A stretch of 64,000 nt of DNA, from NCBI GenBank assembly GCA_027297435.1, contig JAPUIA010000115.1, positions 1-64,000 of the forward strand. The letters are read 5' to 3'. How positions within the stretch are numbered: the stretch's first letter is position 1; each line of letters starts with the position of its first letter. The notes under the pieces were generated by a model. That model did no database searches. It saw nothing but the letters and a program-made list of their open reading frames with translations, and was not told where the DNA came from. This stretch comes from Gammaproteobacteria bacterium (GTDB lineage Bacteria; Pseudomonadota; Gammaproteobacteria; Pseudomonadales; Azotimanducaceae). Below are positions 1 to 64,000 of the stretch, piece by piece. The translations under genes were made by a program, and so were the position numbers.

Positions 1-88
1 TTTACGTGGGTAAAAGGGGGCACCGGCGGGGCACCAGAGATCGACGTAGTTAAGTCGTTAGGTTAGGTAGTCTGAAATGCCCTAGAAA

Positions 89-175
89 TGGTGCCTGGGG
101 AGAGACTCGAACTCTCACTTAGTTACCTAAACCAGATTTTGAGTCTGGCGCGTCTACCAATTTCGCCACCCAGGC
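89..175 (-). tRNA. tRNA-Leu (anticodon CAA)
   Basis: Minus strand reads GCCTGGGTGGCGAAATTGGTAGACGCGCCAGACTCAAAATCTGGTTTAGG...GAGTTCGAGTCTCTCCCCAGGCACCA; acceptor pairing, CTCAAAA anticodon loop, class II variable arm, T-loop and encoded CCA. Confidence 0.95.
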
Positions 176-182
176 GTTGTTA

Positions 183-232
183 GTGCCGGGAGGTTCAACT
201 GGCGCTTCACCAGCCAATTTCGCCACCCGCGC
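183..232 (-). pseudogene. internally deleted tRNA-Leu-like remnant
   Basis: Minus strand GCGCGGGTGGCGAAATTGGCTGGTGAAGCGCCAGTTGAACCTCCCGGCAC; 5' D-arm block GGGTGGCGAAATTGG is shared with the adjacent tRNA-Leu and the 3' part resembles a T-arm/acceptor; anticodon arm absent. Confidence 0.5.
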
Positions 233-268
233 GCCCGACGAGCGCGGAGGCGGCGCATGTTACCACCC

Positions 269-296
269 TTGTACAAAGCGTCCAGCGCATTAGAAT
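269..296 (+). promoter_or_regulatory. sigma70-like promoter, probably ancestral queA promoter
   Basis: TTGTAC (269-274), 16-bp spacer, TAGAAT (291-296); lies just upstream of the left 19-bp repeat. Confidence 0.45.
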
Positions 297-604
297 GCGC
301 ACGCTCAATCATTGGTCGGTAAAGCCAAAAAGCCTCGTCTTAGTTTATATCGAAATATGCCCGGTAGCCTTGGGAAACGTGGCTCAGAGGCTGGAATGGA
401 TACTGGTTTATATTCGTTGATATTGGGCAGTATCGACCAGTTTCGTTGGCAATTCCGTTGGCAAAAAAGAATCCGTTAATCGTTTGATTTGCCCAACCCG
501 GCGAGTACACCAGGGACCAAATGGACAGCGCTTGCTCACGACTGAATAGGAAATCACCTACAGACTGACTCCGGCATTGAGACCACCGCCTAACGAGAAG
601 GCAG

Positions 605-630
605 CCCCGCTTCGGCGGGGTTTTCTTTTC
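605..630 (+). terminator. rho-independent terminator
   Basis: CCCCGC-TTCG-GCGGGG followed by TTTTCTTTTC. Confidence 0.75.
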
Positions 631-977
631 TACCGCTTTCTGTCGCGCCCCATCTCTTCACAGACCCTGCCGTAAAGATAGACAACAGTACGGATTGTCG
701 AGCGGACCTCATAATCGTTCATTGTGCGCACTCCTCGAACCAGGGCTCCTTCTTCTTTAGATGTCCCCCACACCTTGTCTAACCGCTCCATGATTTCGAT
801 GAACTCGGGTCTCAGTTCTTCTGGCAGATCGTTTTCCGGGGTTATGTGGCACAAGTTGTCGACTGCCACGCTTTCAAGGCATTGAGCGGGCGTACCGTCT
901 TGCGTTGCAAGATAAGATACTGCTCTGGATAGCTGCTCTGCTCCATACGCATAAGCGTTTATTGGGCGTTTTGTCAT
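630..977 (-). CDS. hypothetical protein (115 aa), accessory
   Basis: Intact ORF within the element; 4-bp overlap with the next minus-strand ORF suggests an operon. Confidence 0.5.
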   Translation of the reverse strand: MTKRPINAYAYGAEQLSRAVSYLATQDGTPAQCLESVAVDNLCHITPENDLPEELRPEFIEIMERLDKVWGTSKEEGALVRGVRTMNDYEVRSTIRTVVYLYGRVCEEMGRDRKR

Positions 978-1192
978 TGACTACGAACGAAGAACCAGCC
1001 TTCCTGCCGGCAGTAAGCACAACCCTCGCCAGCACAGTCCAAGCATTGCGCCCAGTCGTCAGTTGCTAGGGCACTTCCGAATACGCCGTCACACCGTTTA
1101 CCACCGATGTTTTCGCTACATTGCTGGTTGATTGAAGTGGCGTTTCGGTTGAACTTTCCGCATTTGGTGCACACGGCTACGGGTAGTTTCAC
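974..1192 (-). CDS. small cysteine-rich zinc-ribbon-like protein
   Basis: 72 aa with CTKC, CLDCAGEGCAYC cysteine pairs. Confidence 0.5.
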   Translation of the reverse strand: MKLPVAVCTKCGKFNRNATSINQQCSENIGGKRCDGVFGSALATDDWAQCLDCAGEGCAYCRQEGWFFVRSQ

Positions 1193-1353
1193 GTTCGAGT
1201 CTTTTGAATGCTGGCGTACCGAAGGATACCAAACTGTATTGCGACTGAGCGGGATATGGTGTGTACTTAGGCAGCCCGCGCGAATGGCCGACTAACCCGC
1301 CTTAAGAAGAATGGCTTACGATTCGGGCTGGGTGCTTAACTCCATTAAATTAA

Positions 1354-1378
1354 CCCTCGCTTCGGCGGGGGTTTTCTT
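1354..1378 (+). terminator. rho-independent terminator
   Basis: CCCTCGC-TTCG-GCGGGGG followed by a TTTTCTTT tract. Confidence 0.6.
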
Positions 1379-1412
1379 TGCCTGGGCTACGCCTAACCCA
1401 AGGAGACTAACC

Positions 1413-1544
1413 ATGTCTAATCGCAGAAGAGACATCGACCGAAAGAAAAAGCTCGCACGGCGCGAACGTATGCGTGAGCACTACCGTCGCCAGGCCTTAA
1501 TGGAGGAGATAGAAAATGTCAGAAATAATCGAACACGAACCTGA
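1413..1544 (+). CDS. small basic hypothetical protein (43 aa)
   Basis: ATG at 1413 preceded by AAGGAGACTAACC; MSNRRRDIDRKKKLARRERMREHYRRQALMEEIENVRNNRTRT. Confidence 0.4.
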   Translation: MSNRRRDIDRKKKLARRERMREHYRRQALMEEIENVRNNRTRT

Positions 1545-1656
1545 GCTTCTTGACGCCGTTCTAATCCCTGTGGCGCGTTTCCACGGCCCGACCCGGTAAT
1601 CCTAGAAACGAGGTAAAGAAGAGCGGTCCCACTAGACAGGGAGCGATGACCGGTTA

Positions 1657-1746
1657 TGGCCGTTCGCGTCGTTTGTGCAGGTAAATCGAGTGACGGCTAT
1701 GCGAACCGTTGCTGACAAAGCCGTTGAAAGCGGCCAAACGTCGCTA
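1657..1746. repeat. 90-bp imperfect direct repeat, copy 1
   Basis: Ungapped match to 2638-2727, 75/90 identical by hand count; TGGCCG...CGGCCA inverted ends. Confidence 0.85.
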
Positions 1747-1747
1747 A

Positions 1748-2599
1748 GTGCCCTTTGCAGACACTGAGCCTAGATGCAACTATGGATGGAAATCTGGCAG
1801 GAGCGACCCTCAAGTGGAAGACAATCTCGAATTTGACGATGAAACCTCCCGCTTAGTAGAGGAGTTCAACAGCTCTCAAGGGGCGATAGAGAGGCGTCGC
1901 AAGATTATTGCTGCGTTAGCATTGCAAGCCGGTGAAGCAATCCTTGACGTTGGTTCCGGACCTGGCAATCAAATATTCGAAATGTCCTCGGTTGTCGGCC
2001 CTGCCGGCCGCGTTCAAGGTTTAGATCCAGCCGAAAGTGCGATTGCGATTGCTTCCAGACGTTGTTCAGGGTTATCCAATGTACATTTCGAACTTGGCGA
2101 TGTGGCACAACTGCCGTTTGAGGACGGAACTTTCGATGCCGTAATGTCTAGCCAGGTCTTCGAGTACCTAGAGAATGTAGGTGGCGGGCTGCAAGAGATA
2201 TATCGTGTACTCCGGCCAGGAGGTCGAGTGCTGATCCACGACACTGATTGGGGTGCGCTGCTATGGCGATCCTCTGATGCACAGCGGATGGCGCGAGTAA
2301 TGGGAGTGTTTGATGGCCACCTGGCAGATCCATATCTGCCTCAGATTCTCGCCCCCAAACTCCGCGATGCAGGATTCAGCGATATCAAAGTAGAGCCCAT
2401 CGTTCAAGTGGAGACTAAATTTGATCCTGGTAGTGTCAGTGGCGTTCTGATGAAGTTTGTAGTCGGATACGTTGAGTCCCAGGGTGTTTCTGCATCAGAA
2501 GCGAGTGCCTGGAAGGAAGACCTCGAGAATCTCGGTGCTACCCGCGACTATTTCTTCAGTTCGAACGAGTACATGTTTACTGGAAGAAAGCCTGGTTAG
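1748..2599 (+). CDS. class I SAM-dependent methyltransferase (Methyltransf_11/UbiE-like)
   Basis: Motif I ILDVGSGPG; later LPFEDGTFDAVMSSQVFEYL and EIYRVLRPGGRVLIHD. Confidence 0.85.
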   Translation: MPFADTEPRCNYGWKSGRSDPQVEDNLEFDDETSRLVEEFNSSQGAIERRRKIIAALALQAGEAILDVGSGPGNQIFEMSSVVGPAGRVQGLDPAESAIAIASRRCSGLSNVHFELGDVAQLPFEDGTFDAVMSSQVFEYLENVGGGLQEIYRVLRPGGRVLIHDTDWGALLWRSSDAQRMARVMGVFDGHLADPYLPQILAPKLRDAGFSDIKVEPIVQVETKFDPGSVSGVLMKFVVGYVESQGVSASEASAWKEDLENLGATRDYFFSSNEYMFTGRKPG

Positions 2600-2637
2600 A
2601 GCCTCGTATCCGAGGAAGCCGCTCAAACTTCCGCTTG

Positions 2638-2727
2638 TGGCCGTTAGCGTCGATTGTGCGGGTTAATCGAGCGTCAGCTAAGCGAACCGTTGCCGACGAA
2701 TTCGCTGGAAGCGGCCAAAGGTCGCTA
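2638..2727. repeat. 90-bp imperfect direct repeat, copy 2
   Basis: Matches 1657-1746; ends at the start of the integrase remnant. Confidence 0.85.
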
Positions 2728-3413
2728 TGAAAGACGGTATCAAAAAGGGGCTCGTCACGCGCAACGTTGTTGAATTGGTCGATGCGCCGAAAATCAGACG
2801 CAAGAGAGTTGAAGCTTTCGACGCTGAGCACAATCAGCGGTTGGTCGATCTATTCAGTGGGGAGATGAAAACGATCGTCGCGCTCGCTCTCACCACGGGA
2901 ATGAGGCGCGGCGAGATTGCCGGTCTCAAGTAGGATGCTGTCGGAGATGGTGTGCTCGAGATCAAGCGCACGCTGACCCAGACAAGGGAGGGCTTGATTC
3001 TGCGGGACGAGCCGAAAACCGAAGAGAGCTACAGAACGATCACGCTAACCAAGGTGATGGTGAAGGCGCTGCTTAGCCATCGAGCCAAGCAGGCACAAGA
3101 AAAACTTGTCGCGGGCAACTCGTATCGAGACCAGGGATTTGTTTTTGCCCACTACAATGGGGAGCCAGTCAAACCTCCACAGATCACCCATATGTTTTCC
3201 GAGGGAGTGAAGGGAACCGATTTCCATCTTACGTTTCACGGATTGCGCCATTGCCATGTATCACAACTCATCGCTGCGAACGTGAACATCAAGACCATTC
3301 AAAAACGGGTAGGGCACGCGAACATCAAGACAACACTAGACACTTACGGGCACCTGCTTCCTGGTATGGATGAGGCAGCGGCTGAGGCCGTCGAGGGCAC
3401 AATCTCACTGTAA
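2727..3413 (+). pseudogene. tyrosine recombinase/phage integrase remnant
   Basis: Two ORFs in the same frame (2727-2933, 2952-3413) separated by TAG at 2931-2933; TGMRRGEIAGLK*...FHGLRHCHVSQLIAANVNIKTIQKRVGHANIKTTLDTYGH catalytic motifs; N-terminal arm-binding region missing. Confidence 0.85.
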
Positions 3414-3484
3414 TGTTGGCACCACGTTGGCAAGATCGGTGCAAAGCCAGGTAACATAAGGCGTTTCATTGGTCGGTAAAGCCA

Positions 3485-5943
<2,459 letters not shown>

Positions 5944-5945
5944 CC

Positions 5946-7859
5946 GTGGCCAACGGCCGCGGTTCGGTGGGCGCAAGCCTGCTAGGCCTGCCCAAACCTA
6001 AACAGCGCGCGCCCAACACCCATTCCCCCGGCCGCTATCTATTCATCCTGATCGTCGTCCTCATCGGCGCGATCTACGCGGCGCCCAACGCCTTCCAGCC
6101 CGATCCGGCGCTGCAGATAAAACCGGAAGATACCAGGCTAGAGGTCGGTCAAGACTTGCTGGATCGAGCCGTGAGTGCGTTGTCCGATGCCGGCGTTACC
6201 GTGACCGGGTCTGAGATTTCCAACGGATCGGTGTTCGTGCGCCTCGAAGACGATGAAAGTCAGCTGCGCGGGCGCGAAGTAGTCACTCGCGCGCTCAACA
6301 GCATCGACGAGCAGTACGTCGTTGCCCTGACACGTGCCTCCACGACGCCGCAGTGGTTGCGGGACATAGGCGCGCGCCCCATGTCGCTCGGTCTCGACCT
6401 CTCAGGGGGCGTGCATCTGCTCTTGCAGGTCGACATGGCTAAATTCATCCAAGATCGCATGGTGAGCAATCAGGAAACCGCTCGCGATGCGCTGGTTGAC
6501 GCGCGGATTCGCTACGTTGGGCGAGATTGGGTCGATGGCGATCGGCTGACCATACCGTTTCAGTCGCCCGCCGGGCGCGATCAAGCAGCCGAACTCTTGA
6601 GTGATCAGTTCGATGGATTCACCGTCGACAGCACGGACGTCGATGGTCGTCCAGTGCTTGTGTTCACGATGATCGGAGATTTCTTGCGCGAACTGGAAGA
6701 TGCTGCCATCTCGCAGAATTTGCAGAGTCTGCGCAATCGTGTGAACGAGCTTGGCGTCTCGGAACCGCTGGTGCAGCGCCTCGGCCGCGAACGCATCGTC
6801 CTGGACTTACCTGGCATCCAGGATCCTGCCGAGGCCAAGCGGATCATCAACAAGTTTGCGAACCTGGAATTCAGGTTGGTGGCGTTGCCGAACGCAAGGG
6901 CTGCACAGACGGAGACCTATCCATACGAGGGCGCGCCGATCACGTTGATGCGCAAGAACATCGTCACCGGCGACCAGGTGACCAATGCCACGCAAGGCTA
7001 CGACCCGGACACAGGACTGCCGCAAGTCAACATTCGGCTCGACAACGATGGTGGCATTCAGATGAACAACGCCACCAAAAACAATATCGGCAATTCGATG
7101 GCCATCATTTTCATCGAGCAAAAACCGCGTAGCCGCACGACGATTGTCGATGGCGAAGAGGTCGTGGAGCGGTTTTCCGTCGAAGAAAAACGCCTCATCA
7201 GCGTCGCGACGATTCAGGGCGCTCTCGGCTTCAATTTCCGCATCACCGGATTGCAGATCGGAGAGGCGCGCGATCTTGCGTTGTTGCTGCGCGCCGGCGC
7301 GCTGGCGGCACCCATGTACATCGTCGAAGAGCGCACGGTGGGTGCCAGTCTCGGTGAAGAAAACATCGAGCGTGGCCAACAATCGGTCGTCATCGGTTTT
7401 GTGCTGGTGATGATCTTCATGGTGTTTTACTACAAGGGTTTCGGTTTGGCGGCCGATATCGCGTTGACCGCCAACCTGATGTTGTTGATGGCCGTGATGT
7501 CGGTATTGGGGGCGACACTCACGTTGCCCGGGATTGCGGGCATCGTGTTGACCGTCGGGATGGCCGTCGACGCCAACGTACTGATCTTTTCGCGTATCAA
7601 GGAAGAACTCAAAGAGCATCCCCCCCAACAGGCGATTCAAGCGGGATTCGATCGGGCCATACTGACCATTCTCGATGCCAACATCACGACTTTCTTCGTT
7701 GCGATCATCTTGCTCTCGATCGGCAGCGGGCCGGTCAAAGGTTTTGCCGTGACGTTGGCCGTCGGCATCGTGACATCGATGTTCACTGCCATCATGGGTA
7801 CGCGCGCACTCGTCAACCTCATGTATGGCGGACGCACATTGGAGAAGCTGCGGATATGA
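5946..7859 (+). CDS. secD: protein translocase subunit SecD
   Basis: LGLDLSGGVHLLLQVD, C-terminal SecD/SecF transmembrane domain. Confidence 0.95.
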   Translation: MANGRGSVGASLLGLPKPKQRAPNTHSPGRYLFILIVVLIGAIYAAPNAFQPDPALQIKPEDTRLEVGQDLLDRAVSALSDAGVTVTGSEISNGSVFVRLEDDESQLRGREVVTRALNSIDEQYVVALTRASTTPQWLRDIGARPMSLGLDLSGGVHLLLQVDMAKFIQDRMVSNQETARDALVDARIRYVGRDWVDGDRLTIPFQSPAGRDQAAELLSDQFDGFTVDSTDVDGRPVLVFTMIGDFLRELEDAAISQNLQSLRNRVNELGVSEPLVQRLGRERIVLDLPGIQDPAEAKRIINKFANLEFRLVALPNARAAQTETYPYEGAPITLMRKNIVTGDQVTNATQGYDPDTGLPQVNIRLDNDGGIQMNNATKNNIGNSMAIIFIEQKPRSRTTIVDGEEVVERFSVEEKRLISVATIQGALGFNFRITGLQIGEARDLALLLRAGALAAPMYIVEERTVGASLGEENIERGQQSVVIGFVLVMIFMVFYYKGFGLAADIALTANLMLLMAVMSVLGATLTLPGIAGIVLTVGMAVDANVLIFSRIKEELKEHPPQQAIQAGFDRAILTILDANITTFFVAIILLSIGSGPVKGFAVTLAVGIVTSMFTAIMGTRALVNLMYGGRTLEKLRI

Positions 7860-8776
7860 ACCTGCCGATAATCGATTTCATGGGTAAGCGCAAAGTCGCG
7901 GGGTATACGTCGATCGGGTTGCTCGTTCTGTCATGCTTGTCATTGGCGGTCAGCGGTCTCAATTTCGGCCTCGATTTCACCGGCGGGACGTTGGTCGAGG
8001 TGGGTTTCGAAGAACCGGTCGATCCGGAGACGGTGCGCGGCCAACTTGCCCAATCGGGATTTTTCAACGGCGTGGTGCAGCACTTCGGCACCGACCGCGA
8101 CCTGCTCATTCGTATGCCGCCGCAACGCGGCGACGACCAGGCGACGATGGGCGACCGCATATTCGAGAGCATTCTCGAGCATCACCCCAATGCGGACAGG
8201 CGTCAGTCGAACTTCGTCGGTCCGGTGGTTGGAGAAGAGTTGGCCGAAAGTGCGGGGCTGGCGCTTCTGGCAGCGCTCGGCGTCATCATGCTGTATATCC
8301 TGTTTCGCTTCACGAAGCAGTTTTCCGTGGGCGCAGTGGCCGCGCTCGTACACGACGTGGTCATCGTGTTCGGTGTTTTCTCGGTGTTGCAATGGACGTT
8401 CGACCTACCGGTGGTCGCAGCGTTGTTGGCGGTGATCGGCTACTCGTTGAACGATACGATCGTCGTCTCGGATCGGATACGCGAGAACTTTCGCAAGATT
8501 CGCAAAGGCACGTCCGTCGACATCATCAACACGTCGTTGAATCAGACGTTGGGAAGAACGCTGGTAACGTCGATGACGACGTTGTTCGTCTTGATGGCCT
8601 TGGCGATTGCCGGTGGAGAGGGTATGCGCGGGTTTGCTCTGGCGCTCATCATTGGCGTCTTCGTCGGCACCTACTCGTCTATTTACATCGCCTCGAACGT
8701 GTTGATTGTGATGAACATCTCTCGCGAAGACCTGGTGATTCCCGAGAAAGAAGCCTCCGACCAGTCGTATCCCTAA
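7856..8776 (+). CDS. secF: protein translocase subunit SecF
   Basis: GLNFGLDFTGGTLVEVGF; YSLNDTIVVSDRIREN; overlaps secD. Confidence 0.95.
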   Translation: MNLPIIDFMGKRKVAGYTSIGLLVLSCLSLAVSGLNFGLDFTGGTLVEVGFEEPVDPETVRGQLAQSGFFNGVVQHFGTDRDLLIRMPPQRGDDQATMGDRIFESILEHHPNADRRQSNFVGPVVGEELAESAGLALLAALGVIMLYILFRFTKQFSVGAVAALVHDVVIVFGVFSVLQWTFDLPVVAALLAVIGYSLNDTIVVSDRIRENFRKIRKGTSVDIINTSLNQTLGRTLVTSMTTLFVLMALAIAGGEGMRGFALALIIGVFVGTYSSIYIASNVLIVMNISREDLVIPEKEASDQSYP

Positions 8777-8782
8777 AAGCTT

Positions 8783-9571
8783 CTAAAGATGCGGCCGTAT
8801 CCCGGCGACCATGGCTTTGAAACACTTGGGGTTGGCAGCGACGATATCACCGCTGTCGAGGTACTTATCGCCACCCTGGAGATCGCTGACGAAGCCACCT
8901 GCCTCTTTCACGAGCAGGCTGCCGGCGGCGATGTCCCACCTCTGTAGGCCGATTTCCCAGAACCCGTCTACCCGTCCAGCGGCCGTATAGGCGAGGTCGA
9001 GGGCCGCAGACCCTTGCCGGCGAATGGCCAGGCACTCGCGCGTCATGTGTTTCATGATGCCCATGTGGACGTCGAACCGGTCCATGGCGCGTGGCGGGAG
9101 TCCGGTACTCAAGACGGCTCCGCTCAGGCGCCGAGTCTTGCTGACGCGAATACGTTTGCCGTTTAGATGCGCACCGGACCCGCGACTGGCGACCCACTCT
9201 TCGTTGCGGACCGGGTCGATGATCACCCCGTGCTCGATGTGGCGACCCTTCCTGAGCGCAATGGAGACGCAGAAGTGGGGTATGCCGCGAAGATAGTTGA
9301 GCGTGCCGTCGAGGGGATCGATGATCCAGGTGAATTCGTCCGATTCCGAGGTGACGCTCAACCCGTGCTCTTCGCCCACGATGGCGTGGTCCGGGTAGGC
9401 CTTGTGCAGAACCTCGATAATCGCTGCCTCCGATTCACGGTCGACGTTCGAAACGAAATCGTTGGGCGCTTTCTCTTCGATCTTGAGTTCGTCCAAGCGG
9501 TCCATGGAATGGAGCAAAATATCTCCGGCCCGTCGAGCGGCCCGAAGTGCCATGTTGGCCATTGCATGCAT
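8783..9571 (-). CDS. suhB: inositol-1-monophosphatase family protein
   Basis: VGEEHG, WIIDPLDGTLNYLRGIPHFCVSIAL; likely start MHAMANMALRAAR. Confidence 0.9.
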   Translation of the reverse strand: MHAMANMALRAARRAGDILLHSMDRLDELKIEEKAPNDFVSNVDRESEAAIIEVLHKAYPDHAIVGEEHGLSVTSESDEFTWIIDPLDGTLNYLRGIPHFCVSIALRKGRHIEHGVIIDPVRNEEWVASRGSGAHLNGKRIRVSKTRRLSGAVLSTGLPPRAMDRFDVHMGIMKHMTRECLAIRRQGSAALDLAYTAAGRVDGFWEIGLQRWDIAAGSLLVKEAGGFVSDLQGGDKYLDSGDIVAANPKCFKAMVAGIRPHL

Positions 9572-9614
9572 GGGCGTAGGTGTCCTGTCTGAACAATTCG
9601 CATAACCTAACACC

Positions 9615-10349
9615 ATGAGCTTACAGAACATCCGCATTGTATTGGTAGAACCAAGCCACCCTGGCAATATTGGTGGGGCCGCCCGGGCCTTGAAGACGAT
9701 GGGTTTGTCGCGCCTTGTCGTGGTCAACCCCAAACGTTATCCCGATCCCCAGGCGGAGTGGCGCGCGGCGGGCGCGCAAGACGTGTTGGCCAATGTGCAG
9801 GTTCGCGATTGTCTCGAGTCCGCCATTGACGACTGCCATTGGGTGGTCGGTACCAGTAGCCGGCAACGGCGGATTCCCTGGCCTTCTGCCGATGCGACGA
9901 CGATTGCTCAGGAAGTGCTGCGCCAGGCCGGTGCCGGGGAGGTGGCCGTCCTCTTCGGGCGGGAAACCAGTGGGCTCAGTAACGAGGAGTTGCAACGCTG
10001 TCACATGCACCTGCAGATTCCGGCGTTTCCGGACTACCCGTCGCTCAACCTGGCGATGGCGGTGCAGGTGGTGTGCTACGAGATCTACCGCCATCTCAAC
10101 ACAGGCGCGGTCGTCAACACCCAATGGGATCGGCCGCCGGCGACCGTCGGCGCGGTCGAGGCATTGCTGAAGCACCTAGAGCGGCTGTTGGTGGAGACGC
10201 AATTCTTGGATCCGGCGAACCCCGGACAGACGATGACGCGGCTACGCCGATTGTTGACTCGAGTCGAACTGGATGCGACCGAGGTGCAGATGTTGCGGGG
10301 CGTGCTCACGCAGCTTCAAAAGGCACCGCTAGGCCGATCCGGGCAATAG
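9615..10349 (+). CDS. trmJ: tRNA (cytidine/uridine-2'-O-)-methyltransferase TrmJ
   Basis: NIRIVLVEPSHPGNIGGAARALKTMGL; LFGRETSGLSNEEL; SpoU family, upstream of iscR. Confidence 0.9.
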   Translation: MSLQNIRIVLVEPSHPGNIGGAARALKTMGLSRLVVVNPKRYPDPQAEWRAAGAQDVLANVQVRDCLESAIDDCHWVVGTSSRQRRIPWPSADATTIAQEVLRQAGAGEVAVLFGRETSGLSNEELQRCHMHLQIPAFPDYPSLNLAMAVQVVCYEIYRHLNTGAVVNTQWDRPPATVGAVEALLKHLERLLVETQFLDPANPGQTMTRLRRLLTRVELDATEVQMLRGVLTQLQKAPLGRSGQ

Positions 10350-10370
10350 TGGACCATTTTAGTCGGGTAT
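10346..10370. promoter_or_regulatory. candidate type 1 IscR operator
   Basis: ATAGTGGACCATTTTAGTCGGGTAT matches 23/25 positions of ATASYYGACTRWWWYAGTCRRSTAT; upstream of iscR. Confidence 0.8.
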
Positions 10371-10430
10371 TGCATACTCGCCTCCCTCACTCTGGCAGCG
10401 GCGCCTCTAGGCAGTGGTGCGCGGGGATAA

Positions 10431-10913
10431 ATGACAATGCGCCTGACAACCAAAGGCCGTTACGCGGTTACCGCTATGCTGGACATTGCTCTGCACCGTC
10501 ACGGTGGACCGGTGAGCGTGGTCGATATCGCCGATCGCCAAGGCATCTCGTCGTCATACCTCGAACAACTTTTCGGCAAGCTGAAGAAGGCCGGGCTGTT
10601 GCAGAGCGTGCGTGGTCCTGGCGGCGGCTACCAGCTCAGTCGGGAAGCCGACGCGATCAACGTGTCCGACATCATTGCCGCGGTCGGTGAAGGGGTCGAT
10701 GCCACGCGCTGTCACGGCGCCGCCGATTGCCAGGATGGCGTGATCTGTTTGACGCATGATTTGTGGACGGACCTGTCCCAGGAAATCGACGCATTCCTGC
10801 GCGGCGTCACACTGGCGGCCTTAGTCGATCGCCGCGAGGTACAGTCGGTCGCGTTTCGGCAGGACCAACAGGCACGCGAAAGCGAACGACTCATCGCGAC
10901 ACAACCCGTTTGA
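10431..10913 (+). CDS. iscR: Fe-S cluster assembly transcriptional regulator IscR
   Basis: [20 protein letters not shown]; Cx5Cx5C ligand spacing ([13 protein letters not shown]). Confidence 0.95.
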
Positions 10914-10916
10914 CCC

Positions 10917-12068
10917 ATGAACAGGGTGGTGTACCTGGACTACTCGGCAACGACGCCCGTCGACCCGAGAGTGGCGCAAAAAATGAGCCGTTGCTTACTG
11001 GTCGAAGGCAACTTCGGCAATCCGGCTTCGCGATCGCACTACTACGGCTGGCAAGCCGAGGAAGTCGTCGAAGCAGCGCGTACTCAAGTTGCACGGTTGA
11101 TCAACGCCGATCCGCGTGAGATCGTTTGGACGTCCGGCGCGACCGAATCGGACAATCTTGCTATCAAGGGCGTTGCCGAGGGTGCGAGCCGGCGTCACAT
11201 CGTCACCAGTGCCATCGAACACAAGGCGGTACTCGATACCTGCCGCTACCTGGAAACCCAGGGCTTCAGGGTGACTTATCTGATACCGCAGTCAAACGGC
11301 GTTGTCACGCCGGAGCAGGTCAGCGAGGCGATTCGGGCCAATACGTTGTTGGTGTCGTTGATGCAGGTCAATAACGAGATCGGCGTAATCAACGACGTGA
11401 CCGCTATCGGCCAGGTTTGTCGCTCTGCCGGGGTACTGTTTCACGTCGATGCCGCGCAGAGCGCCGGTAAGGTGCCGCTTGACGTGCAGTCTATGGCGAT
11501 CGACCTGATCAGCTTTTCGTCACATAAGATGTACGGGCCGAAGGGCATGGGTGCGTTGTACGTGCGGCGTGAACCGCCGGTCAGGCTCAAACCGTTGATT
11601 CATGGCGGTGGCCACGAACTCGGTATGCGGTCGGGCACCCTGCCAACGCATCAGATTGTAGGCATGGGTGAAGCCTGTGAAATATTGCGCTGCGACATGG
11701 ATGATGAAAACGCTCGCATTTTGGCATTGCGGCAGCGTCTGTGGTCGCATCTCAAGCAAATACCCGCGACGGTGATGAACGGCGACGAACATCTGCGTTT
11801 GCCCGGCAACCTGAACGTCGCGTTTGCGGACATCGATGGCGAGACGCTGCTGCTGGCGCTGGACGATGTTGCCGTCTCGAGCGGTTCCGCGTGTACCTCG
11901 GCGAGCGTCGAACCGTCTTATGTATTGCAGGCATTGGGTGTGCCGGACGAACTGGCTCACGCGAGCTTACGTTTCACCGTAGGTCGATTCACGACCGAAG
12001 AAGAGATCGACTACGCCGCGCGGCGGGTCATCGAGGTTGTGACCGGTTTGCGTACCAAATCTGCCTGA
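10917..12068 (+). CDS. iscS: IscS-type cysteine desulfurase, short C-terminus
   Basis: [47 protein letters not shown]; ends ...[22 protein letters not shown]. Confidence 0.9.
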
Positions 12069-12122
12069 GAACCGCGCGTCGTAAAAGCTCGCTTCGGGAC
12101 ACGACACTCGTAGTCAAACGCG

Positions 12123-12156
12123 TATAATACGCGCCCGCTAGAGCGCTAGCGGGCGC
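12123..12156 (+). promoter_or_regulatory. ndk promoter -10 (TATAAT) plus 5'-UTR hairpin
   Basis: TATAAT at 12123-12128 followed by GCGCCCGCTAG-AGCG-CTAGCGGGCGC (12131-12156), an 11-bp perfect inverted repeat. Confidence 0.55.
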
Positions 12157-12225
12157 CTGCTAGCGCACCAATTCTTTCGAATTCAAATACCTACGGTGCA
12201 TTGACAGGGTTTACCGGAGAGTTTT

Positions 12226-12654
12226 ATGGCAGTAGAGCGCACGTTGTCGATCGTGAAGCCGGACGCGGTCGCCAAGAACGTGATCGGAGAAATCACCTCT
12301 CGATTCGAAAAACATGGATTGCAGATAGTCGCGGCGAAGATGCTGCACCTCGACCGCAGCCAGGTGGCTGGGTTCTACGCCGAGCATGCGGGTAAGAGTT
12401 TCTACGAGGACCTGTGTGCGTACATGACTTCCGGCCCGGTGGTCGTCCAGGTGTTGGAAGGGGCCGATGCGGTCAGCGTCAACCGGCACCTCATGGGCGC
12501 AACCAATCCGCGTGATGCCGATGCCGGTACGATTCGAGCCGATTTTGCCGAGTCGATCGATGCCAACGCCGTGCATGGGTCGGATTCAGCACAGTCTGCC
12601 CAACGTGAAATTGCCTATTTCTTCGACTCCACGGATCTTTGCCCCCGCACCTAG
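12226..12654 (+). CDS. ndk: nucleoside diphosphate kinase
   Basis: [31 protein letters not shown] active site. Confidence 0.97.
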
Positions 12655-13743
12655 ATGACCAATCTATTCGACTATGACCGGGAAGGGCTGGAAGCATACT
12701 TTGTCGATGCTGGGCACAAGCCGTTTCGCGCACGACAGGTCATGAAGTGGATCTTTCATCGGAACCAGCTCGACTTCGACGCCATGACGGATCTGTCCAG
12801 GGACTTGCGTGCCTGGTTGCGCGAGGACGCAAACCTCGCATTGCCCGAGATTGTCGAGCGGTTCGAGTCGACCGACGGTACGATCAAATGGCTGGTACGT
12901 GTCGGTAACGGTAATAGCGTTGAGACCGTACTCATTCCGGAACGAGGACGTAACACGCTATGCGTGTCGTCACAGGTGGGATGCGTGCTGGACTGCAGCT
13001 TCTGCGCTACAGGCAAGCAGGGCTTCAATGGCAACCTGTCGACCGCTGAGATCATTGGCCAGCTTTTGCTCGCGAACGCAGAGCTCAAAGCGCGAGGCGA
13101 GGCAGTCACCAACGTCGTGTTGATGGGCATGGGCGAACCATTGTTGAATTTTGACGCGGTCGTGCGTGCTACAAATCTGATGACGGATGACCTTGCTTAT
13201 GGCATCTCGAAACGCCGCGTAACGATTAGTACCGCCGGCGTCGTACCGGCCATTTACGAACTTGCCAAAGTCACCGATGTCTCACTCGCTATCTCACTGC
13301 ATGCGCCAAACGATGCGCTACGAAGCGAGCTGGTGCCGATCAACCGAAAGTACGGAATCGCCGAGCTCATCACGGCTTGCAACCACTACATTGGCAATCT
13401 TGGAGAAAAGCGTACGTTGACGATGGAGTACACGTTGATGAAAGGCGTGAATGATGGCTTGGAACATGCGCGCGAGCTTGCAGATCTGTTGCGCCACGTT
13501 CGTTGCAAGATCAATCTGATACCTTTCAACCCGTTCCCTGCGTCGGGCTACGTTCGACCGGATGTTTCAGCCGTACGAAGATTTCAAACGGTTTTACTGA
13601 ATGCCGGTTTCGCCACGATGTTGCGGACGACGCGCGGCGAAGATATTTCCGCCGCGTGCGGTCAACTCATCGGTAAGGTCCAAGATCGAACGAAACGACA
13701 AACGCGTTATCTGGCGCGGGTCAGAGCTGAGGAGCTTGCATGA
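12655..13743 (+). CDS. rlmN: dual-specificity 23S rRNA/tRNA A2 methyltransferase RlmN
   Basis: [20 protein letters not shown] radical SAM motif; [12 protein letters not shown]. Confidence 0.95.
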
Positions 13744-14507
13744 TGCAATTGACGATGCGCCACTTCTTGTTGCCTGTACTTCTTTGCACTTTTGGGGTTG
13801 CCGGGTGCATTACCGAGACCACGGGCGGCCTGCCCCCGCCGGCTTCGGACGAAGACCGCGTGAAGGCGCAGCTCGACCTGGCTCGAGGCTATCTGGCGCA
13901 GCGCGATTGGTGGCGAGCCCGTGGGCCATTGACGACCGCCTTGGAGATCGATCCACGCTCGGCTGAGACCCATGTACTGTTTGCCGTTTTGTACGAAAAC
14001 GAGGACGAACCAATCGTCGCCGAGCGGTACTATCGACAGGCGCTCAAACTCAAGCGACACGATTCTCAAGCACTCAACAACTACGGCACCTTTCTATATG
14101 GACGGGCTCGTTATGACGACGCGTTGGTGCCACTGCGGAGGCTGGTGCAGGACACCGAGTACCATCTTAGAGCACAAGCGTTCGAGAACCTCGGACTCAC
14201 CGAGTTGCGGGTGGGCAACTTGGACGCGGCCAAGGCCGCGTTTCTGCGGTCGCTCAACCTCAACTTCGAGCAATCGCGGAGTAGTCTGGAACTCGCGGAC
14301 CTCCATTACGCCGAAGGCGACTATACGGCCGCCGAAGATTACTACCAGGGTTATCTCAATCTGGCGCCACAAACCGCTCGCAGCCTCTGCCTGGGCATCA
14401 AGCTTGGCAAGGTTGCCGGCGATGACAACCAAATAGCAAGCTATGGAATGGCGCTAAGAAACCTGTACCCACAGGCTGCGGGTCAGTGCACCTTGCCTCG
14501 TGAGTGA
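13740..14507 (+). CDS. pilF: type IV pilus biogenesis/stability protein PilF/PilW
   Basis: Lipoprotein signal ([10 protein letters not shown]), TPR repeats, position between rlmN and rodZ. Confidence 0.85.
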
Positions 14508-15324
14508 ATCCAAGCACGATCCGGGTGCTGCGTTGAAAGCGGCACGCAAGGCAATCAACGTTTCCGCGCGAGAGATCGCGGATGCGTTGAACCTGCCCGT
14601 GCGTGTGGTCGAAGCCATCGAGGACTACGACGCCGAGAATCTGCCGGCCCCGGTATTCACCCGCGGCTACATCCGCGCCTACTCCAAGTTGTTGGAGCTC
14701 GACCCCGAACCCATTGTCCTTGGTTACGAATTTGACGAGCCGTTACCGAAACCGGTGCCTGAAGGCCGCTTCGAGGTAGTGAAACCGGTGTTCGATCGTA
14801 AGCAATTGATGATGCTTGTTGGCGGTGCGCTGGTCGCGTTGGCTCTTCTGGTTTCACTGATCATGTGGCTGTGGTCGGATACCTACGAATCGGTCACTGA
14901 CCGAGTGGAAGAATCGCCAGTCGCAATCTTGGCGAATGCAACCTCTGTGGATAGCCCGAAGGCAACGCCGGAACCGGCCGTAGAGACGCGGCCGCCGACC
15001 ATCGACGATACGTTAGTCGAACCGATTGTGATTGCCGGTGCGCCTGACGACCGCGGTTACGGCAGACGTATAACTGAGCTTGGCGATGACCAAATGTGGT
15101 TTCAGTTTACGGAAGATTGCTGGGTGGAGATCAAGAACACGGACGGCGCCAACCTCTACAGCGATTTATCTCGTGCCGGACAAGATTTAAGACTTGTCGG
15201 ACAGGGCCCGTTCCGCATTCTCCTTGGCTATGCGCCCGGCGTGCAGATGCAATACAACGGCGAAGCGGTGTCATTGATGGCCCACACGCGCAACAACGTC
15301 GCCTCTCTGGTACTGGGACAATAG
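14500..15324 (+). CDS. rodZ: RodZ-like HTH/DUF4115 protein
   Basis: N-terminal HTH (GAALKAARKAINVSAREIADALNLPVRVVEAIE), single TM helix, DUF4115-like C-terminus. Confidence 0.85.
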   Translation: MSESKHDPGAALKAARKAINVSAREIADALNLPVRVVEAIEDYDAENLPAPVFTRGYIRAYSKLLELDPEPIVLGYEFDEPLPKPVPEGRFEVVKPVFDRKQLMMLVGGALVALALLVSLIMWLWSDTYESVTDRVEESPVAILANATSVDSPKATPEPAVETRPPTIDDTLVEPIVIAGAPDDRGYGRRITELGDDQMWFQFTEDCWVEIKNTDGANLYSDLSRAGQDLRLVGQGPFRILLGYAPGVQMQYNGEAVSLMAHTRNNVASLVLGQ

Positions 15325-15341
15325 GCGTTGGGACAATAGCC

Positions 15342-16616
15342 GTGCAATCCGTAAGAGGCATGCGTGACGTACTGCCGGAGGAAGCCCGTCGCTGGCGACG
15401 CGTAGAGGACGAAATGCTCGCGAAGCTCTACGGTTTTGCCTACGAAGAAATACACATTCCTTTACTCGAGTCGACGGATCTGTTTGCGCGTGGGGTTGGC
15501 GAGGCAACTGACATCGTCGAACGAGAGATGTACAACCTCAACGACAGGGACGGGGAGAGCATTACCTTGCGTCCGGAAGGCACCGCCGGTTGTGCGAGGG
15601 TATTGTCGGATGCCGGGTTGTTGTACAACCAAACTCAGCGGGTGTTCTATCGCGGTCCGATGTTTCGATACGAACGCCCGCAAAGAGGCCGCTATCGGCA
15701 ATTTTATCAGATCGGTGCTGAGGCTTTCGGTCTGCCTGGCCCGGATATTGATGCGGAGCTAATTCAACTGGGCACCGTGATGTGGCGCTCTCTCGGGATA
15801 GACGACGCAGTCACGCTGGAGCTCAACACGCTTGGGTCTCAAGCAGCCCGGGGCGCATATCGTGAGGCCCTTGTGGCCCACCTGACACCGCAGAAGGATG
15901 AATTGGACGATGACAGTCAGGGTCGTTTGAGCACCAACCCCATGCGCATACTCGATAGTAAGTCGGCTGCAACGCAACGTTTGTTGAACGACGCACCGTT
16001 GCTGATCGACTACCTCGATCAAGCGAGCGTCGAACACTACGAGGGCTTGAAAAGCCTCCTCGAAGATCTACAGATTGCGTATGTAGAGAATCCAAGGTTG
16101 GTTCGGGGACTCGACTACTACACAGATACGGTATTCGAATGGACGACGCAAGCGTTGGGCGCTCAAGGAACCATCTGTGCAGGTGGTCGCTATGACGGAT
16201 TGGTCGAAGTGATCGGCGGCAAGCCGACGCCCGCAGCCGGATTTGCCATCGGCGTCGAACGAGTGCTACTACTGCATGAAGAGCTGCACCAAGAGGTTCA
16301 TGGCGAGACGCTGAATGCTGCGGTGGATGTGTACTGTTGCGTGCTTGAACCGCGGTTGCACGGTTGGGTACTCGATTTCGTTCAGCAACTCAGGCAAGAG
16401 TTGCCTGAACTGCGGGTGCGCGTGCACGCCGGTGGCGGAAAGTTGAAGAACCAGTTAAAACGTGCGGATCAAAGCGGCGCCGACTGGGCGCTGTTCTTCG
16501 GAGAAGAGGAAGTGCAGCACAATCGAGTGGCGGTCAAGCACTTGCGAGAACCGGGTGATCAGGTGGCGATGGAACTTGAGGCGCTGGTCCAGCATCTAAC
16601 GCCAAAGGAGAATTGA
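15342..16616 (+). CDS. hisS: histidyl-tRNA synthetase
   Basis: GMRDVLPEEARRW; ITLRPEGTAG; GLDYYTDTVFEW; GGGRYD-like motif AGGRYDGLVE. GTG start at 15342 chosen over the ORF-track start. Confidence 0.95.
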   Translation: MQSVRGMRDVLPEEARRWRRVEDEMLAKLYGFAYEEIHIPLLESTDLFARGVGEATDIVEREMYNLNDRDGESITLRPEGTAGCARVLSDAGLLYNQTQRVFYRGPMFRYERPQRGRYRQFYQIGAEAFGLPGPDIDAELIQLGTVMWRSLGIDDAVTLELNTLGSQAARGAYREALVAHLTPQKDELDDDSQGRLSTNPMRILDSKSAATQRLLNDAPLLIDYLDQASVEHYEGLKSLLEDLQIAYVENPRLVRGLDYYTDTVFEWTTQALGAQGTICAGGRYDGLVEVIGGKPTPAAGFAIGVERVLLLHEELHQEVHGETLNAAVDVYCCVLEPRLHGWVLDFVQQLRQELPELRVRVHAGGGKLKNQLKRADQSGADWALFFGEEEVQHNRVAVKHLREPGDQVAMELEALVQHLTPKEN

Positions 16617-17242
16617 TGTCGGATTTCTTGAGCGATGAAGAGCAGCTAGAAAAGCTCAAAAACTGGTGGGAGCAAAACGGTACCTCGCTCATCGTGGGCC
16701 TGGTGCTTGCGGTCGCAGTCGTCGTCGGATGGCGCTGGTACGATAGCGCGCGTACTAGCTCAGCACAGGCCGCATCCGATCTCTATGCGTCCTTCATTGC
16801 GACTGAAGGCGAGGCGCGCACCGCCGCGGCGACTCAAATCGACGATGAGATCGGGGGTACGAGCTATCAGATATTTTCTCTGTTTTATCGGGCTCGAGAC
16901 GCTGCCAACGAGGGTGATATCGAAGCGGCAGAAGCCTACCTCAACGAGGCGATTGCCATCGATGCGGCTAATCTACTGAGCGATGTCGCGCGCATACGAC
17001 TGGCTCGGTTGCTACAGCAGCAGGACAAGTCCGAGGCAGCGTTGGGCGCCCTGTCGGGCGTCAGAGGCATTGGCTTTCGCGCTCAAGTGTTGGAACTGAA
17101 AGGCGATATCCATTTGGTTCGAGACGAACGTGAGCTTGCCCACGAGGCCTACACGTCGGCGTCTGCTGAACTCGACGAAAATGAACACAGACCACTACTC
17201 GACATGAAAGTGGCAGACACGGCCAACCCCAATGCATCATAA
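16616..17242 (+). CDS. yfgM: YfgM-like ancillary SecYEG translocon subunit
   Basis: SDEEQLEKLKNWWEQNGTSLIVGLVLAVAVVVGWRWY; between hisS and bamB. Confidence 0.85.
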   Translation: MSDFLSDEEQLEKLKNWWEQNGTSLIVGLVLAVAVVVGWRWYDSARTSSAQAASDLYASFIATEGEARTAAATQIDDEIGGTSYQIFSLFYRARDAANEGDIEAAEAYLNEAIAIDAANLLSDVARIRLARLLQQQDKSEAALGALSGVRGIGFRAQVLELKGDIHLVRDERELAHEAYTSASAELDENEHRPLLDMKVADTANPNAS

Positions 17243-18464
17243 GTGGCTCACGCTCGTGTTCATCAGCCTGTTGGCGAGTGGCTGTAGTTGGTTTACATGG
17301 TTGCCGTGGGTCGATGACCCGGAAGGTCCCGACCCCATGGAGCCCGCCAAACTCGTCAAATTTGATGCCGAGATTAGGGTCAAACGGCTGTGGAAAGTTT
17401 CCATCGGCGAGGGCTTGGGCAAGAAATACCTGCGCCTCAATCCGGTCATCCTCGCGGATCGCATTTTTGCTGCGGACGGCTACGGCGTAGTCGAGGCTCG
17501 GAACCGATTCGATGGCAAGCGAATCTGGCGTGCGCGCGTTGGAGAACTTGAAGGCGGATTCTTTTCGAGCCTGAACTTCTTCGACCGTAAAGACCCCAGC
17601 TTTGTCAGCGGTGGCGTCGGCGCCGGCGCCGGATTTGTTCTAGTCGGCACGACGAGCGGCACCGTCGTGGCGTTGAGCGCCGCTGATGGGGCCGAGGTTT
17701 GGCGCACGTTTGTCGGCAGCGAAGTATTGGCACGTCCATCGGTCGGAGACGATGCGGTCTTTGTGCAGACTATCGATGGCAGGCTAGTGGCGCTTGAAAC
17801 GAAAGATGGCAGTGTGCGATGGAGCTTCGACAATCAGGTCCCCGTTTTGACGCTGCGCGGCACCAGTGCTCCAGTCTATGACGATGGCGTGGTCTACGGA
17901 GGTTTTGCCAACGGGATGGTGAGCGCGGTGAAAACCGATACCGGCGAACCTGTTTGGGAGCAACGCATAATGCTACCGGAGGGCCGCTCGGAACTCGATC
18001 GGATGGTAGACGTCGATGGATCGCCAATGCTCAGTGGCTCACTGGTCTACGCGGTTGCCTATCACGGCATGCTCAAAGCCATGCGGCGTTCGGACGGCAG
18101 CCCGATCTGGCAGCGAAAACACTCGAGTTTTCTCGACCTCAGCGAAGGCTACGGACAAATCTACGTCGTCGACGAAACCGATTTGATCATTGCTATAGAC
18201 CAGCAGAATGCAGAGGAAACGTGGTCGCAGGCGAATCTCTACCGACGCAAGCTCACGAGTCCCGTAGCGTTCAGCAACTATCTCATCGTTGGTGATGATG
18301 AAGGCTACCTGCACGTGCTCGCTCAGAGCGACGGACGGTTTCTCGGCCGGCGCAAACTCGACAGCGACGGATTGCGCTCCGCTATGGTCGTCGGCGACGG
18401 CAAGACGTTGTATGTTCTCGGCAACTCTGGATCGTTGCAAGCGATTGAGATCGAAGTGAGGTAG
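17232..18464 (+). CDS. bamB: outer membrane protein assembly factor BamB
   Basis: Lipoprotein signal, PQQ-like beta-propeller repeats; between yfgM and der. Confidence 0.9.
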   Translation: MHHKWLTLVFISLLASGCSWFTWLPWVDDPEGPDPMEPAKLVKFDAEIRVKRLWKVSIGEGLGKKYLRLNPVILADRIFAADGYGVVEARNRFDGKRIWRARVGELEGGFFSSLNFFDRKDPSFVSGGVGAGAGFVLVGTTSGTVVALSAADGAEVWRTFVGSEVLARPSVGDDAVFVQTIDGRLVALETKDGSVRWSFDNQVPVLTLRGTSAPVYDDGVVYGGFANGMVSAVKTDTGEPVWEQRIMLPEGRSELDRMVDVDGSPMLSGSLVYAVAYHGMLKAMRRSDGSPIWQRKHSSFLDLSEGYGQIYVVDETDLIIAIDQQNAEETWSQANLYRRKLTSPVAFSNYLIVGDDEGYLHVLAQSDGRFLGRRKLDSDGLRSAMVVGDGKTLYVLGNSGSLQAIEIEVR

Positions 18465-18469
18465 CGAGA

Positions 18470-19864
18470 ATGTTGCCTCGGCTCGCGTTGGTCGGCCGGC
18501 CCAATGTTGGCAAGTCGACGCTGTTCAACAAGCTCACCCGCCGACGTGATGCGCTGGTCGCAGACGTGCCGGGGCTGACGCGTGATCGTAGGTACGGGCG
18601 CACCACCCTCGACGATAAACCCTGCATGCTGATCGATACGGGCGGATTGTTCGGAGAAGACGAGTTTGCGGGGGTTGTCGGAGCCCAAGCAGATGTGGCG
18701 CTTGAAGAAGCCGAACTCGTGCTGTTCATCGTTGATGCTCGCGAGGGTTTGACGGCGCTGGACGAAGAGATTGTCGACTATTTGCGCCGCAAAGGCTCCG
18801 AGATCTTACTGCTGATCAACAAGATTGATGGCGTGGACGCGACTCAAGCAGAACTCGAGTTTACCCGGCTCGGTTTGGATGCGTTCCCCATCTCGGCGGC
18901 GCACAACCGGGGTCTTACGCGCCTGGCGTCTGCCGTCGCGGAGCGTCTCCCGGCGGTTGCATCGGAATCCGATCGTGAGGCGGACGACGGACGGGCATGC
19001 ATTCGGACCGCGGTGATCGGTCGTCCCAACGTCGGCAAATCTACGCTCATCAATCGATTGCTAGGTGAACAGCGCCAAGTCGTGTTGGATCAGCCTGGCA
19101 CCACGCGAGACGCTATCGAGATACCGTTGGCCGCGGACGGAGACGACTACCTGCTCATCGACACTGCGGGTGTGCGGCGCAAAGGTCGCGTCGATGAGAT
19201 TGTCGAGAAGTACTCGGTCGTCAAGAGTCTCGACGCGATGGAACACGCCCACGTCGTGATTCTCATGTTGGATGGTAGCGAAGGCTTGGTTGAACAGGAT
19301 CTTCACGTATTGCAGTACGCGGCGCGGGCCGGATGTGGAATGGTCATCGCGGTCAATAAGTGGGATGGTTTGTCAGCGGACGACAAACGTGCGCGCAGGG
19401 CGACGTTGGACCGTCGTCTCGAATTCGTTCCTTGGGCACCGTTGAAATTTATTTCGGCTTTACACGGTACCGGCGTCGGGAACCTCTTAACTGAGGTGAA
19501 GAAGGTATACGAGGCGGGCGCATTCGACGTCGGCACCTCGTTGTTGAATCGGATTTTGGCAGGCCTTGTCGATGCGCATCCGCCGCCCTCGGTGCGAGGT
19601 CGCGGGATCAAGTTGCGCTATGCCCACAAAACCGGGGAGCACCCGCCACGAATCGCCGTGCACGGTAACCAGACCCGGTCATTACCAGCTAGTTACCTAC
19701 GTTACCTGGAGAACGGATTTCGCAAGGCACTCAACCTGGTCGGCAATCCGGTGCGGGTAGATTTGAAAACCGGCGACAACCCCTATGCCGGCAAGCGCAA
19801 CGAGTTGACGCGCCGCCAGCGGGTCAGTCGAAAAAGAGTCATGCGGCACCGCAAGCGGCGATAA
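18470..19864 (+). CDS. der: ribosome-associated GTPase Der/EngA
   Basis: Two GTPase domains (GRPNVGKSTLFNKL and GRPNVGKSTLINRL) and a KH-like C-terminus. Confidence 0.97.
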   Translation: MLPRLALVGRPNVGKSTLFNKLTRRRDALVADVPGLTRDRRYGRTTLDDKPCMLIDTGGLFGEDEFAGVVGAQADVALEEAELVLFIVDAREGLTALDEEIVDYLRRKGSEILLLINKIDGVDATQAELEFTRLGLDAFPISAAHNRGLTRLASAVAERLPAVASESDREADDGRACIRTAVIGRPNVGKSTLINRLLGEQRQVVLDQPGTTRDAIEIPLAADGDDYLLIDTAGVRRKGRVDEIVEKYSVVKSLDAMEHAHVVILMLDGSEGLVEQDLHVLQYAARAGCGMVIAVNKWDGLSADDKRARRATLDRRLEFVPWAPLKFISALHGTGVGNLLTEVKKVYEAGAFDVGTSLLNRILAGLVDAHPPPSVRGRGIKLRYAHKTGEHPPRIAVHGNQTRSLPASYLRYLENGFRKALNLVGNPVRVDLKTGDNPYAGKRNELTRRQRVSRKRVMRHRKRR

Positions 19865-19870
19865 CAACTG

Positions 19871-19922
19871 GGGTCAGAGTAAAGTGCCAGAGTAAACTTA
19901 CTCTGGCACTTTACTCTGACCC
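19871..19922. repeat. REP-like palindrome, 25-bp arms
   Basis: GGGTCAGAGTAAAGTGCCAGAGTAA-AC-TTACTCTGGCACTTTACTCTGACCC, perfect 25-bp arms between convergent genes. Confidence 0.95.
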
Positions 19923-20723
19923 TAGGACTTGCATGACCTGGATTGGGTCTACGCGATTGCCGTTCAGGCTGACAGACCAATGCAGGTGTGGTCCGGTCAC
20001 GCGACCGGTCGCACCGACCAGGCCGATCAGTTCGCCACGTTGCACCTCTTGACCCTCGCGGACTTCGATGTGGCTCATGTGACAGTACATCGTAATGAGT
20101 CCTTGTCCATGGTCGAGAAACACGGTGTTGCCATTGAAGAACAGATCACCCGTCAAGACGACGGCGCCTGGAGCCGGAGCCTTGATCGGCGTGCCGGTCT
20201 CGGCCGCGATATCGAGTCCGCTGTGAGGGCTGCGGGGTTGACCGTTGAGGATACGCCGCCGACCGAAGGAACTGGACGTCACGCCGTCGACCGGCTGCAA
20301 AAAAGGCGCCAATGCCAAATGGCGGTCGGTAAAGCGAGCGTACTGAGTGCGTTGCTTCGCCGATTCGCGACGAATGCGCACGAGGTCGGCATCAAGGGGA
20401 TCGACCATGCGTGGGTTGGCGATCGTCAGGTGTTGTTCGGGATAGGCCTTCGATGACACGTTGAAAACATGGGTTTCGACCGCTTCACCGGACTGCAGCA
20501 TGAGTTCGTAGCTACCGGGTTCGGTGCTGATTGGCACGCCCACGATTGCATGGCGCTGGTAGACGAGCACGGGGTTGCCTTGAAAACGAACGGCATCGAC
20601 GTCTACCGGCAAACGTAATCGATAGACGCCCCCGGGTACGACTTCAGCGTCTTGGGCATGACTCAACAAAGTAATTGTCAGGCAGCCGATCAAGACGAGG
20701 CCGCGCAACGCGGATTCGATCAA
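19911..20723 (-). CDS. M23 family metallopeptidase
   Basis: PHSGLDIAAETGTPIKAPAPGAVV...FLDHGQGLITMYCHMSHIEV...GATGRVTGPHLHWSV; signal peptide. Confidence 0.9.
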   Translation of the reverse strand: MIESALRGLVLIGCLTITLLSHAQDAEVVPGGVYRLRLPVDVDAVRFQGNPVLVYQRHAIVGVPISTEPGSYELMLQSGEAVETHVFNVSSKAYPEQHLTIANPRMVDPLDADLVRIRRESAKQRTQYARFTDRHLALAPFLQPVDGVTSSSFGRRRILNGQPRSPHSGLDIAAETGTPIKAPAPGAVVLTGDLFFNGNTVFLDHGQGLITMYCHMSHIEVREGQEVQRGELIGLVGATGRVTGPHLHWSVSLNGNRVDPIQVMQVLGSE

Positions 20724-21958
20724 CTGTCTTCGGCAATCGATTGCAAACGCTCCGGCAGGGGTAATTTTTCTTGAATCGACGCGACTAACACGCCGTCTTG
20801 GAGTTGCGCATGGATGATGTCACCGATGTCGACCGCGCCGCTCGAGGTCAGCGTGGCTCCGTCCGGACGACTGACGATGGCGAAGCCACGGCCTAGCGTT
20901 TGTAACGGACTGACGGCCTCCAACGTCCTGACGAGCGCAGTGAGGCTCGATCGGGCGTGCACGACGATATGCTGAATCGCTCGATTGACCCGTTCGTCCA
21001 GTGCATCGGCGCGCTGCATCAATTGTTGCAAACGATGACTCGGACTCGTCAGGCGGGCGCGCAGCGAACGCAGCCGATAGTCGTACAGTTCCAACGTGGT
21101 GCGTGCCGTCTGGACGAGGCGTCCGGTTAGCTGGACCAACTGCGACGCCAGTTCTTCGGCGTCGGGCGTTATCAACTCAGCTGCGGCCGACGGTGTGGGT
21201 GCGCGCAGGTCGGCAACGAACTCGGCGATGGTAAAGTCGGTTTCGTGGCCCACGGCCGCTACGGTGGGAATTGGACAGTTGGCAAGGGCGCGAGCGACGG
21301 GTTCCGAATTGAACGTGTAGAGGTCTTCAAGCGAACCGCCGCCGCGCGTCAACAGTACGAGATCAGCGTCGAGACGACCCACCCGGCCGAGCGCGCCGAG
21401 TATTTGTGATTCTGCATCCGGTCCTTGCACGGCAACCGGTAAAAGTGTCACTCGCATACCCCGAAAACGACGCTCGATGACGCTCAACACGTCGCGGAAC
21501 GCCGCGCCACTTTGCGATGTGATGATCGCTATGTGCTTAGGATATGCAGGTAATGGGCGCTTGCGTGCTACGTCGAACAATCCTTCTGCAGCCAGTCGTT
21601 CGCGCAATGCGTCGTACGCTGCCCTGAGCGCGCCTTCGCCGGCTGCCTCCATTTGATCGACAATCACCTGGTAGTCGCCGCGGCTCTCGAACAGGCTGAC
21701 CCGGCCGCGCACGATGATCTCTTGCCCGTCGCTTGGCTGTACCTTGGCGAAACGATTGCGGTTGACGAACATGGCGCAACGAATTTGGGCGGTATCGTCT
21801 TTCAACGTGAAGTACCAATGCCCCGACCCTGGACGTCGAAAATTGGAGAGTTCGCCACGCACCCACACGAGGTTGAAGCGCTCTTCCAAAAGCACACGCG
21901 CCTGGCGGTTGAGTTGCGAGACGCTCAAGATGCGTTGCGCTTCGGGGAGGGCCGACAT
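20720..21958 (-). CDS. xseA: exodeoxyribonuclease VII large subunit
   Basis: [52 protein letters not shown]. Confidence 0.95.
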
Positions 21959-22018
21959 GCGTCGAGTTTACATGATTGGGACTCGCCGGTAGAATGCCGG
22001 TTTTGTGGGGTTGCAAAA

Positions 22019-23488
22019 ATGTTGCGTATCGCCAACGAAGCGCTCACCTTCGATGACGTTCTCCTGCTTCCTGCTCATTCCCAAGTTCTCCCCTCCGAAG
22101 TTTCGCTCAAAACACGTCTGACCAAAGGCATCACGTTGAACATCCCGCTGATGTCTTCGGCGATGGATACCGTGACGGAAGCGAGGCTTGCAATCGCCAT
22201 CGCCCAAGAAGGCGGCATCGGCATCGTTCACAAAAACATGACGATCGATCAACAGGCTCGGGAAGTGCGTGCGGTGAAGAAATACGAGACCGGGGTCATT
22301 CGGGATCCGATCACCATAGATCCGATGCGGAGCGTCGCCGATCTGTTGGAATTGACGCAAGAGCACAATATCTCTGGCGTGCCGGTCGTGAAGGGCAATA
22401 GGCTCGTCGGCATCATCACAGCCCGCGACGTACGATTCGAAAAGCGCTTGGACGCCAGAATCCAAGATGTCATGACCACCAAGGAACGACTCGTGACGGC
22501 CACCGAAGACGCGAGCTTCGATGAGATCACGAACATCCTGCACGAACACCGTATCGAGAAGGTGTTGCTGATCAACGACGCCTTCGAATTGAAGGGCATG
22601 GTTACGGTCAAAGACATTCACAAGGCACAAGCGTTTCCGAGCGCGTGCAAAGACGAGCAAGGTCAATTGCGCGTTGGCGCCAGCGTCGGAACGACCGACG
22701 ATACGGATGATCGCGTCGGGGCCTTAATCGCGGCCGGTGCCGACGTGATTGTCGTGGATACGGCACATGGCCATTCGCAGAAGGTGCTCGATCAAGTCAG
22801 CCTCATCAAACAAAAATACCCGAACATGCAGGTCATAGGCGGCAACGTGGCGACCAAGGCGGGCGCACAAGCGCTGCTGTCGGCCGGCGTGGATGCCATC
22901 AAGGTCGGTATCGGACCGGGGTCGATATGTACCACCCGAGTCGTGACCGGTATTGGCGTACCGCAGATTACCGCGGTTGCCGACGCGGTGGCCGTAGCCG
23001 ATGAAGAGGGTGTTCCGGTGATTGCCGATGGCGGCATTCGCTACTCCGGAGATATCGCCAAGGCCATCGTCGCCGGTGCCAGCGTTGTCATGGTAGGCAG
23101 CCTCTTGGCCGGTACCGATGAAGCGCCTGGAGAGGTTGAGCTCTATCAGGGTCGAACCTACAAATCGTACCGCGGCATGGGTTCCATGGGCGCGATGGAC
23201 GACGTGTACGGTTCGAGCGATCGTTACTTTCAGGGGGTCGAGGGTGACGGCCGGAAACTGGTGCCTGAGGGTATCGAGGGCCGGGTCGCTTATCGAGGTC
23301 CGGTCAGCCCGATCGTTCACCAATTGATAGGCGGGTTGCGTGCCGCGATGGGGTATACCGGCAGTTGCGACGTGGAAACGATGCGCACCCACCCACAGTT
23401 CGTTCGGGTCAGTGCCGCCGGAACCGCGGAAAGCCACGTTCATGACGTGTCGATTACCAAAGAAGCACCGAACTATCCGCTGAGCTAG
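22019..23488 (+). CDS. guaB: IMP dehydrogenase
   Basis: [20 protein letters not shown] domains; [14 protein letters not shown] at 22019 gives 489 aa. Confidence 0.96.
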
Positions 23489-23492
23489 GCGC

Positions 23493-25067
23493 TTGACCCG
23501 AAGCAACATCCACGATCAGCGGTTGCTGGTCATCGATTTTGGCTCTCAATACACGCAACTCATTGCACGTCGCGTGCGCGAGGTCGGTGTGTACTGCGAG
23601 ATCTATCCCTTCGATATCGATAACAGCGCACTCGTCGCGTTCGCTCCCAGGGGCATCATTCTTTCGGGCGGTCCCGAGTCGGTAACCGAAGGCGCGACAC
23701 CGCGCATTCCGGAGGGGTTGCTGGATCTCGGCGTACCGGTGCTCGGTATCTGCTACGGCATGCAAGCGATGGCTGTCCAACTCGGAGGCGCAGTCGGTGG
23801 CTCCGATGTGCGCGAATTTGGCCACGCGGTGGTCGAGATAGCGAGCAACTCGCGTCTACTCCAATCGCTCGATCTGGACTTGAATCGTGGCTTGCCGGTG
23901 TGGATGAGCCACGGGGACAAGGTGTTGAGCGCACCGAACGGTTTCAACGTCACGGCGTCGACAGCGAGCACGCCGATCGCGGCAATAGAGCACACTGAGC
24001 GACCCCTTTTCGGCTTGCAGTTCCACCCGGAGGTGACGCAGACCCAGCAAGGGGTGGAGATTTACCGACGTTTTGCAATCGAGATCTGCGGTTGCGACGG
24101 CGTGTGGACGGCCGACCATATCGTTACAGACGCCATCAACCATATACGCGATCTGGTCGGCGACGAGAAAGTCTTGCTCGGGCTTTCCGGTGGTGTCGAT
24201 TCAAGCGTCGTCGCGGCAATGTTGTCGCGGGCGATCGGCGATCAACTGACCTGCGTGTTCGTCGACAACGGGTTGCTGCGCAAAAATGAACGCGATGAGG
24301 TGGAGGCCACGTTCGCACCGTCGAACACGTTCGATGTGAAGTTGGTGACCGTGGATGCGCAAGACGAGTTCTTGGATAGGCTCAAGGGCGTAAACGATCC
24401 GGAAACGAAACGCAAGATCATTGGCAACACGTTCATCGATGTATTCGAACGGGAAGCTAACAAGCTAACGGACGTTGCATGGTTGGCCCAGGGCACGATA
24501 TATCCTGATGTGATCGAATCAGCGGCCAGTCAGCACGGCAAGGCGCACGTGATCAAATCTCACCACAACGTGGGCGGCTTACCCGAGCGCATGGCGCTGA
24601 AGCTTATCGAACCGTTGCGGGAACTCTTCAAAGACGAAGTGCGAGAAATCGGTTTACACCTCGGGCTTCCGCGCGAACTGGTGTTCCGCCACCCGTTTCC
24701 CGGACCGGGGCTAGGTGTCCGCATCTTAGGTGAAGTGTGTCGAACTTACGTAGATGTTTTACGCGAGGCGGATGCGATTTTCTTGGAAGAGCTACGGCGT
24801 GCCGACTACTACGATCGGGTCAGCCAAGCATTCGCCGTCTACCTACCGGTGAAATCGGTTGGCGTGGTGGGCGATGGGCGGCGCTACGAACATGTCATAG
24901 CGCTGCGTGCGGTCGAGACCGTGGACTTCATGACCGCTCGCTGGGCCCAATTGCCGTACGCGCTGATAGAGCGCGTGTCTAACCGCATCATGAACGAAAT
25001 CTCCACAATCTCGAGAGTGGTTTACGATGTATCGAGCAAGCCGCCTGCGACGATCGAGTGGGAGTGA
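23493..25067 (+). CDS. guaA: GMP synthase (glutamine-hydrolysing)
   Basis: [10 protein letters not shown] class I GATase; [16 protein letters not shown]-loop. Confidence 0.96.
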
Positions 25068-25540
25068 CAGACTCAGTGCCTGTCGACGAGCGTTGGATGC
25101 GGTTGGCATTGAAGTTGGCAGAGCAGGCGGCGATGCGCGGCGAAGTGCCGGTGGGCGCCGTTGTTACTGCCGAAGTGAATGGTGAGTCGACATTGCTGGG
25201 CCAAGGTTCCAACCAAGTCATTCGAAGCCGTGACCCGACGGCGCATGCCGAACTTGTCGCACTGCGCCAGGCAGCATGCGCAAACGACAACTATCGCCTA
25301 CCGGGTACGACCCTATATGTCACGGTCGAGCCCTGTACGATGTGTGCCGGAGCGCTCGTCCATGCACGCGTCGAACGACTGGTGTTTGGTGCGCGCGAGC
25401 CGCGCACCGGCGCGGTCGTGAGTTGCGATGCCGTGTTGTCGAGCGGCGCACACAATCACAAGGTCAAGTTCGTTGAAGGGGTGTTGTCGGACCCCTGCGG
25501 CCGTCTAATCACGCAATTCTTTCAGGAGAAGCGCCGGTGA
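25058..25540 (+). CDS. tadA: tRNA-adenosine deaminase
   Basis: HAELVALR...[14 protein letters not shown] zinc motifs. Confidence 0.93.
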
Positions 25541-28500
25541 CCGAAGTGCTGACGCTTGATGGAGGACCTGCGTTGTCGAGCTTTCGGCTCGAAAAGTTGG
25601 GCCGAGGCCTCTATGCCGAGTACGTGCATCTCATAGAGATCAGCGCGCCGCTCACACCCGCCGCCATCGAGCAAGCCGAAGCGCTGCTGCGTTATGGTCC
25701 CCGACTGGACTTGCCGCCGCGGGTTGGGGTGCGCCGTATGACGGTCGTTCCCCGGCTTGGCACGATCTCGCCGTGGTCTAGCAAGGCCACCGATATTTTT
25801 CGCATTTGCGGGTTCGCAAACATTCGACGGGTTGAGCGGGGTGTTCGTTGGTTTGCCGCTTCCGAACTCGCAGATCCCGAAGCGCTGTACGATCGCATGA
25901 CCCAAAGGGTGATCGTTGAGGCCGATTTTGCATCGGTCTTCAGAACGCTCGACCCGCAACCGTTGAAGCGTGTGGCCGTATTGACGGAAGGTAGCTTGGC
26001 GTTGCGACGAGCCAACGAGGATCTAGGGCTCGCGTTGTCCGCAGACGAAATCGTTTATCTGGAAGAGGCCTATCGCGGGCTCGATCGGGATCCGACAGAT
26101 GTCGAACTCATGATGTTCGCGCAAGCCAATTCGGAGCATTGCCGTCACAAGATATTCAACGCGACGTGGACCGTTGACGGCGTGGCGCAGGATCTGTCGC
26201 TTTTCGACATGATTCGCAACACCTACAAGCAGATCAATGGAGCCGGCATCTTGAGCGCCTATGCCGACAACGCTGCGGTGATCGAAGGCTACCGCAATCA
26301 GCGCTTCATGGCCGATACCGTGAGCCATGAATATGCCTACACCGATGAAGACGTGCACGTGTTGATGAAGGTCGAGACTCACAATCATCCGACCGGCATC
26401 GCCCCATACCCCGGCGCGGCAACGGGGTCCGGTGGCGAAATTCGCGACGAAGGCGCGGTGGGTCGTGGCTCCAAGCCCAAGGCAGGACTCACCGGATTCA
26501 GCACCTCGCACCTCAACATTCCGAATTATCGCCAACCGTGGGAACTCGCTACGGGAAAACCGGATCACATGGCATCGGCTTTGGACATCATGTTGGAAGG
26601 ACCGGTCGGTGCTGCCGGGTTCAATAACGAATACGGGCGGCCCGCGCTCGCGGGTTATTTCCGGACCTTCGAGCAGCGCGACACGACGGATGGCGACCGG
26701 GTTCGCGGCTACCACAAGCCGGTGATGATCGCCGGTGGTGTCGGCACGCTGCGCGGTGAACACGTTCATTCGCTGGATTTTCCAACCGGCACGCAACTGG
26801 TTGTGCTCGGTGGGCCGGCAATGCTGATCGGCTTAGGCGGCGGGGCCGCCTCGAGCATGGCCTCGGGTGCGAGTTCTTCGGATCTCGACTTTGCCTCGGT
26901 GCAACGTGACAACGCGGAGATGCAGCGACGTTGCCAGGAAGTCATCGATGCGTGTTGTGCGCTAGGTGATGATAATCCGATTTTGTTGATTCACGACGTA
27001 GGTGCCGGTGGGCTTTCCAATGCGTTGCCGGAACTCGTGAAAGACGCAAGCTCAGGGGGACGTTTTGAGCTGCGGCGTGTGCCTAATGCCGACCCGGGTA
27101 TGTCGCCGCTCGAAATTTGGTGCAACGAAGCCCAGGAACGCTACGTGTTGGGTATTGCGGCGGATCAGATCGACTCGTTCGAGTCGCTGTGTGCGCGCGA
27201 GCGGTGCCCTTACGCGATCGTTGGTGAATCTACGGCGCAAAAGTCGTTGTTGGTCGCAGACGCAACTTTTGCCAATTTGCCGGTGGATCTACCCTTGTCG
27301 GTGCTATTCGGCAAGCCACCCAAAATGCAACGCGCGTTCTCGCGCGTGGCGCGTACGTTGCATGCGCTCGAGATCGACGACGTCACGTTGGATGAGGCGA
27401 TTGAGCGGGTGTTGTGCTTCCCGGCCGTGGCCAGTAAGCAATTCCTCATCACCATTGGCGATCGGAGCATCACCGGATTGGTCGCGCGTGAGCAACAAGT
27501 CGGGCCCTGGCAGATTCCGGTCAGCGATGTGGCCGTGACGTTGGCAGGCTTTCAAACTTACCAGGGCGAAGCGTTTGCGATCGGCGAGCGGTCGCCGCTC
27601 GCGCTGATCGATTCGGCCGCCTCAGCACGCATGGCAGTCGCCGAGGCATTGACGAACGTCGTTGCCGCGGATATCGAGTCGTTAGAGCGTGTGGTGCTTT
27701 CCGCGAATTGGATGGCGGCAGCCGGCGATAACCAGGAGGAACAGGCACTGTACGATGCCGTAAGGGCTGTTGGCATGGAGCTGTGTCCACAACTCGGCAT
27801 TGCCATTCCCGTGGGTAAAGACAGTCTGTCGATGCGTACGCGGTGGCAAGACGATGGGCGCGAAAAACAAGTCACCGCGCCGCTGACATTGATCGTGTCT
27901 GCGTTTGCCCCGGTGCTGGATGCCCGGAAAACGCTCACGCCCGTACTTAAAGCCGACGACTCCCGTCTGTTGCTAATCGACCTTTCGGGCGGCAAGAACC
28001 GATTGGGCGGCAGCACGCTCGCGCAAGTCTACGGACAGCTGGGAGACAGCTGTCCCGATATAGACGATGTCGCTGCACTGCGTCACGCGATCGAGATGAC
28101 GCTGGCGCTCAATCGTGAGGGGCGTTTGCTGGCGTATCACGACCGTTCGGATGGTGGCCTGCTTGTCACCCTCGCGGAGATGGCGTTCGCCGGTCGGGCC
28201 GGATGGGATATCCATATCGAAAATGAGGACCTGTTGGGGTCGTTGTTTTGCGAGGAACTCGGGTTCGTGGTGCAGGTGCGAAACGCCGATGTCGAAACGG
28301 TCATCGCTCGCTACGGTGAAAAACGCTGCACCGATTTGGGGGCGGTGACTGGCGATCAACGTTTACGCGTCAACCATCACGGCAAGTTGGTCCATGAAGC
28401 ACAGCGTAGCGCATGGCAACGTCGGTGGGCAGAGCCGAGCTATAGGATGCAGCGCCTGCGTGACAACCCTGCCTGCGCGGACGAGGAATACGCGTCCATA

Positions 28501-29349
28501 GACGATGACAACCCGGGTTTCACGGCGGAGCTCGGCTATCCACTCGATGACGACGTGACGTTCAACATCGGCAGCGCAAAACCGCGTATCGCCATACTGC
28601 GTGAGCAAGGCGTAAACGGTCAGATCGAGATGGCGGCCGCCTTCGATCGAGCGGGTTTTCAATGTGTCGACGTGCATATGAGCGACCTGTTGAGCGGCGA
28701 CGTCGACCTATTGGACTTCGGTATCTTGGCGGCGTGCGGCGGGTTTTCGTATGGCGACGTGCTCGGCGGTGGCGGCGGTTGGGCCAAGAGCATTCTCTAT
28801 CATGAGTCGGTGGGAGAGGCATTCCAGCAGTTTTTCAATTCGGATCGTCTGGCGTTGGGGATCTGCAACGGCTGTCAGATGATGGCGAATCTCAAGTCGC
28901 TGATCCCCGGTGCCGAGCACTGGCCGCGTTTCGTGCGCAACCGCTCCGAACAATTCGAAGGCCGCAACGTGTTGATAACCATCAACCCGACCAACTCACC
29001 CTGGCTGGATGCCATGGCGGGCAGTGTGATTCCGGTGGTGGTCGCCCACGGCGAGGGTCGTGCCGAGTTCGACGGCGCACAGCACTTCGAGATGCTGAGA
29101 CAAGCCAACCAGATTGCCGTGCAGTTTGTCGACAACCATCATCGTACTACCGAGTTGTACCCTTCGAACCCCAATGGATCGATGCGCGGGCTTGGTGGGG
29201 TGACTGCTGCCGATGGTCGCGTGCTCATCATGATGCCGCATCCGGAACGAGTATTTCGCGCGTGTCAGAATGCCTGGCGTGATTCAAACTGGGATGAGGA
29301 TGGGCCGTGGATGCGCCTGTTTAGAAACGCTCGCATCGCGCTCCGCTAA
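25537..29349 (+). CDS. purL: phosphoribosylformylglycinamidine synthase
   Basis: 1270 aa; [32 protein letters not shown]-terminal GATase [10 protein letters not shown]. Confidence 0.97.
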
Positions 29350-29936
29350 GGCGGAACCGGAGGTTCCGCAGCGCAATCTTCGATTGCGCCCTGGACGTTG
29401 GGTTTGGTGACGATGATGTCTTCGGTCCGCACCGGAAAGTGTCGTTCGCGTCGATCGGCGAAGTAGTGTCGCAAGGTCTTGCCGACAACGGGGAATGCCA
29501 GTTCGTCCCAGGGTATTTCGTGCTCGGCGAACAAGGCGACCTCGAGCGTCTCCTCACCGACGGCGAAGCTGCCGTCAACCAGTTGGGCGCGATAAAAGAG
29601 GTACACCTGCGATATGTGCGGCAAGCTGAAAACGGTGTAAAGGTGCGGATTCGCGACCCGTGCTCGTGCTTCCTCCCAGGTTTCTCGGGCGGCGCCTGCA
29701 AAGCAGGTCTCGTTGTTTTCGAGAAATCCGGCCGGTAGCGTCCAAGTGTTTTTCCGCGGCTGGATCGCACGTCTGCACAACATGACTCTGTCTTCCCAGA
29801 TGGGCAGACATCCCGCGACGATCCGGGGGTTTTGGTAGTGAATGATGTTGCACGTCGCGCACACGAACCGCTCGCGCGAGTCGCCCGGCGGTACCTCGAG
29901 CGACACCGGGTTCCCGCAATGACTGCAGAATTTCAT
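29346..29936 (-). CDS. NUDIX hydrolase with N-terminal zinc ribbon
   Basis: [11 protein letters not shown]...[34 protein letters not shown] box. Confidence 0.9.
29351..29389. repeat. tandem perfect hairpins at the purL/NUDIX convergent junction
   Basis: GCGGAACC-GGA-GGTTCCGC then GCGCAATC-TTC-GATTGCGC, one base apart. Confidence 0.85.
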
Positions 29937-29985
29937 ACGTGGGATTGTATCGCCTCTGACACCTCCCTCGTGTTGAGGGAACCAA

Positions 29986-30318
29986 TTACCCGCTGGTAGG
30001 TGGGAACCGCAATACGGCAGGACTTTTGGCCTGACTGTCTGTCCGATAGCTGTCGGGTTCGACCATGCAACGGTGTAAATCGGCGAGCGAACGGCACATC
30101 ATCTCGGATACGCGTATGCAGGCGGCGAGCGGAGTCGTGGCCTTCTCACATTCCATATCCACCTTGAACTGCAGACCCTTTAGGCGGCGCCGGGCGATTT
30201 CGTTGCTGGCGGCGTCGATGACTGCTTCGGTCAGGCTCTTTCGCAACGCTTCTAGTCCTTGAGGGTCGTTACGCGCCATGTCCACGAGCACCTCGAACGC
30301 CGGTAGCCTTGATCTCAT
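29986..30318 (-). CDS. DUF3135-like protein
   Basis: Pattern LPAFEVLVDMARNDPQGLEALR...RRRLKGLQFKVDMECEKATTPLAACIRVSEMM. Confidence 0.65.
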   Translation of the reverse strand: MRSRLPAFEVLVDMARNDPQGLEALRKSLTEAVIDAASNEIARRRLKGLQFKVDMECEKATTPLAACIRVSEMMCRSLADLHRCMVEPDSYRTDSQAKSPAVLRFPPTSG

Positions 30319-30470
30319 GTGACTCTAGTTCTTGTCTCCAGAACGGGTACTATGCTTAAGCAGCCCCCAAGGTGACCAGGTCGATGGTGTAACCGTTTTG
30401 TGAGCGGGCTGAAAAGAACACTATATAAAACAATAAGATACGAATAATTTCGGTGGAGGAGGAGCAAACC

Positions 30471-31004
30471 GTGTTGTACCAACTGGAGGATCGCCGCGTG
30501 GTGGCCGACGGCGACTATTTCGTCGCTCCATCTGCGGCAGTGATCGGCCGCGTGCGATTGAAAAACAACGTCAGTGTCTGGTTCAACGCGGTCGTCAGGG
30601 GCGATGACGAGCCCATCGTCGTCGGTGAGAATTCCAACGTGCAGGATTGTGCGGTGTTGCATACCGATCCGGGTTATCCGTGCATCGTGGGAGACAATGT
30701 GACGGTGGGACACCAAGCCATGCTGCATGGCTGTAAGATCGGCGACAATACGTTGATCGGCATAAATGCTGTCGTGTTGACGGGTGCGAAGGTCGGCAAG
30801 AACTGTTTGATCGGATCCAACTCGCTGGTGGGGGAGGGTAAGACGATCCCGGATAATTCGTTGGTGCTGGGTACGCCGGGGCGGGTCAAGCAGCTCTCGT
30901 CGGAAGCGATTGCCGGTATGCAGCGCAACTACCAACACTACGTGGAAAACGGCACATGGTTCAACACCGCGCTGTCCATTCAAGAGGAGGCAGACCGGCC
31001 ATGA
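30471..31004 (+). CDS. gamma-carbonic anhydrase family protein (YrdA-like)
   Basis: Left-handed beta-helix hexapeptides; [29 protein letters not shown] makes GTG 30471 the better start. Confidence 0.88.
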
Positions 31005-32191
31005 CGTCGATAGGCACGCCGTGCAAGTCCGGGGCCACGCGCGTGATGCTGCTGGGTTCGGGAGAACTCGGTAAAGAAGTGGCGATCGAGTTACAGCGTC
31101 TTGGGGTCGAGGTGATTGCCGTGGATCGCTACGCCAACGCTCCGGCGATGCAGGTGGCCCATCGCGCACACGTGATCAACATGTTGGATGGCGCTGCCTT
31201 GCGCCAGGTCATCGAGCAGGAGCGGCCGGATCTGGTCGTTCCGGAGATCGAGGCCATTGCGACACCGACGCTCGTCGAGTTGGAAGCCGAAGGCGTGCAC
31301 GTCATCCCCACGGCTCGAGCAACGCGCTTGACCATGGATCGTGAAGGCATTCGCCGCCTGGCAGCGGAAACGCTGGGGATCGCCACGTCCCCATACCGGT
31401 TTGCCGGGACGAGGTTGGAGTACGATGCGGCCATCGCCGAGATCGGCACACCTTGCGTCGTCAAGCCCACGATGTCGAGTTCCGGCAAGGGCCAGAGCCT
31501 GGTCGAGGCGCCGGACGATGTAGGCGATGCGTGGGACTACGCCCAAGCGGGCGCACGTGGCGGCGGTGACAAGGTAATCGTCGAGGGTTTCGTCGACTTC
31601 GACTACGAAATCACCCTGCTTACCATTCGTCACGACGGTGGCACCGATTTCTGTGCGCCGATCGGGCACCGCCAAGAAAATGGTGACTACCAGGAATCTT
31701 GGCAGCCTCAGGCAATGACGGATGCAGCGCTCGCAGAGTGTCAACGGATTGCCGAGCTGGTAACGGGAGAGCTCGGTGGCCGCGGCCTCTTTGGCGTCGA
31801 GTTCTTCATCAAAGCGGACGATGTGACCTTCAGCGAAATCAGCCCGCGTCCTCACGACACCGGGATGGTCACGATGATTAGCCAAGATCTCTCGGAATTC
31901 GCGTTGCACGCGCGCGCCATCCTTGGCTTACCGATTCCCAATATCCATCAGCACGGGCCGTCGGCGTCAGCCGTGATCCTCGTCGAAGGCACCTCGCAAG
32001 ACATAACCTTCAGCGGCTTTGAAGCGGCGCTTGCCGAGCCCGACACGCAGATACGCCTGTTCGGCAAGCCGGAAGTGCAAGGCGAACGCCGCATGGGCGT
32101 CGCCCTCGCCCGGCGCGCGAGCATTGTCGATGCGCGCGCCGAGGCGACGCGCATGGCGCAGAGCATCACCTATCGATTCGAGGACGGTTAG
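31001..32191 (+). CDS. purT: formate-dependent phosphoribosylglycinamide formyltransferase
   Basis: ATP-grasp; [52 protein letters not shown]. Confidence 0.95.
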
Positions 32192-32580
32192 CCTTCAGGA
32201 AGTGGAAAGCTAAGTCGGATTTCACGACTCGAAAACCGTACTCATGGACCAGGCGGTGATGCCGCCGGCATAGCAGCACCAGGTTGTCGAGTTTCGTTTC
32301 GCCGCCTTCGGACCAGTGCACGATGTGGTGGCCGTGTGCGCACTCGCTCCCGAGCCGCGCCGTAACCCAATCCAAAGGTACGAGCGAGCCAGGACGCGAG
32401 ATACAAAGGCCGCCCATCCACCTGCTCGCGTTGGTCGAGTTCACGCAGCAGGCACGACAGTCGATACTCGATGGCGTGTCGCTCTGCCATCAAGAGGCGT
32501 ATTTCCTTGTAGAGATCGAAGAGTCGATAGCGGGAGAATTCGTCTACCGTATCCGGCGCGACCAGAGCCGTTTCAGCCAT
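32166..32580 (-). pseudogene. DUF222-HNH endonuclease family protein, internally deleted and frameshifted
   Basis: N-terminal YLASWLARTFGLGYGAARERVR and C-terminal CAHGHHIVHWSEGGETKLDNLVLLCRRHHRLVHEYGF lie in different frames with the middle missing. Confidence 0.8.
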
Positions 32581-32599
32581 GATGTTTGTCCTTCCAGAA

Positions 32600-32619
32600 T
32601 ACTGTATATATATACAGTA
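32600..32619. promoter_or_regulatory. LexA (SOS) operator
   Basis: TACTGTATATATATACAGTA, perfect 20-bp palindrome with CTGT-N8-ACAG; 20 bp upstream of the DUF222-HNH start. Confidence 0.85.
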
Positions 32620-32809
32620 TTTGATACTGAATATCAAGTAGAATGTGCCCTACAGACGACATCGGACGTAAGAAATCGGCTCAAGGCGGTGTAAGCGCTT
32701 ACCTGACCTGGAGTCAGTCAGGTCATTAGCCTGGACCCAAAGGAGACATTCGCGTAGCGGATGTTTCGGGCGTAAAGTTGAACGAATCGAGGCATCTCGC
32801 GGGGAAAGG

Positions 32810-34186
32810 ATGCTGACACTTCGACTCTTGCTTTTTCTATTCGTCGCAGCAACTTCGAATGCCCACGCAATCGAGCTGGCGTTTGAAAACATTACTGTTT
32901 TAGATCCCGCGACCGAGTCGAGCCAAGCCGGGACCTTGTTGGTTCGAAACGGCCACGTCGTAGGTTTGGTCGATTCCGTTCCTTCCGATTTCCAAGGGCG
33001 GCGCATTGACCTTGGCGGACGCTGGGTGATTCCGGGCCTCGTGGATATGCACACACATGCGGGTGGAAACCGCTCGCCCGACGGGCAGATTCAATTCATG
33101 ACCCCTGCGCAGGTAGCTCAGATTGCTCTGTATGCCGGCGTCGTTGCCTACTTGGACCTTTTCAACGTCGGTGAAGACTTCGTTTTTGGATTCCGCAACG
33201 AGCAAAGACAGACAGGGGTCGCGGCAAAGATATATGCGGCGGGCCCTTGCCTCACAGCGACAGACGGTCACTGCACCGAATACGGTTTTCCAACACGCAT
33301 CGTCAATACACCAGCCGATGCGCGACGCGAGATCGATGAGTTGGCAAGGAAAGCGCCCGATGTCATCAAGGTCGTTTATGCCACTGGGGGTGTCGCCCTT
33401 CAACCGACCATCGATCGACAAACGCTAGATGCCGTGGTCACGATTGCGCGCGAGCATGGCTTGAAAACGGTGGTTCACGTGGAATCTTGGGGCGACGTCC
33501 GAGATTCCGTGTTAGCGGGAGCTGCTGCAGTCACGCATACGCCGTTTAACACGCCACCTCCGGATATTGCGCCGCTCATGATCAAACACGGCACGGTCCA
33601 CATTCCGACCCTGGTCGTACAAAACGATATTGTCGGCATCGTTGAAGAGCCAGCCCTGTTGGACGACGAGTTACTCGTCGACGTGGTAATGGGTTCCCTC
33701 CTTGATGCCTACCGAGGCAACTATCCGGCGCAGATGGAAGGTTGGTTATCATGGAGTCGTCGACACAAGGAGACCGACGCACTCGCTATCCGTATGTTAT
33801 CTAGTGCGGGCGTGCCCATGCTCACGGGCACCGACGCCAGCAACCTTGGAGCGTTTCAAGGCTACTCCGTGCACCGCGAGTTGGAGTTGTTGGTGGCAGC
33901 CGGTCTAACAAACTGGGAAGCACTCCGGGCCGGAACGACGGCTCCACGAGATTTTCTTGATGGCCGCTGGGGAGTATCCGTTGGGGATGAGGCCACGTTC
34001 GTTGTTCTGAATGGGTCGCCACTCGACGATATCCGCAACACCAAGCGCATACACATGGTTGTACAACACGGAACGATCGTCGACCGAAATGCATTGTTGT
34101 CTTCGGGGCTCGGCTGTACAGCACGCTCTATTGCCGAGATCGACTTCGAGACACTATCGTGTACTCCCCAAAATCAACCGCAGTAA
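32810..34186 (+). CDS. secreted amidohydrolase family protein
   Basis: Signal peptide; WVIPGLVDMHTHAGG; LTGTDASNLGAF. Confidence 0.85.
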   Translation: MLTLRLLLFLFVAATSNAHAIELAFENITVLDPATESSQAGTLLVRNGHVVGLVDSVPSDFQGRRIDLGGRWVIPGLVDMHTHAGGNRSPDGQIQFMTPAQVAQIALYAGVVAYLDLFNVGEDFVFGFRNEQRQTGVAAKIYAAGPCLTATDGHCTEYGFPTRIVNTPADARREIDELARKAPDVIKVVYATGGVALQPTIDRQTLDAVVTIAREHGLKTVVHVESWGDVRDSVLAGAAAVTHTPFNTPPPDIAPLMIKHGTVHIPTLVVQNDIVGIVEEPALLDDELLVDVVMGSLLDAYRGNYPAQMEGWLSWSRRHKETDALAIRMLSSAGVPMLTGTDASNLGAFQGYSVHRELELLVAAGLTNWEALRAGTTAPRDFLDGRWGVSVGDEATFVVLNGSPLDDIRNTKRIHMVVQHGTIVDRNALLSSGLGCTARSIAEIDFETLSCTPQNQPQ

Positions 34187-34467
34187 CCCGCTTCTACCAA
34201 AGCAGACCTTGCGGCCGCGCATGCGGATTTCCGCCGATACCGTCATCCATCAGCTTACGTAATGACTGCGGCTATGACCCATGAGTTCCCGGCCCTTGGC
34301 AAACCCGCCAGCCGTGGCTATAGTTCGTCCCGTGAATCAAGCAACTCGTCAAGATTTTCTCAACCTCGCACTGCTGCTACTGCCGGTGTAGCCGGCATAT
34401 TCTTTACACATCGGGCTATTGCCCACCCCGACCCCCAGACTAACCCAAGTCATTAGCGAGTAGTGCT

Positions 34468-36162
34468 ATGAGCGAGCAAACCGAAACCCATTCCGGCCGC
34501 GCGGCCGGCAAGATGCCCTTCCACAAGTACCGGTCGTTTCGGCCGATCGACTTTCCGGAGCGACAGTGGCCCACCCAAGTCATCACCAAGGCGCCGCGTT
34601 GGTGCAGCGTCGATCTGAGGGATGGCAACCAAGCCCTGATCGACCCGATGAACGTCGGCGAGAAGCTGAGGATGTACGAGCTTTTGCTCGACGTGGGCCT
34701 TGCTGAAATCGAAGTCGGGTTCCCGGCGGCGTCGCAGCCGGATTTTGATTTTATCCGGCGCATCATCGATGAGGATCGCATTCCGGACGGGGTCACGATT
34801 CAGGTGCTGTGCCAAGCTCGAGAAGAGCTCATCGCGCGCACGGTCGAAGCGCTCAGCGGTGCACCGAAGGTCATATTTCATTTGTACAACTCAACCTCGG
34901 AACTGCAGCGACGCGTCGTATTCGAAATGGATCGCGATGGCATCATAGACCTCGCGGTGCGCGGTACCCGTACCGTTCGAGAAGGTGTGCGTGCATTGGA
35001 TGCGGATATCACCTTTGAGTACTCGCCGGAGAGCTTTACCGGCACCGAGCTCGACTTCGCGGTCGAAATCTGCACGGCAGTCGCTGAAACGTGGGGCGCG
35101 ACGGGCGAGCACCCGATGATCATCAACCTGCCTTCGACGGTCGAGATGGCGACACCCAACATATACGCGGATCAGATCGAATGGTTCGTCACCCACTTTC
35201 CGCATCGAGACGAAGTGGTCATCAGCCTTCACACCCACAACGACAGGGGCACAGGCATTGCGGCGACGGAGTTGGCACTCATGGCTGGAGCCGAGCGCGT
35301 AGAGGGCACGCTATTCGGCAACGGCGAGCGGACGGGTAATTGCGACCTGGTGACCATGGCGATGAACCTATTTAGCCAAGGGGTAGATCCTGAACTCGAC
35401 TTCCGCGACATGCCGCGCATTCGCCAAACGGTCGAGGAGATCAACAAGCTACCCATCCACGAACGTCATCCGTATGCGGGTGATCTGGTGTTCACGGCGT
35501 TCTCGGGATCCCACCAAGACGCCATCAGGAAAGGCATGTCGAAAGTCGACCGTGACCGCTGGGAAGTACCCTACTTGCCGATCGACCCGGCAGACGTTGG
35601 CTCTTCCTACAAGGAAACGGTTCGGGTGAACAGCCAATCCGGCAAAGGCGGCGTGGGCTTCATCCTCGAGGAGTATTTCGGCATCGTGCTGCCGAAAGAC
35701 ATGCTCAGGGAATTCGGCGGTGTCGTGCAGAGATTGACCGAGCGGCTGGATCGCGAAGTAAAGACCGACGAAATCTTTCAAGCACTGTTGGATGAGTATG
35801 TCGTCGAAGGCGGGCCGTACCGTTTGGTCGACTTCGACCTATTGATTGGCCGCGAATCGGATCAACGCTGTGTTGCGCGGGTCGAGATCTCTGAACAGCA
35901 GATGACGATTGACGGGGAAGGTTCTGGACCGATCGAAGCGTTCGTCAATGGGTTGGTCGAGACGCTCAATGAGCCGATCAACATCGTCGACTACCACGAA
36001 CACTCGCTTGCGAGGGGTAGTGATGCCCAAGCCATCTGCCTGCTCGCGATCGACAACGGCGAAGGCGGTCGCTGTTATGGCGTAGGCGTCAGCCGTAATA
36101 CGATCACGGCATCGTTGAATGGCGTGATTTCGGCGCTCAATCGGCGCTGGAAGCCTTCGTGA
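34468..36162 (+). CDS. leuA: 2-isopropylmalate synthase
   Basis: RWCSVDLRDGNQALIDPM; HTHNDRGTGIAATELALMAGAERVEGTLFGNGERTGN. Confidence 0.95.
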   Translation: MSEQTETHSGRAAGKMPFHKYRSFRPIDFPERQWPTQVITKAPRWCSVDLRDGNQALIDPMNVGEKLRMYELLLDVGLAEIEVGFPAASQPDFDFIRRIIDEDRIPDGVTIQVLCQAREELIARTVEALSGAPKVIFHLYNSTSELQRRVVFEMDRDGIIDLAVRGTRTVREGVRALDADITFEYSPESFTGTELDFAVEICTAVAETWGATGEHPMIINLPSTVEMATPNIYADQIEWFVTHFPHRDEVVISLHTHNDRGTGIAATELALMAGAERVEGTLFGNGERTGNCDLVTMAMNLFSQGVDPELDFRDMPRIRQTVEEINKLPIHERHPYAGDLVFTAFSGSHQDAIRKGMSKVDRDRWEVPYLPIDPADVGSSYKETVRVNSQSGKGGVGFILEEYFGIVLPKDMLREFGGVVQRLTERLDREVKTDEIFQALLDEYVVEGGPYRLVDFDLLIGRESDQRCVARVEISEQQMTIDGEGSGPIEAFVNGLVETLNEPINIVDYHEHSLARGSDAQAICLLAIDNGEGGRCYGVGVSRNTITASLNGVISALNRRWKPS

Positions 36163-37402
36163 TCTTGAGATTCTTGATGACGTTATCCTTGATCTGCAGG
36201 GTTTCGATCAGATAGTCGTCGACGCGCACGCAGAGGTTGGAATCCGGGATGGTCTCAAGGGTCTCGAGTACCAGGCCATTGAGCGTCTTGGGCCCGTTGG
36301 TCGGTAGATCCCACTGCAGTGCCCGATTGATGTCCCGTAACACGGCCATGCCGTCGATGAAATAGGAACCGTCGGCTTGCGGTACGATCTCCGGGATGCT
36401 GGCCGCGTAGTCCGTCGTAAACTCGCCGACGATTTCTTCGAGGATGTCTTCGAGCGTGACGATACCCTGGACGTCGCCGTACTCGTCCACCACTAGCGCG
36501 ATGCGGCGTTTCTCGTGTTGGAAGTTGACGAGTTGAGTATGCAGCGGCGTTGCCTCTGGTACGAAGTAGGGTTCTTGAGTGAGCTGCATGAGCTCGGCTT
36601 TGCTGATGGATTCTTGGTCTAGATGACGGGCGAGACGTCTGAGGTGCAGCATGCCGAGCACATTGTTGATGTTGTCCTTGTAGATCGGAAGTCGCGTGTG
36701 CTGGCTTGTTGCGAGCACCTGTAGAATTTCGTCCATATCGTCATCGATGTCGATGCCGATGATTTCATTGCGTGGCACCATGATGTCGTCGACGGTGACG
36801 TTTTCCAGATCCAGAATGCTCAACATCATGTTCTGATACCGGTCGGGAATCTTTGCACCCTCGTCGACCAACGTGCGCAGTTCGTCGGCCGACAGGTGAT
36901 CGTCTCGCATGTCCGTTGACGGGATGAACGGTCTCACGAGCGCGTTGCTGATGGTGTTGGTGAACCAGACGACAGGCCGCAACAACGTCAAGAGCGGATC
37001 CAGGATATAGACCGATGCGAACGCCACCCGCTCGGGTGTGTGCGCTGCGATGGTTTTTGGAGCCACTTCTGCGAAGATGAGAAAAAATGCCGTCAACATA
37101 ATGGGTGCGAGCACCACGCCGCTGTCGCCGAACACCCGCAAGCCGATCACCGTGCCAATGCTGGCGGCCAAAAAGTTGACGAAGTTGTTGCCGATGAGAA
37201 TTACGCCCAACAAACGATCCGGACGTCTCAGCAGACGATTGGCTTTGCGTGCCGCGGTGTGCTTCTGCTTGACGAGATGGCGCAACCGGTACCGGTTGAG
37301 CGCCATCATGGCTGTCTCGCTGCTCGAAAAATAGGCGGAGAGCACCGTCAGCATGAGAATGATCGCCAATAAGACAGAAGAGGGCAGCTCCGTCAGCGAC
37401 AT
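36137..37402 (-). CDS. HlyC/CorC family transporter (CNNM + CBS + CorC_HlyC)
   Basis: AYFSSSETAMMALNRYRLRHL; CBS pair; DEYGDVQGIVTLEDILEEIVGEF. Confidence 0.92.
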   Translation of the reverse strand: MSLTELPSSVLLAIILMLTVLSAYFSSSETAMMALNRYRLRHLVKQKHTAARKANRLLRRPDRLLGVILIGNNFVNFLAASIGTVIGLRVFGDSGVVLAPIMLTAFFLIFAEVAPKTIAAHTPERVAFASVYILDPLLTLLRPVVWFTNTISNALVRPFIPSTDMRDDHLSADELRTLVDEGAKIPDRYQNMMLSILDLENVTVDDIMVPRNEIIGIDIDDDMDEILQVLATSQHTRLPIYKDNINNVLGMLHLRRLARHLDQESISKAELMQLTQEPYFVPEATPLHTQLVNFQHEKRRIALVVDEYGDVQGIVTLEDILEEIVGEFTTDYAASIPEIVPQADGSYFIDGMAVLRDINRALQWDLPTNGPKTLNGLVLETLETIPDSNLCVRVDDYLIETLQIKDNVIKNLKITKASSAD

Positions 37403-38211
37403 CAGCCTTGGTCCAGTATGATCTCTAGAACGAACTTACTGCCGAAATACCCGAGAAGTAACAATACGAACGCACCGAGCACCCAGCGCACCGCCGATGT
37501 GCCTCGCCACCCAAACAAGTGTCTACCGACGAGTAGCACGACGTAGATAATCCACGAAGCAGAAGTTAGCACTGTATGGTGTACAACGTGCTGGGCAAAC
37601 ATATTGTCCAAGTAGATGAAGCCGCTGGCTATCGAGATCGTTAGTACTGCGAACCCCGCCCACAACATTGCGAACAACAAGTGCTCCATCGTTTCCAAGG
37701 GCGGCAATATGCGCAACATGAGTATGTGGCTTTTGGTGCGGATGTTGCGCTCGATTGTGCCGACTAACACGGCTTGAGCTGCTGCCATCATCAAGACGCT
37801 GTACGCGGTGATGGAGATCAAGATATGCGAGGCGAGTCCGGCGGTCATCTCCGCCACGGGCGTAAATCTCGATTCTGCAAACAATGACGCCAACACGGTA
37901 ATCGCGCCCAATGGGAACAGCAGTACCAACAGGCTATGCACCGGTTGTACAAAGCTCATCGAGACGACGAACACGACCATGATCAACGTAACCAAGCTGG
38001 CGACAGCGAACAGGTTGAGATCGATGCCATCGACCGTGTTGATGGCCGCGTAGATGGCGAAACCGTGGAGCACCAGCGCCGGCATGCCAATCGCCGTCAA
38101 CACCCGCACGGAAAACTCCGCATTGTGAGACATGGTTCGTAACTGCAGAAACGTGCCAAATAAATAAAGTGCGGCGGCTGTAATGCCGGGGATGACGGGA
38201 CTAATGGACAT
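37402..38211 (-). CDS. cytochrome c assembly (CcsA/YpjD-like) inner membrane protein
   Basis: Polytopic; histidine-containing TM segments; upstream of ffh next to the CorC-like gene. Confidence 0.8.
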   Translation of the reverse strand: MSISPVIPGITAAALYLFGTFLQLRTMSHNAEFSVRVLTAIGMPALVLHGFAIYAAINTVDGIDLNLFAVASLVTLIMVVFVVSMSFVQPVHSLLVLLFPLGAITVLASLFAESRFTPVAEMTAGLASHILISITAYSVLMMAAAQAVLVGTIERNIRTKSHILMLRILPPLETMEHLLFAMLWAGFAVLTISIASGFIYLDNMFAQHVVHHTVLTSASWIIYVVLLVGRHLFGWRGTSAVRWVLGAFVLLLLGYFGSKFVLEIILDQG

Positions 38212-38334
38212 GCACGCTCGCGCGAGTGTTGGACGCTTCGGTCAAGTTTCGCGGCCTTGCCGCTAGTTTTCAACTGATTCAGCTTACTTTAATGTTGCGA
38301 ATTGGCGGTTCGGCTGGTTTTGTCACCCGGCTGC

Positions 38335-38340
38335 TATAAT
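38335..38340 (+). promoter_or_regulatory. -10 element (TATAAT) upstream of ffh
   Basis: Perfect TATAAT 30 bp upstream of ffh; no good -35 seen. Confidence 0.4.
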
Positions 38341-38369
38341 GCTTCCTCGAGCGCGGCGCAGCTAAATTG

Positions 38370-39734
38370 ATGTTTGAAAATCTGTCGGACCGACTCGGTC
38401 AAACGCTCAGAGGACTCTCGGGCAAGGCGCGGCTTTCTGAGGATAACGTGAGCGCAGCCATGCGCGACGTGCGCATGGCGCTCCTGGAGGCTGACGTAGC
38501 CTTGCCGGTCGTCAAGTCGTTCACCGAGAAGGTCAAATCACGGGCGATGGGCCAGGTGGTTGCCTCGGCATTAAACCCCGGTGAAGCCTTCGTCAAGATC
38601 GTGCACGAAGAACTCGTCGAGGTGATGGGCCGGGCCAACGACGCGCTCAACCTGGCGACGACGCCACCGGCAATCGTCTTGATAGCCGGTTTGCAGGGCT
38701 CCGGTAAGACCACCACGGTCGCCAAACTTGCGTTGTACCTCAAAGAGCGCGAAAAGAAGCAGGTCGCCGTCGTCAGCACCGACGTCTACCGGCCGGCGGC
38801 CATCGAACAACTGGCCACGTTGGCGGCCGAAGTCGGGGCCCAGTTCATTGCGTCGAGTACGGATGAACAACCGCTCGACATCGCCGAACGCGCGGTGGCC
38901 GAGGCCAAAACCCGGTTTGCCGACGTTCTGATCGTCGATACTGCCGGGCGTTTGGCGATCGACGAAGCAATGATGGCCGAGATCAGGTCGTTGCAAGCCG
39001 TGTTGAAACCCATTGAAACACTGTTCGTCGTCGATGCGATGACCGGTCAGGATGCAGCTAACACGGCCAAGGCTTTCAACGACGCATTGAACCTGACCGG
39101 CGTGGTGCTGGCCAAGGCCGACGGCGACGCGCGGGGGGGTGCTGCCTTGTCGGTGCGCGCGATTACCGGCAAACCCATCAAGTTCATTGGTATGGGCGAA
39201 AAAACCGATGCGTTGGAGCCTTTTCACCCGGATCGCCTGGCATCCCGTATCCTCGGAATGGGCGATGTTCTGTCGCTGATCGAGGAGGCCGAACGCAAGG
39301 TAGATAAAAAGAAGGCGCAACGGCTCGCGAAAAAGATCTCACGTGGTAAGAAGTTCGACCTGGAAGACTTTCGCGATCAGCTGCAGCAGATGGCCAACAT
39401 GGGCGGTATCACCAGCATGCTCGACAAAATGCCGGGCATGAACCGGTTGCCGCCGGCGGCGCAAGCGCGGGTTGACGATGGCCAGTTCACGCAGATGGCG
39501 GTGATCATCGATTCGATGACACTTAAGGAACGGCGCTTTCCGGATGTGATCACCGGTTCGCGCAAGCAGCGCATTGCGAAGGGCAGTGGCACCCACGTAC
39601 CGGAAGTCAATCGCTTGTTGAAGCAGCACAAACAGATGCAGAAGATGATGAAAAAGGTGACGAAGAAGGGCGGCATGCAAAAGATGATGCGCGCCCTGCA
39701 GGGGCAACGGCCGCCCCCGGGGATGCCCCGATAG
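38370..39734 (+). CDS. ffh: signal recognition particle protein Ffh
   Basis: GLQGSGKTTTVAKLA; methionine-rich M domain. Confidence 0.97.
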   Translation: MFENLSDRLGQTLRGLSGKARLSEDNVSAAMRDVRMALLEADVALPVVKSFTEKVKSRAMGQVVASALNPGEAFVKIVHEELVEVMGRANDALNLATTPPAIVLIAGLQGSGKTTTVAKLALYLKEREKKQVAVVSTDVYRPAAIEQLATLAAEVGAQFIASSTDEQPLDIAERAVAEAKTRFADVLIVDTAGRLAIDEAMMAEIRSLQAVLKPIETLFVVDAMTGQDAANTAKAFNDALNLTGVVLAKADGDARGGAALSVRAITGKPIKFIGMGEKTDALEPFHPDRLASRILGMGDVLSLIEEAERKVDKKKAQRLAKKISRGKKFDLEDFRDQLQQMANMGGITSMLDKMPGMNRLPPAAQARVDDGQFTQMAVIIDSMTLKERRFPDVITGSRKQRIAKGSGTHVPEVNRLLKQHKQMQKMMKKVTKKGGMQKMMRALQGQRPPPGMPR

Positions 39735-39737
39735 TCG

Positions 39738-39765
39738 TTGATTTCTAGTGCCTTTGCATTAGAAT
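39738..39765 (+). promoter_or_regulatory. candidate rpsP operon promoter
   Basis: TTGATT, 16-bp spacer, TAGAAT upstream of rpsP. Confidence 0.45.
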
Positions 39766-39798
39766 ACCGCGCCTTTCGGCTCTAGGTTTCAGCTAAAG

Positions 39799-40167
39799 AT
39801 GGTCACGATTCGCCTGGCGCGGCACGGCTCCAAGAAGCATCCTTTCTACCACATTACGGTGGCCGATCGCGCGGCAAAACGTGATGGTCGGTTCATCGAA
39901 CGGGTTGGGTTCTTCAATCCCGTGGCGCAAGGTCAGAGCGAGGAGTTGCGTGTCGATCTGGAACGGATAGACCACTGGCTGGCCGTCGGCGCGCAACCTT
40001 CGGAGATGGTTAAGAAGCTCGTCAAACGCGCGCGTCTCTTACCGACCGGAGTGTCAACAGAAGCGCCCGCGGAGGCCTCCGCAGGAGCGCCCGAGGCCGC
40101 AGAAGCGGAAGCGCTTCAGGAGGCAGCCGCAGAAGCGCCCGAGGCCTCGGAAGCGCCAGCAAGCTAG
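39799..40167 (+). CDS. rpsP: 30S ribosomal protein S16 with Ala/Glu-rich C-terminal extension
   Basis: [41 protein letters not shown]; extension [37 protein letters not shown]. Confidence 0.95.
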
Positions 40168-40193
40168 CAAGCCGCTCAACGCGCCAGCCAATC

Positions 40194-40712
40194 ATGGAAA
40201 CGCACGATGACGATGTGGTGATCATTGGCCACATCGGCGCGCCCTATGGGGTCAGGGGTTGGGTACGCGTCGTATCGTATACCGACCCGCCGGAGAATCT
40301 GATGGGTTACCGACCTTGGCTGGTGCAACCATCGGGTGCCGATCCTGGTGCCTGGCGATCCATCGAGTGCTCGGCCGTAAAATCGCATGGAAGCGGATTT
40401 ATCGCGACCTTCGAAGGTGTGACGGACCGCGACCAAGCGCAGGCATTGACGGGGTGTCGAATAGGCGTCGACGCCGAGGCGCTGCCTGCCGTCGACGACA
40501 ACGAGTTCTATTGGCGCGATCTTATCGGTCAAACGGTGGTGAATCAGCGCGGTGAAGTGCTCGGCTGCGTCGATCGGTTGATCGAAACCGGGGCTCGAGA
40601 CGTACTGGTGATCAATGGCCTACAGGAGGTCTTGATACCGTTTGTGGATCAATTTGTGACCGAGGTGGACCTGGACAAGCGGGTGATCCGCGTGGATTGG
40701 GAAGCTGAGTGA
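40194..40712 (+). CDS. rimM: ribosome maturation factor RimM
   Basis: GHIGAPYGVRGWVRVVSYTDPPENL; FYWRDLIG. Confidence 0.95.
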   Translation: METHDDDVVIIGHIGAPYGVRGWVRVVSYTDPPENLMGYRPWLVQPSGADPGAWRSIECSAVKSHGSGFIATFEGVTDRDQAQALTGCRIGVDAEALPAVDDNEFYWRDLIGQTVVNQRGEVLGCVDRLIETGARDVLVINGLQEVLIPFVDQFVTEVDLDKRVIRVDWEAE

Positions 40713-41488
40713 TGTGGGTTGGGGTCGTCAGCTTATTTCCGGAGATGATCAAGACCATCGCGGCGACCGGCGTGATGAGCCGAGCCATAGACACGGGCGG
40801 GTTGCGGCTCGAAGTATTCAACCCCAGAGATCATGCCGTCGACAAGCGCGCGACGGTCGATGATCGACCCTATGGAGGCGGCCCCGGCATGGTGATGATG
40901 GTCGAGCCCCTTCTGGCCGCGATCAACGAGGCGAAGACTCGAGCGCCCAAGGCGCCGAAGGTCATCTATCTGTCGCCGCAAGGTCGCCGTCTGGATCAAA
41001 GCGGCGTTGTTGCGTTGGCGGCCGAAGAGAGCTTGGTGCTATTGGCGGGTCGGTACGAGGGCATCGATGAACGGGTGGTGGAGCTTAGCGTCGACGTGGA
41101 GCTGTCGATCGGCGACTACGTCCTGACCGGCGGCGAATTGGCGGCGATGGTGGTAGTGGACGCGGTGTGCCGATTCTTGCCGGGCACGCTCGGCAACAGC
41201 GAGTCGTTGACGCAGGAATCGCACCTTGATGGATTGCTCGATTACCCGCACTATACGCGCCCCGAGAAGGCGGGTGGGCTGGATGTACCGCCCGTACTGT
41301 TGAGTGGCGACCATCGTGCCGTAGAGGAATGGCGTAAACGGGCCGCGTTGCGGCGTACCTGGGAGCGCCGGCCGGACTTACTTGCGAACCGGTGTTTGAC
41401 CGATGCGGAATTGGAGTTGTTGGAAACCCGGCAAGCGCCCGCCGGACGTCGACGTCCGTCGGATGACGAATGGACGAGTAGGAGATGA
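40712..41488 (+). CDS. trmD: tRNA (guanine-N1)-methyltransferase
   Basis: LAGRYEGIDERVVE; SIGDYVLTGGELAAMV. Confidence 0.96.
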   Translation: MWVGVVSLFPEMIKTIAATGVMSRAIDTGGLRLEVFNPRDHAVDKRATVDDRPYGGGPGMVMMVEPLLAAINEAKTRAPKAPKVIYLSPQGRRLDQSGVVALAAEESLVLLAGRYEGIDERVVELSVDVELSIGDYVLTGGELAAMVVVDAVCRFLPGTLGNSESLTQESHLDGLLDYPHYTRPEKAGGLDVPPVLLSGDHRAVEEWRKRAALRRTWERRPDLLANRCLTDAELELLETRQAPAGRRRPSDDEWTSRR

Positions 41489-41491
41489 ACC

Positions 41492-41842
41492 GTGCGTAGG
41501 AACAAAACTTTAGAAGCGCTCGAAAACGAGCAGTTGAAGACCGACGTGCCGGAATTCTCCACCGGCGATACCGTCGTCGTTCAAGTCAAAGTTCGAGAGG
41601 GCAATCGGGCGCGGTTACAAGCATTCGAAGGTGTCGTCATCGGCAAGCGTAATCGGGGCTTAAATTCTTCCTTCACGGTACGCAAGATCTCGCACGGGGT
41701 TGGCGTTGAGCGTTCGTTCCAGACCCACAGCCCGTTGATTGCCTCGATCACCGTGAAACGCAAAGGTGATGTGCGCAAGGCCAAGCTCTACTATCTGCGT
41801 GAACGTTCGGGCCGGTCGGCTCGCATCAAAGAGAAAGTATGA
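41492..41842 (+). CDS. rplS: 50S ribosomal protein L19
   Basis: [55 protein letters not shown]. Confidence 0.97.
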
Positions 41843-41849
41843 ATCTGGG

Positions 41850-41940
41850 GGTAGGAGCGGCTTGAGCCGCGATCCGATTGGTCAGATGGACAAAGGAAGC
41901 CGCGGCAACCCGTCCGAAGGACGGGCAGCCGCCTTCTACC
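41850..41940. repeat. degenerate REP doublet
   Basis: GGTAGGAGCGGCTTGAGCCGCGATC ... GCAGCCGCCTTCTACC with internal CCCGTCC-GAA-GGACGGG hairpin. Confidence 0.65.
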
Positions 41941-41964
41941 TAAGCGATAGCAAGCCAAAAAGAT

Positions 41965-42020
41965 CCAGCTTGCTAGGCTTTGGGGACCAGGGAGGGGGAG
42001 AGAGCAGCCTAGCAAGCTGG
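41965..42020. ncRNA. candidate structured RNA / long stem-loop with G-rich loop
   Basis: Perfect 15-bp inverted repeat CCAGCTTGCTAGGCT / AGCCTAGCAAGCTGG enclosing 26-nt TTGGGGACCAGGGAGGGGGAGAGAGC. Confidence 0.35.
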
Positions 42021-42304
42021 TTATGTTCCTATCCCGGGAGAGACGTCCGGTTTAGGCTACACTTCAACGCAACTAGGGGACAGCTGGTGTTATCGTTGAA
42101 GCTTGTCCATCAGGTTTGCAGGTTGCGTGCCAACTCGCGCAGAATATTCCCAACAACCCCGCACTTCGATTAAATCTTCGGCTATTTCAGTAACTTACGA
42201 TAACATCGCACTTGAGTTAGCGATGTTGGTAGCGCGTTGATCGTCGAATTCAGGGTGTCTTTGCAGGTCAGGTCTGGTCAAAAAGTGTCGGTCGGGGCGG
42301 ATTC

Positions 42305-43183
42305 GTGACGTCCGATCGAGTCATTGACCAATATATTGACGAAATCTGGCTCGAAAAAGGTTTGAGCGAAAATACCCTCGCCGCCTATCGGCGGGATCTC
42401 GACGCCCTTGGGCACGGGCTTTGCAAGCCGCTGCTCGAGGCTACTGAACCCGACTTGATGGCCATGCTCGCCAAACGTTATGAGCAAGGCTATCAAGCGC
42501 GTAGCTCGGCGAGGTGGTTGTCGTGCATCAAGGGATTCTATCGCCACAATCTCGCCAAGGGCCGGTCGAAATCCGATCCCGCTGCGCACCTCGAGCACCC
42601 CAAGCTCGGTCGGCCGTTGCCGACTTCGTTGTCGGAAAGCGAAATCAAAGCGTTGCTGTCGGCGCCGGAAGTGGAGCGGCCAATCGGGTTGCGTGACAGG
42701 GCAATGCTCGAAGTGCTCTATGCGACGGGTTTGCGCATCTCTGAGTTGATAGGGTTGAGCATGGCATCGATCAACCTGCGACAAGGCGTGGTACGGGTCG
42801 TGGGCAAGGGCGGTAAAGAGCGATTAGTGCCGGTCGGCCAAGAGGCGCTCAGATGGGTCGTACGATTTGTCGAGGAAGGCCGCGAAGCGCTTTCCGGCGC
42901 CGATACTGCCGTATTGTTTCCGAGTCGCCGCGGCCGGGCAATGACGCGCCAGACATTCTGGCACGCGGTGCGCAAGTATGCCGTGAAGGCAGGCATCGAC
43001 CGCACGGTCTCGCCGCATACGTTACGTCACGCCTTTGCCACCCACCTGTTGAATCACGGGGCTGACCTGCGGGCGGTGCAGATGATGCTCGGGCATGCCG
43101 ACCTGTCCACAACCCAAATATACACACATATCGCGCAGGCGCGTCTCAAAGAGCTACACAAAACCCACCACCCTCGCGGCTAG
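42305..43183 (+). CDS. xerD: site-specific tyrosine recombinase XerD
   Basis: LRDRAMLEVLYATGLRISELIGL; HTLRHAFATHLLNHGADLRAVQMMLGHADLSTTQIYTH; between rplS and dsbC. Confidence 0.93.
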   Translation: MTSDRVIDQYIDEIWLEKGLSENTLAAYRRDLDALGHGLCKPLLEATEPDLMAMLAKRYEQGYQARSSARWLSCIKGFYRHNLAKGRSKSDPAAHLEHPKLGRPLPTSLSESEIKALLSAPEVERPIGLRDRAMLEVLYATGLRISELIGLSMASINLRQGVVRVVGKGGKERLVPVGQEALRWVVRFVEEGREALSGADTAVLFPSRRGRAMTRQTFWHAVRKYAVKAGIDRTVSPHTLRHAFATHLLNHGADLRAVQMMLGHADLSTTQIYTHIAQARLKELHKTHHPRG

Positions 43184-43286
43184 GCGTCACCCTCGCCACA
43201 CAAAAGAGGGATTCCGTGATAGAGAGAGATCTAATGCGTCGCTTCGTGGTCTAAACTACCCGATAATGTGCGATTGGTTCCGGACA

Positions 43287-44072
43287 ATGAGTAGACAGGC
43301 AGTGACGAGGCGATGGATCAGATGTTTGATGATGGTCATCGGCGTCTCCTTGTTGGCGCAAGCCGAGGGCGTGTCGGCACAGGCAGAGGGCCTCATGCCA
43401 GAGACGGCTCAAGATCTCCCGGATCCGGAACTGGTAGCAAAGCTCAAGGCGCTCAGACCTGACATTCCGATCGAAGCGGTTTTGACAACACCCCTCGAGG
43501 GGATCTATGCGTTGGAACTCACAGGCGGAACCGTGTTGTACGGCACTGCTGACGGACGCTACCTGTTCGCGGGTGACATGTACGAGTTGCGGGAAGAGGG
43601 TCTCGTCAACCTGACCGAAGACCGACGCACACGCAAACGTAGGGTCTTGATCGACGAGGTCGCAATCGACGACATGGCGGTGTTTCCCGCAGCCGGTGAG
43701 CGCAAGGCCGTCATCAATGTGTTTACGGATGTGGATTGCTCATATTGCCGCAAGTTGCATCTGGAGATGGCCGATCTGAATGCGCTCGGCATCGAAGTGC
43801 GGTATTTGGCCTACCCGCGTGCGGGCGTCGGGTCACGCTCATATCAAAAAATTGTATCCGCCTGGTGTTCCGGCAATCGCAACGCCGCAATCACCGAGCT
43901 GAAGCTCGGCAAGAGCATTCCTGATCGAACCTGCCAGAATCCGGTCGCCGATCACTTTGAGCTCGGCCGTCTCGTCGGTGTGACGGGTACGCCCGCCATC
44001 GTTACCGAGGACGGACGCTTGCTGCCGGGCTACATGGCGGCAAGCGACTTGGCCGCGGCTATCGGGTTGTAA
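43287..44072 (+). CDS. dsbC: DsbC-family thiol:disulfide interchange protein (CSYC)
   Basis: FTDVDCSYCRKLH; GVTGTPAIVTEDGRLLPGY; signal peptide. Confidence 0.88.
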   Translation: MSRQAVTRRWIRCLMMVIGVSLLAQAEGVSAQAEGLMPETAQDLPDPELVAKLKALRPDIPIEAVLTTPLEGIYALELTGGTVLYGTADGRYLFAGDMYELREEGLVNLTEDRRTRKRRVLIDEVAIDDMAVFPAAGERKAVINVFTDVDCSYCRKLHLEMADLNALGIEVRYLAYPRAGVGSRSYQKIVSAWCSGNRNAAITELKLGKSIPDRTCQNPVADHFELGRLVGVTGTPAIVTEDGRLLPGYMAASDLAAAIGL

Positions 44073-44118
44073 GATCAATAACGCTACAGGCGAGTAACAT
44101 AGGGTTACCGCGTACGCT

Positions 44119-45420
44119 TTGGGACGCACTAAACACTTGGATCCGCTTCGAATTGGTATCGCTGGGCTTGGCACGGTGGCTCAAGGGCTGTTGGAGATCT
44201 TACACGCCAACTCGAGTGAGATTACCCGTCGCGCCGGACGTTCGCTGTCGGTCGTACGCGTGGCGAGTCGCTCGCCAAAACCCTCGGTAGACCTGGGTAC
44301 AGCCGATTTCTCCACCGATCTCTCTACTTTGCACGACGCCGATATAGACGTTGTCGTCGAACTGATTGGCGGGGAAGACACCGCGTTGCAACTGGTTCGC
44401 GATGCCATGGCGCACAAGCAATCGGTGGTAACCGCCAACAAGGCGATTATCGCGCGCCACGGAAACGAACTGGTCGCCGACGCGGGGCGCGAAGGTGTCA
44501 TGTTGGGGTTCGAAGCCGCGGTAGCGGGTGGTGTTCCGATCGTCAATGCGCTGACCCGCGGAATGGTCGGCAATCGGGTGCAGTGGATAGCCGGCATCAT
44601 CAACGGCACCTCCAACTATATCCTCACCGCCATGGCCGATCATGGGTCGACGTTTGCGGCGGCTTTACAGGAAGCCCAGGGGCTTGGCTATGCGGAAGCC
44701 GATCCGGCGTTCGACGTCGAGGGCGTGGATGCGGCGCACAAACTGACGATTTTGGCGGCCTTGGCTTTCGACACCGATTTCAGATTCGACGCGGTTTACA
44801 CCGAGGGCATTACGCATATAACGACGGAGGATATCGAGTACGCACGCGAACTCGGCTACGCGATCAAACATCTCGGCATCGCTCGCTCTTCTCAGGATGG
44901 TATCGAGGCTCGCGTACATCCTTGTTTGATACCCCGCAATTGTATGCTCGCCAATGTCGACGACGTCATGAACGCTGTACTCGTGCATGCCGATGCCGCG
45001 GGACCGACGTTGTACTACGGTGCCGGGGCCGGTGCGCGCCCAACCGCTTCCGCCGTCATCGCGGATCTGGTGGCGATGGCTCGCGGTGATGCGGTCGACT
45101 TCAAGGTGGGCGGTGCCGATCACGGGGCGTTGAACATGGAGCAGGTGGAAACAGCCTACTATCTACGCGTTCCGAGCCTGGACGAGCCGGGCGTGTTTGC
45201 CCGCGTCGCGACGATATTGAGCGAGCACGCAATCAGTATCGAAGGCGCGATACAACGTGAACGTGCCGTTCACGTCGATACGTCGGCTAGCTGGGTGCCC
45301 ATCATCATTCTCACTCACCGCGTGCGTGAGCACGTGATGACGTCGGCGCTCAAGGCGGTCCAAGCATTGCCGGAAATCGTGGGTGAGATCATGCGGATAC
45401 GCGTCGAACAACTGGATTGA
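44119..45420 (+). CDS. hom: homoserine dehydrogenase
   Basis: IGIAGLGTVAQGLLEIL; GGVPIVNALTRG; C-terminal ACT domain. Confidence 0.95.
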   Translation: MGRTKHLDPLRIGIAGLGTVAQGLLEILHANSSEITRRAGRSLSVVRVASRSPKPSVDLGTADFSTDLSTLHDADIDVVVELIGGEDTALQLVRDAMAHKQSVVTANKAIIARHGNELVADAGREGVMLGFEAAVAGGVPIVNALTRGMVGNRVQWIAGIINGTSNYILTAMADHGSTFAAALQEAQGLGYAEADPAFDVEGVDAAHKLTILAALAFDTDFRFDAVYTEGITHITTEDIEYARELGYAIKHLGIARSSQDGIEARVHPCLIPRNCMLANVDDVMNAVLVHADAAGPTLYYGAGAGARPTASAVIADLVAMARGDAVDFKVGGADHGALNMEQVETAYYLRVPSLDEPGVFARVATILSEHAISIEGAIQRERAVHVDTSASWVPIIILTHRVREHVMTSALKAVQALPEIVGEIMRIRVEQLD

Positions 45421-45427
45421 GCAACGC

Positions 45428-47146
45428 TTGAGCACACCGGTTGCCATCGTCGAGCGAGACGGAACTACGCCGGACCTACCGGACGTGAACCCTTTGTTGC
45501 GGCGCGTTTACGGCAATCGAAGTATCGAGTCGGCAGACCATTTGGACCGTTCACTTGGGAAGCTTGCGAGCCCCACAGACCTTCGTCAAATCGATACCGC
45601 AGCGAGGCGCATCATCGAGGCGCTACGCCATCGAGAGAACTTGCTGATCATCGGCGATTTCGATGCGGACGGAGCGACGTCGGTCGCGCTCGCGGTCTCG
45701 CTTCTCGAGGCGTTTGGCGCGAAGAACGTGGGCTACCTGGTCCCCAACCGTTTCGAGTTCGGTTACGGCCTCTCGCCGGAGATCGTTGAGGTGGCCTTGG
45801 CGGAGGAACCCAAAGTAATCGTTACCGTCGATAACGGGGTCTCGAGCTTAGCCGGTGTCGCGCTGGCCAATAGCCACGGCATCGATGTCATCATCACCGA
45901 TCACCACCTGCCAGGAAGCGAGCTTCCTGACGCGCATGCCATCGTCAACCCCAATGTGCCGGGCTGTCCTTTTCCCAGCAAGGTGATCGCAGGCGTGGGC
46001 GTCATCTACTATGTCCTCAGTCGGGTGCGGGCCGGGCTGCGTGAGTGTGACTGGTTTGCCGAGCAGCAAATCGATGAACCGAATATGGCGGACTGGTTGG
46101 ACCTGGTGGCGCTCGGCACGGTAGCAGATGTGGTACCGCTCGATCAGAACAATCGAGTGTTGGTGCATCAAGGACTGTTGCGAATTCGCAAAGGGCGATG
46201 CCGACCGGGCATTAAGGCACTGTGCGAGATAGCGCGGCGCGATCTCTTCAACCTGCAGGCCTCGGACCTGGGCTTTGCGTTAGGACCGCGGCTGAACGCG
46301 GCCGGCCGACTCGATGACATGAGGCTTGGTATCAAGTGTTTGCTGGCCGAGGATGTGACCGAGGCGCGGCGATTGGCGACCGCGCTCGATGAGCTCAACA
46401 AAGCCAGGCGCGAGCTTGAACAAGATATGGTCGCGGACGCTGAACTCATCGTGCGCAATCATGCAATAGCGGTCGGGGATCGTTATGGGATCACGGTTTA
46501 CGATCCGAGTTGGCATCAAGGCGTCATCGGTATCGTGGCGGGCCGGTTGCGCGAGAAGATCCATCGACCCGTCGTCGCCTTCGCAGAGGCCGGTCCGCAC
46601 GCACCGGGAGAGTTGAAAGGCTCTGCACGCTCATTGTCCGAGTTGCATATTCGCGATGTCTTCGACGCGGTGGCGAGTCGCTATCCGGGACTATTGGAGA
46701 AATTTGGCGGTCATGCGATGGCTGCGGGATTGAGCATCAAACGTATTCACTATGCACGGTTCGCCAAAGCCTTTGATCAAGAGGTGCGCAATCGATTGCC
46801 CGCAAGCGCTCTGTCTCCGCGCATCGAAACCGATGGCGAGCTCGATGCATCAGACCTGACACTCGAGACCGCTGCGCTACTCGACGATGCCGGACCTTGG
46901 GGACAGGGCTTTCCAGAGCCGCAGTTTCATGGCGTGTTCGACCTGATCAGTCAGCGGGTCGTTGGTGAACATCACCTGAAGCTCGTGCTGCGGTATGAAG
47001 GTCGACTTCTGGATGGCATCGCTTTCCGCCAACCGCCCTTGGGTGATGTGGGTCGGGTAAAGGTCGTCTATCGTTTGCAGAGCAACGACTATACCGGTAC
47101 CCCAACGCTGCAACTGCTAGTGGAGCATATGCAGGCATTGGCATAA
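45428..47146 (+). CDS. recJ: single-stranded-DNA-specific exonuclease RecJ
   Basis: GDFDADGATSVAL; VTVDNGVSS; DHHLPG; DHH/DHHA1 domains. TTG start at 45428 likely. Confidence 0.95.
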   Translation: MSTPVAIVERDGTTPDLPDVNPLLRRVYGNRSIESADHLDRSLGKLASPTDLRQIDTAARRIIEALRHRENLLIIGDFDADGATSVALAVSLLEAFGAKNVGYLVPNRFEFGYGLSPEIVEVALAEEPKVIVTVDNGVSSLAGVALANSHGIDVIITDHHLPGSELPDAHAIVNPNVPGCPFPSKVIAGVGVIYYVLSRVRAGLRECDWFAEQQIDEPNMADWLDLVALGTVADVVPLDQNNRVLVHQGLLRIRKGRCRPGIKALCEIARRDLFNLQASDLGFALGPRLNAAGRLDDMRLGIKCLLAEDVTEARRLATALDELNKARRELEQDMVADAELIVRNHAIAVGDRYGITVYDPSWHQGVIGIVAGRLREKIHRPVVAFAEAGPHAPGELKGSARSLSELHIRDVFDAVASRYPGLLEKFGGHAMAAGLSIKRIHYARFAKAFDQEVRNRLPASALSPRIETDGELDASDLTLETAALLDDAGPWGQGFPEPQFHGVFDLISQRVVGEHHLKLVLRYEGRLLDGIAFRQPPLGDVGRVKVVYRLQSNDYTGTPTLQLLVEHMQALA

Positions 47147-47178
47147 ACTGGCGCGCTTTTAGCGGACCATCGAACGAT

Positions 47179-48277
47179 ATGGCGGAACTGACTTCCATTC
47201 GAGAACGCATCAAGGGCTTGAGCGAGCGGGATGTCGCGCTTCGGGGGTATCTTTGACTTCGATCAAAAATGCGAGCGGCTAGAGGAGGTCGAACGCGAGC
47301 TTGCAGACCCGGACGTATGGAAAGATCGGGGCAGAGCGCAGCAACTTGGTAGAGAGCGCGCAGCACTAGAGCAGATAGTCGCTACGCTGAGTCAGCTACA
47401 TGGCAATCTCGATGAGTTTGCCGAGCTTGCGGAACTTGCCGCAAGTGACGACGACGGGGAGGCCTTAAACGAGATAGATCAGGAACTCGACCGCTTGCAT
47501 TCAGAGCTGGCAGCCCTCGAGTTTCGACGCATGTTCCGCGGCGAAATGGACCCCTCGAACGCTTATTTAGAGATTCAGTCGGGTTCCGGTGGAACCGAGG
47601 CGCAGGACTGGGCTGAAATGCTGTTGCGCATGTATTTGCGGTGGGGCGAGAAACACCGGTTCGATATGCAGATCACCGAGCTGTCACCCGGTGACGTCGC
47701 CGGAATCAAGGGCGCGTCGGTTCAGGTGACGGGCGACTATGCGTTCGGCTGGTTGCGCAGCGAAACCGGTGTTCATCGGTTGGTCCGGAAATCGCCGTTC
47801 GATGCCGGTAACCGCCGTCACACATCGTTCGCTTCTGTATTCGTGTCCCCGGAGATCGACGATGACATCGAGATCGATATCAAGCCGGCCGACGTCCGTG
47901 TCGATACCTATCGCGCTAGTGGTGCCGGGGGCCAACACGTCAATCGCACGGATTCGGCGGTAAGATTGACCCATCTACCGACCAACACGGTCGTGCAGTG
48001 TCAAAGTGAGCGGTCTCAGCACCAAAATAAAGACAAAGCTTTCAAACAGTTACGGGCGAAACTTTACGAGTTAGAGATGATGCAACGGCGGGCGGAACAG
48101 CAAGCGATCGAGGATTCGAAGGCCGACATTGGGTGGGGTAGCCAGATTCGTTCCTACGTGCTGGATCAATCGCGTGTGAAGGACCTCAGAACGCAAATAG
48201 AACGCAACGACCCCGGCGCTGTGCTTGACGGCGATCTCGACGGTTTCATCGAAGCGAGCCTCAAGGCGGGCTTCTAA
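47179..48277 (+). CDS. prfB: peptide chain release factor 2, programmed +1 frameshift
   Basis: Frame 0 from ATG 47179 to CTT TGA (47251-47256), slip on CTTTGAC after GGGGGTAT; +1 frame continues from 47255; GGQ motif in [18 protein letters not shown]. Confidence 0.95.
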
Positions 48278-48302
48278 TGGCACATCTGACGGCGGGAGAG
48301 CG

Positions 48303-49790
48303 ATGACCCGAGAACGCGACATTCTGGCTAACCGGCGTGACAAGCTGGAGCGTTGGCGGGCCACGGGACTGGCTTACAGCAATCGGTTTCGCCGGGATGC
48401 GGAAGCGCAAGCCCTGCACGATGCGTACCGTGATGCCGACAAGGAGGCCCTCGAAGCTGACCCCGTTCAGACTGCGGTCGCCGGGCGCGTCATGTTGCGA
48501 CGTGTTATGGGCAAGGCGAGCTTCATCACGTTGCAGGATGTCAGCGGTCGCATTCAATGCTACCTGACTGAAGACGACCTCGGCGAAGCGAGCTACCGGC
48601 AGTTCAAGCAACTGTGGGATATCGGTGACGTCGTGGGGGTGCGCGGCACCTTGATGCGCACCCACAAGGGCGAGCTTACCGTGCACGCAAGCGATGTTGA
48701 GCTGCTCAACAAGACGCTACAACCGTTGCCCGAGAAATTTCACGGTTTGGCCGACCAAGAGATCAAGTACCGCCAACGCTATCTCGATCTCATCATGAAC
48801 GAATCGTCAAGGCGCGTATTCGAGATCCGCTCCAAGGTCGTCCAAAAGATCCGTGAGTTCTTTGTGGGTCACGACTTCTTGGAGGTCGAGACGCCGATGA
48901 TGCACACCATCCCCGGTGGCGCGACCGCGAGGCCGTTCGTCACCCATCACAACTCCTTGGACCTGGACCTCTACTTACGGGTCGCGCCTGAGCTGTTTTT
49001 GAAACGCTTGACGGTGGGAGGCTTCGAACGCGTTTTCGAGATCAACCGCAATTTCCGTAACGAGGGATTGTCCACGAAGCACAACCCTGAGTTCACGATG
49101 CTGGAGTTCTATTGGGCCTATCGTGACTATGAGGACTTGATCGAGCTCACCGAGACGCTGCTTGCACAGGTGGCCGGCAACGTGCTCGGCACGACGCGCA
49201 TCACCTATCAAGGGCAGAGCATCGATTTCGGTCGGCGGGCGGCCCGCATGACGATGGTCGAAGCCATCGTACGCTACGCGGGTTTGAGCCCGGCCGAGGT
49301 GGAAGATGCCGAGCGTCTGCAGAGCCTATTGCAAGGCATGAACCTGCCGGTGGAGGAGGATTGGGGTCTCGGTAAGCTGCAGATGGAAGCGTTCGAGGCC
49401 CGGGTGGAAGATCAACTCATCGAACCGACCTTCATCACTCAGTATCCGGCCGAGGTCTCACCGCTTGCGCGGCGCAATGATACCAATCCTGACGTGACCG
49501 ACCGGTTTGAATTGTTCATCAGCGGGCGCGAGATCGCCAACGGTTTCAGCGAACTCAACGATCCTGACGATCAGGCGGAGCGCTTCCGGCAACAAGCGGC
49601 CCGCAAAAATGCCGGCGACGTTGAGGCCATGCACTTCGACAAGGACTACCTGACCGCGTTGGAGTACGGACTACCGCCAGCGGCAGGCGAAGGCCTGGGG
49701 ATCGATCGCTTGGTCATGTTGTTGACGGACGCCGCCTCGATTCGCGACGTCTTGTTGTTCCCACTCATGCGTCCACTCTCTGATGGCTGA
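48303..49790 (+). CDS. lysS: lysyl-tRNA synthetase (class II)
   Basis: [51 protein letters not shown]. Confidence 0.96.
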
Positions 49791-50493
49791 GGAGATGGCT
49801 GAAGACCGGGTCAGGCTGGAGGCCAGCTGGAAGGCGGCGTTGCATGAAGAATTCGAAAAACCCTACATGCGTAACTTGCGGGCCTTTCTGCAAAAGGAAA
49901 AAACTGCCCGTAAGGTGATTTACCCCAAAGGCGACCGCATATTCAGCGCCCTCGATTTGACGCCGCTGACTGCGGCGAAGGTGGTGATCATCGGCCAGGA
50001 TCCGTACCACGGACCCCGACAGGCCCACGGCTTGTGTTTTTCTGTCCAGAGCGGCGTGCCGCAACCGCCTTCGCTGATCAATATCTTCAAAGAGGTCAAC
50101 GATGACCTTGGCTCTGCCGGTCAACACCTCGCCGCACAGAAGGGCTGCTTGGAGAACTGGGCCAATCAGGGGGTGCTGCTGCTGAACGCGGTGCTCACGG
50201 TTGAACGCGGGCGGGCCGGCTCTCACCAGGGCCAAGGTTGGGAGACGTTTACCGACGAGGTGGTCAGCGTGCTGAACGAGTCCCGCAACGGCCTGGTGTT
50301 CATGCTCTGGGGCAGCTACGCGCAGAAAAAAGGTGCGATTGTCGATCGAACGCGTCACTGCGTTTTGTCCTCACCGCATCCCTCGCCGCTGTCTGCTCAC
50401 CGAGGATTTTTCGGCTGCAGGCACTTTTCCAAGGCGAACGCGTACCTCGAGGAGCAAGGTGTTGCGGCCATAGACTGGTTTGACGTGGTGTGA
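49783..50493 (+). CDS. ung: uracil-DNA glycosylase
   Basis: [46 protein letters not shown]. Confidence 0.97.
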
Positions 50494-50535
50494 GGGCATC
50501 ACCAAACGCCTATCGCGAGAGCCACGGGAGGTTGT

Positions 50536-50672
50536 TAGAAGCGGTCCAAAAAGAGACCGCTTCTAGGGAACGCATGGATGCGTGACCATAATACGTAAGG
50601 AAAATGCGAGGTTTGCGCAGCAAACCGTCTCGAAAAAATGCCAGGACGGCATTTTTGAGACCAGGCGTAGAG
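50536..50672. repeat. composite palindromic intergenic element (three hairpins)
   Basis: TAGAAGCGGTC/GACCGCTTCTA; GGTTTGC-GCA-GCAAACC; GTCTCgAAAAAATGCC-AGGAC-GGCATTTTTGAGAC. Confidence 0.75.
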
Positions 50673-50720
50673 AGTAAACTGCTCTGTTTCGGTGCTTGAA
50701 GCACCCACCCTTGGACACTT

Positions 50721-51893
50721 ATGGACTTCACCTACACCGATGAGCAGTTGGCATACCGCGATACCGCGCGTCAGTTTGCCGCCAAAGAACTCGCGCCGCA
50801 CGCGGCCGAGTGGGACGTAAAGGAAGAGTTTCCGCGGGCCGCACTGCGGCGGGCGGGCGAACTCGGATTCTGTGGTCTCTATACGCCGGAGGATGTGGGT
50901 GGTCTTGGCCTGTCGCGGCTCGATGCCAGCATCATCTTCGAGGAGTTGGCGCGGGGTTGTACGTCGACGACGGCATTCCTCACGATTCACAACATGGCGG
51001 TGTGGATGGTCGCCAGCTTCGGGACGGAGACTGCCAAGGCCGACATCTGTCCGGAGCTTGTAAGCGGCGCAAAGCTTGCCTCGTATTGCTTGACCGAACC
51101 GGATGCGGGCAGTGACGCAGCCGCGCTCAAGACAACGGCCCGAAAGACCGATGGTGGGTATCTCTTGACGGGTACCAAGGCGTTCATTTCGGGGGCGGGC
51201 GATACCGAGGTTTTGGTCGTCATGGCGCGGCTGGAAGACGATCGAGGCGTACGACCGGGCGCCAAAGGCATCTGCGCATTTGCCGTGGACGCAAGTACGC
51301 CGGGGATCAGTTTCGGCCGCAAAGAAGCAAAAATGGGTTGGAACAGTCAAGCGACACGGCAAGTTGTTTTCGAGGCAGCTTTCGTCCCGGAAGAGCACCG
51401 CCTGGGTGCGGAAGGCGATGGCTTCAAGATAGCCATGCAAGGTCTGGACGGCGGTCGCATCAATATCGCGACTTGTTCGGTGGGCACCGCGCAGGCCGCG
51501 CTCGAACAGGCTCGCAAGTACCTGCGCGAGAGAAAGGCTTTTGGTCAAGTCATCGGCACTTTCCAAGGCCTGCAGTTCATGCTGGCCGACATGGCCACTA
51601 ACCTGGTTGCGTCCCGCCAGATGGTGCACCTCGCGGCGTGGAAGCTGGACAACAAAGACCCGGACGCCACCACCTTTTGCGCGATGGCAAAACGGTTCGC
51701 GACCGACATGTGTTTCGACGTTTGCAACGATGCGCTGCAACTACACGGTGGATATGGATATATCAAAGACTATCCGTTGGAACGGTATGTTAGAGACACG
51801 CGTGTGCATCAGATTCTGGAAGGCACCAATGAAATCATGCGCGTCATTATTGCGCGGCGCCTTCTGATCGAAGATGCCGCAGAAGTGCTTTAG
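50721..51893 (+). CDS. acyl-CoA dehydrogenase (isobutyryl-CoA dehydrogenase-like)
   Basis: YCLTEPDAGSDAAALKTTA; QLHGGYGYIKDYPLERYVRDTRVHQILEGTNEIMR; next to valine catabolism genes. Confidence 0.88.
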   Translation: MDFTYTDEQLAYRDTARQFAAKELAPHAAEWDVKEEFPRAALRRAGELGFCGLYTPEDVGGLGLSRLDASIIFEELARGCTSTTAFLTIHNMAVWMVASFGTETAKADICPELVSGAKLASYCLTEPDAGSDAAALKTTARKTDGGYLLTGTKAFISGAGDTEVLVVMARLEDDRGVRPGAKGICAFAVDASTPGISFGRKEAKMGWNSQATRQVVFEAAFVPEEHRLGAEGDGFKIAMQGLDGGRINIATCSVGTAQAALEQARKYLRERKAFGQVIGTFQGLQFMLADMATNLVASRQMVHLAAWKLDNKDPDATTFCAMAKRFATDMCFDVCNDALQLHGGYGYIKDYPLERYVRDTRVHQILEGTNEIMRVIIARRLLIEDAAEVL

Positions 51894-51926
51894 GAAACCA
51901 CTGTCACCATTAGGACGACCAATAGG

Positions 51927-52715
51927 ATGACCAATTCGACTTCTGACAAGCTCCGCGTGGAACGACGTAACCACACGCTGTTGATCACGATCGACAATCC
52001 ACCAGCCAATACCTGGGATGAAGAAAACTTGAATGCACTTCGTACCCTTGTTGATCAGTGCAATGACGACAAGGACGTCTACGCCCTGGTGGTTACCGGA
52101 CAAGGTGAGAAGTTTTTTTCGGCCGGCGCTGATCTCAAGTTGTTCGCTGATGGCGACAAGGCGATTGCGCGTGACATGGCGAATTGTTTTGGTGGCGCTT
52201 TTGAGGCGCTTGCCAATTTTCGTGGGGTGACGATCGCTGCGATCAACGGCTACGCCATGGGCGGGGGCTTGGAATGCGCGTTGGCATGCGACATTCGCAT
52301 CGCAGAAGCACATGCGCAAATGGCCTTGCCGGAGCCGAGCGTCGGTCTGTTGCCGTGTGGCGGCGGTACCCAAAACTTGGCCTGGGTGGTCGGCGAAGGA
52401 TGGGCCAAACGGATGATCCTGTGCGGCGAAAGAATCGCGGCCAAACGTGCCGAGGAAATCGGTTTGATAGAAGAAGTGGTGGATGCCGGACAATCCTTGG
52501 GCCGTGCATTGGAACTTGCGGAACGGGTAGGCAAACAAAGCCCCCCGGCAGTGTCCGCTTGCAAAAACCTCATTCAACGAGCGCGAGCGGGCAACATTAG
52601 TGACGCCTACGTGGCGGAACGAGATGCGTTCGTGGCACTTTTCGATACGCAGGACCAGAAAGAAGGTGTCACAGCGTTTCTCGAGAAGCGCGATCCAGCT
52701 TGGGTGAATGGTTGA
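51927..52715 (+). CDS. enoyl-CoA hydratase
   Basis: Crotonase fold: AAINGYAMGGGLECALACDIRIAEAHAQMALPE. Confidence 0.88.
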   Translation: MTNSTSDKLRVERRNHTLLITIDNPPANTWDEENLNALRTLVDQCNDDKDVYALVVTGQGEKFFSAGADLKLFADGDKAIARDMANCFGGAFEALANFRGVTIAAINGYAMGGGLECALACDIRIAEAHAQMALPEPSVGLLPCGGGTQNLAWVVGEGWAKRMILCGERIAAKRAEEIGLIEEVVDAGQSLGRALELAERVGKQSPPAVSACKNLIQRARAGNISDAYVAERDAFVALFDTQDQKEGVTAFLEKRDPAWVNG

Positions 52716-52718
52716 CCT

Positions 52719-53849
52719 ATGCGCGTGCTGAACGATGTCGGCGCGAGTGTTGTACTGAAGCTACACGACGCGTCAGCGGACTACGTCGTCGCGGAGGCGA
52801 TGCTCAACGTCGAAGCGACGCTCAACTCTCTCAGTATCGAGATGATCGACATTCTCGAGCCTGCGCTCAAACGCTGGCGCGAAGACGATCGCGTAGCGTG
52901 TGTATTGCTCACGGGTGCGGGAGATCGCGCACTTTGTGCTGGAGGCGACATACAGGCCCTTTATCGTGCGATGTCGAAGAACCACGAGGCCGGTCGCATC
53001 GTCGATGACTACCCGTTTCGATTCTTTGAACGCGAATATCGGCTCGACTACCTGATTCATACCTACCCAAAACCGGTCGTGGCGCTGGGTCACGGGGTCG
53101 TCATGGGTGGCGGGCTGGGCATTTTCTCCGCGTCCCAGCATAGAATCGTCACGGAGCGCTCGCGGATTGCGTTCCCCGAAGTCACCATTGGCTTGTTCCC
53201 CGATGCGGGCGGGACCTGGATGCTTCGCAATCTCGCGCAAGGTGTCGCGATGTTTCTCGGTTGCACCGGCAGCCACATCAACGGGGCGGACGCCATCGAG
53301 ATTGGGGTGGCGACGGCCAGCGTCGCCGGTGATGCGCGCGATAGCGTGTTGATGGCCTTACAAGATGTTGAATACACGGGCGGCAGGACCGATGCATCGC
53401 GCATTGAGGCAAGTCTTCGTGATTTGCCGCAGCCGGTGCTGCCCGACGCGCAAGTGTCCCTCATACCGCAATCGATGGGCGTAGATGGCGCATATGTCGA
53501 AGTATGTAATCGAATCAATGCGCTTGCCGGGACCAGCGCGTGGGTCGACAAAGGCATCGAGACAATGCGTACCGGCTGCCCGACGTCGATTGGCGTCGTC
53601 ATTGAACAGTTGCGGCGAGCCCCCAAACTCGAACTCGCCGACTGTTTCCGGCTCGAGATGACCGTTGCGACCCATTGTGCGCGGTTCGAAGATTTCGCTG
53701 AAGGGGTTCGCACGCTGCTATTCGACAAAGACAAGCAGCCCCGGTGGCGCTACGGCGATATGGCAGGACTGGATCCAGCTCACGTGATCGAACATTTCAG
53801 CCCCCCTTGGACGAACAATCCGTTGGAAAATCTGGAGAGCACCACATGA
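52719..53849 (+). CDS. 3-hydroxyisobutyryl-CoA hydrolase / crotonase-family protein
   Basis: LLTGAGDRALCAGGDIQALY; GHGVVMGGGLGIFSASQHRIVTERSRIAFPEVTIGLFPDAG. Confidence 0.87.
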   Translation: MRVLNDVGASVVLKLHDASADYVVAEAMLNVEATLNSLSIEMIDILEPALKRWREDDRVACVLLTGAGDRALCAGGDIQALYRAMSKNHEAGRIVDDYPFRFFEREYRLDYLIHTYPKPVVALGHGVVMGGGLGIFSASQHRIVTERSRIAFPEVTIGLFPDAGGTWMLRNLAQGVAMFLGCTGSHINGADAIEIGVATASVAGDARDSVLMALQDVEYTGGRTDASRIEASLRDLPQPVLPDAQVSLIPQSMGVDGAYVEVCNRINALAGTSAWVDKGIETMRTGCPTSIGVVIEQLRRAPKLELADCFRLEMTVATHCARFEDFAEGVRTLLFDKDKQPRWRYGDMAGLDPAHVIEHFSPPWTNNPLENLESTT

Positions 53850-54757
53850 CGAAGATCGGTTTCGTTGGTTTGGGCAACATGGGCGGCCCGATGGCCCAAA
53901 ACTTGGGTGGGGCGGGGTACGAGGTCAAGGTCTTCGATCTCCTGCCTGAATTGGTTGCCGGTGTCGGCGGCACGTTAGGCCAGACGTCCGCGTCGGATAC
54001 GGCTCGCGAGGTCGACGTGTTTGTGAGTATGTTGCCCGCCGGCAAACACGTTGCAGGCTTGTACCTTGGAGATGAAGGCGTGTTGCAACATTTGCATCCC
54101 GAGACGTTGCTGATCGACTGCAGCACGATCGACGTGGTCACCGCGCAACGCGTAGCTAAGGCAGCGCAAGACGCCGGGCTCGACATGCTCGATGCGCCGG
54201 TGTCGGGGGGCACTGCGGGGGCACAAAAAGGTACGCTGACCTTTATCGTCGGCGGTGCTGCAAGTGCCGTCGAGCGCGCGCGACCGCTGTTCGACGTCAT
54301 GGGTGCCAACGTATTTCACGCCGGTGCCAGCGGCGCGGGTCAGATCGCCAAGATCTGCAACAACATGTTGTTGGCGATAGCGATGGCCGGGACGGCGGAA
54401 GCCTTGGCGCTTGGCGTGGACAATGGCCTGGAGCCGGGCGTGTTGTCCGAAATCATGAAGCAATCTTCGGGCGGCAACTGGGTACTGAACGTCTACAACC
54501 CGTATCCCGGTGTCATGGAAGGCGTCCCGGCGAGCCGAGGGTACGAGGGAGGTTTTTTGGTCGATCTCATGACTAAAGACTTAAGCTTGGCCATGGATAC
54601 CGCTGAGCAATCGAAGAGTTCGGTGCCGATGGGTGGTCTGGCCAAGAATCTGTACCGCATTCACGAACAGTTACATGGCGCTGGTCGGTTGGACTTTTCC
54701 AGTATCCAGCAGTTGTACGGATCGGCTGTCGATTCAGGGTCATTGGGGTCGGAGTAA
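53846..54757 (+). CDS. mmsB: 3-hydroxyisobutyrate dehydrogenase
   Basis: KIGFVGLGNMGGPMAQNL; LDAPVSGGTAGAQKGTLTFIVGG; ends -GSLGSE*. Confidence 0.92.
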   Translation: MTKIGFVGLGNMGGPMAQNLGGAGYEVKVFDLLPELVAGVGGTLGQTSASDTAREVDVFVSMLPAGKHVAGLYLGDEGVLQHLHPETLLIDCSTIDVVTAQRVAKAAQDAGLDMLDAPVSGGTAGAQKGTLTFIVGGAASAVERARPLFDVMGANVFHAGASGAGQIAKICNNMLLAIAMAGTAEALALGVDNGLEPGVLSEIMKQSSGGNWVLNVYNPYPGVMEGVPASRGYEGGFLVDLMTKDLSLAMDTAEQSKSSVPMGGLAKNLYRIHEQLHGAGRLDFSSIQQLYGSAVDSGSLGSE

Positions 54758-54784
54758 CAACCCATGCGTTTTTACTCCGACCCC
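54745..54784. repeat. REP-like inverted repeat, same family as 19871-19922
   Basis: GGGGTCGGAGTAA (54745-54757) and TTACTCCGACCCC (54772-54784). Confidence 0.9.
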
Positions 54785-54789
54785 AGTTA

Positions 54790-55641
54790 TTAGTTTCGCA
54801 ACGTGAGAATGGTGCCTGATTCTGGTGTTTGTAGTCGTCCTTGGGTTTTGTCGGACACGACGGCCAGGGCTTGACCTTGGTCGGGCGAGCGCGTCGTGGC
54901 TACCAGCGTTCCGGCTTTGCCGGCCGCATCGACTAGTTCAGCGCCGACCGTCGGGGTTGCACCGGTCCAATCCAGAGAGGTCAGCAGTCGCTTCACATTG
55001 CCGCGATGTTGGGCACGAGCAACGACTTCTTGGCCTAGGTAACAGCCCTTGTCGAAGTTGACCGCTCCCAGTGCATCGAGCGCGAGCATTTGCGGGAGAA
55101 ACACGCCACTGGTTGCGGCGTTGAGCCAAACTTCGCGCCGAGCGATGGCGTACGCGCGCCACCGATCCGCCCCAAGGTGCGGGACCTCTGACCAGAGGGC
55201 TTCGGCCCGGGTGAAATCCGACACCAACGTGAGGCACCGATGTTCGTCGAGCGGATGGCAGGGTGCGTCGAGTTCGAAGTCGAGTGCGCCGAACACCAAG
55301 GTCGCCGCGGTTGCATCCGTCGCTTCGGTCTTCGAGAAGGCGAGGTACGGTTTCAGGAAGTCGAGAACCGGTCGACAAAGACTTTGATCTAGAACCAGTG
55401 TCAGCGTTTGTTCATCACGCCAAGCGAAACCGGTGCAGACGGTGCGGCCTTTGATGTTGCATATAGCCGTCAACTGTGGGCGGTCCGTCATCAGCTCTGT
55501 GTCAGCGGTGAGGTAGCCTTGCAAGAAGCTCACGACATCCGGTCCGGCAAACTCGAGCACCCCGACGTCGTCGAGGATGACGACGCCGCGCCCTTCACCG
55601 TCCGTGTCTAGGGACGTTGTCTGCCATCGATCACGCAACAT
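54790..55641 (-). CDS. ygfZ: YgfZ/GcvT-domain folate-binding protein
   Basis: FLQGYLTADTELM; NFDKGCYLGQEVVARAQHRGNVKR. Confidence 0.9.
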   Translation of the reverse strand: MLRDRWQTTSLDTDGEGRGVVILDDVGVLEFAGPDVVSFLQGYLTADTELMTDRPQLTAICNIKGRTVCTGFAWRDEQTLTLVLDQSLCRPVLDFLKPYLAFSKTEATDATAATLVFGALDFELDAPCHPLDEHRCLTLVSDFTRAEALWSEVPHLGADRWRAYAIARREVWLNAATSGVFLPQMLALDALGAVNFDKGCYLGQEVVARAQHRGNVKRLLTSLDWTGATPTVGAELVDAAGKAGTLVATTRSPDQGQALAVVSDKTQGRLQTPESGTILTLRN

Positions 55642-55703
55642 GACTGACGGATGTCCTCGAATGTTGGGTGGATGATTGTTGCCTGCATTGTTGTTAGTGT
55701 CGA

Positions 55704-55952
55704 GTGATGGTTCAAGTTGGCGACGAGGGGAGGCTGTATTGGCGTAGTCGCCGTGGCTTGCTGGAGCTGGAGTTCATGCTGGTTCCGTTTTTTCGCGAAC
55801 ACTACCCGCGTTTATCGCCCGAGCTGAAGCGCGCCTATGCGGAACTTCTCGACTGCGACGATTGGCTGATCTTCGATTGGCTGCAAGGTCGATCCGAACC
55901 AGAGCGACACCGAATGCAACAATTGGTCGAGCGCATCGTTGGCAGTGTCTAG
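55704..55952 (+). CDS. sdhE: succinate dehydrogenase assembly factor SdhE
   Basis: LYWRSRRGLLELEFMLVPFF; DCDDWLIFDWLQGR. Confidence 0.9.
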   Translation: MMVQVGDEGRLYWRSRRGLLELEFMLVPFFREHYPRLSPELKRAYAELLDCDDWLIFDWLQGRSEPERHRMQQLVERIVGSV

Positions 55953-56283
55953 CGAGCCCGGATTATTCATCGTCAAGGCGGGCCGTCTCAGACGCCTTGA
56001 GAGCTTCGCGTACGTGCTTGCAGCGTTCTTCGGCGGTTGGATCTGGTTCGGCAACACGGGTGCTGCGTTGTTGGGAATGTGGGCGTGCGTGGGTTGGCCA
56101 CGCTCCGTCATAGCGCTGCAGCTGCCGGACCATCCGACCCGCGTCAAGCTTGGCCGCTTTGCGATTACTTGGAGCGAGGGGTTTGGCGGGTTTCAGAATC
56201 GCCAACGGTTGTTTCGAGATGAAGCCTCACTGGAGGAGTATGCGCGCCTGCGCCGCGAGTTCATGCGTAGCGTTAGTGCCTGA
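55939..56283 (+). CDS. small membrane protein, YgfX/CptA-like by position
   Basis: Two hydrophobic segments, overlaps sdhE 3' end; assignment mainly by gene context. Confidence 0.55.
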   Translation: MAVSSEPGLFIVKAGRLRRLESFAYVLAAFFGGWIWFGNTGAALLGMWACVGWPRSVIALQLPDHPTRVKLGRFAITWSEGFGGFQNRQRLFRDEASLEEYARLRREFMRSVSA

Positions 56284-56305
56284 TTCACCATCTCATTGCT
56301 CCCGA

Positions 56306-56419
56306 GGTAGGAGCGGCTTCAGCCGCGAAGCGAGGGCGCGTCCTTAGGACGCGAAGCCGAGCGGTCTCGACACCGGGCATGGCGTTGCCATGCCCTTCGC
56401 GCCTGAAGGCGCTCCTACC
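56306..56419. repeat. REP doublet / BIME-like element
   Basis: GGTAGGAGCGGCTTCAGCCGCGAA ... TTCGCGCCTGAAGGCGCTCCTACC with internal GCGTCC-TTA-GGACGC and GGGCATGGC-GTT-GCCATGCCC hairpins. Confidence 0.85.
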
Positions 56420-56507
56420 AGGATTCCGGGGTGCCGTTGATTCACGTGATTCACGCGTGTGGCCGCGCCCGCGTTGCGAGCACGTGTGTTGCGTCAATCC
56501 ATTTTCG

Positions 56508-58124
56508 TCACGCGCGCGGGCGTAACAATTGCAAATGCTCTACCGATCCCGGGAATAGGATAGTGTCAATCGGCTGATCGGCGCTGTCGGGATAGTCGAG
56601 ATTAAAATGTAAGCCACGGCTTTCTTTGCGCAGTAGGGCCGAGCGCACGATGAGTTCGGCCACGTCGATAAGGTTCCTGAGTTCGATGAGATCATTGCTG
56701 ACGCGATAATGGCTGTAGAACTCATTGACTTCCTGTTTCAAGAGATCAATTCGATGTTGCGCACGCTGCAACCGCTTGTTGGTCCGCACGATGCCGACGT
56801 AATCCCACATAAATCGTCGAAGTTCATCCCAGTTGTGGGAGATGATGATGTCTTCGTCCGAGTCGGTTACTTGGCTTTCGTCCCAATGGGGCACATCGAT
56901 AGATTCGAACGGCGCGTGGAGCTGCGCACGGATCCGGTCGGAGGCAACCTCGGCGAACACCAAGCATTCCAGCAACGAATTGCTCGCGAGGCGATTAGCC
57001 CCGTGTAGACCTGTGCAACTCACTTCGCCGACCGCGAACAGTCCCGGAACGTCGGTTTGTGCGTGCCGATCAACGACCACGCCTCCGCACGTGTAGTGCG
57101 CGGCAGGTACCACTGGAATCGGTTCGCTGGTGAGATCGAAGCCGAATTCTGCGCAGCGTTTGCGAATCGTCGGAAAGTGTTCATCGATGAACCATTCGGG
57201 TCGATGGCTTATATCCAGATAGACGCAATCGGCGCCTGAGCGTTTCATTTCGTGATCGATGGCTCTGGCGACGACATCGCGCGGTGCGAGTTCGGCGCGC
57301 GAATCGAAACGGTCCATAAAACGCTTGCCATCTTCGAGCGTGAGCACGCCACCTTCCCCTCGAACCGCCTCAGAAATGAGGAATGACTTGGCATGCGGGT
57401 GGTACAAGCACGTGGGATGGAACTGATTGAACTCCATGTTGGCGACGCGACATCCCGCGCGCCAGGCCATGGCGATGCCGTCCCCGGTAGAGCTGTCTGG
57501 ATTGCTGGTGTACAGATACACCTTGCTCGCGCCACCCGTTGCCAAGATCACGAAGCGGGCTTGAAATACTTCCACCCGCCCCGTACTTCGGTTCAACACG
57601 TACGCTCCTGCGCAACGATTGGCGAAGCGGTCGAGTTTGGATAGATTGATTAGATCGATTGCGACTCGGTCGTTGAAGAGCTCTATGTTGGCGTGATCGA
57701 GAACTCGATCGGTCAACGCTTGGGTGATTGCCTTGCCCGTCGCGTCTGCAACGTGCAGCACGCGGCGATGCGAGTGGCCGCCTTCGCGGGTGAGGTGAAA
57801 TTCGTTGCCAAACTCATCGAAGTCGACGCCTCGTGCCTGTAGTTTTTCGATGGCCGCACCGGCGCGAGCGACTGTGAATTCGACAACCTGTTTGTCGCAC
57901 AATCCCGCGCCAGCGTTCATTGTGTCCTGAATATGCGCGGTTACGCTATCGTCGGGATCGGTAACCGCCGCCACACCACCTTGCGCCCAATGGGACGATC
58001 CCGTTTCGATATCACCCTTGCACAGCACCGTGACGCGAGCGTGCGGTGCCAGATTCAAGGCCGTGGTCAAACCTGCCGCCCCGCCGCCGATCACCAGAAT
58101 GTCAGTGGAGAATCGTTGACTCAT
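56508..58124 (-). CDS. nadB: L-aspartate oxidase
   Basis: [57 protein letters not shown]. Confidence 0.96.
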
Positions 58125-58183
58125 GGTGTCGCTAGTATAAGCGGATGGTTCCCGGCAGAATATCGCCCCCATTTGTGAGGCAG

Positions 58184-58369
58184 CTAGCCCGGATTATGCA
58201 TGAACAAGCGACTCTCATGACCGCCGATAGCGGTGAAAACACGGTGGGCGCTCACTACGGGTGCTCAACGTGCTGTCGATGCACGCGCCCGGCCCGTTGC
58301 GACGGGACGCGCGCCCGAATTGCCCTCGACCCGTACTCGCTACGCTGCTTCATGAATAACCCGGGCTAG
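58184..58369. repeat. MITE-like 186-bp element with imperfect terminal inverted repeats
   Basis: CTAGCCCGGATTATGCATGAACAAGCG at 5' end; reverse complement of 3' end is CTAGCCCGGGTTATTCATGAAGCAGCG (23/27). Confidence 0.75.
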
Positions 58370-58378
58370 AGCAGGTCG

Positions 58379-58954
58379 TTGGCCAAGGATACCGACCAGG
58401 AGTTGGTGCGTCGTGTCAAACGAGGAGATCGGATCGCGTTCGATCTACTCTTCAGTCGCTATCAGCACAAGATCTTGAACCTGATCGGTCGCTATGTCCG
58501 TAACCCCGAAGAAGTAGAGGATGTGGCGCAGGAGGCGTTCATCAAAGCGTTTCGGGCGTTGCCGCGATTTCGTGGTGACAGCGCCTTTTATACGTGGTTG
58601 TATCGGATCGCGATCAACACGGCGAAAAACCACCTGGTGGCGCGCAGTCGTCGGCCGCCGGGGCAAGACGTGGATATCGATGACGCGCAGTTCATGGACG
58701 GCGCCGATGAGTTGCGGCAAGGGGAAAGCCCGGAGGCAGCACTTGCACGAGATCAACTGTCGGACGTGATCGATGGGGCGATATCGCAGTTGCCGGAGGA
58801 CCTGCGCAGTGCCGTAACGCTTCGGGAATTCGATGGGCTGAGCTATGAGCAGATTGCTGAGATCATGGACTGCCCTGTGGGAACGGTACGATCTCGCATT
58901 TTTCGAGCTCGGGAGGCGATCGACGAACGCATTCGACCGTTGTTGAATCGATGA
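58379..58954 (+). CDS. rpoE: ECF sigma factor RpoE/AlgU
   Basis: DQELVRRVKRGDRIAFDLLFSRYQHKI; YTWLYRIAINTAKNHLV; LREFDGLSYEQIAEIMDCPVGTVRSRIFRAREAI. Confidence 0.95.
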   Translation: MAKDTDQELVRRVKRGDRIAFDLLFSRYQHKILNLIGRYVRNPEEVEDVAQEAFIKAFRALPRFRGDSAFYTWLYRIAINTAKNHLVARSRRPPGQDVDIDDAQFMDGADELRQGESPEAALARDQLSDVIDGAISQLPEDLRSAVTLREFDGLSYEQIAEIMDCPVGTVRSRIFRAREAIDERIRPLLNR

Positions 58955-59056
58955 GATCGGGATTCAATGGTGTTAGGCGGTGTGGCCGCGCCTCGCGCCC
59001 AAGGAACGAAACCAGGCATATTGGGTCCATATATTGGCGAGTTAGGTAAAGCAACG

Positions 59057-59623
59057 ATGTCTGAAAAACTACGAGAATCTCTATCGGCCGTCATGGACGG
59101 TGAAGCGGATGAATTCGAACTGAGACGGGTGCTCAACGAAATCGAACAGGACCCTGAGCTCAAAGCCCTGTGGGATCGCTATCATGAAGCCTCAGCGGTA
59201 TTCAAGCGCGAGTATGCGATCGGTTCAGGTCAGCTGCGCGACCGAGTGTGGGAGGCCTTGGGTGGCGGTCGAATGAATGATCAGGAGGCCGCTGATACCG
59301 ACATGGACGATCCCGACGTCGAAGCCGTATCGAGGCGTCCCTGGTGGGGTCCCGCGACGGGCTTTGCGGTTGCGGCAACGGTGGCGTTGGCCGTGGTTGT
59401 CGGTACCGATGTGTTTGACACCCGAGAATCCGTCGACCCGTCACAGGTTGCTGGCACGCTCGAGGGGCCGAGGTTCGAGCTGAGCAACGAGATATCGGCC
59501 AACGACATTCAACGGGTCAATGCGCGCATCATGCATCATGTGAAACTCAATGCGATCAACCGCGCGGATGTGTCATCGTTCGCCAAGTTTTTGATCTACG
59601 AGGGCGAATCCAGCGAACCATGA
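59057..59623 (+). CDS. rseA: anti-sigma-E factor RseA/MucA
   Basis: KLRESLSAVMDGEADEFELRRVLNEIEQDPELKALWDRYH; single TM segment. Confidence 0.92.
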   Translation: MSEKLRESLSAVMDGEADEFELRRVLNEIEQDPELKALWDRYHEASAVFKREYAIGSGQLRDRVWEALGGGRMNDQEAADTDMDDPDVEAVSRRPWWGPATGFAVAATVALAVVVGTDVFDTRESVDPSQVAGTLEGPRFELSNEISANDIQRVNARIMHHVKLNAINRADVSSFAKFLIYEGESSEP

Positions 59624-60606
59624 GGTTACGCCATAGCCTAATCGTCTTCTTGGTCGTGGCCGCGCCTGGCCACTCGGCGGACGACGTGCGTCCGGAGGTC
59701 TGGCTCGACGACATGAACCGAGCATTTCGAGACCTCAACTACGATGGCGAGTTCAGCTATTTCACGGGTTCCGATCTCGCGAGCCTGCGGATCGTGCACA
59801 TGATCATCGGCGGCGAGCAACGCGAGCGGCTCGTGCATCTCAACGGTGCGCCGCGAGAGATCGTGCGCAAGGGCGATGACGTCGCCTGTATCCTGCTTCC
59901 GGGCGATAAGCTGTTGGAATTGGAAGGCAGCATTCCCTCGGGACCGTTTGCGCGAGCGTTTGTGCGTCGCTTCGATCGCATCTCCGGGCACTACGCTTTG
60001 TCGTATTTTGGTGAGGATCGCGTCGCCGGGCGTGTTGCAGTTCGGATCAGTGTCTCGCCGAAAGACGAAGACCGCTACGGATATCGCCTGTGGTTGGATA
60101 AGGAGCATAGACTGCTGCTGCGCTCGGAATTGATCGACAGGAGTGGCGCGCGACTCGAAATTTTTCAATTTACGCGCATCGTGATTGGCGATGCGGTGTC
60201 GGCCTCGAGTCTGCGCTCGGAAGAGCCTGACGGTTCGATGATTACGCATTTGACGTTGGCCGACGAAGATCCTACGCCGCTCGCCAGGCGTGATATGCGT
60301 TGGCATGCTTCATGGCTGCCTGCCGGGTTTACGATGGCCGCCGCCGACATACGTCGCACGCCGTCGAAACTGAAAACCGTGAATACGATGATGTACTCGG
60401 ATGGGTTGGCATCATTTTCGGTGTTCGTAGAGGACATGCCGGAGGCGGGAGCCGCCAATATGGTGTCACGCAATGGCGCGACGGTCGCGGTGACCCATTT
60501 CGTGCCAGGTCCAGACCAAAAACACGCACTCGTCACCCTCGTCGGGGAGGTGCCTGAAGACACGGCATGGCGCATCGCCAAGTCTATTTATTACCAGTCC
60601 CCGTGA
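59620..60606 (+). CDS. rseB: sigma-E regulatory protein RseB/MucB
   Basis: MNRAFRDLNYDGEFSYFTG; LHWLPAGF-like SWLPAGF; position after rseA. Confidence 0.9.
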   Translation: MRLRHSLIVFLVVAAPGHSADDVRPEVWLDDMNRAFRDLNYDGEFSYFTGSDLASLRIVHMIIGGEQRERLVHLNGAPREIVRKGDDVACILLPGDKLLELEGSIPSGPFARAFVRRFDRISGHYALSYFGEDRVAGRVAVRISVSPKDEDRYGYRLWLDKEHRLLLRSELIDRSGARLEIFQFTRIVIGDAVSASSLRSEEPDGSMITHLTLADEDPTPLARRDMRWHASWLPAGFTMAAADIRRTPSKLKTVNTMMYSDGLASFSVFVEDMPEAGAANMVSRNGATVAVTHFVPGPDQKHALVTLVGEVPEDTAWRIAKSIYYQSP

Positions 60607-60884
60607 TTGATGGTGTTTGCAACGGTTGTTCGGTCGGTTGCCGAACGCGCCAGGAAGGCCCCATTGAATTTGATCGGCGGGGTTTACGATTGGCAGCAAT
60701 GTTGTGTTTCGGGCTACCGTTGTTGGCTTTGTTGCTGAGTGCTGTGGCGATTGAGGCGCTACTCCCCGAATTTCCCGCCGCGGCGCTGCTTGGCTTAGTC
60801 GCGACAACGGGTATGATCTCGCGCCTGACCAGGCATGTGGAGGCTTGGCTCGCGCCCAAGTCACCAATTCTAGGGGACCGTTGA
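60603..60884 (+). CDS. short RseC/MucC-like membrane protein
   Basis: GTG start overlapping rseB stop; CNGCSVGC motif followed by two TM helices; position between rseB and mucD. Confidence 0.6.
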   Translation: MIDGVCNGCSVGCRTRQEGPIEFDRRGLRLAAMLCFGLPLLALLLSAVAIEALLPEFPAAALLGLVATTGMISRLTRHVEAWLAPKSPILGDR

Positions 60885-62261
60885 ATGCGTCATCGCTGCG
60901 TTTTGTTTTTAGTCGCGTTGTTCGTCGGCGTGTGGGTCGAAGCGCAGGAGCTTCCTGACTTTACCGGTCTCGTCGAAGAAAACTCCGCATTGGTGGTGAA
61001 CATCAGTACGATTCGCTATCGCGACCAGCGCCAACCACGCGGTGAGGAGCTTGAAGATTTTTTTCGACGCTTCTTTCCACCGGGTACTCGCCGTCCTCCT
61101 CCGAACACGAGACCCCAATCGTTGGGGTCGGGGTTCATCATCAGCGAGGATGGCTATATTTTGACGAACAATCATGTCGTTGACGGCGCCGACGAAATAC
61201 TCGTGCGGTTCAGCGATCGCCTCGAGCTCAACGCCGAAGTGATCGGCGCGGATCCACGTTCCGATTTAGCCCTCATCAAAGTCGCTGCCGATGGGCTACC
61301 GGTCGCGCGCATCGGTCGATCCCGCGACCTGAAGGTCGGAGAGTGGGTGTTGGCTATCGGTTCTCCGTTTGGATTCGACTATTCGGTAACCGCCGGAATC
61401 GTCAGCGCGAAAGGCCGCAGCTTGCCCACCGCGCAGAACGAGAACTATGTACCCTTTATCCAGACGGACGTGGCGATCAACCCCGGTAATTCGGGCGGTC
61501 CCTTGTTCAATCTCGACGGAGAGGTGATCGGCATCAACTCCCAAATCTATTCTAACTCGGGGGGTTTCATGGGCGTTTCCTTCGCCATTCCCATCGATGT
61601 CGCGATGGAGGTGGTGGAACAGCTGAAGGCGACTGGCCGGGTCTCGCGCGGCTGGCTCGGGGTCGTCATACAAGAGGTCAACCGCGACCTCGCGGAGAGT
61701 TTTGGTCTGGAGAGATCCCATGGCGCCCTCGTCAACCAGGTGTTGGCGGGCAGTCCCGCGGAAGCGGGCGGATTACTCGCGGGAGACATCATCACTAGCT
61801 TCAACGACCAATCGATAGAGCGTTCATCCGAACTGCCGCATTACGTGGGACGTGCCCGAGCGGGTGTGGAGGCGGAGTTGACGATCGTGCGGGATGGAGA
61901 AAGGCTGACATTGATGCTCGCGCTCGGTGAGCTACCGGACACCGCACCTGGACGATTGAGCAGTGCAGGCGAGAGTGCGGTACAGCCCTCTTCGCTGGGC
62001 CTTGCCCTCGAAGAGATTGCCGATAGCCTACGTGAACGATTGGAAATTACGGGCGGCGTGCGGGTGATAGGGTCTGAAGGTCCCGCCGCCGAGGCGGGTA
62101 TCCGTCGCGGCGATATCATCACCCGATTGAACAACCGTCCGGTCCTCGACCTCGACAACTTCACCGAGATTGCCGAGGCATTGCCGCCTGGGCGTTCGGT
62201 ACCCGTGCTGGTCATTCGCGGCGAAACGCCGACATTCCTGCCTTTGCGCGTCCCTGAGTAG
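60885..62261 (+). CDS. mucD: DegP/MucD-like periplasmic serine protease
   Basis: GSGFIISEDGYILTNNHVVDGADEI; NPGNSGGPLFNLDGEVIGIN; two PDZ domains. Confidence 0.93.
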   Translation: MRHRCVLFLVALFVGVWVEAQELPDFTGLVEENSALVVNISTIRYRDQRQPRGEELEDFFRRFFPPGTRRPPPNTRPQSLGSGFIISEDGYILTNNHVVDGADEILVRFSDRLELNAEVIGADPRSDLALIKVAADGLPVARIGRSRDLKVGEWVLAIGSPFGFDYSVTAGIVSAKGRSLPTAQNENYVPFIQTDVAINPGNSGGPLFNLDGEVIGINSQIYSNSGGFMGVSFAIPIDVAMEVVEQLKATGRVSRGWLGVVIQEVNRDLAESFGLERSHGALVNQVLAGSPAEAGGLLAGDIITSFNDQSIERSSELPHYVGRARAGVEAELTIVRDGERLTLMLALGELPDTAPGRLSSAGESAVQPSSLGLALEEIADSLRERLEITGGVRVIGSEGPAAEAGIRRGDIITRLNNRPVLDLDNFTEIAEALPPGRSVPVLVIRGETPTFLPLRVPE

Positions 62262-62387
62262 GCACCTCCCGGAGACTCGCCTCGGTTTTGGCGATACGCT
62301 ACACTCGCGCCCGCGCGCCTGCATGCAGGTCTGCATCAACGAGGCTCTCAAGATTGATACGCTCTTCTTACCCGCCTGGATAAAGTA

Positions 62388-64000
62388 GTGCCCGGCACTG
62401 ACCACATACGCAATTTCTCCATCATTGCTCACATAGATCATGGTAAGTCGACGCTGTCCGATCGGCTCATCCAGCTTTGTGGCGGTTTAAGCGAGCGGGA
62501 GATGGAGGACCAAGTGCTCGATTCGATGGATCTGGAGCGGGAACGCGGCATCACGATCAAGGCCCGGTGTGTCACGCTCAGATTTACGGCAAACGATGGG
62601 GAAACCTATCAGCTCAATTTTATCGATACCCCAGGCCACGTGGATTTTAGCTACGAAGTTTCCCGTTCGTTGGCGGCTTGCGAAGGTGCGTTGTTGGTGG
62701 TTGATGCGGCTCAGGGCGTAGAGGCGCAATCCGTCGCCAACTGTTACACCGCAATCGACCAAGGACTTGAGGTTTTGCCGGTACTCAACAAAATCGACTT
62801 ACCCCAAGCCGAACCGGATAAGGTCGCGGCCGAAATTGAAGACATCATTGGTCTGCCGACAGACGATATATTGTGTGTAAGCGCCAAAACCGGCGAAGGC
62901 ATCCCTGAACTTCTAGAGCGGCTCGTCGTAAAAATTCCAGCACCAACCGGCGACACAGAAGCGCCGCTGCAGGCACTCATCATCGATTCACGGTTCGACA
63001 ACTACCTTGGTATCGTTTCGCTCGTGCGGGTCGTGGAGGGGCGGATCCACAAGGGCGACCGCATCATCGTCAAGTCGAGCGGCAAGGTGCATAGCGTGGA
63101 TGAGGTGGGTTGTTACACGCCGAAACGCCATGCGACGGAGGCGCTCGCTGCCGGGGAAGTAGGCTATGTGGTTGCGGGTATCAAGGACATCAAGGGTGCA
63201 CCTGTTGGTGATACGTTGGTGCACGCAAACCAATCCGACGTCGATCAGCTTCCCGGATTTGCCAAAGTCAAACCGCAGGTATATGCCGGTCTGTTTCCAG
63301 TCAATACTGAACAGTTCGAAGATTTTCGTGAAGCTCTCGCAAAGCTCACCCTAAACGATGCGTCGCTTTTCTACGAACCGGAAACCTCCGATGCGTTGGG
63401 CTTTGGTTTTCGTTGTGGATTTCTTGGTCTCTTACACATGGAGATCGTGCAGGAACGCTTGGAACGGGAGTACGATCTCGATCTCATCACGTCGGCCCCC
63501 ACCGTCGTGTTTGAAGTAGAGCTAGGCGATGGCAGCTTCACTCAAGTGGACAATCCTTCCAGGCTACCTGACAACTATAAGGAAATGCGTGAACCCATAG
63601 CCGCTGTACACATTCTTGTGCCCCAGGAATATGTCGGTAACGTCATCAAGCTCTGTATCGAGCGTCGCGGTGTGCAAAAAAACATGCATTTCTCTTCCGG
63701 TCAGGTCGCGATGTCCTGGGAATTGCCGTTGAACGAGGTGGTCATGGACTTTTTCGATTACCTGAAATCGGTTAGTCGAGGCTTTGCTTCTCTGGACTAC
63801 GGTTTCGATCGGTTTGAGGCGTCAAACCTTGTCAAGCTCGATATTCTGATCAACGGTGAAAGGGTTGATGCCCTCGCGATGATCGTGCACCGCGATCACG
63901 CGCAGAAGCGGGGCGGTCAATTGGTCAGAAAAATGCGAGAGCTGATCCCAAGGCAGTTGTTTGACGTTGCCATTCAAGCTGCCATCGGTGGTCAGATCAT
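62388..64000 (+). CDS. lepA: elongation factor 4 (LepA), runs off window end
   Basis: GTG at 62388; [54 protein letters not shown]; no stop before 64000, hence absent from the ORF track. Confidence 0.95.

Follow-up and report, generated by a model that had tools for sequence, protein, structure and literature searches.

The window analysed here comprises 64,000 nucleotides of a gammaproteobacterium of the Azotimanducaceae (contig JAPUIA010000115.1, positions 1 to 64,000 of the forward strand). Near its start queA lies 3.2 kb from a promoter that is close in front of it in related bacteria, and the intervening DNA is bounded by a direct repeat and contains part of an integrase. This raises the question of what was inserted, into what kind of site, and with what consequence for the expression of queA.

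The interval between the repeats

The sequence TCATTGGTCGGTAAAGCCA occurs as exact forward-strand copies at 309-327 and 3466-3484. A sequence-only reading of this DNA had described the repeat as perfect, and this is borne out; no further copy with up to two mismatches was found in the whole 4,223,078-bp genome. As also claimed, queA begins with a GTG, at 3485, immediately behind the right copy. The queA frame is open from 3485 to 4516 on the forward strand (PF02547, E 9e-126), and its end is overlapped by tgt (4509-5615, forward strand, PF01702). On the left flank is a gene for tRNA-Leu(CAA) (89-175, reverse strand, located by ARAGORN), which is next to queA in many relatives. We note that a 20-bp, 90% identical copy of the 5′ end of tRNA-Leu(CAA) is present at 214-233, possibly the trace of an earlier insertion or of a tRNA duplication.

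The repeats, which have the position of att cores (attL on the left and attR on the right), bound both ends of the interval, and the integrase stop at 3413 adjoins the repeat at 3466. The remnant of this tyrosine integrase is encoded at 2727-3413 on the forward strand. It retains the motifs MRRGE, HGLRH, GH and Y of the catalytic domain (PF00589), and represents the C-terminal 230 residues of a protein of 367 amino acids that is intact in a member of another genus of the family (G412), with 86% identity over those 230 residues. The alignment covers only residues 138-367 of the G412 integrase, i.e. residues 1-137 are missing here, and no remnant of the N-terminus is present elsewhere in the window, nor a second close integrase in this genome. 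The remaining frame is interrupted by an in-frame TAG at 2931-2933. With the N-terminal 137 amino acids gone and the TAG at 2931, the element should be unable to excise by itself, and its earlier description as decayed was correct. The junctions and the TAG are read from one draft assembly, in which the contig starts at base 1 of the window. We interpret 309-3484 as a decayed integrative element for which the leader of queA was the attB, the point of insertion falling, as judged from the sequence, exactly between the promoter and the start codon of queA.

Comparison with relatives reveals the site in its unoccupied form. The integrase is absent from genomes G001-G008 and G014. In G004, which belongs to the same genus, the order is tRNA-Leu, TAGAAT, a single copy of the repeat and queA, i.e. 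an empty site; about 85 bp lead from the tRNA-Leu to TATTGGTCGGTAAAGCCAA, which is followed by queA with a TTG start, and TAGAAT is at the matching position. The integrase-free G005, G001 and G014 also carry a single core copy directly before queA. Removal of the element with one repeat had been predicted to leave a compact arrangement of promoter and queA, and this is the arrangement of G004. A search for such empty sites was the check proposed with the sequence-only reading, and its outcome is in favour of that reading. We also observed other inserts of 5-6 kb that split tRNA-Leu(CAA) from queA in G005 (locus L108, 3660-10000) and in G014 (L109, 590-5797). Seen from queA, these sit beyond its promoter, and the interval between tRNA-Leu and queA looks like a hotspot for insertion.

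The site is occupied in G412. A scan of 207 genomes of the family found a close integrase in two, so that its presence at the site varies. The integrase gene of G412 ends 140 bp before TTGGTCGGTAAAGCCA, which is followed by the GTG of queA. On another contig of G412 there is a second exact core, about 600 bp from tRNA-Leu(CAA), followed by an arm-like pair of the kind described below. Related integrases thus occupy one 16-bp site before queA in two genera. ORFs resembling tatB and tatC, the tatC-like one abnormal at its C-terminus, occur at L121 1-1356 of G412, a few kb beyond the core copy, and point to a rearrangement or an assembly join.

Each end of the element in the window carries, inward of the 19-bp copy, a pair of GTTGGCA heptamers with a spacing of 11-12 bp, and such a pair is also present at the integrase end of the G412 element. 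The left pair is at 445-463 (heptamers at 445-451 and 457-463) and the right pair at 3415-3432 (3415-3421 and 3426-3432), directly behind the integrase stop, all on the forward strand. They resemble the arm-type sites of integrases, and we regard them as candidates for this function. The segment 404-464 matches the integrase-adjacent end in G412 in reverse complement, with 87% identity, and 3401-3472 (including the last codons of the integrase) gives a 78% match to the left end in G412, again in reverse. The arm block thus has opposite orientations relative to the integrase in the two elements, and the core is always in the orientation of the host. The core halves TTGG and CCAA are palindromic, so that insertion in either orientation is conceivable. 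The inverted arm blocks lie at L106 1677-1832, L121 3771-3860, and 404-464 and 3401-3484 of the window.

The interior contains two reverse-strand ORFs of unknown function, one of 115 amino acids (630-977) with no Pfam or PHROG match and a cysteine-rich one of 72 (974-1192) with weak PHROG matches only. These are followed by a forward-strand ORF for a SAM-dependent methyltransferase (1748-2599, Pfam PF13847/PF08241, E ~1e-22), which is located between two forward-strand copies of a dispersed repeat of about 115 bp (1650-1770 and 2631-2729). The GTG at 1748 is inside the first copy, so the real start is probably downstream. The second copy lacks part of its 3′ end at the junction with the integrase; the break in the integrase coincides with the end of this copy, and other copies extend about 20 bp further. 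This genome carries about twelve copies of the repeat (TGGCCGTT...GAAGCGGCCAAACGTCGCTAYGTGCCC) and G412 one partial copy, and 56 other relatives have none at E 1e-6. Several copies flank individual genes, among them methyltransferases and a dehydrogenase, in a cassette-like arrangement (e.g. loci L236 (G000:C20), L238 and L239). The methyltransferase gene lies between two of these repeats, one of them fused into the integrase, and the interior is therefore composite. The sequence-only reading had described a small element with an integrase remnant; the remnant is present, but the ~115-bp repeats around the methyltransferase had gone unnoticed, as had the tRNA-Leu(CAA) gene and the GTTGGCA pairs. 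Pfam and PHROG recognized no conjugation or mobilization genes among the interior ORFs tested, and no homology of the cargo to G412 was detectable beyond the arms and the integrase.

A conserved motif in the queA leader

The 19-bp repeat does bound a decayed element, but it is more than an att core. What had been missed is that it includes a conserved motif of the queA leader, TTGGT-CGGTAAA-GCCA(G), at 3469-3485 on the forward strand, with the potential to form a stem of 5 bp and a loop of 7 nt that touches the start codon. The corresponding 16-mer of the left copy is at 312-327 (forward strand). The sequence TTGGTCNGTNNAGCCA abuts the start codon of queA in 36 of about 96 genomes of the family, representing 12 genera, where the count includes TTGGT-C-N-GT-N-N-A-GCCA or near forms directly before the start codon (examples are at L107:2410, L108:10001, L126 and L153). 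Averaged over pairs from different genera, column identity is 0.90 at the 17 positions, compared with 0.26 in the 5′ flank and 0.25 expected by chance. It is this conserved motif that the integrase appears to target.

The position of the motif relative to the start of translation seems to be the feature that is kept. In genomes G448 and G020 of genus g13, a start taken right behind the motif gives an in-frame N-terminal extension of the protein. In two loci of genus g32 (L111 of G156 and L165 of G302) an ORF of four codons starts right behind the motif, with a stop that overlaps the start codon of queA (ATGA), which suggests translational coupling with queA. Both cases were read by eye. Three genomes of g164, another genus, instead have the motif shortly behind a tRNA-Leu gene with no hexamer resembling a −10 element, favouring a role in the RNA over one as a promoter operator.

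A loose pattern for the motif occurs in 30 of 369 genomes of the class, and among the loci read only that of the window itself precedes queA. By eye, it was absent from the queA loci read in other families of the order. Rfam gave no match over the leader at E values up to 5, and no description of the motif was found in the open-access literature on queA with integrases or on control by the queA leader. The conserved 16-base site may be an undescribed control element for queuosine synthesis. Short 5′ leaders of queuosine genes are familiar as preQ1 riboswitches, and anticodon-arm mimics at the start codon as thrS-type leaders. Compared with a preQ1 riboswitch the motif is far shorter and has no Rfam match, and it is a putative element.

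Could it act as a hairpin? The two halves of the motif are able to pair (5 bp, 7-nt loop, at the start codon), and pairing occurs in 95.8% of cells compared with 91.3 for shuffled sequences, of which 1/500 were as high. The covariation score is 0.172 compared with 0.113 (6/500), with a two-sided change in one pair only. Folding z-scores are −1.4 and −2.2 for two 17-mers, and near zero in longer context. Altogether this is only suggestive of RNA structure. A longer hairpin that would take in all of the start codon was rejected, since pairing was found in 24 and 26 of the 36 leaders where 23.8 and 25.1 were expected for independent columns.

The 5+7 geometry and an invariant G-U at loop positions 3 and 4 (G34 and U35, in 36/36 leaders) recall the anticodon arm of the queuosine tRNAs, and two leaders have the loop CTGTTAA. 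TGT requires U33-G34-U35 in the loop. Position 33 is G in 30 leaders, A in three, U in two and C in one, and the absence of U33 from 34 of the 36 weakens the idea that the motif is a substrate for TGT. TGT does act on short hairpins derived from tRNA-Tyr (PMC13416341). It might be imagined that the attB is an undescribed cis-acting RNA hairpin of queA (16-17 nt, with a C-N-G-U-N-N-A loop like that of an anticodon arm, at the start codon) to which QueA or TGT binds, thereby tuning the synthesis of queuosine, and that it has been co-opted by the integrase in the way that tRNA anticodon loops are. We consider this full proposal improbable.

Promoter and expression of queA

The promoter proposed for queA was TTGTAC-N16-TAGAAT, and its two hexamers have fared differently. 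The −10 element TAGAAT (291-296, forward strand) is at the same place in G004, G005 and G001. Moreover, a hexamer matching TATAAT in at least 5/6 positions (with forms such as TAGAAT, TACAAT and TATAGT) is present 8-24 nt upstream in 24 of the 36 queA leaders, where shuffled sequences gave 1.8. This part of the claim is thus supported by comparison. The −35 element TTGTAC (269-274, forward strand) is weak, with a 3/6 match to TTGACA, and a generic promoter scan makes no call.

This promoter is now 3.2 kb upstream of queA, behind two terminator-like hairpins on the forward strand, i.e. directed towards queA, at 603-622 and 1352-1373. The hairpins had been reported previously and were found again in our scan, but such sites are no commoner than in shuffled sequence (four found, shuffle mean 4.0). 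The claim that queA was disconnected from its native promoter holds structurally, and the arrangement of the sequence supports the loss of this promoter to queA; it does not follow that the gene is silent. The end of the element next to queA has a candidate −10 in both genera, TAACAT in the window (3452-3457, forward strand, a weak 4/6 match) and TACAAT in G412, 20 bp before the leader motif.

Given the element, it could be argued that the insertion silenced queA and that the operon is no longer expressed, and the two hairpins between promoter and gene are in keeping with this. Yet both queA and tgt are fully open frames with strong family scores, the leader motif and the reading frame are intact behind the element at attR, and there are the candidate −10 sequences just noted. 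Furthermore, dusA islands and SXT are known to supply promoters, dusA- and prfC-specific elements providing replacements for those that they displace (PMC8409611), and dusA islands keep promoter-like sequences (PMC4482086). We therefore think silencing rather unlikely. By analogy with the dusA and prfC elements, and with the candidate −10 sequences at the element ends, replacement of the promoter by the end of the element is a fair expectation.

Origin of the arrangement and related elements

We consider it very probable that 309-3484 is a defective integrative element that arose by recombination of attP with attB at the queA leader and later decayed. A tyrosine integrase related to that of G412 would have recombined its attP with the 16-bp leader motif as attB, thereby duplicating the motif. 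The attL side would keep the native promoter, and the attR side the queA leader and start codon. Cargo may have been gained or lost afterwards, including the methyltransferase now present between the ~115-bp repeats. A rearrangement would then have joined one of these repeats to the integrase, with deletion of its N-terminal part, and the TAG would break what remained, leaving an element no longer able to excise itself. On this scheme any transcription of queA would begin at a promoter within the element's right end or at one lying further upstream. A simple shared element does not account for the arm pairs, which are flipped between the window element and G412.

Duplication of the queA leader and promoter region by the host, with a fragment of integrase between the copies by accident, would give a similar repeat, and because the 16-mer is the host leader motif itself it could have been copied without an integrase. 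This would leave unexplained why an intact homologous integrase is found at exactly the same queA motif in G412, why integrase-free relatives hold one copy only, and why arm-like repeats lie inside both copies; we judge it very unlikely. It might also be supposed that tRNA-Leu(CAA), 134 bp away, is the true site of the integrase and that the repeats at queA are incidental. The Pseudomonas islands PFGI-2 and T-PAI use a tRNA-Leu beside tgt-queA (PMC2647930), and the 5′ tRNA-Leu fragment at 214-233 would be consistent with such use. But the right end of the element has no duplicated tRNA-Leu sequence. What is duplicated is the leader of queA, and it is the leader, not the tRNA, that the integrase of G412 adjoins. 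We find this scarcely credible, and retain integration at the queA leader.

The element itself is of a known kind, and it is the target that is new. Among the closest parallels are the integrases and islands associated with dusA (Farrugia 2015, PMC4482086; IMEVchUSA3, PMC8409611), where a tyrosine-integrase element is likewise inserted at the 5′ end of a gene for tRNA modification, with short direct repeats (21 bp in that case), the gene kept open and its promoter replaced by the element. Here the target is queA and the site is its leader rather than the 21-bp site of dusA. The attB precedes the start codon in the leader and the protein stays as it was, in contrast to dusA, where the elements exchange the N-terminus. 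With only 3.2 kb the present element is also small, and it is decayed. The SXT/R391 ICE likewise inserts at the 5′ end of a gene, prfC, and supplies a new promoter (PMC8409611), but SXT is large and conjugative and nothing conjugative was found in this interior. PFGI-2 and T-PAI share the neighbourhood of tRNA-Leu beside queA-tgt (PMC2647930), but have the end of the tRNA-Leu as attB, with the promoter lying between that site and the queA leader used here.

The list of integration sites gains the leader of a tRNA-modification gene, and two genera show a promoter separated from its coding sequence, with empty sites available as a reference. The more interesting part is the conserved leader motif that serves as the attachment site, as a short candidate for control of the queA-tgt operon in these bacteria.

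Viral contigs contained no relatives of the integrase, and among named genome contigs there were matches only to JACZXA010000089.1 (the G412 record, a Proteobacteria MAG) and to a 30% identical relative in an Acidobacteria MAG. The G412 homologue matches phrog_1 (E 5e-70) and the integrases of PDB entries 3nkh and 6en0/6emy (E 1e-14 to 1e-9), the last pair of which we take to be the Int of Tn1549. Insertion by elements of the Tn916/Tn1549 type is little site-specific, whereas in the present case two genera share one 16-bp site.
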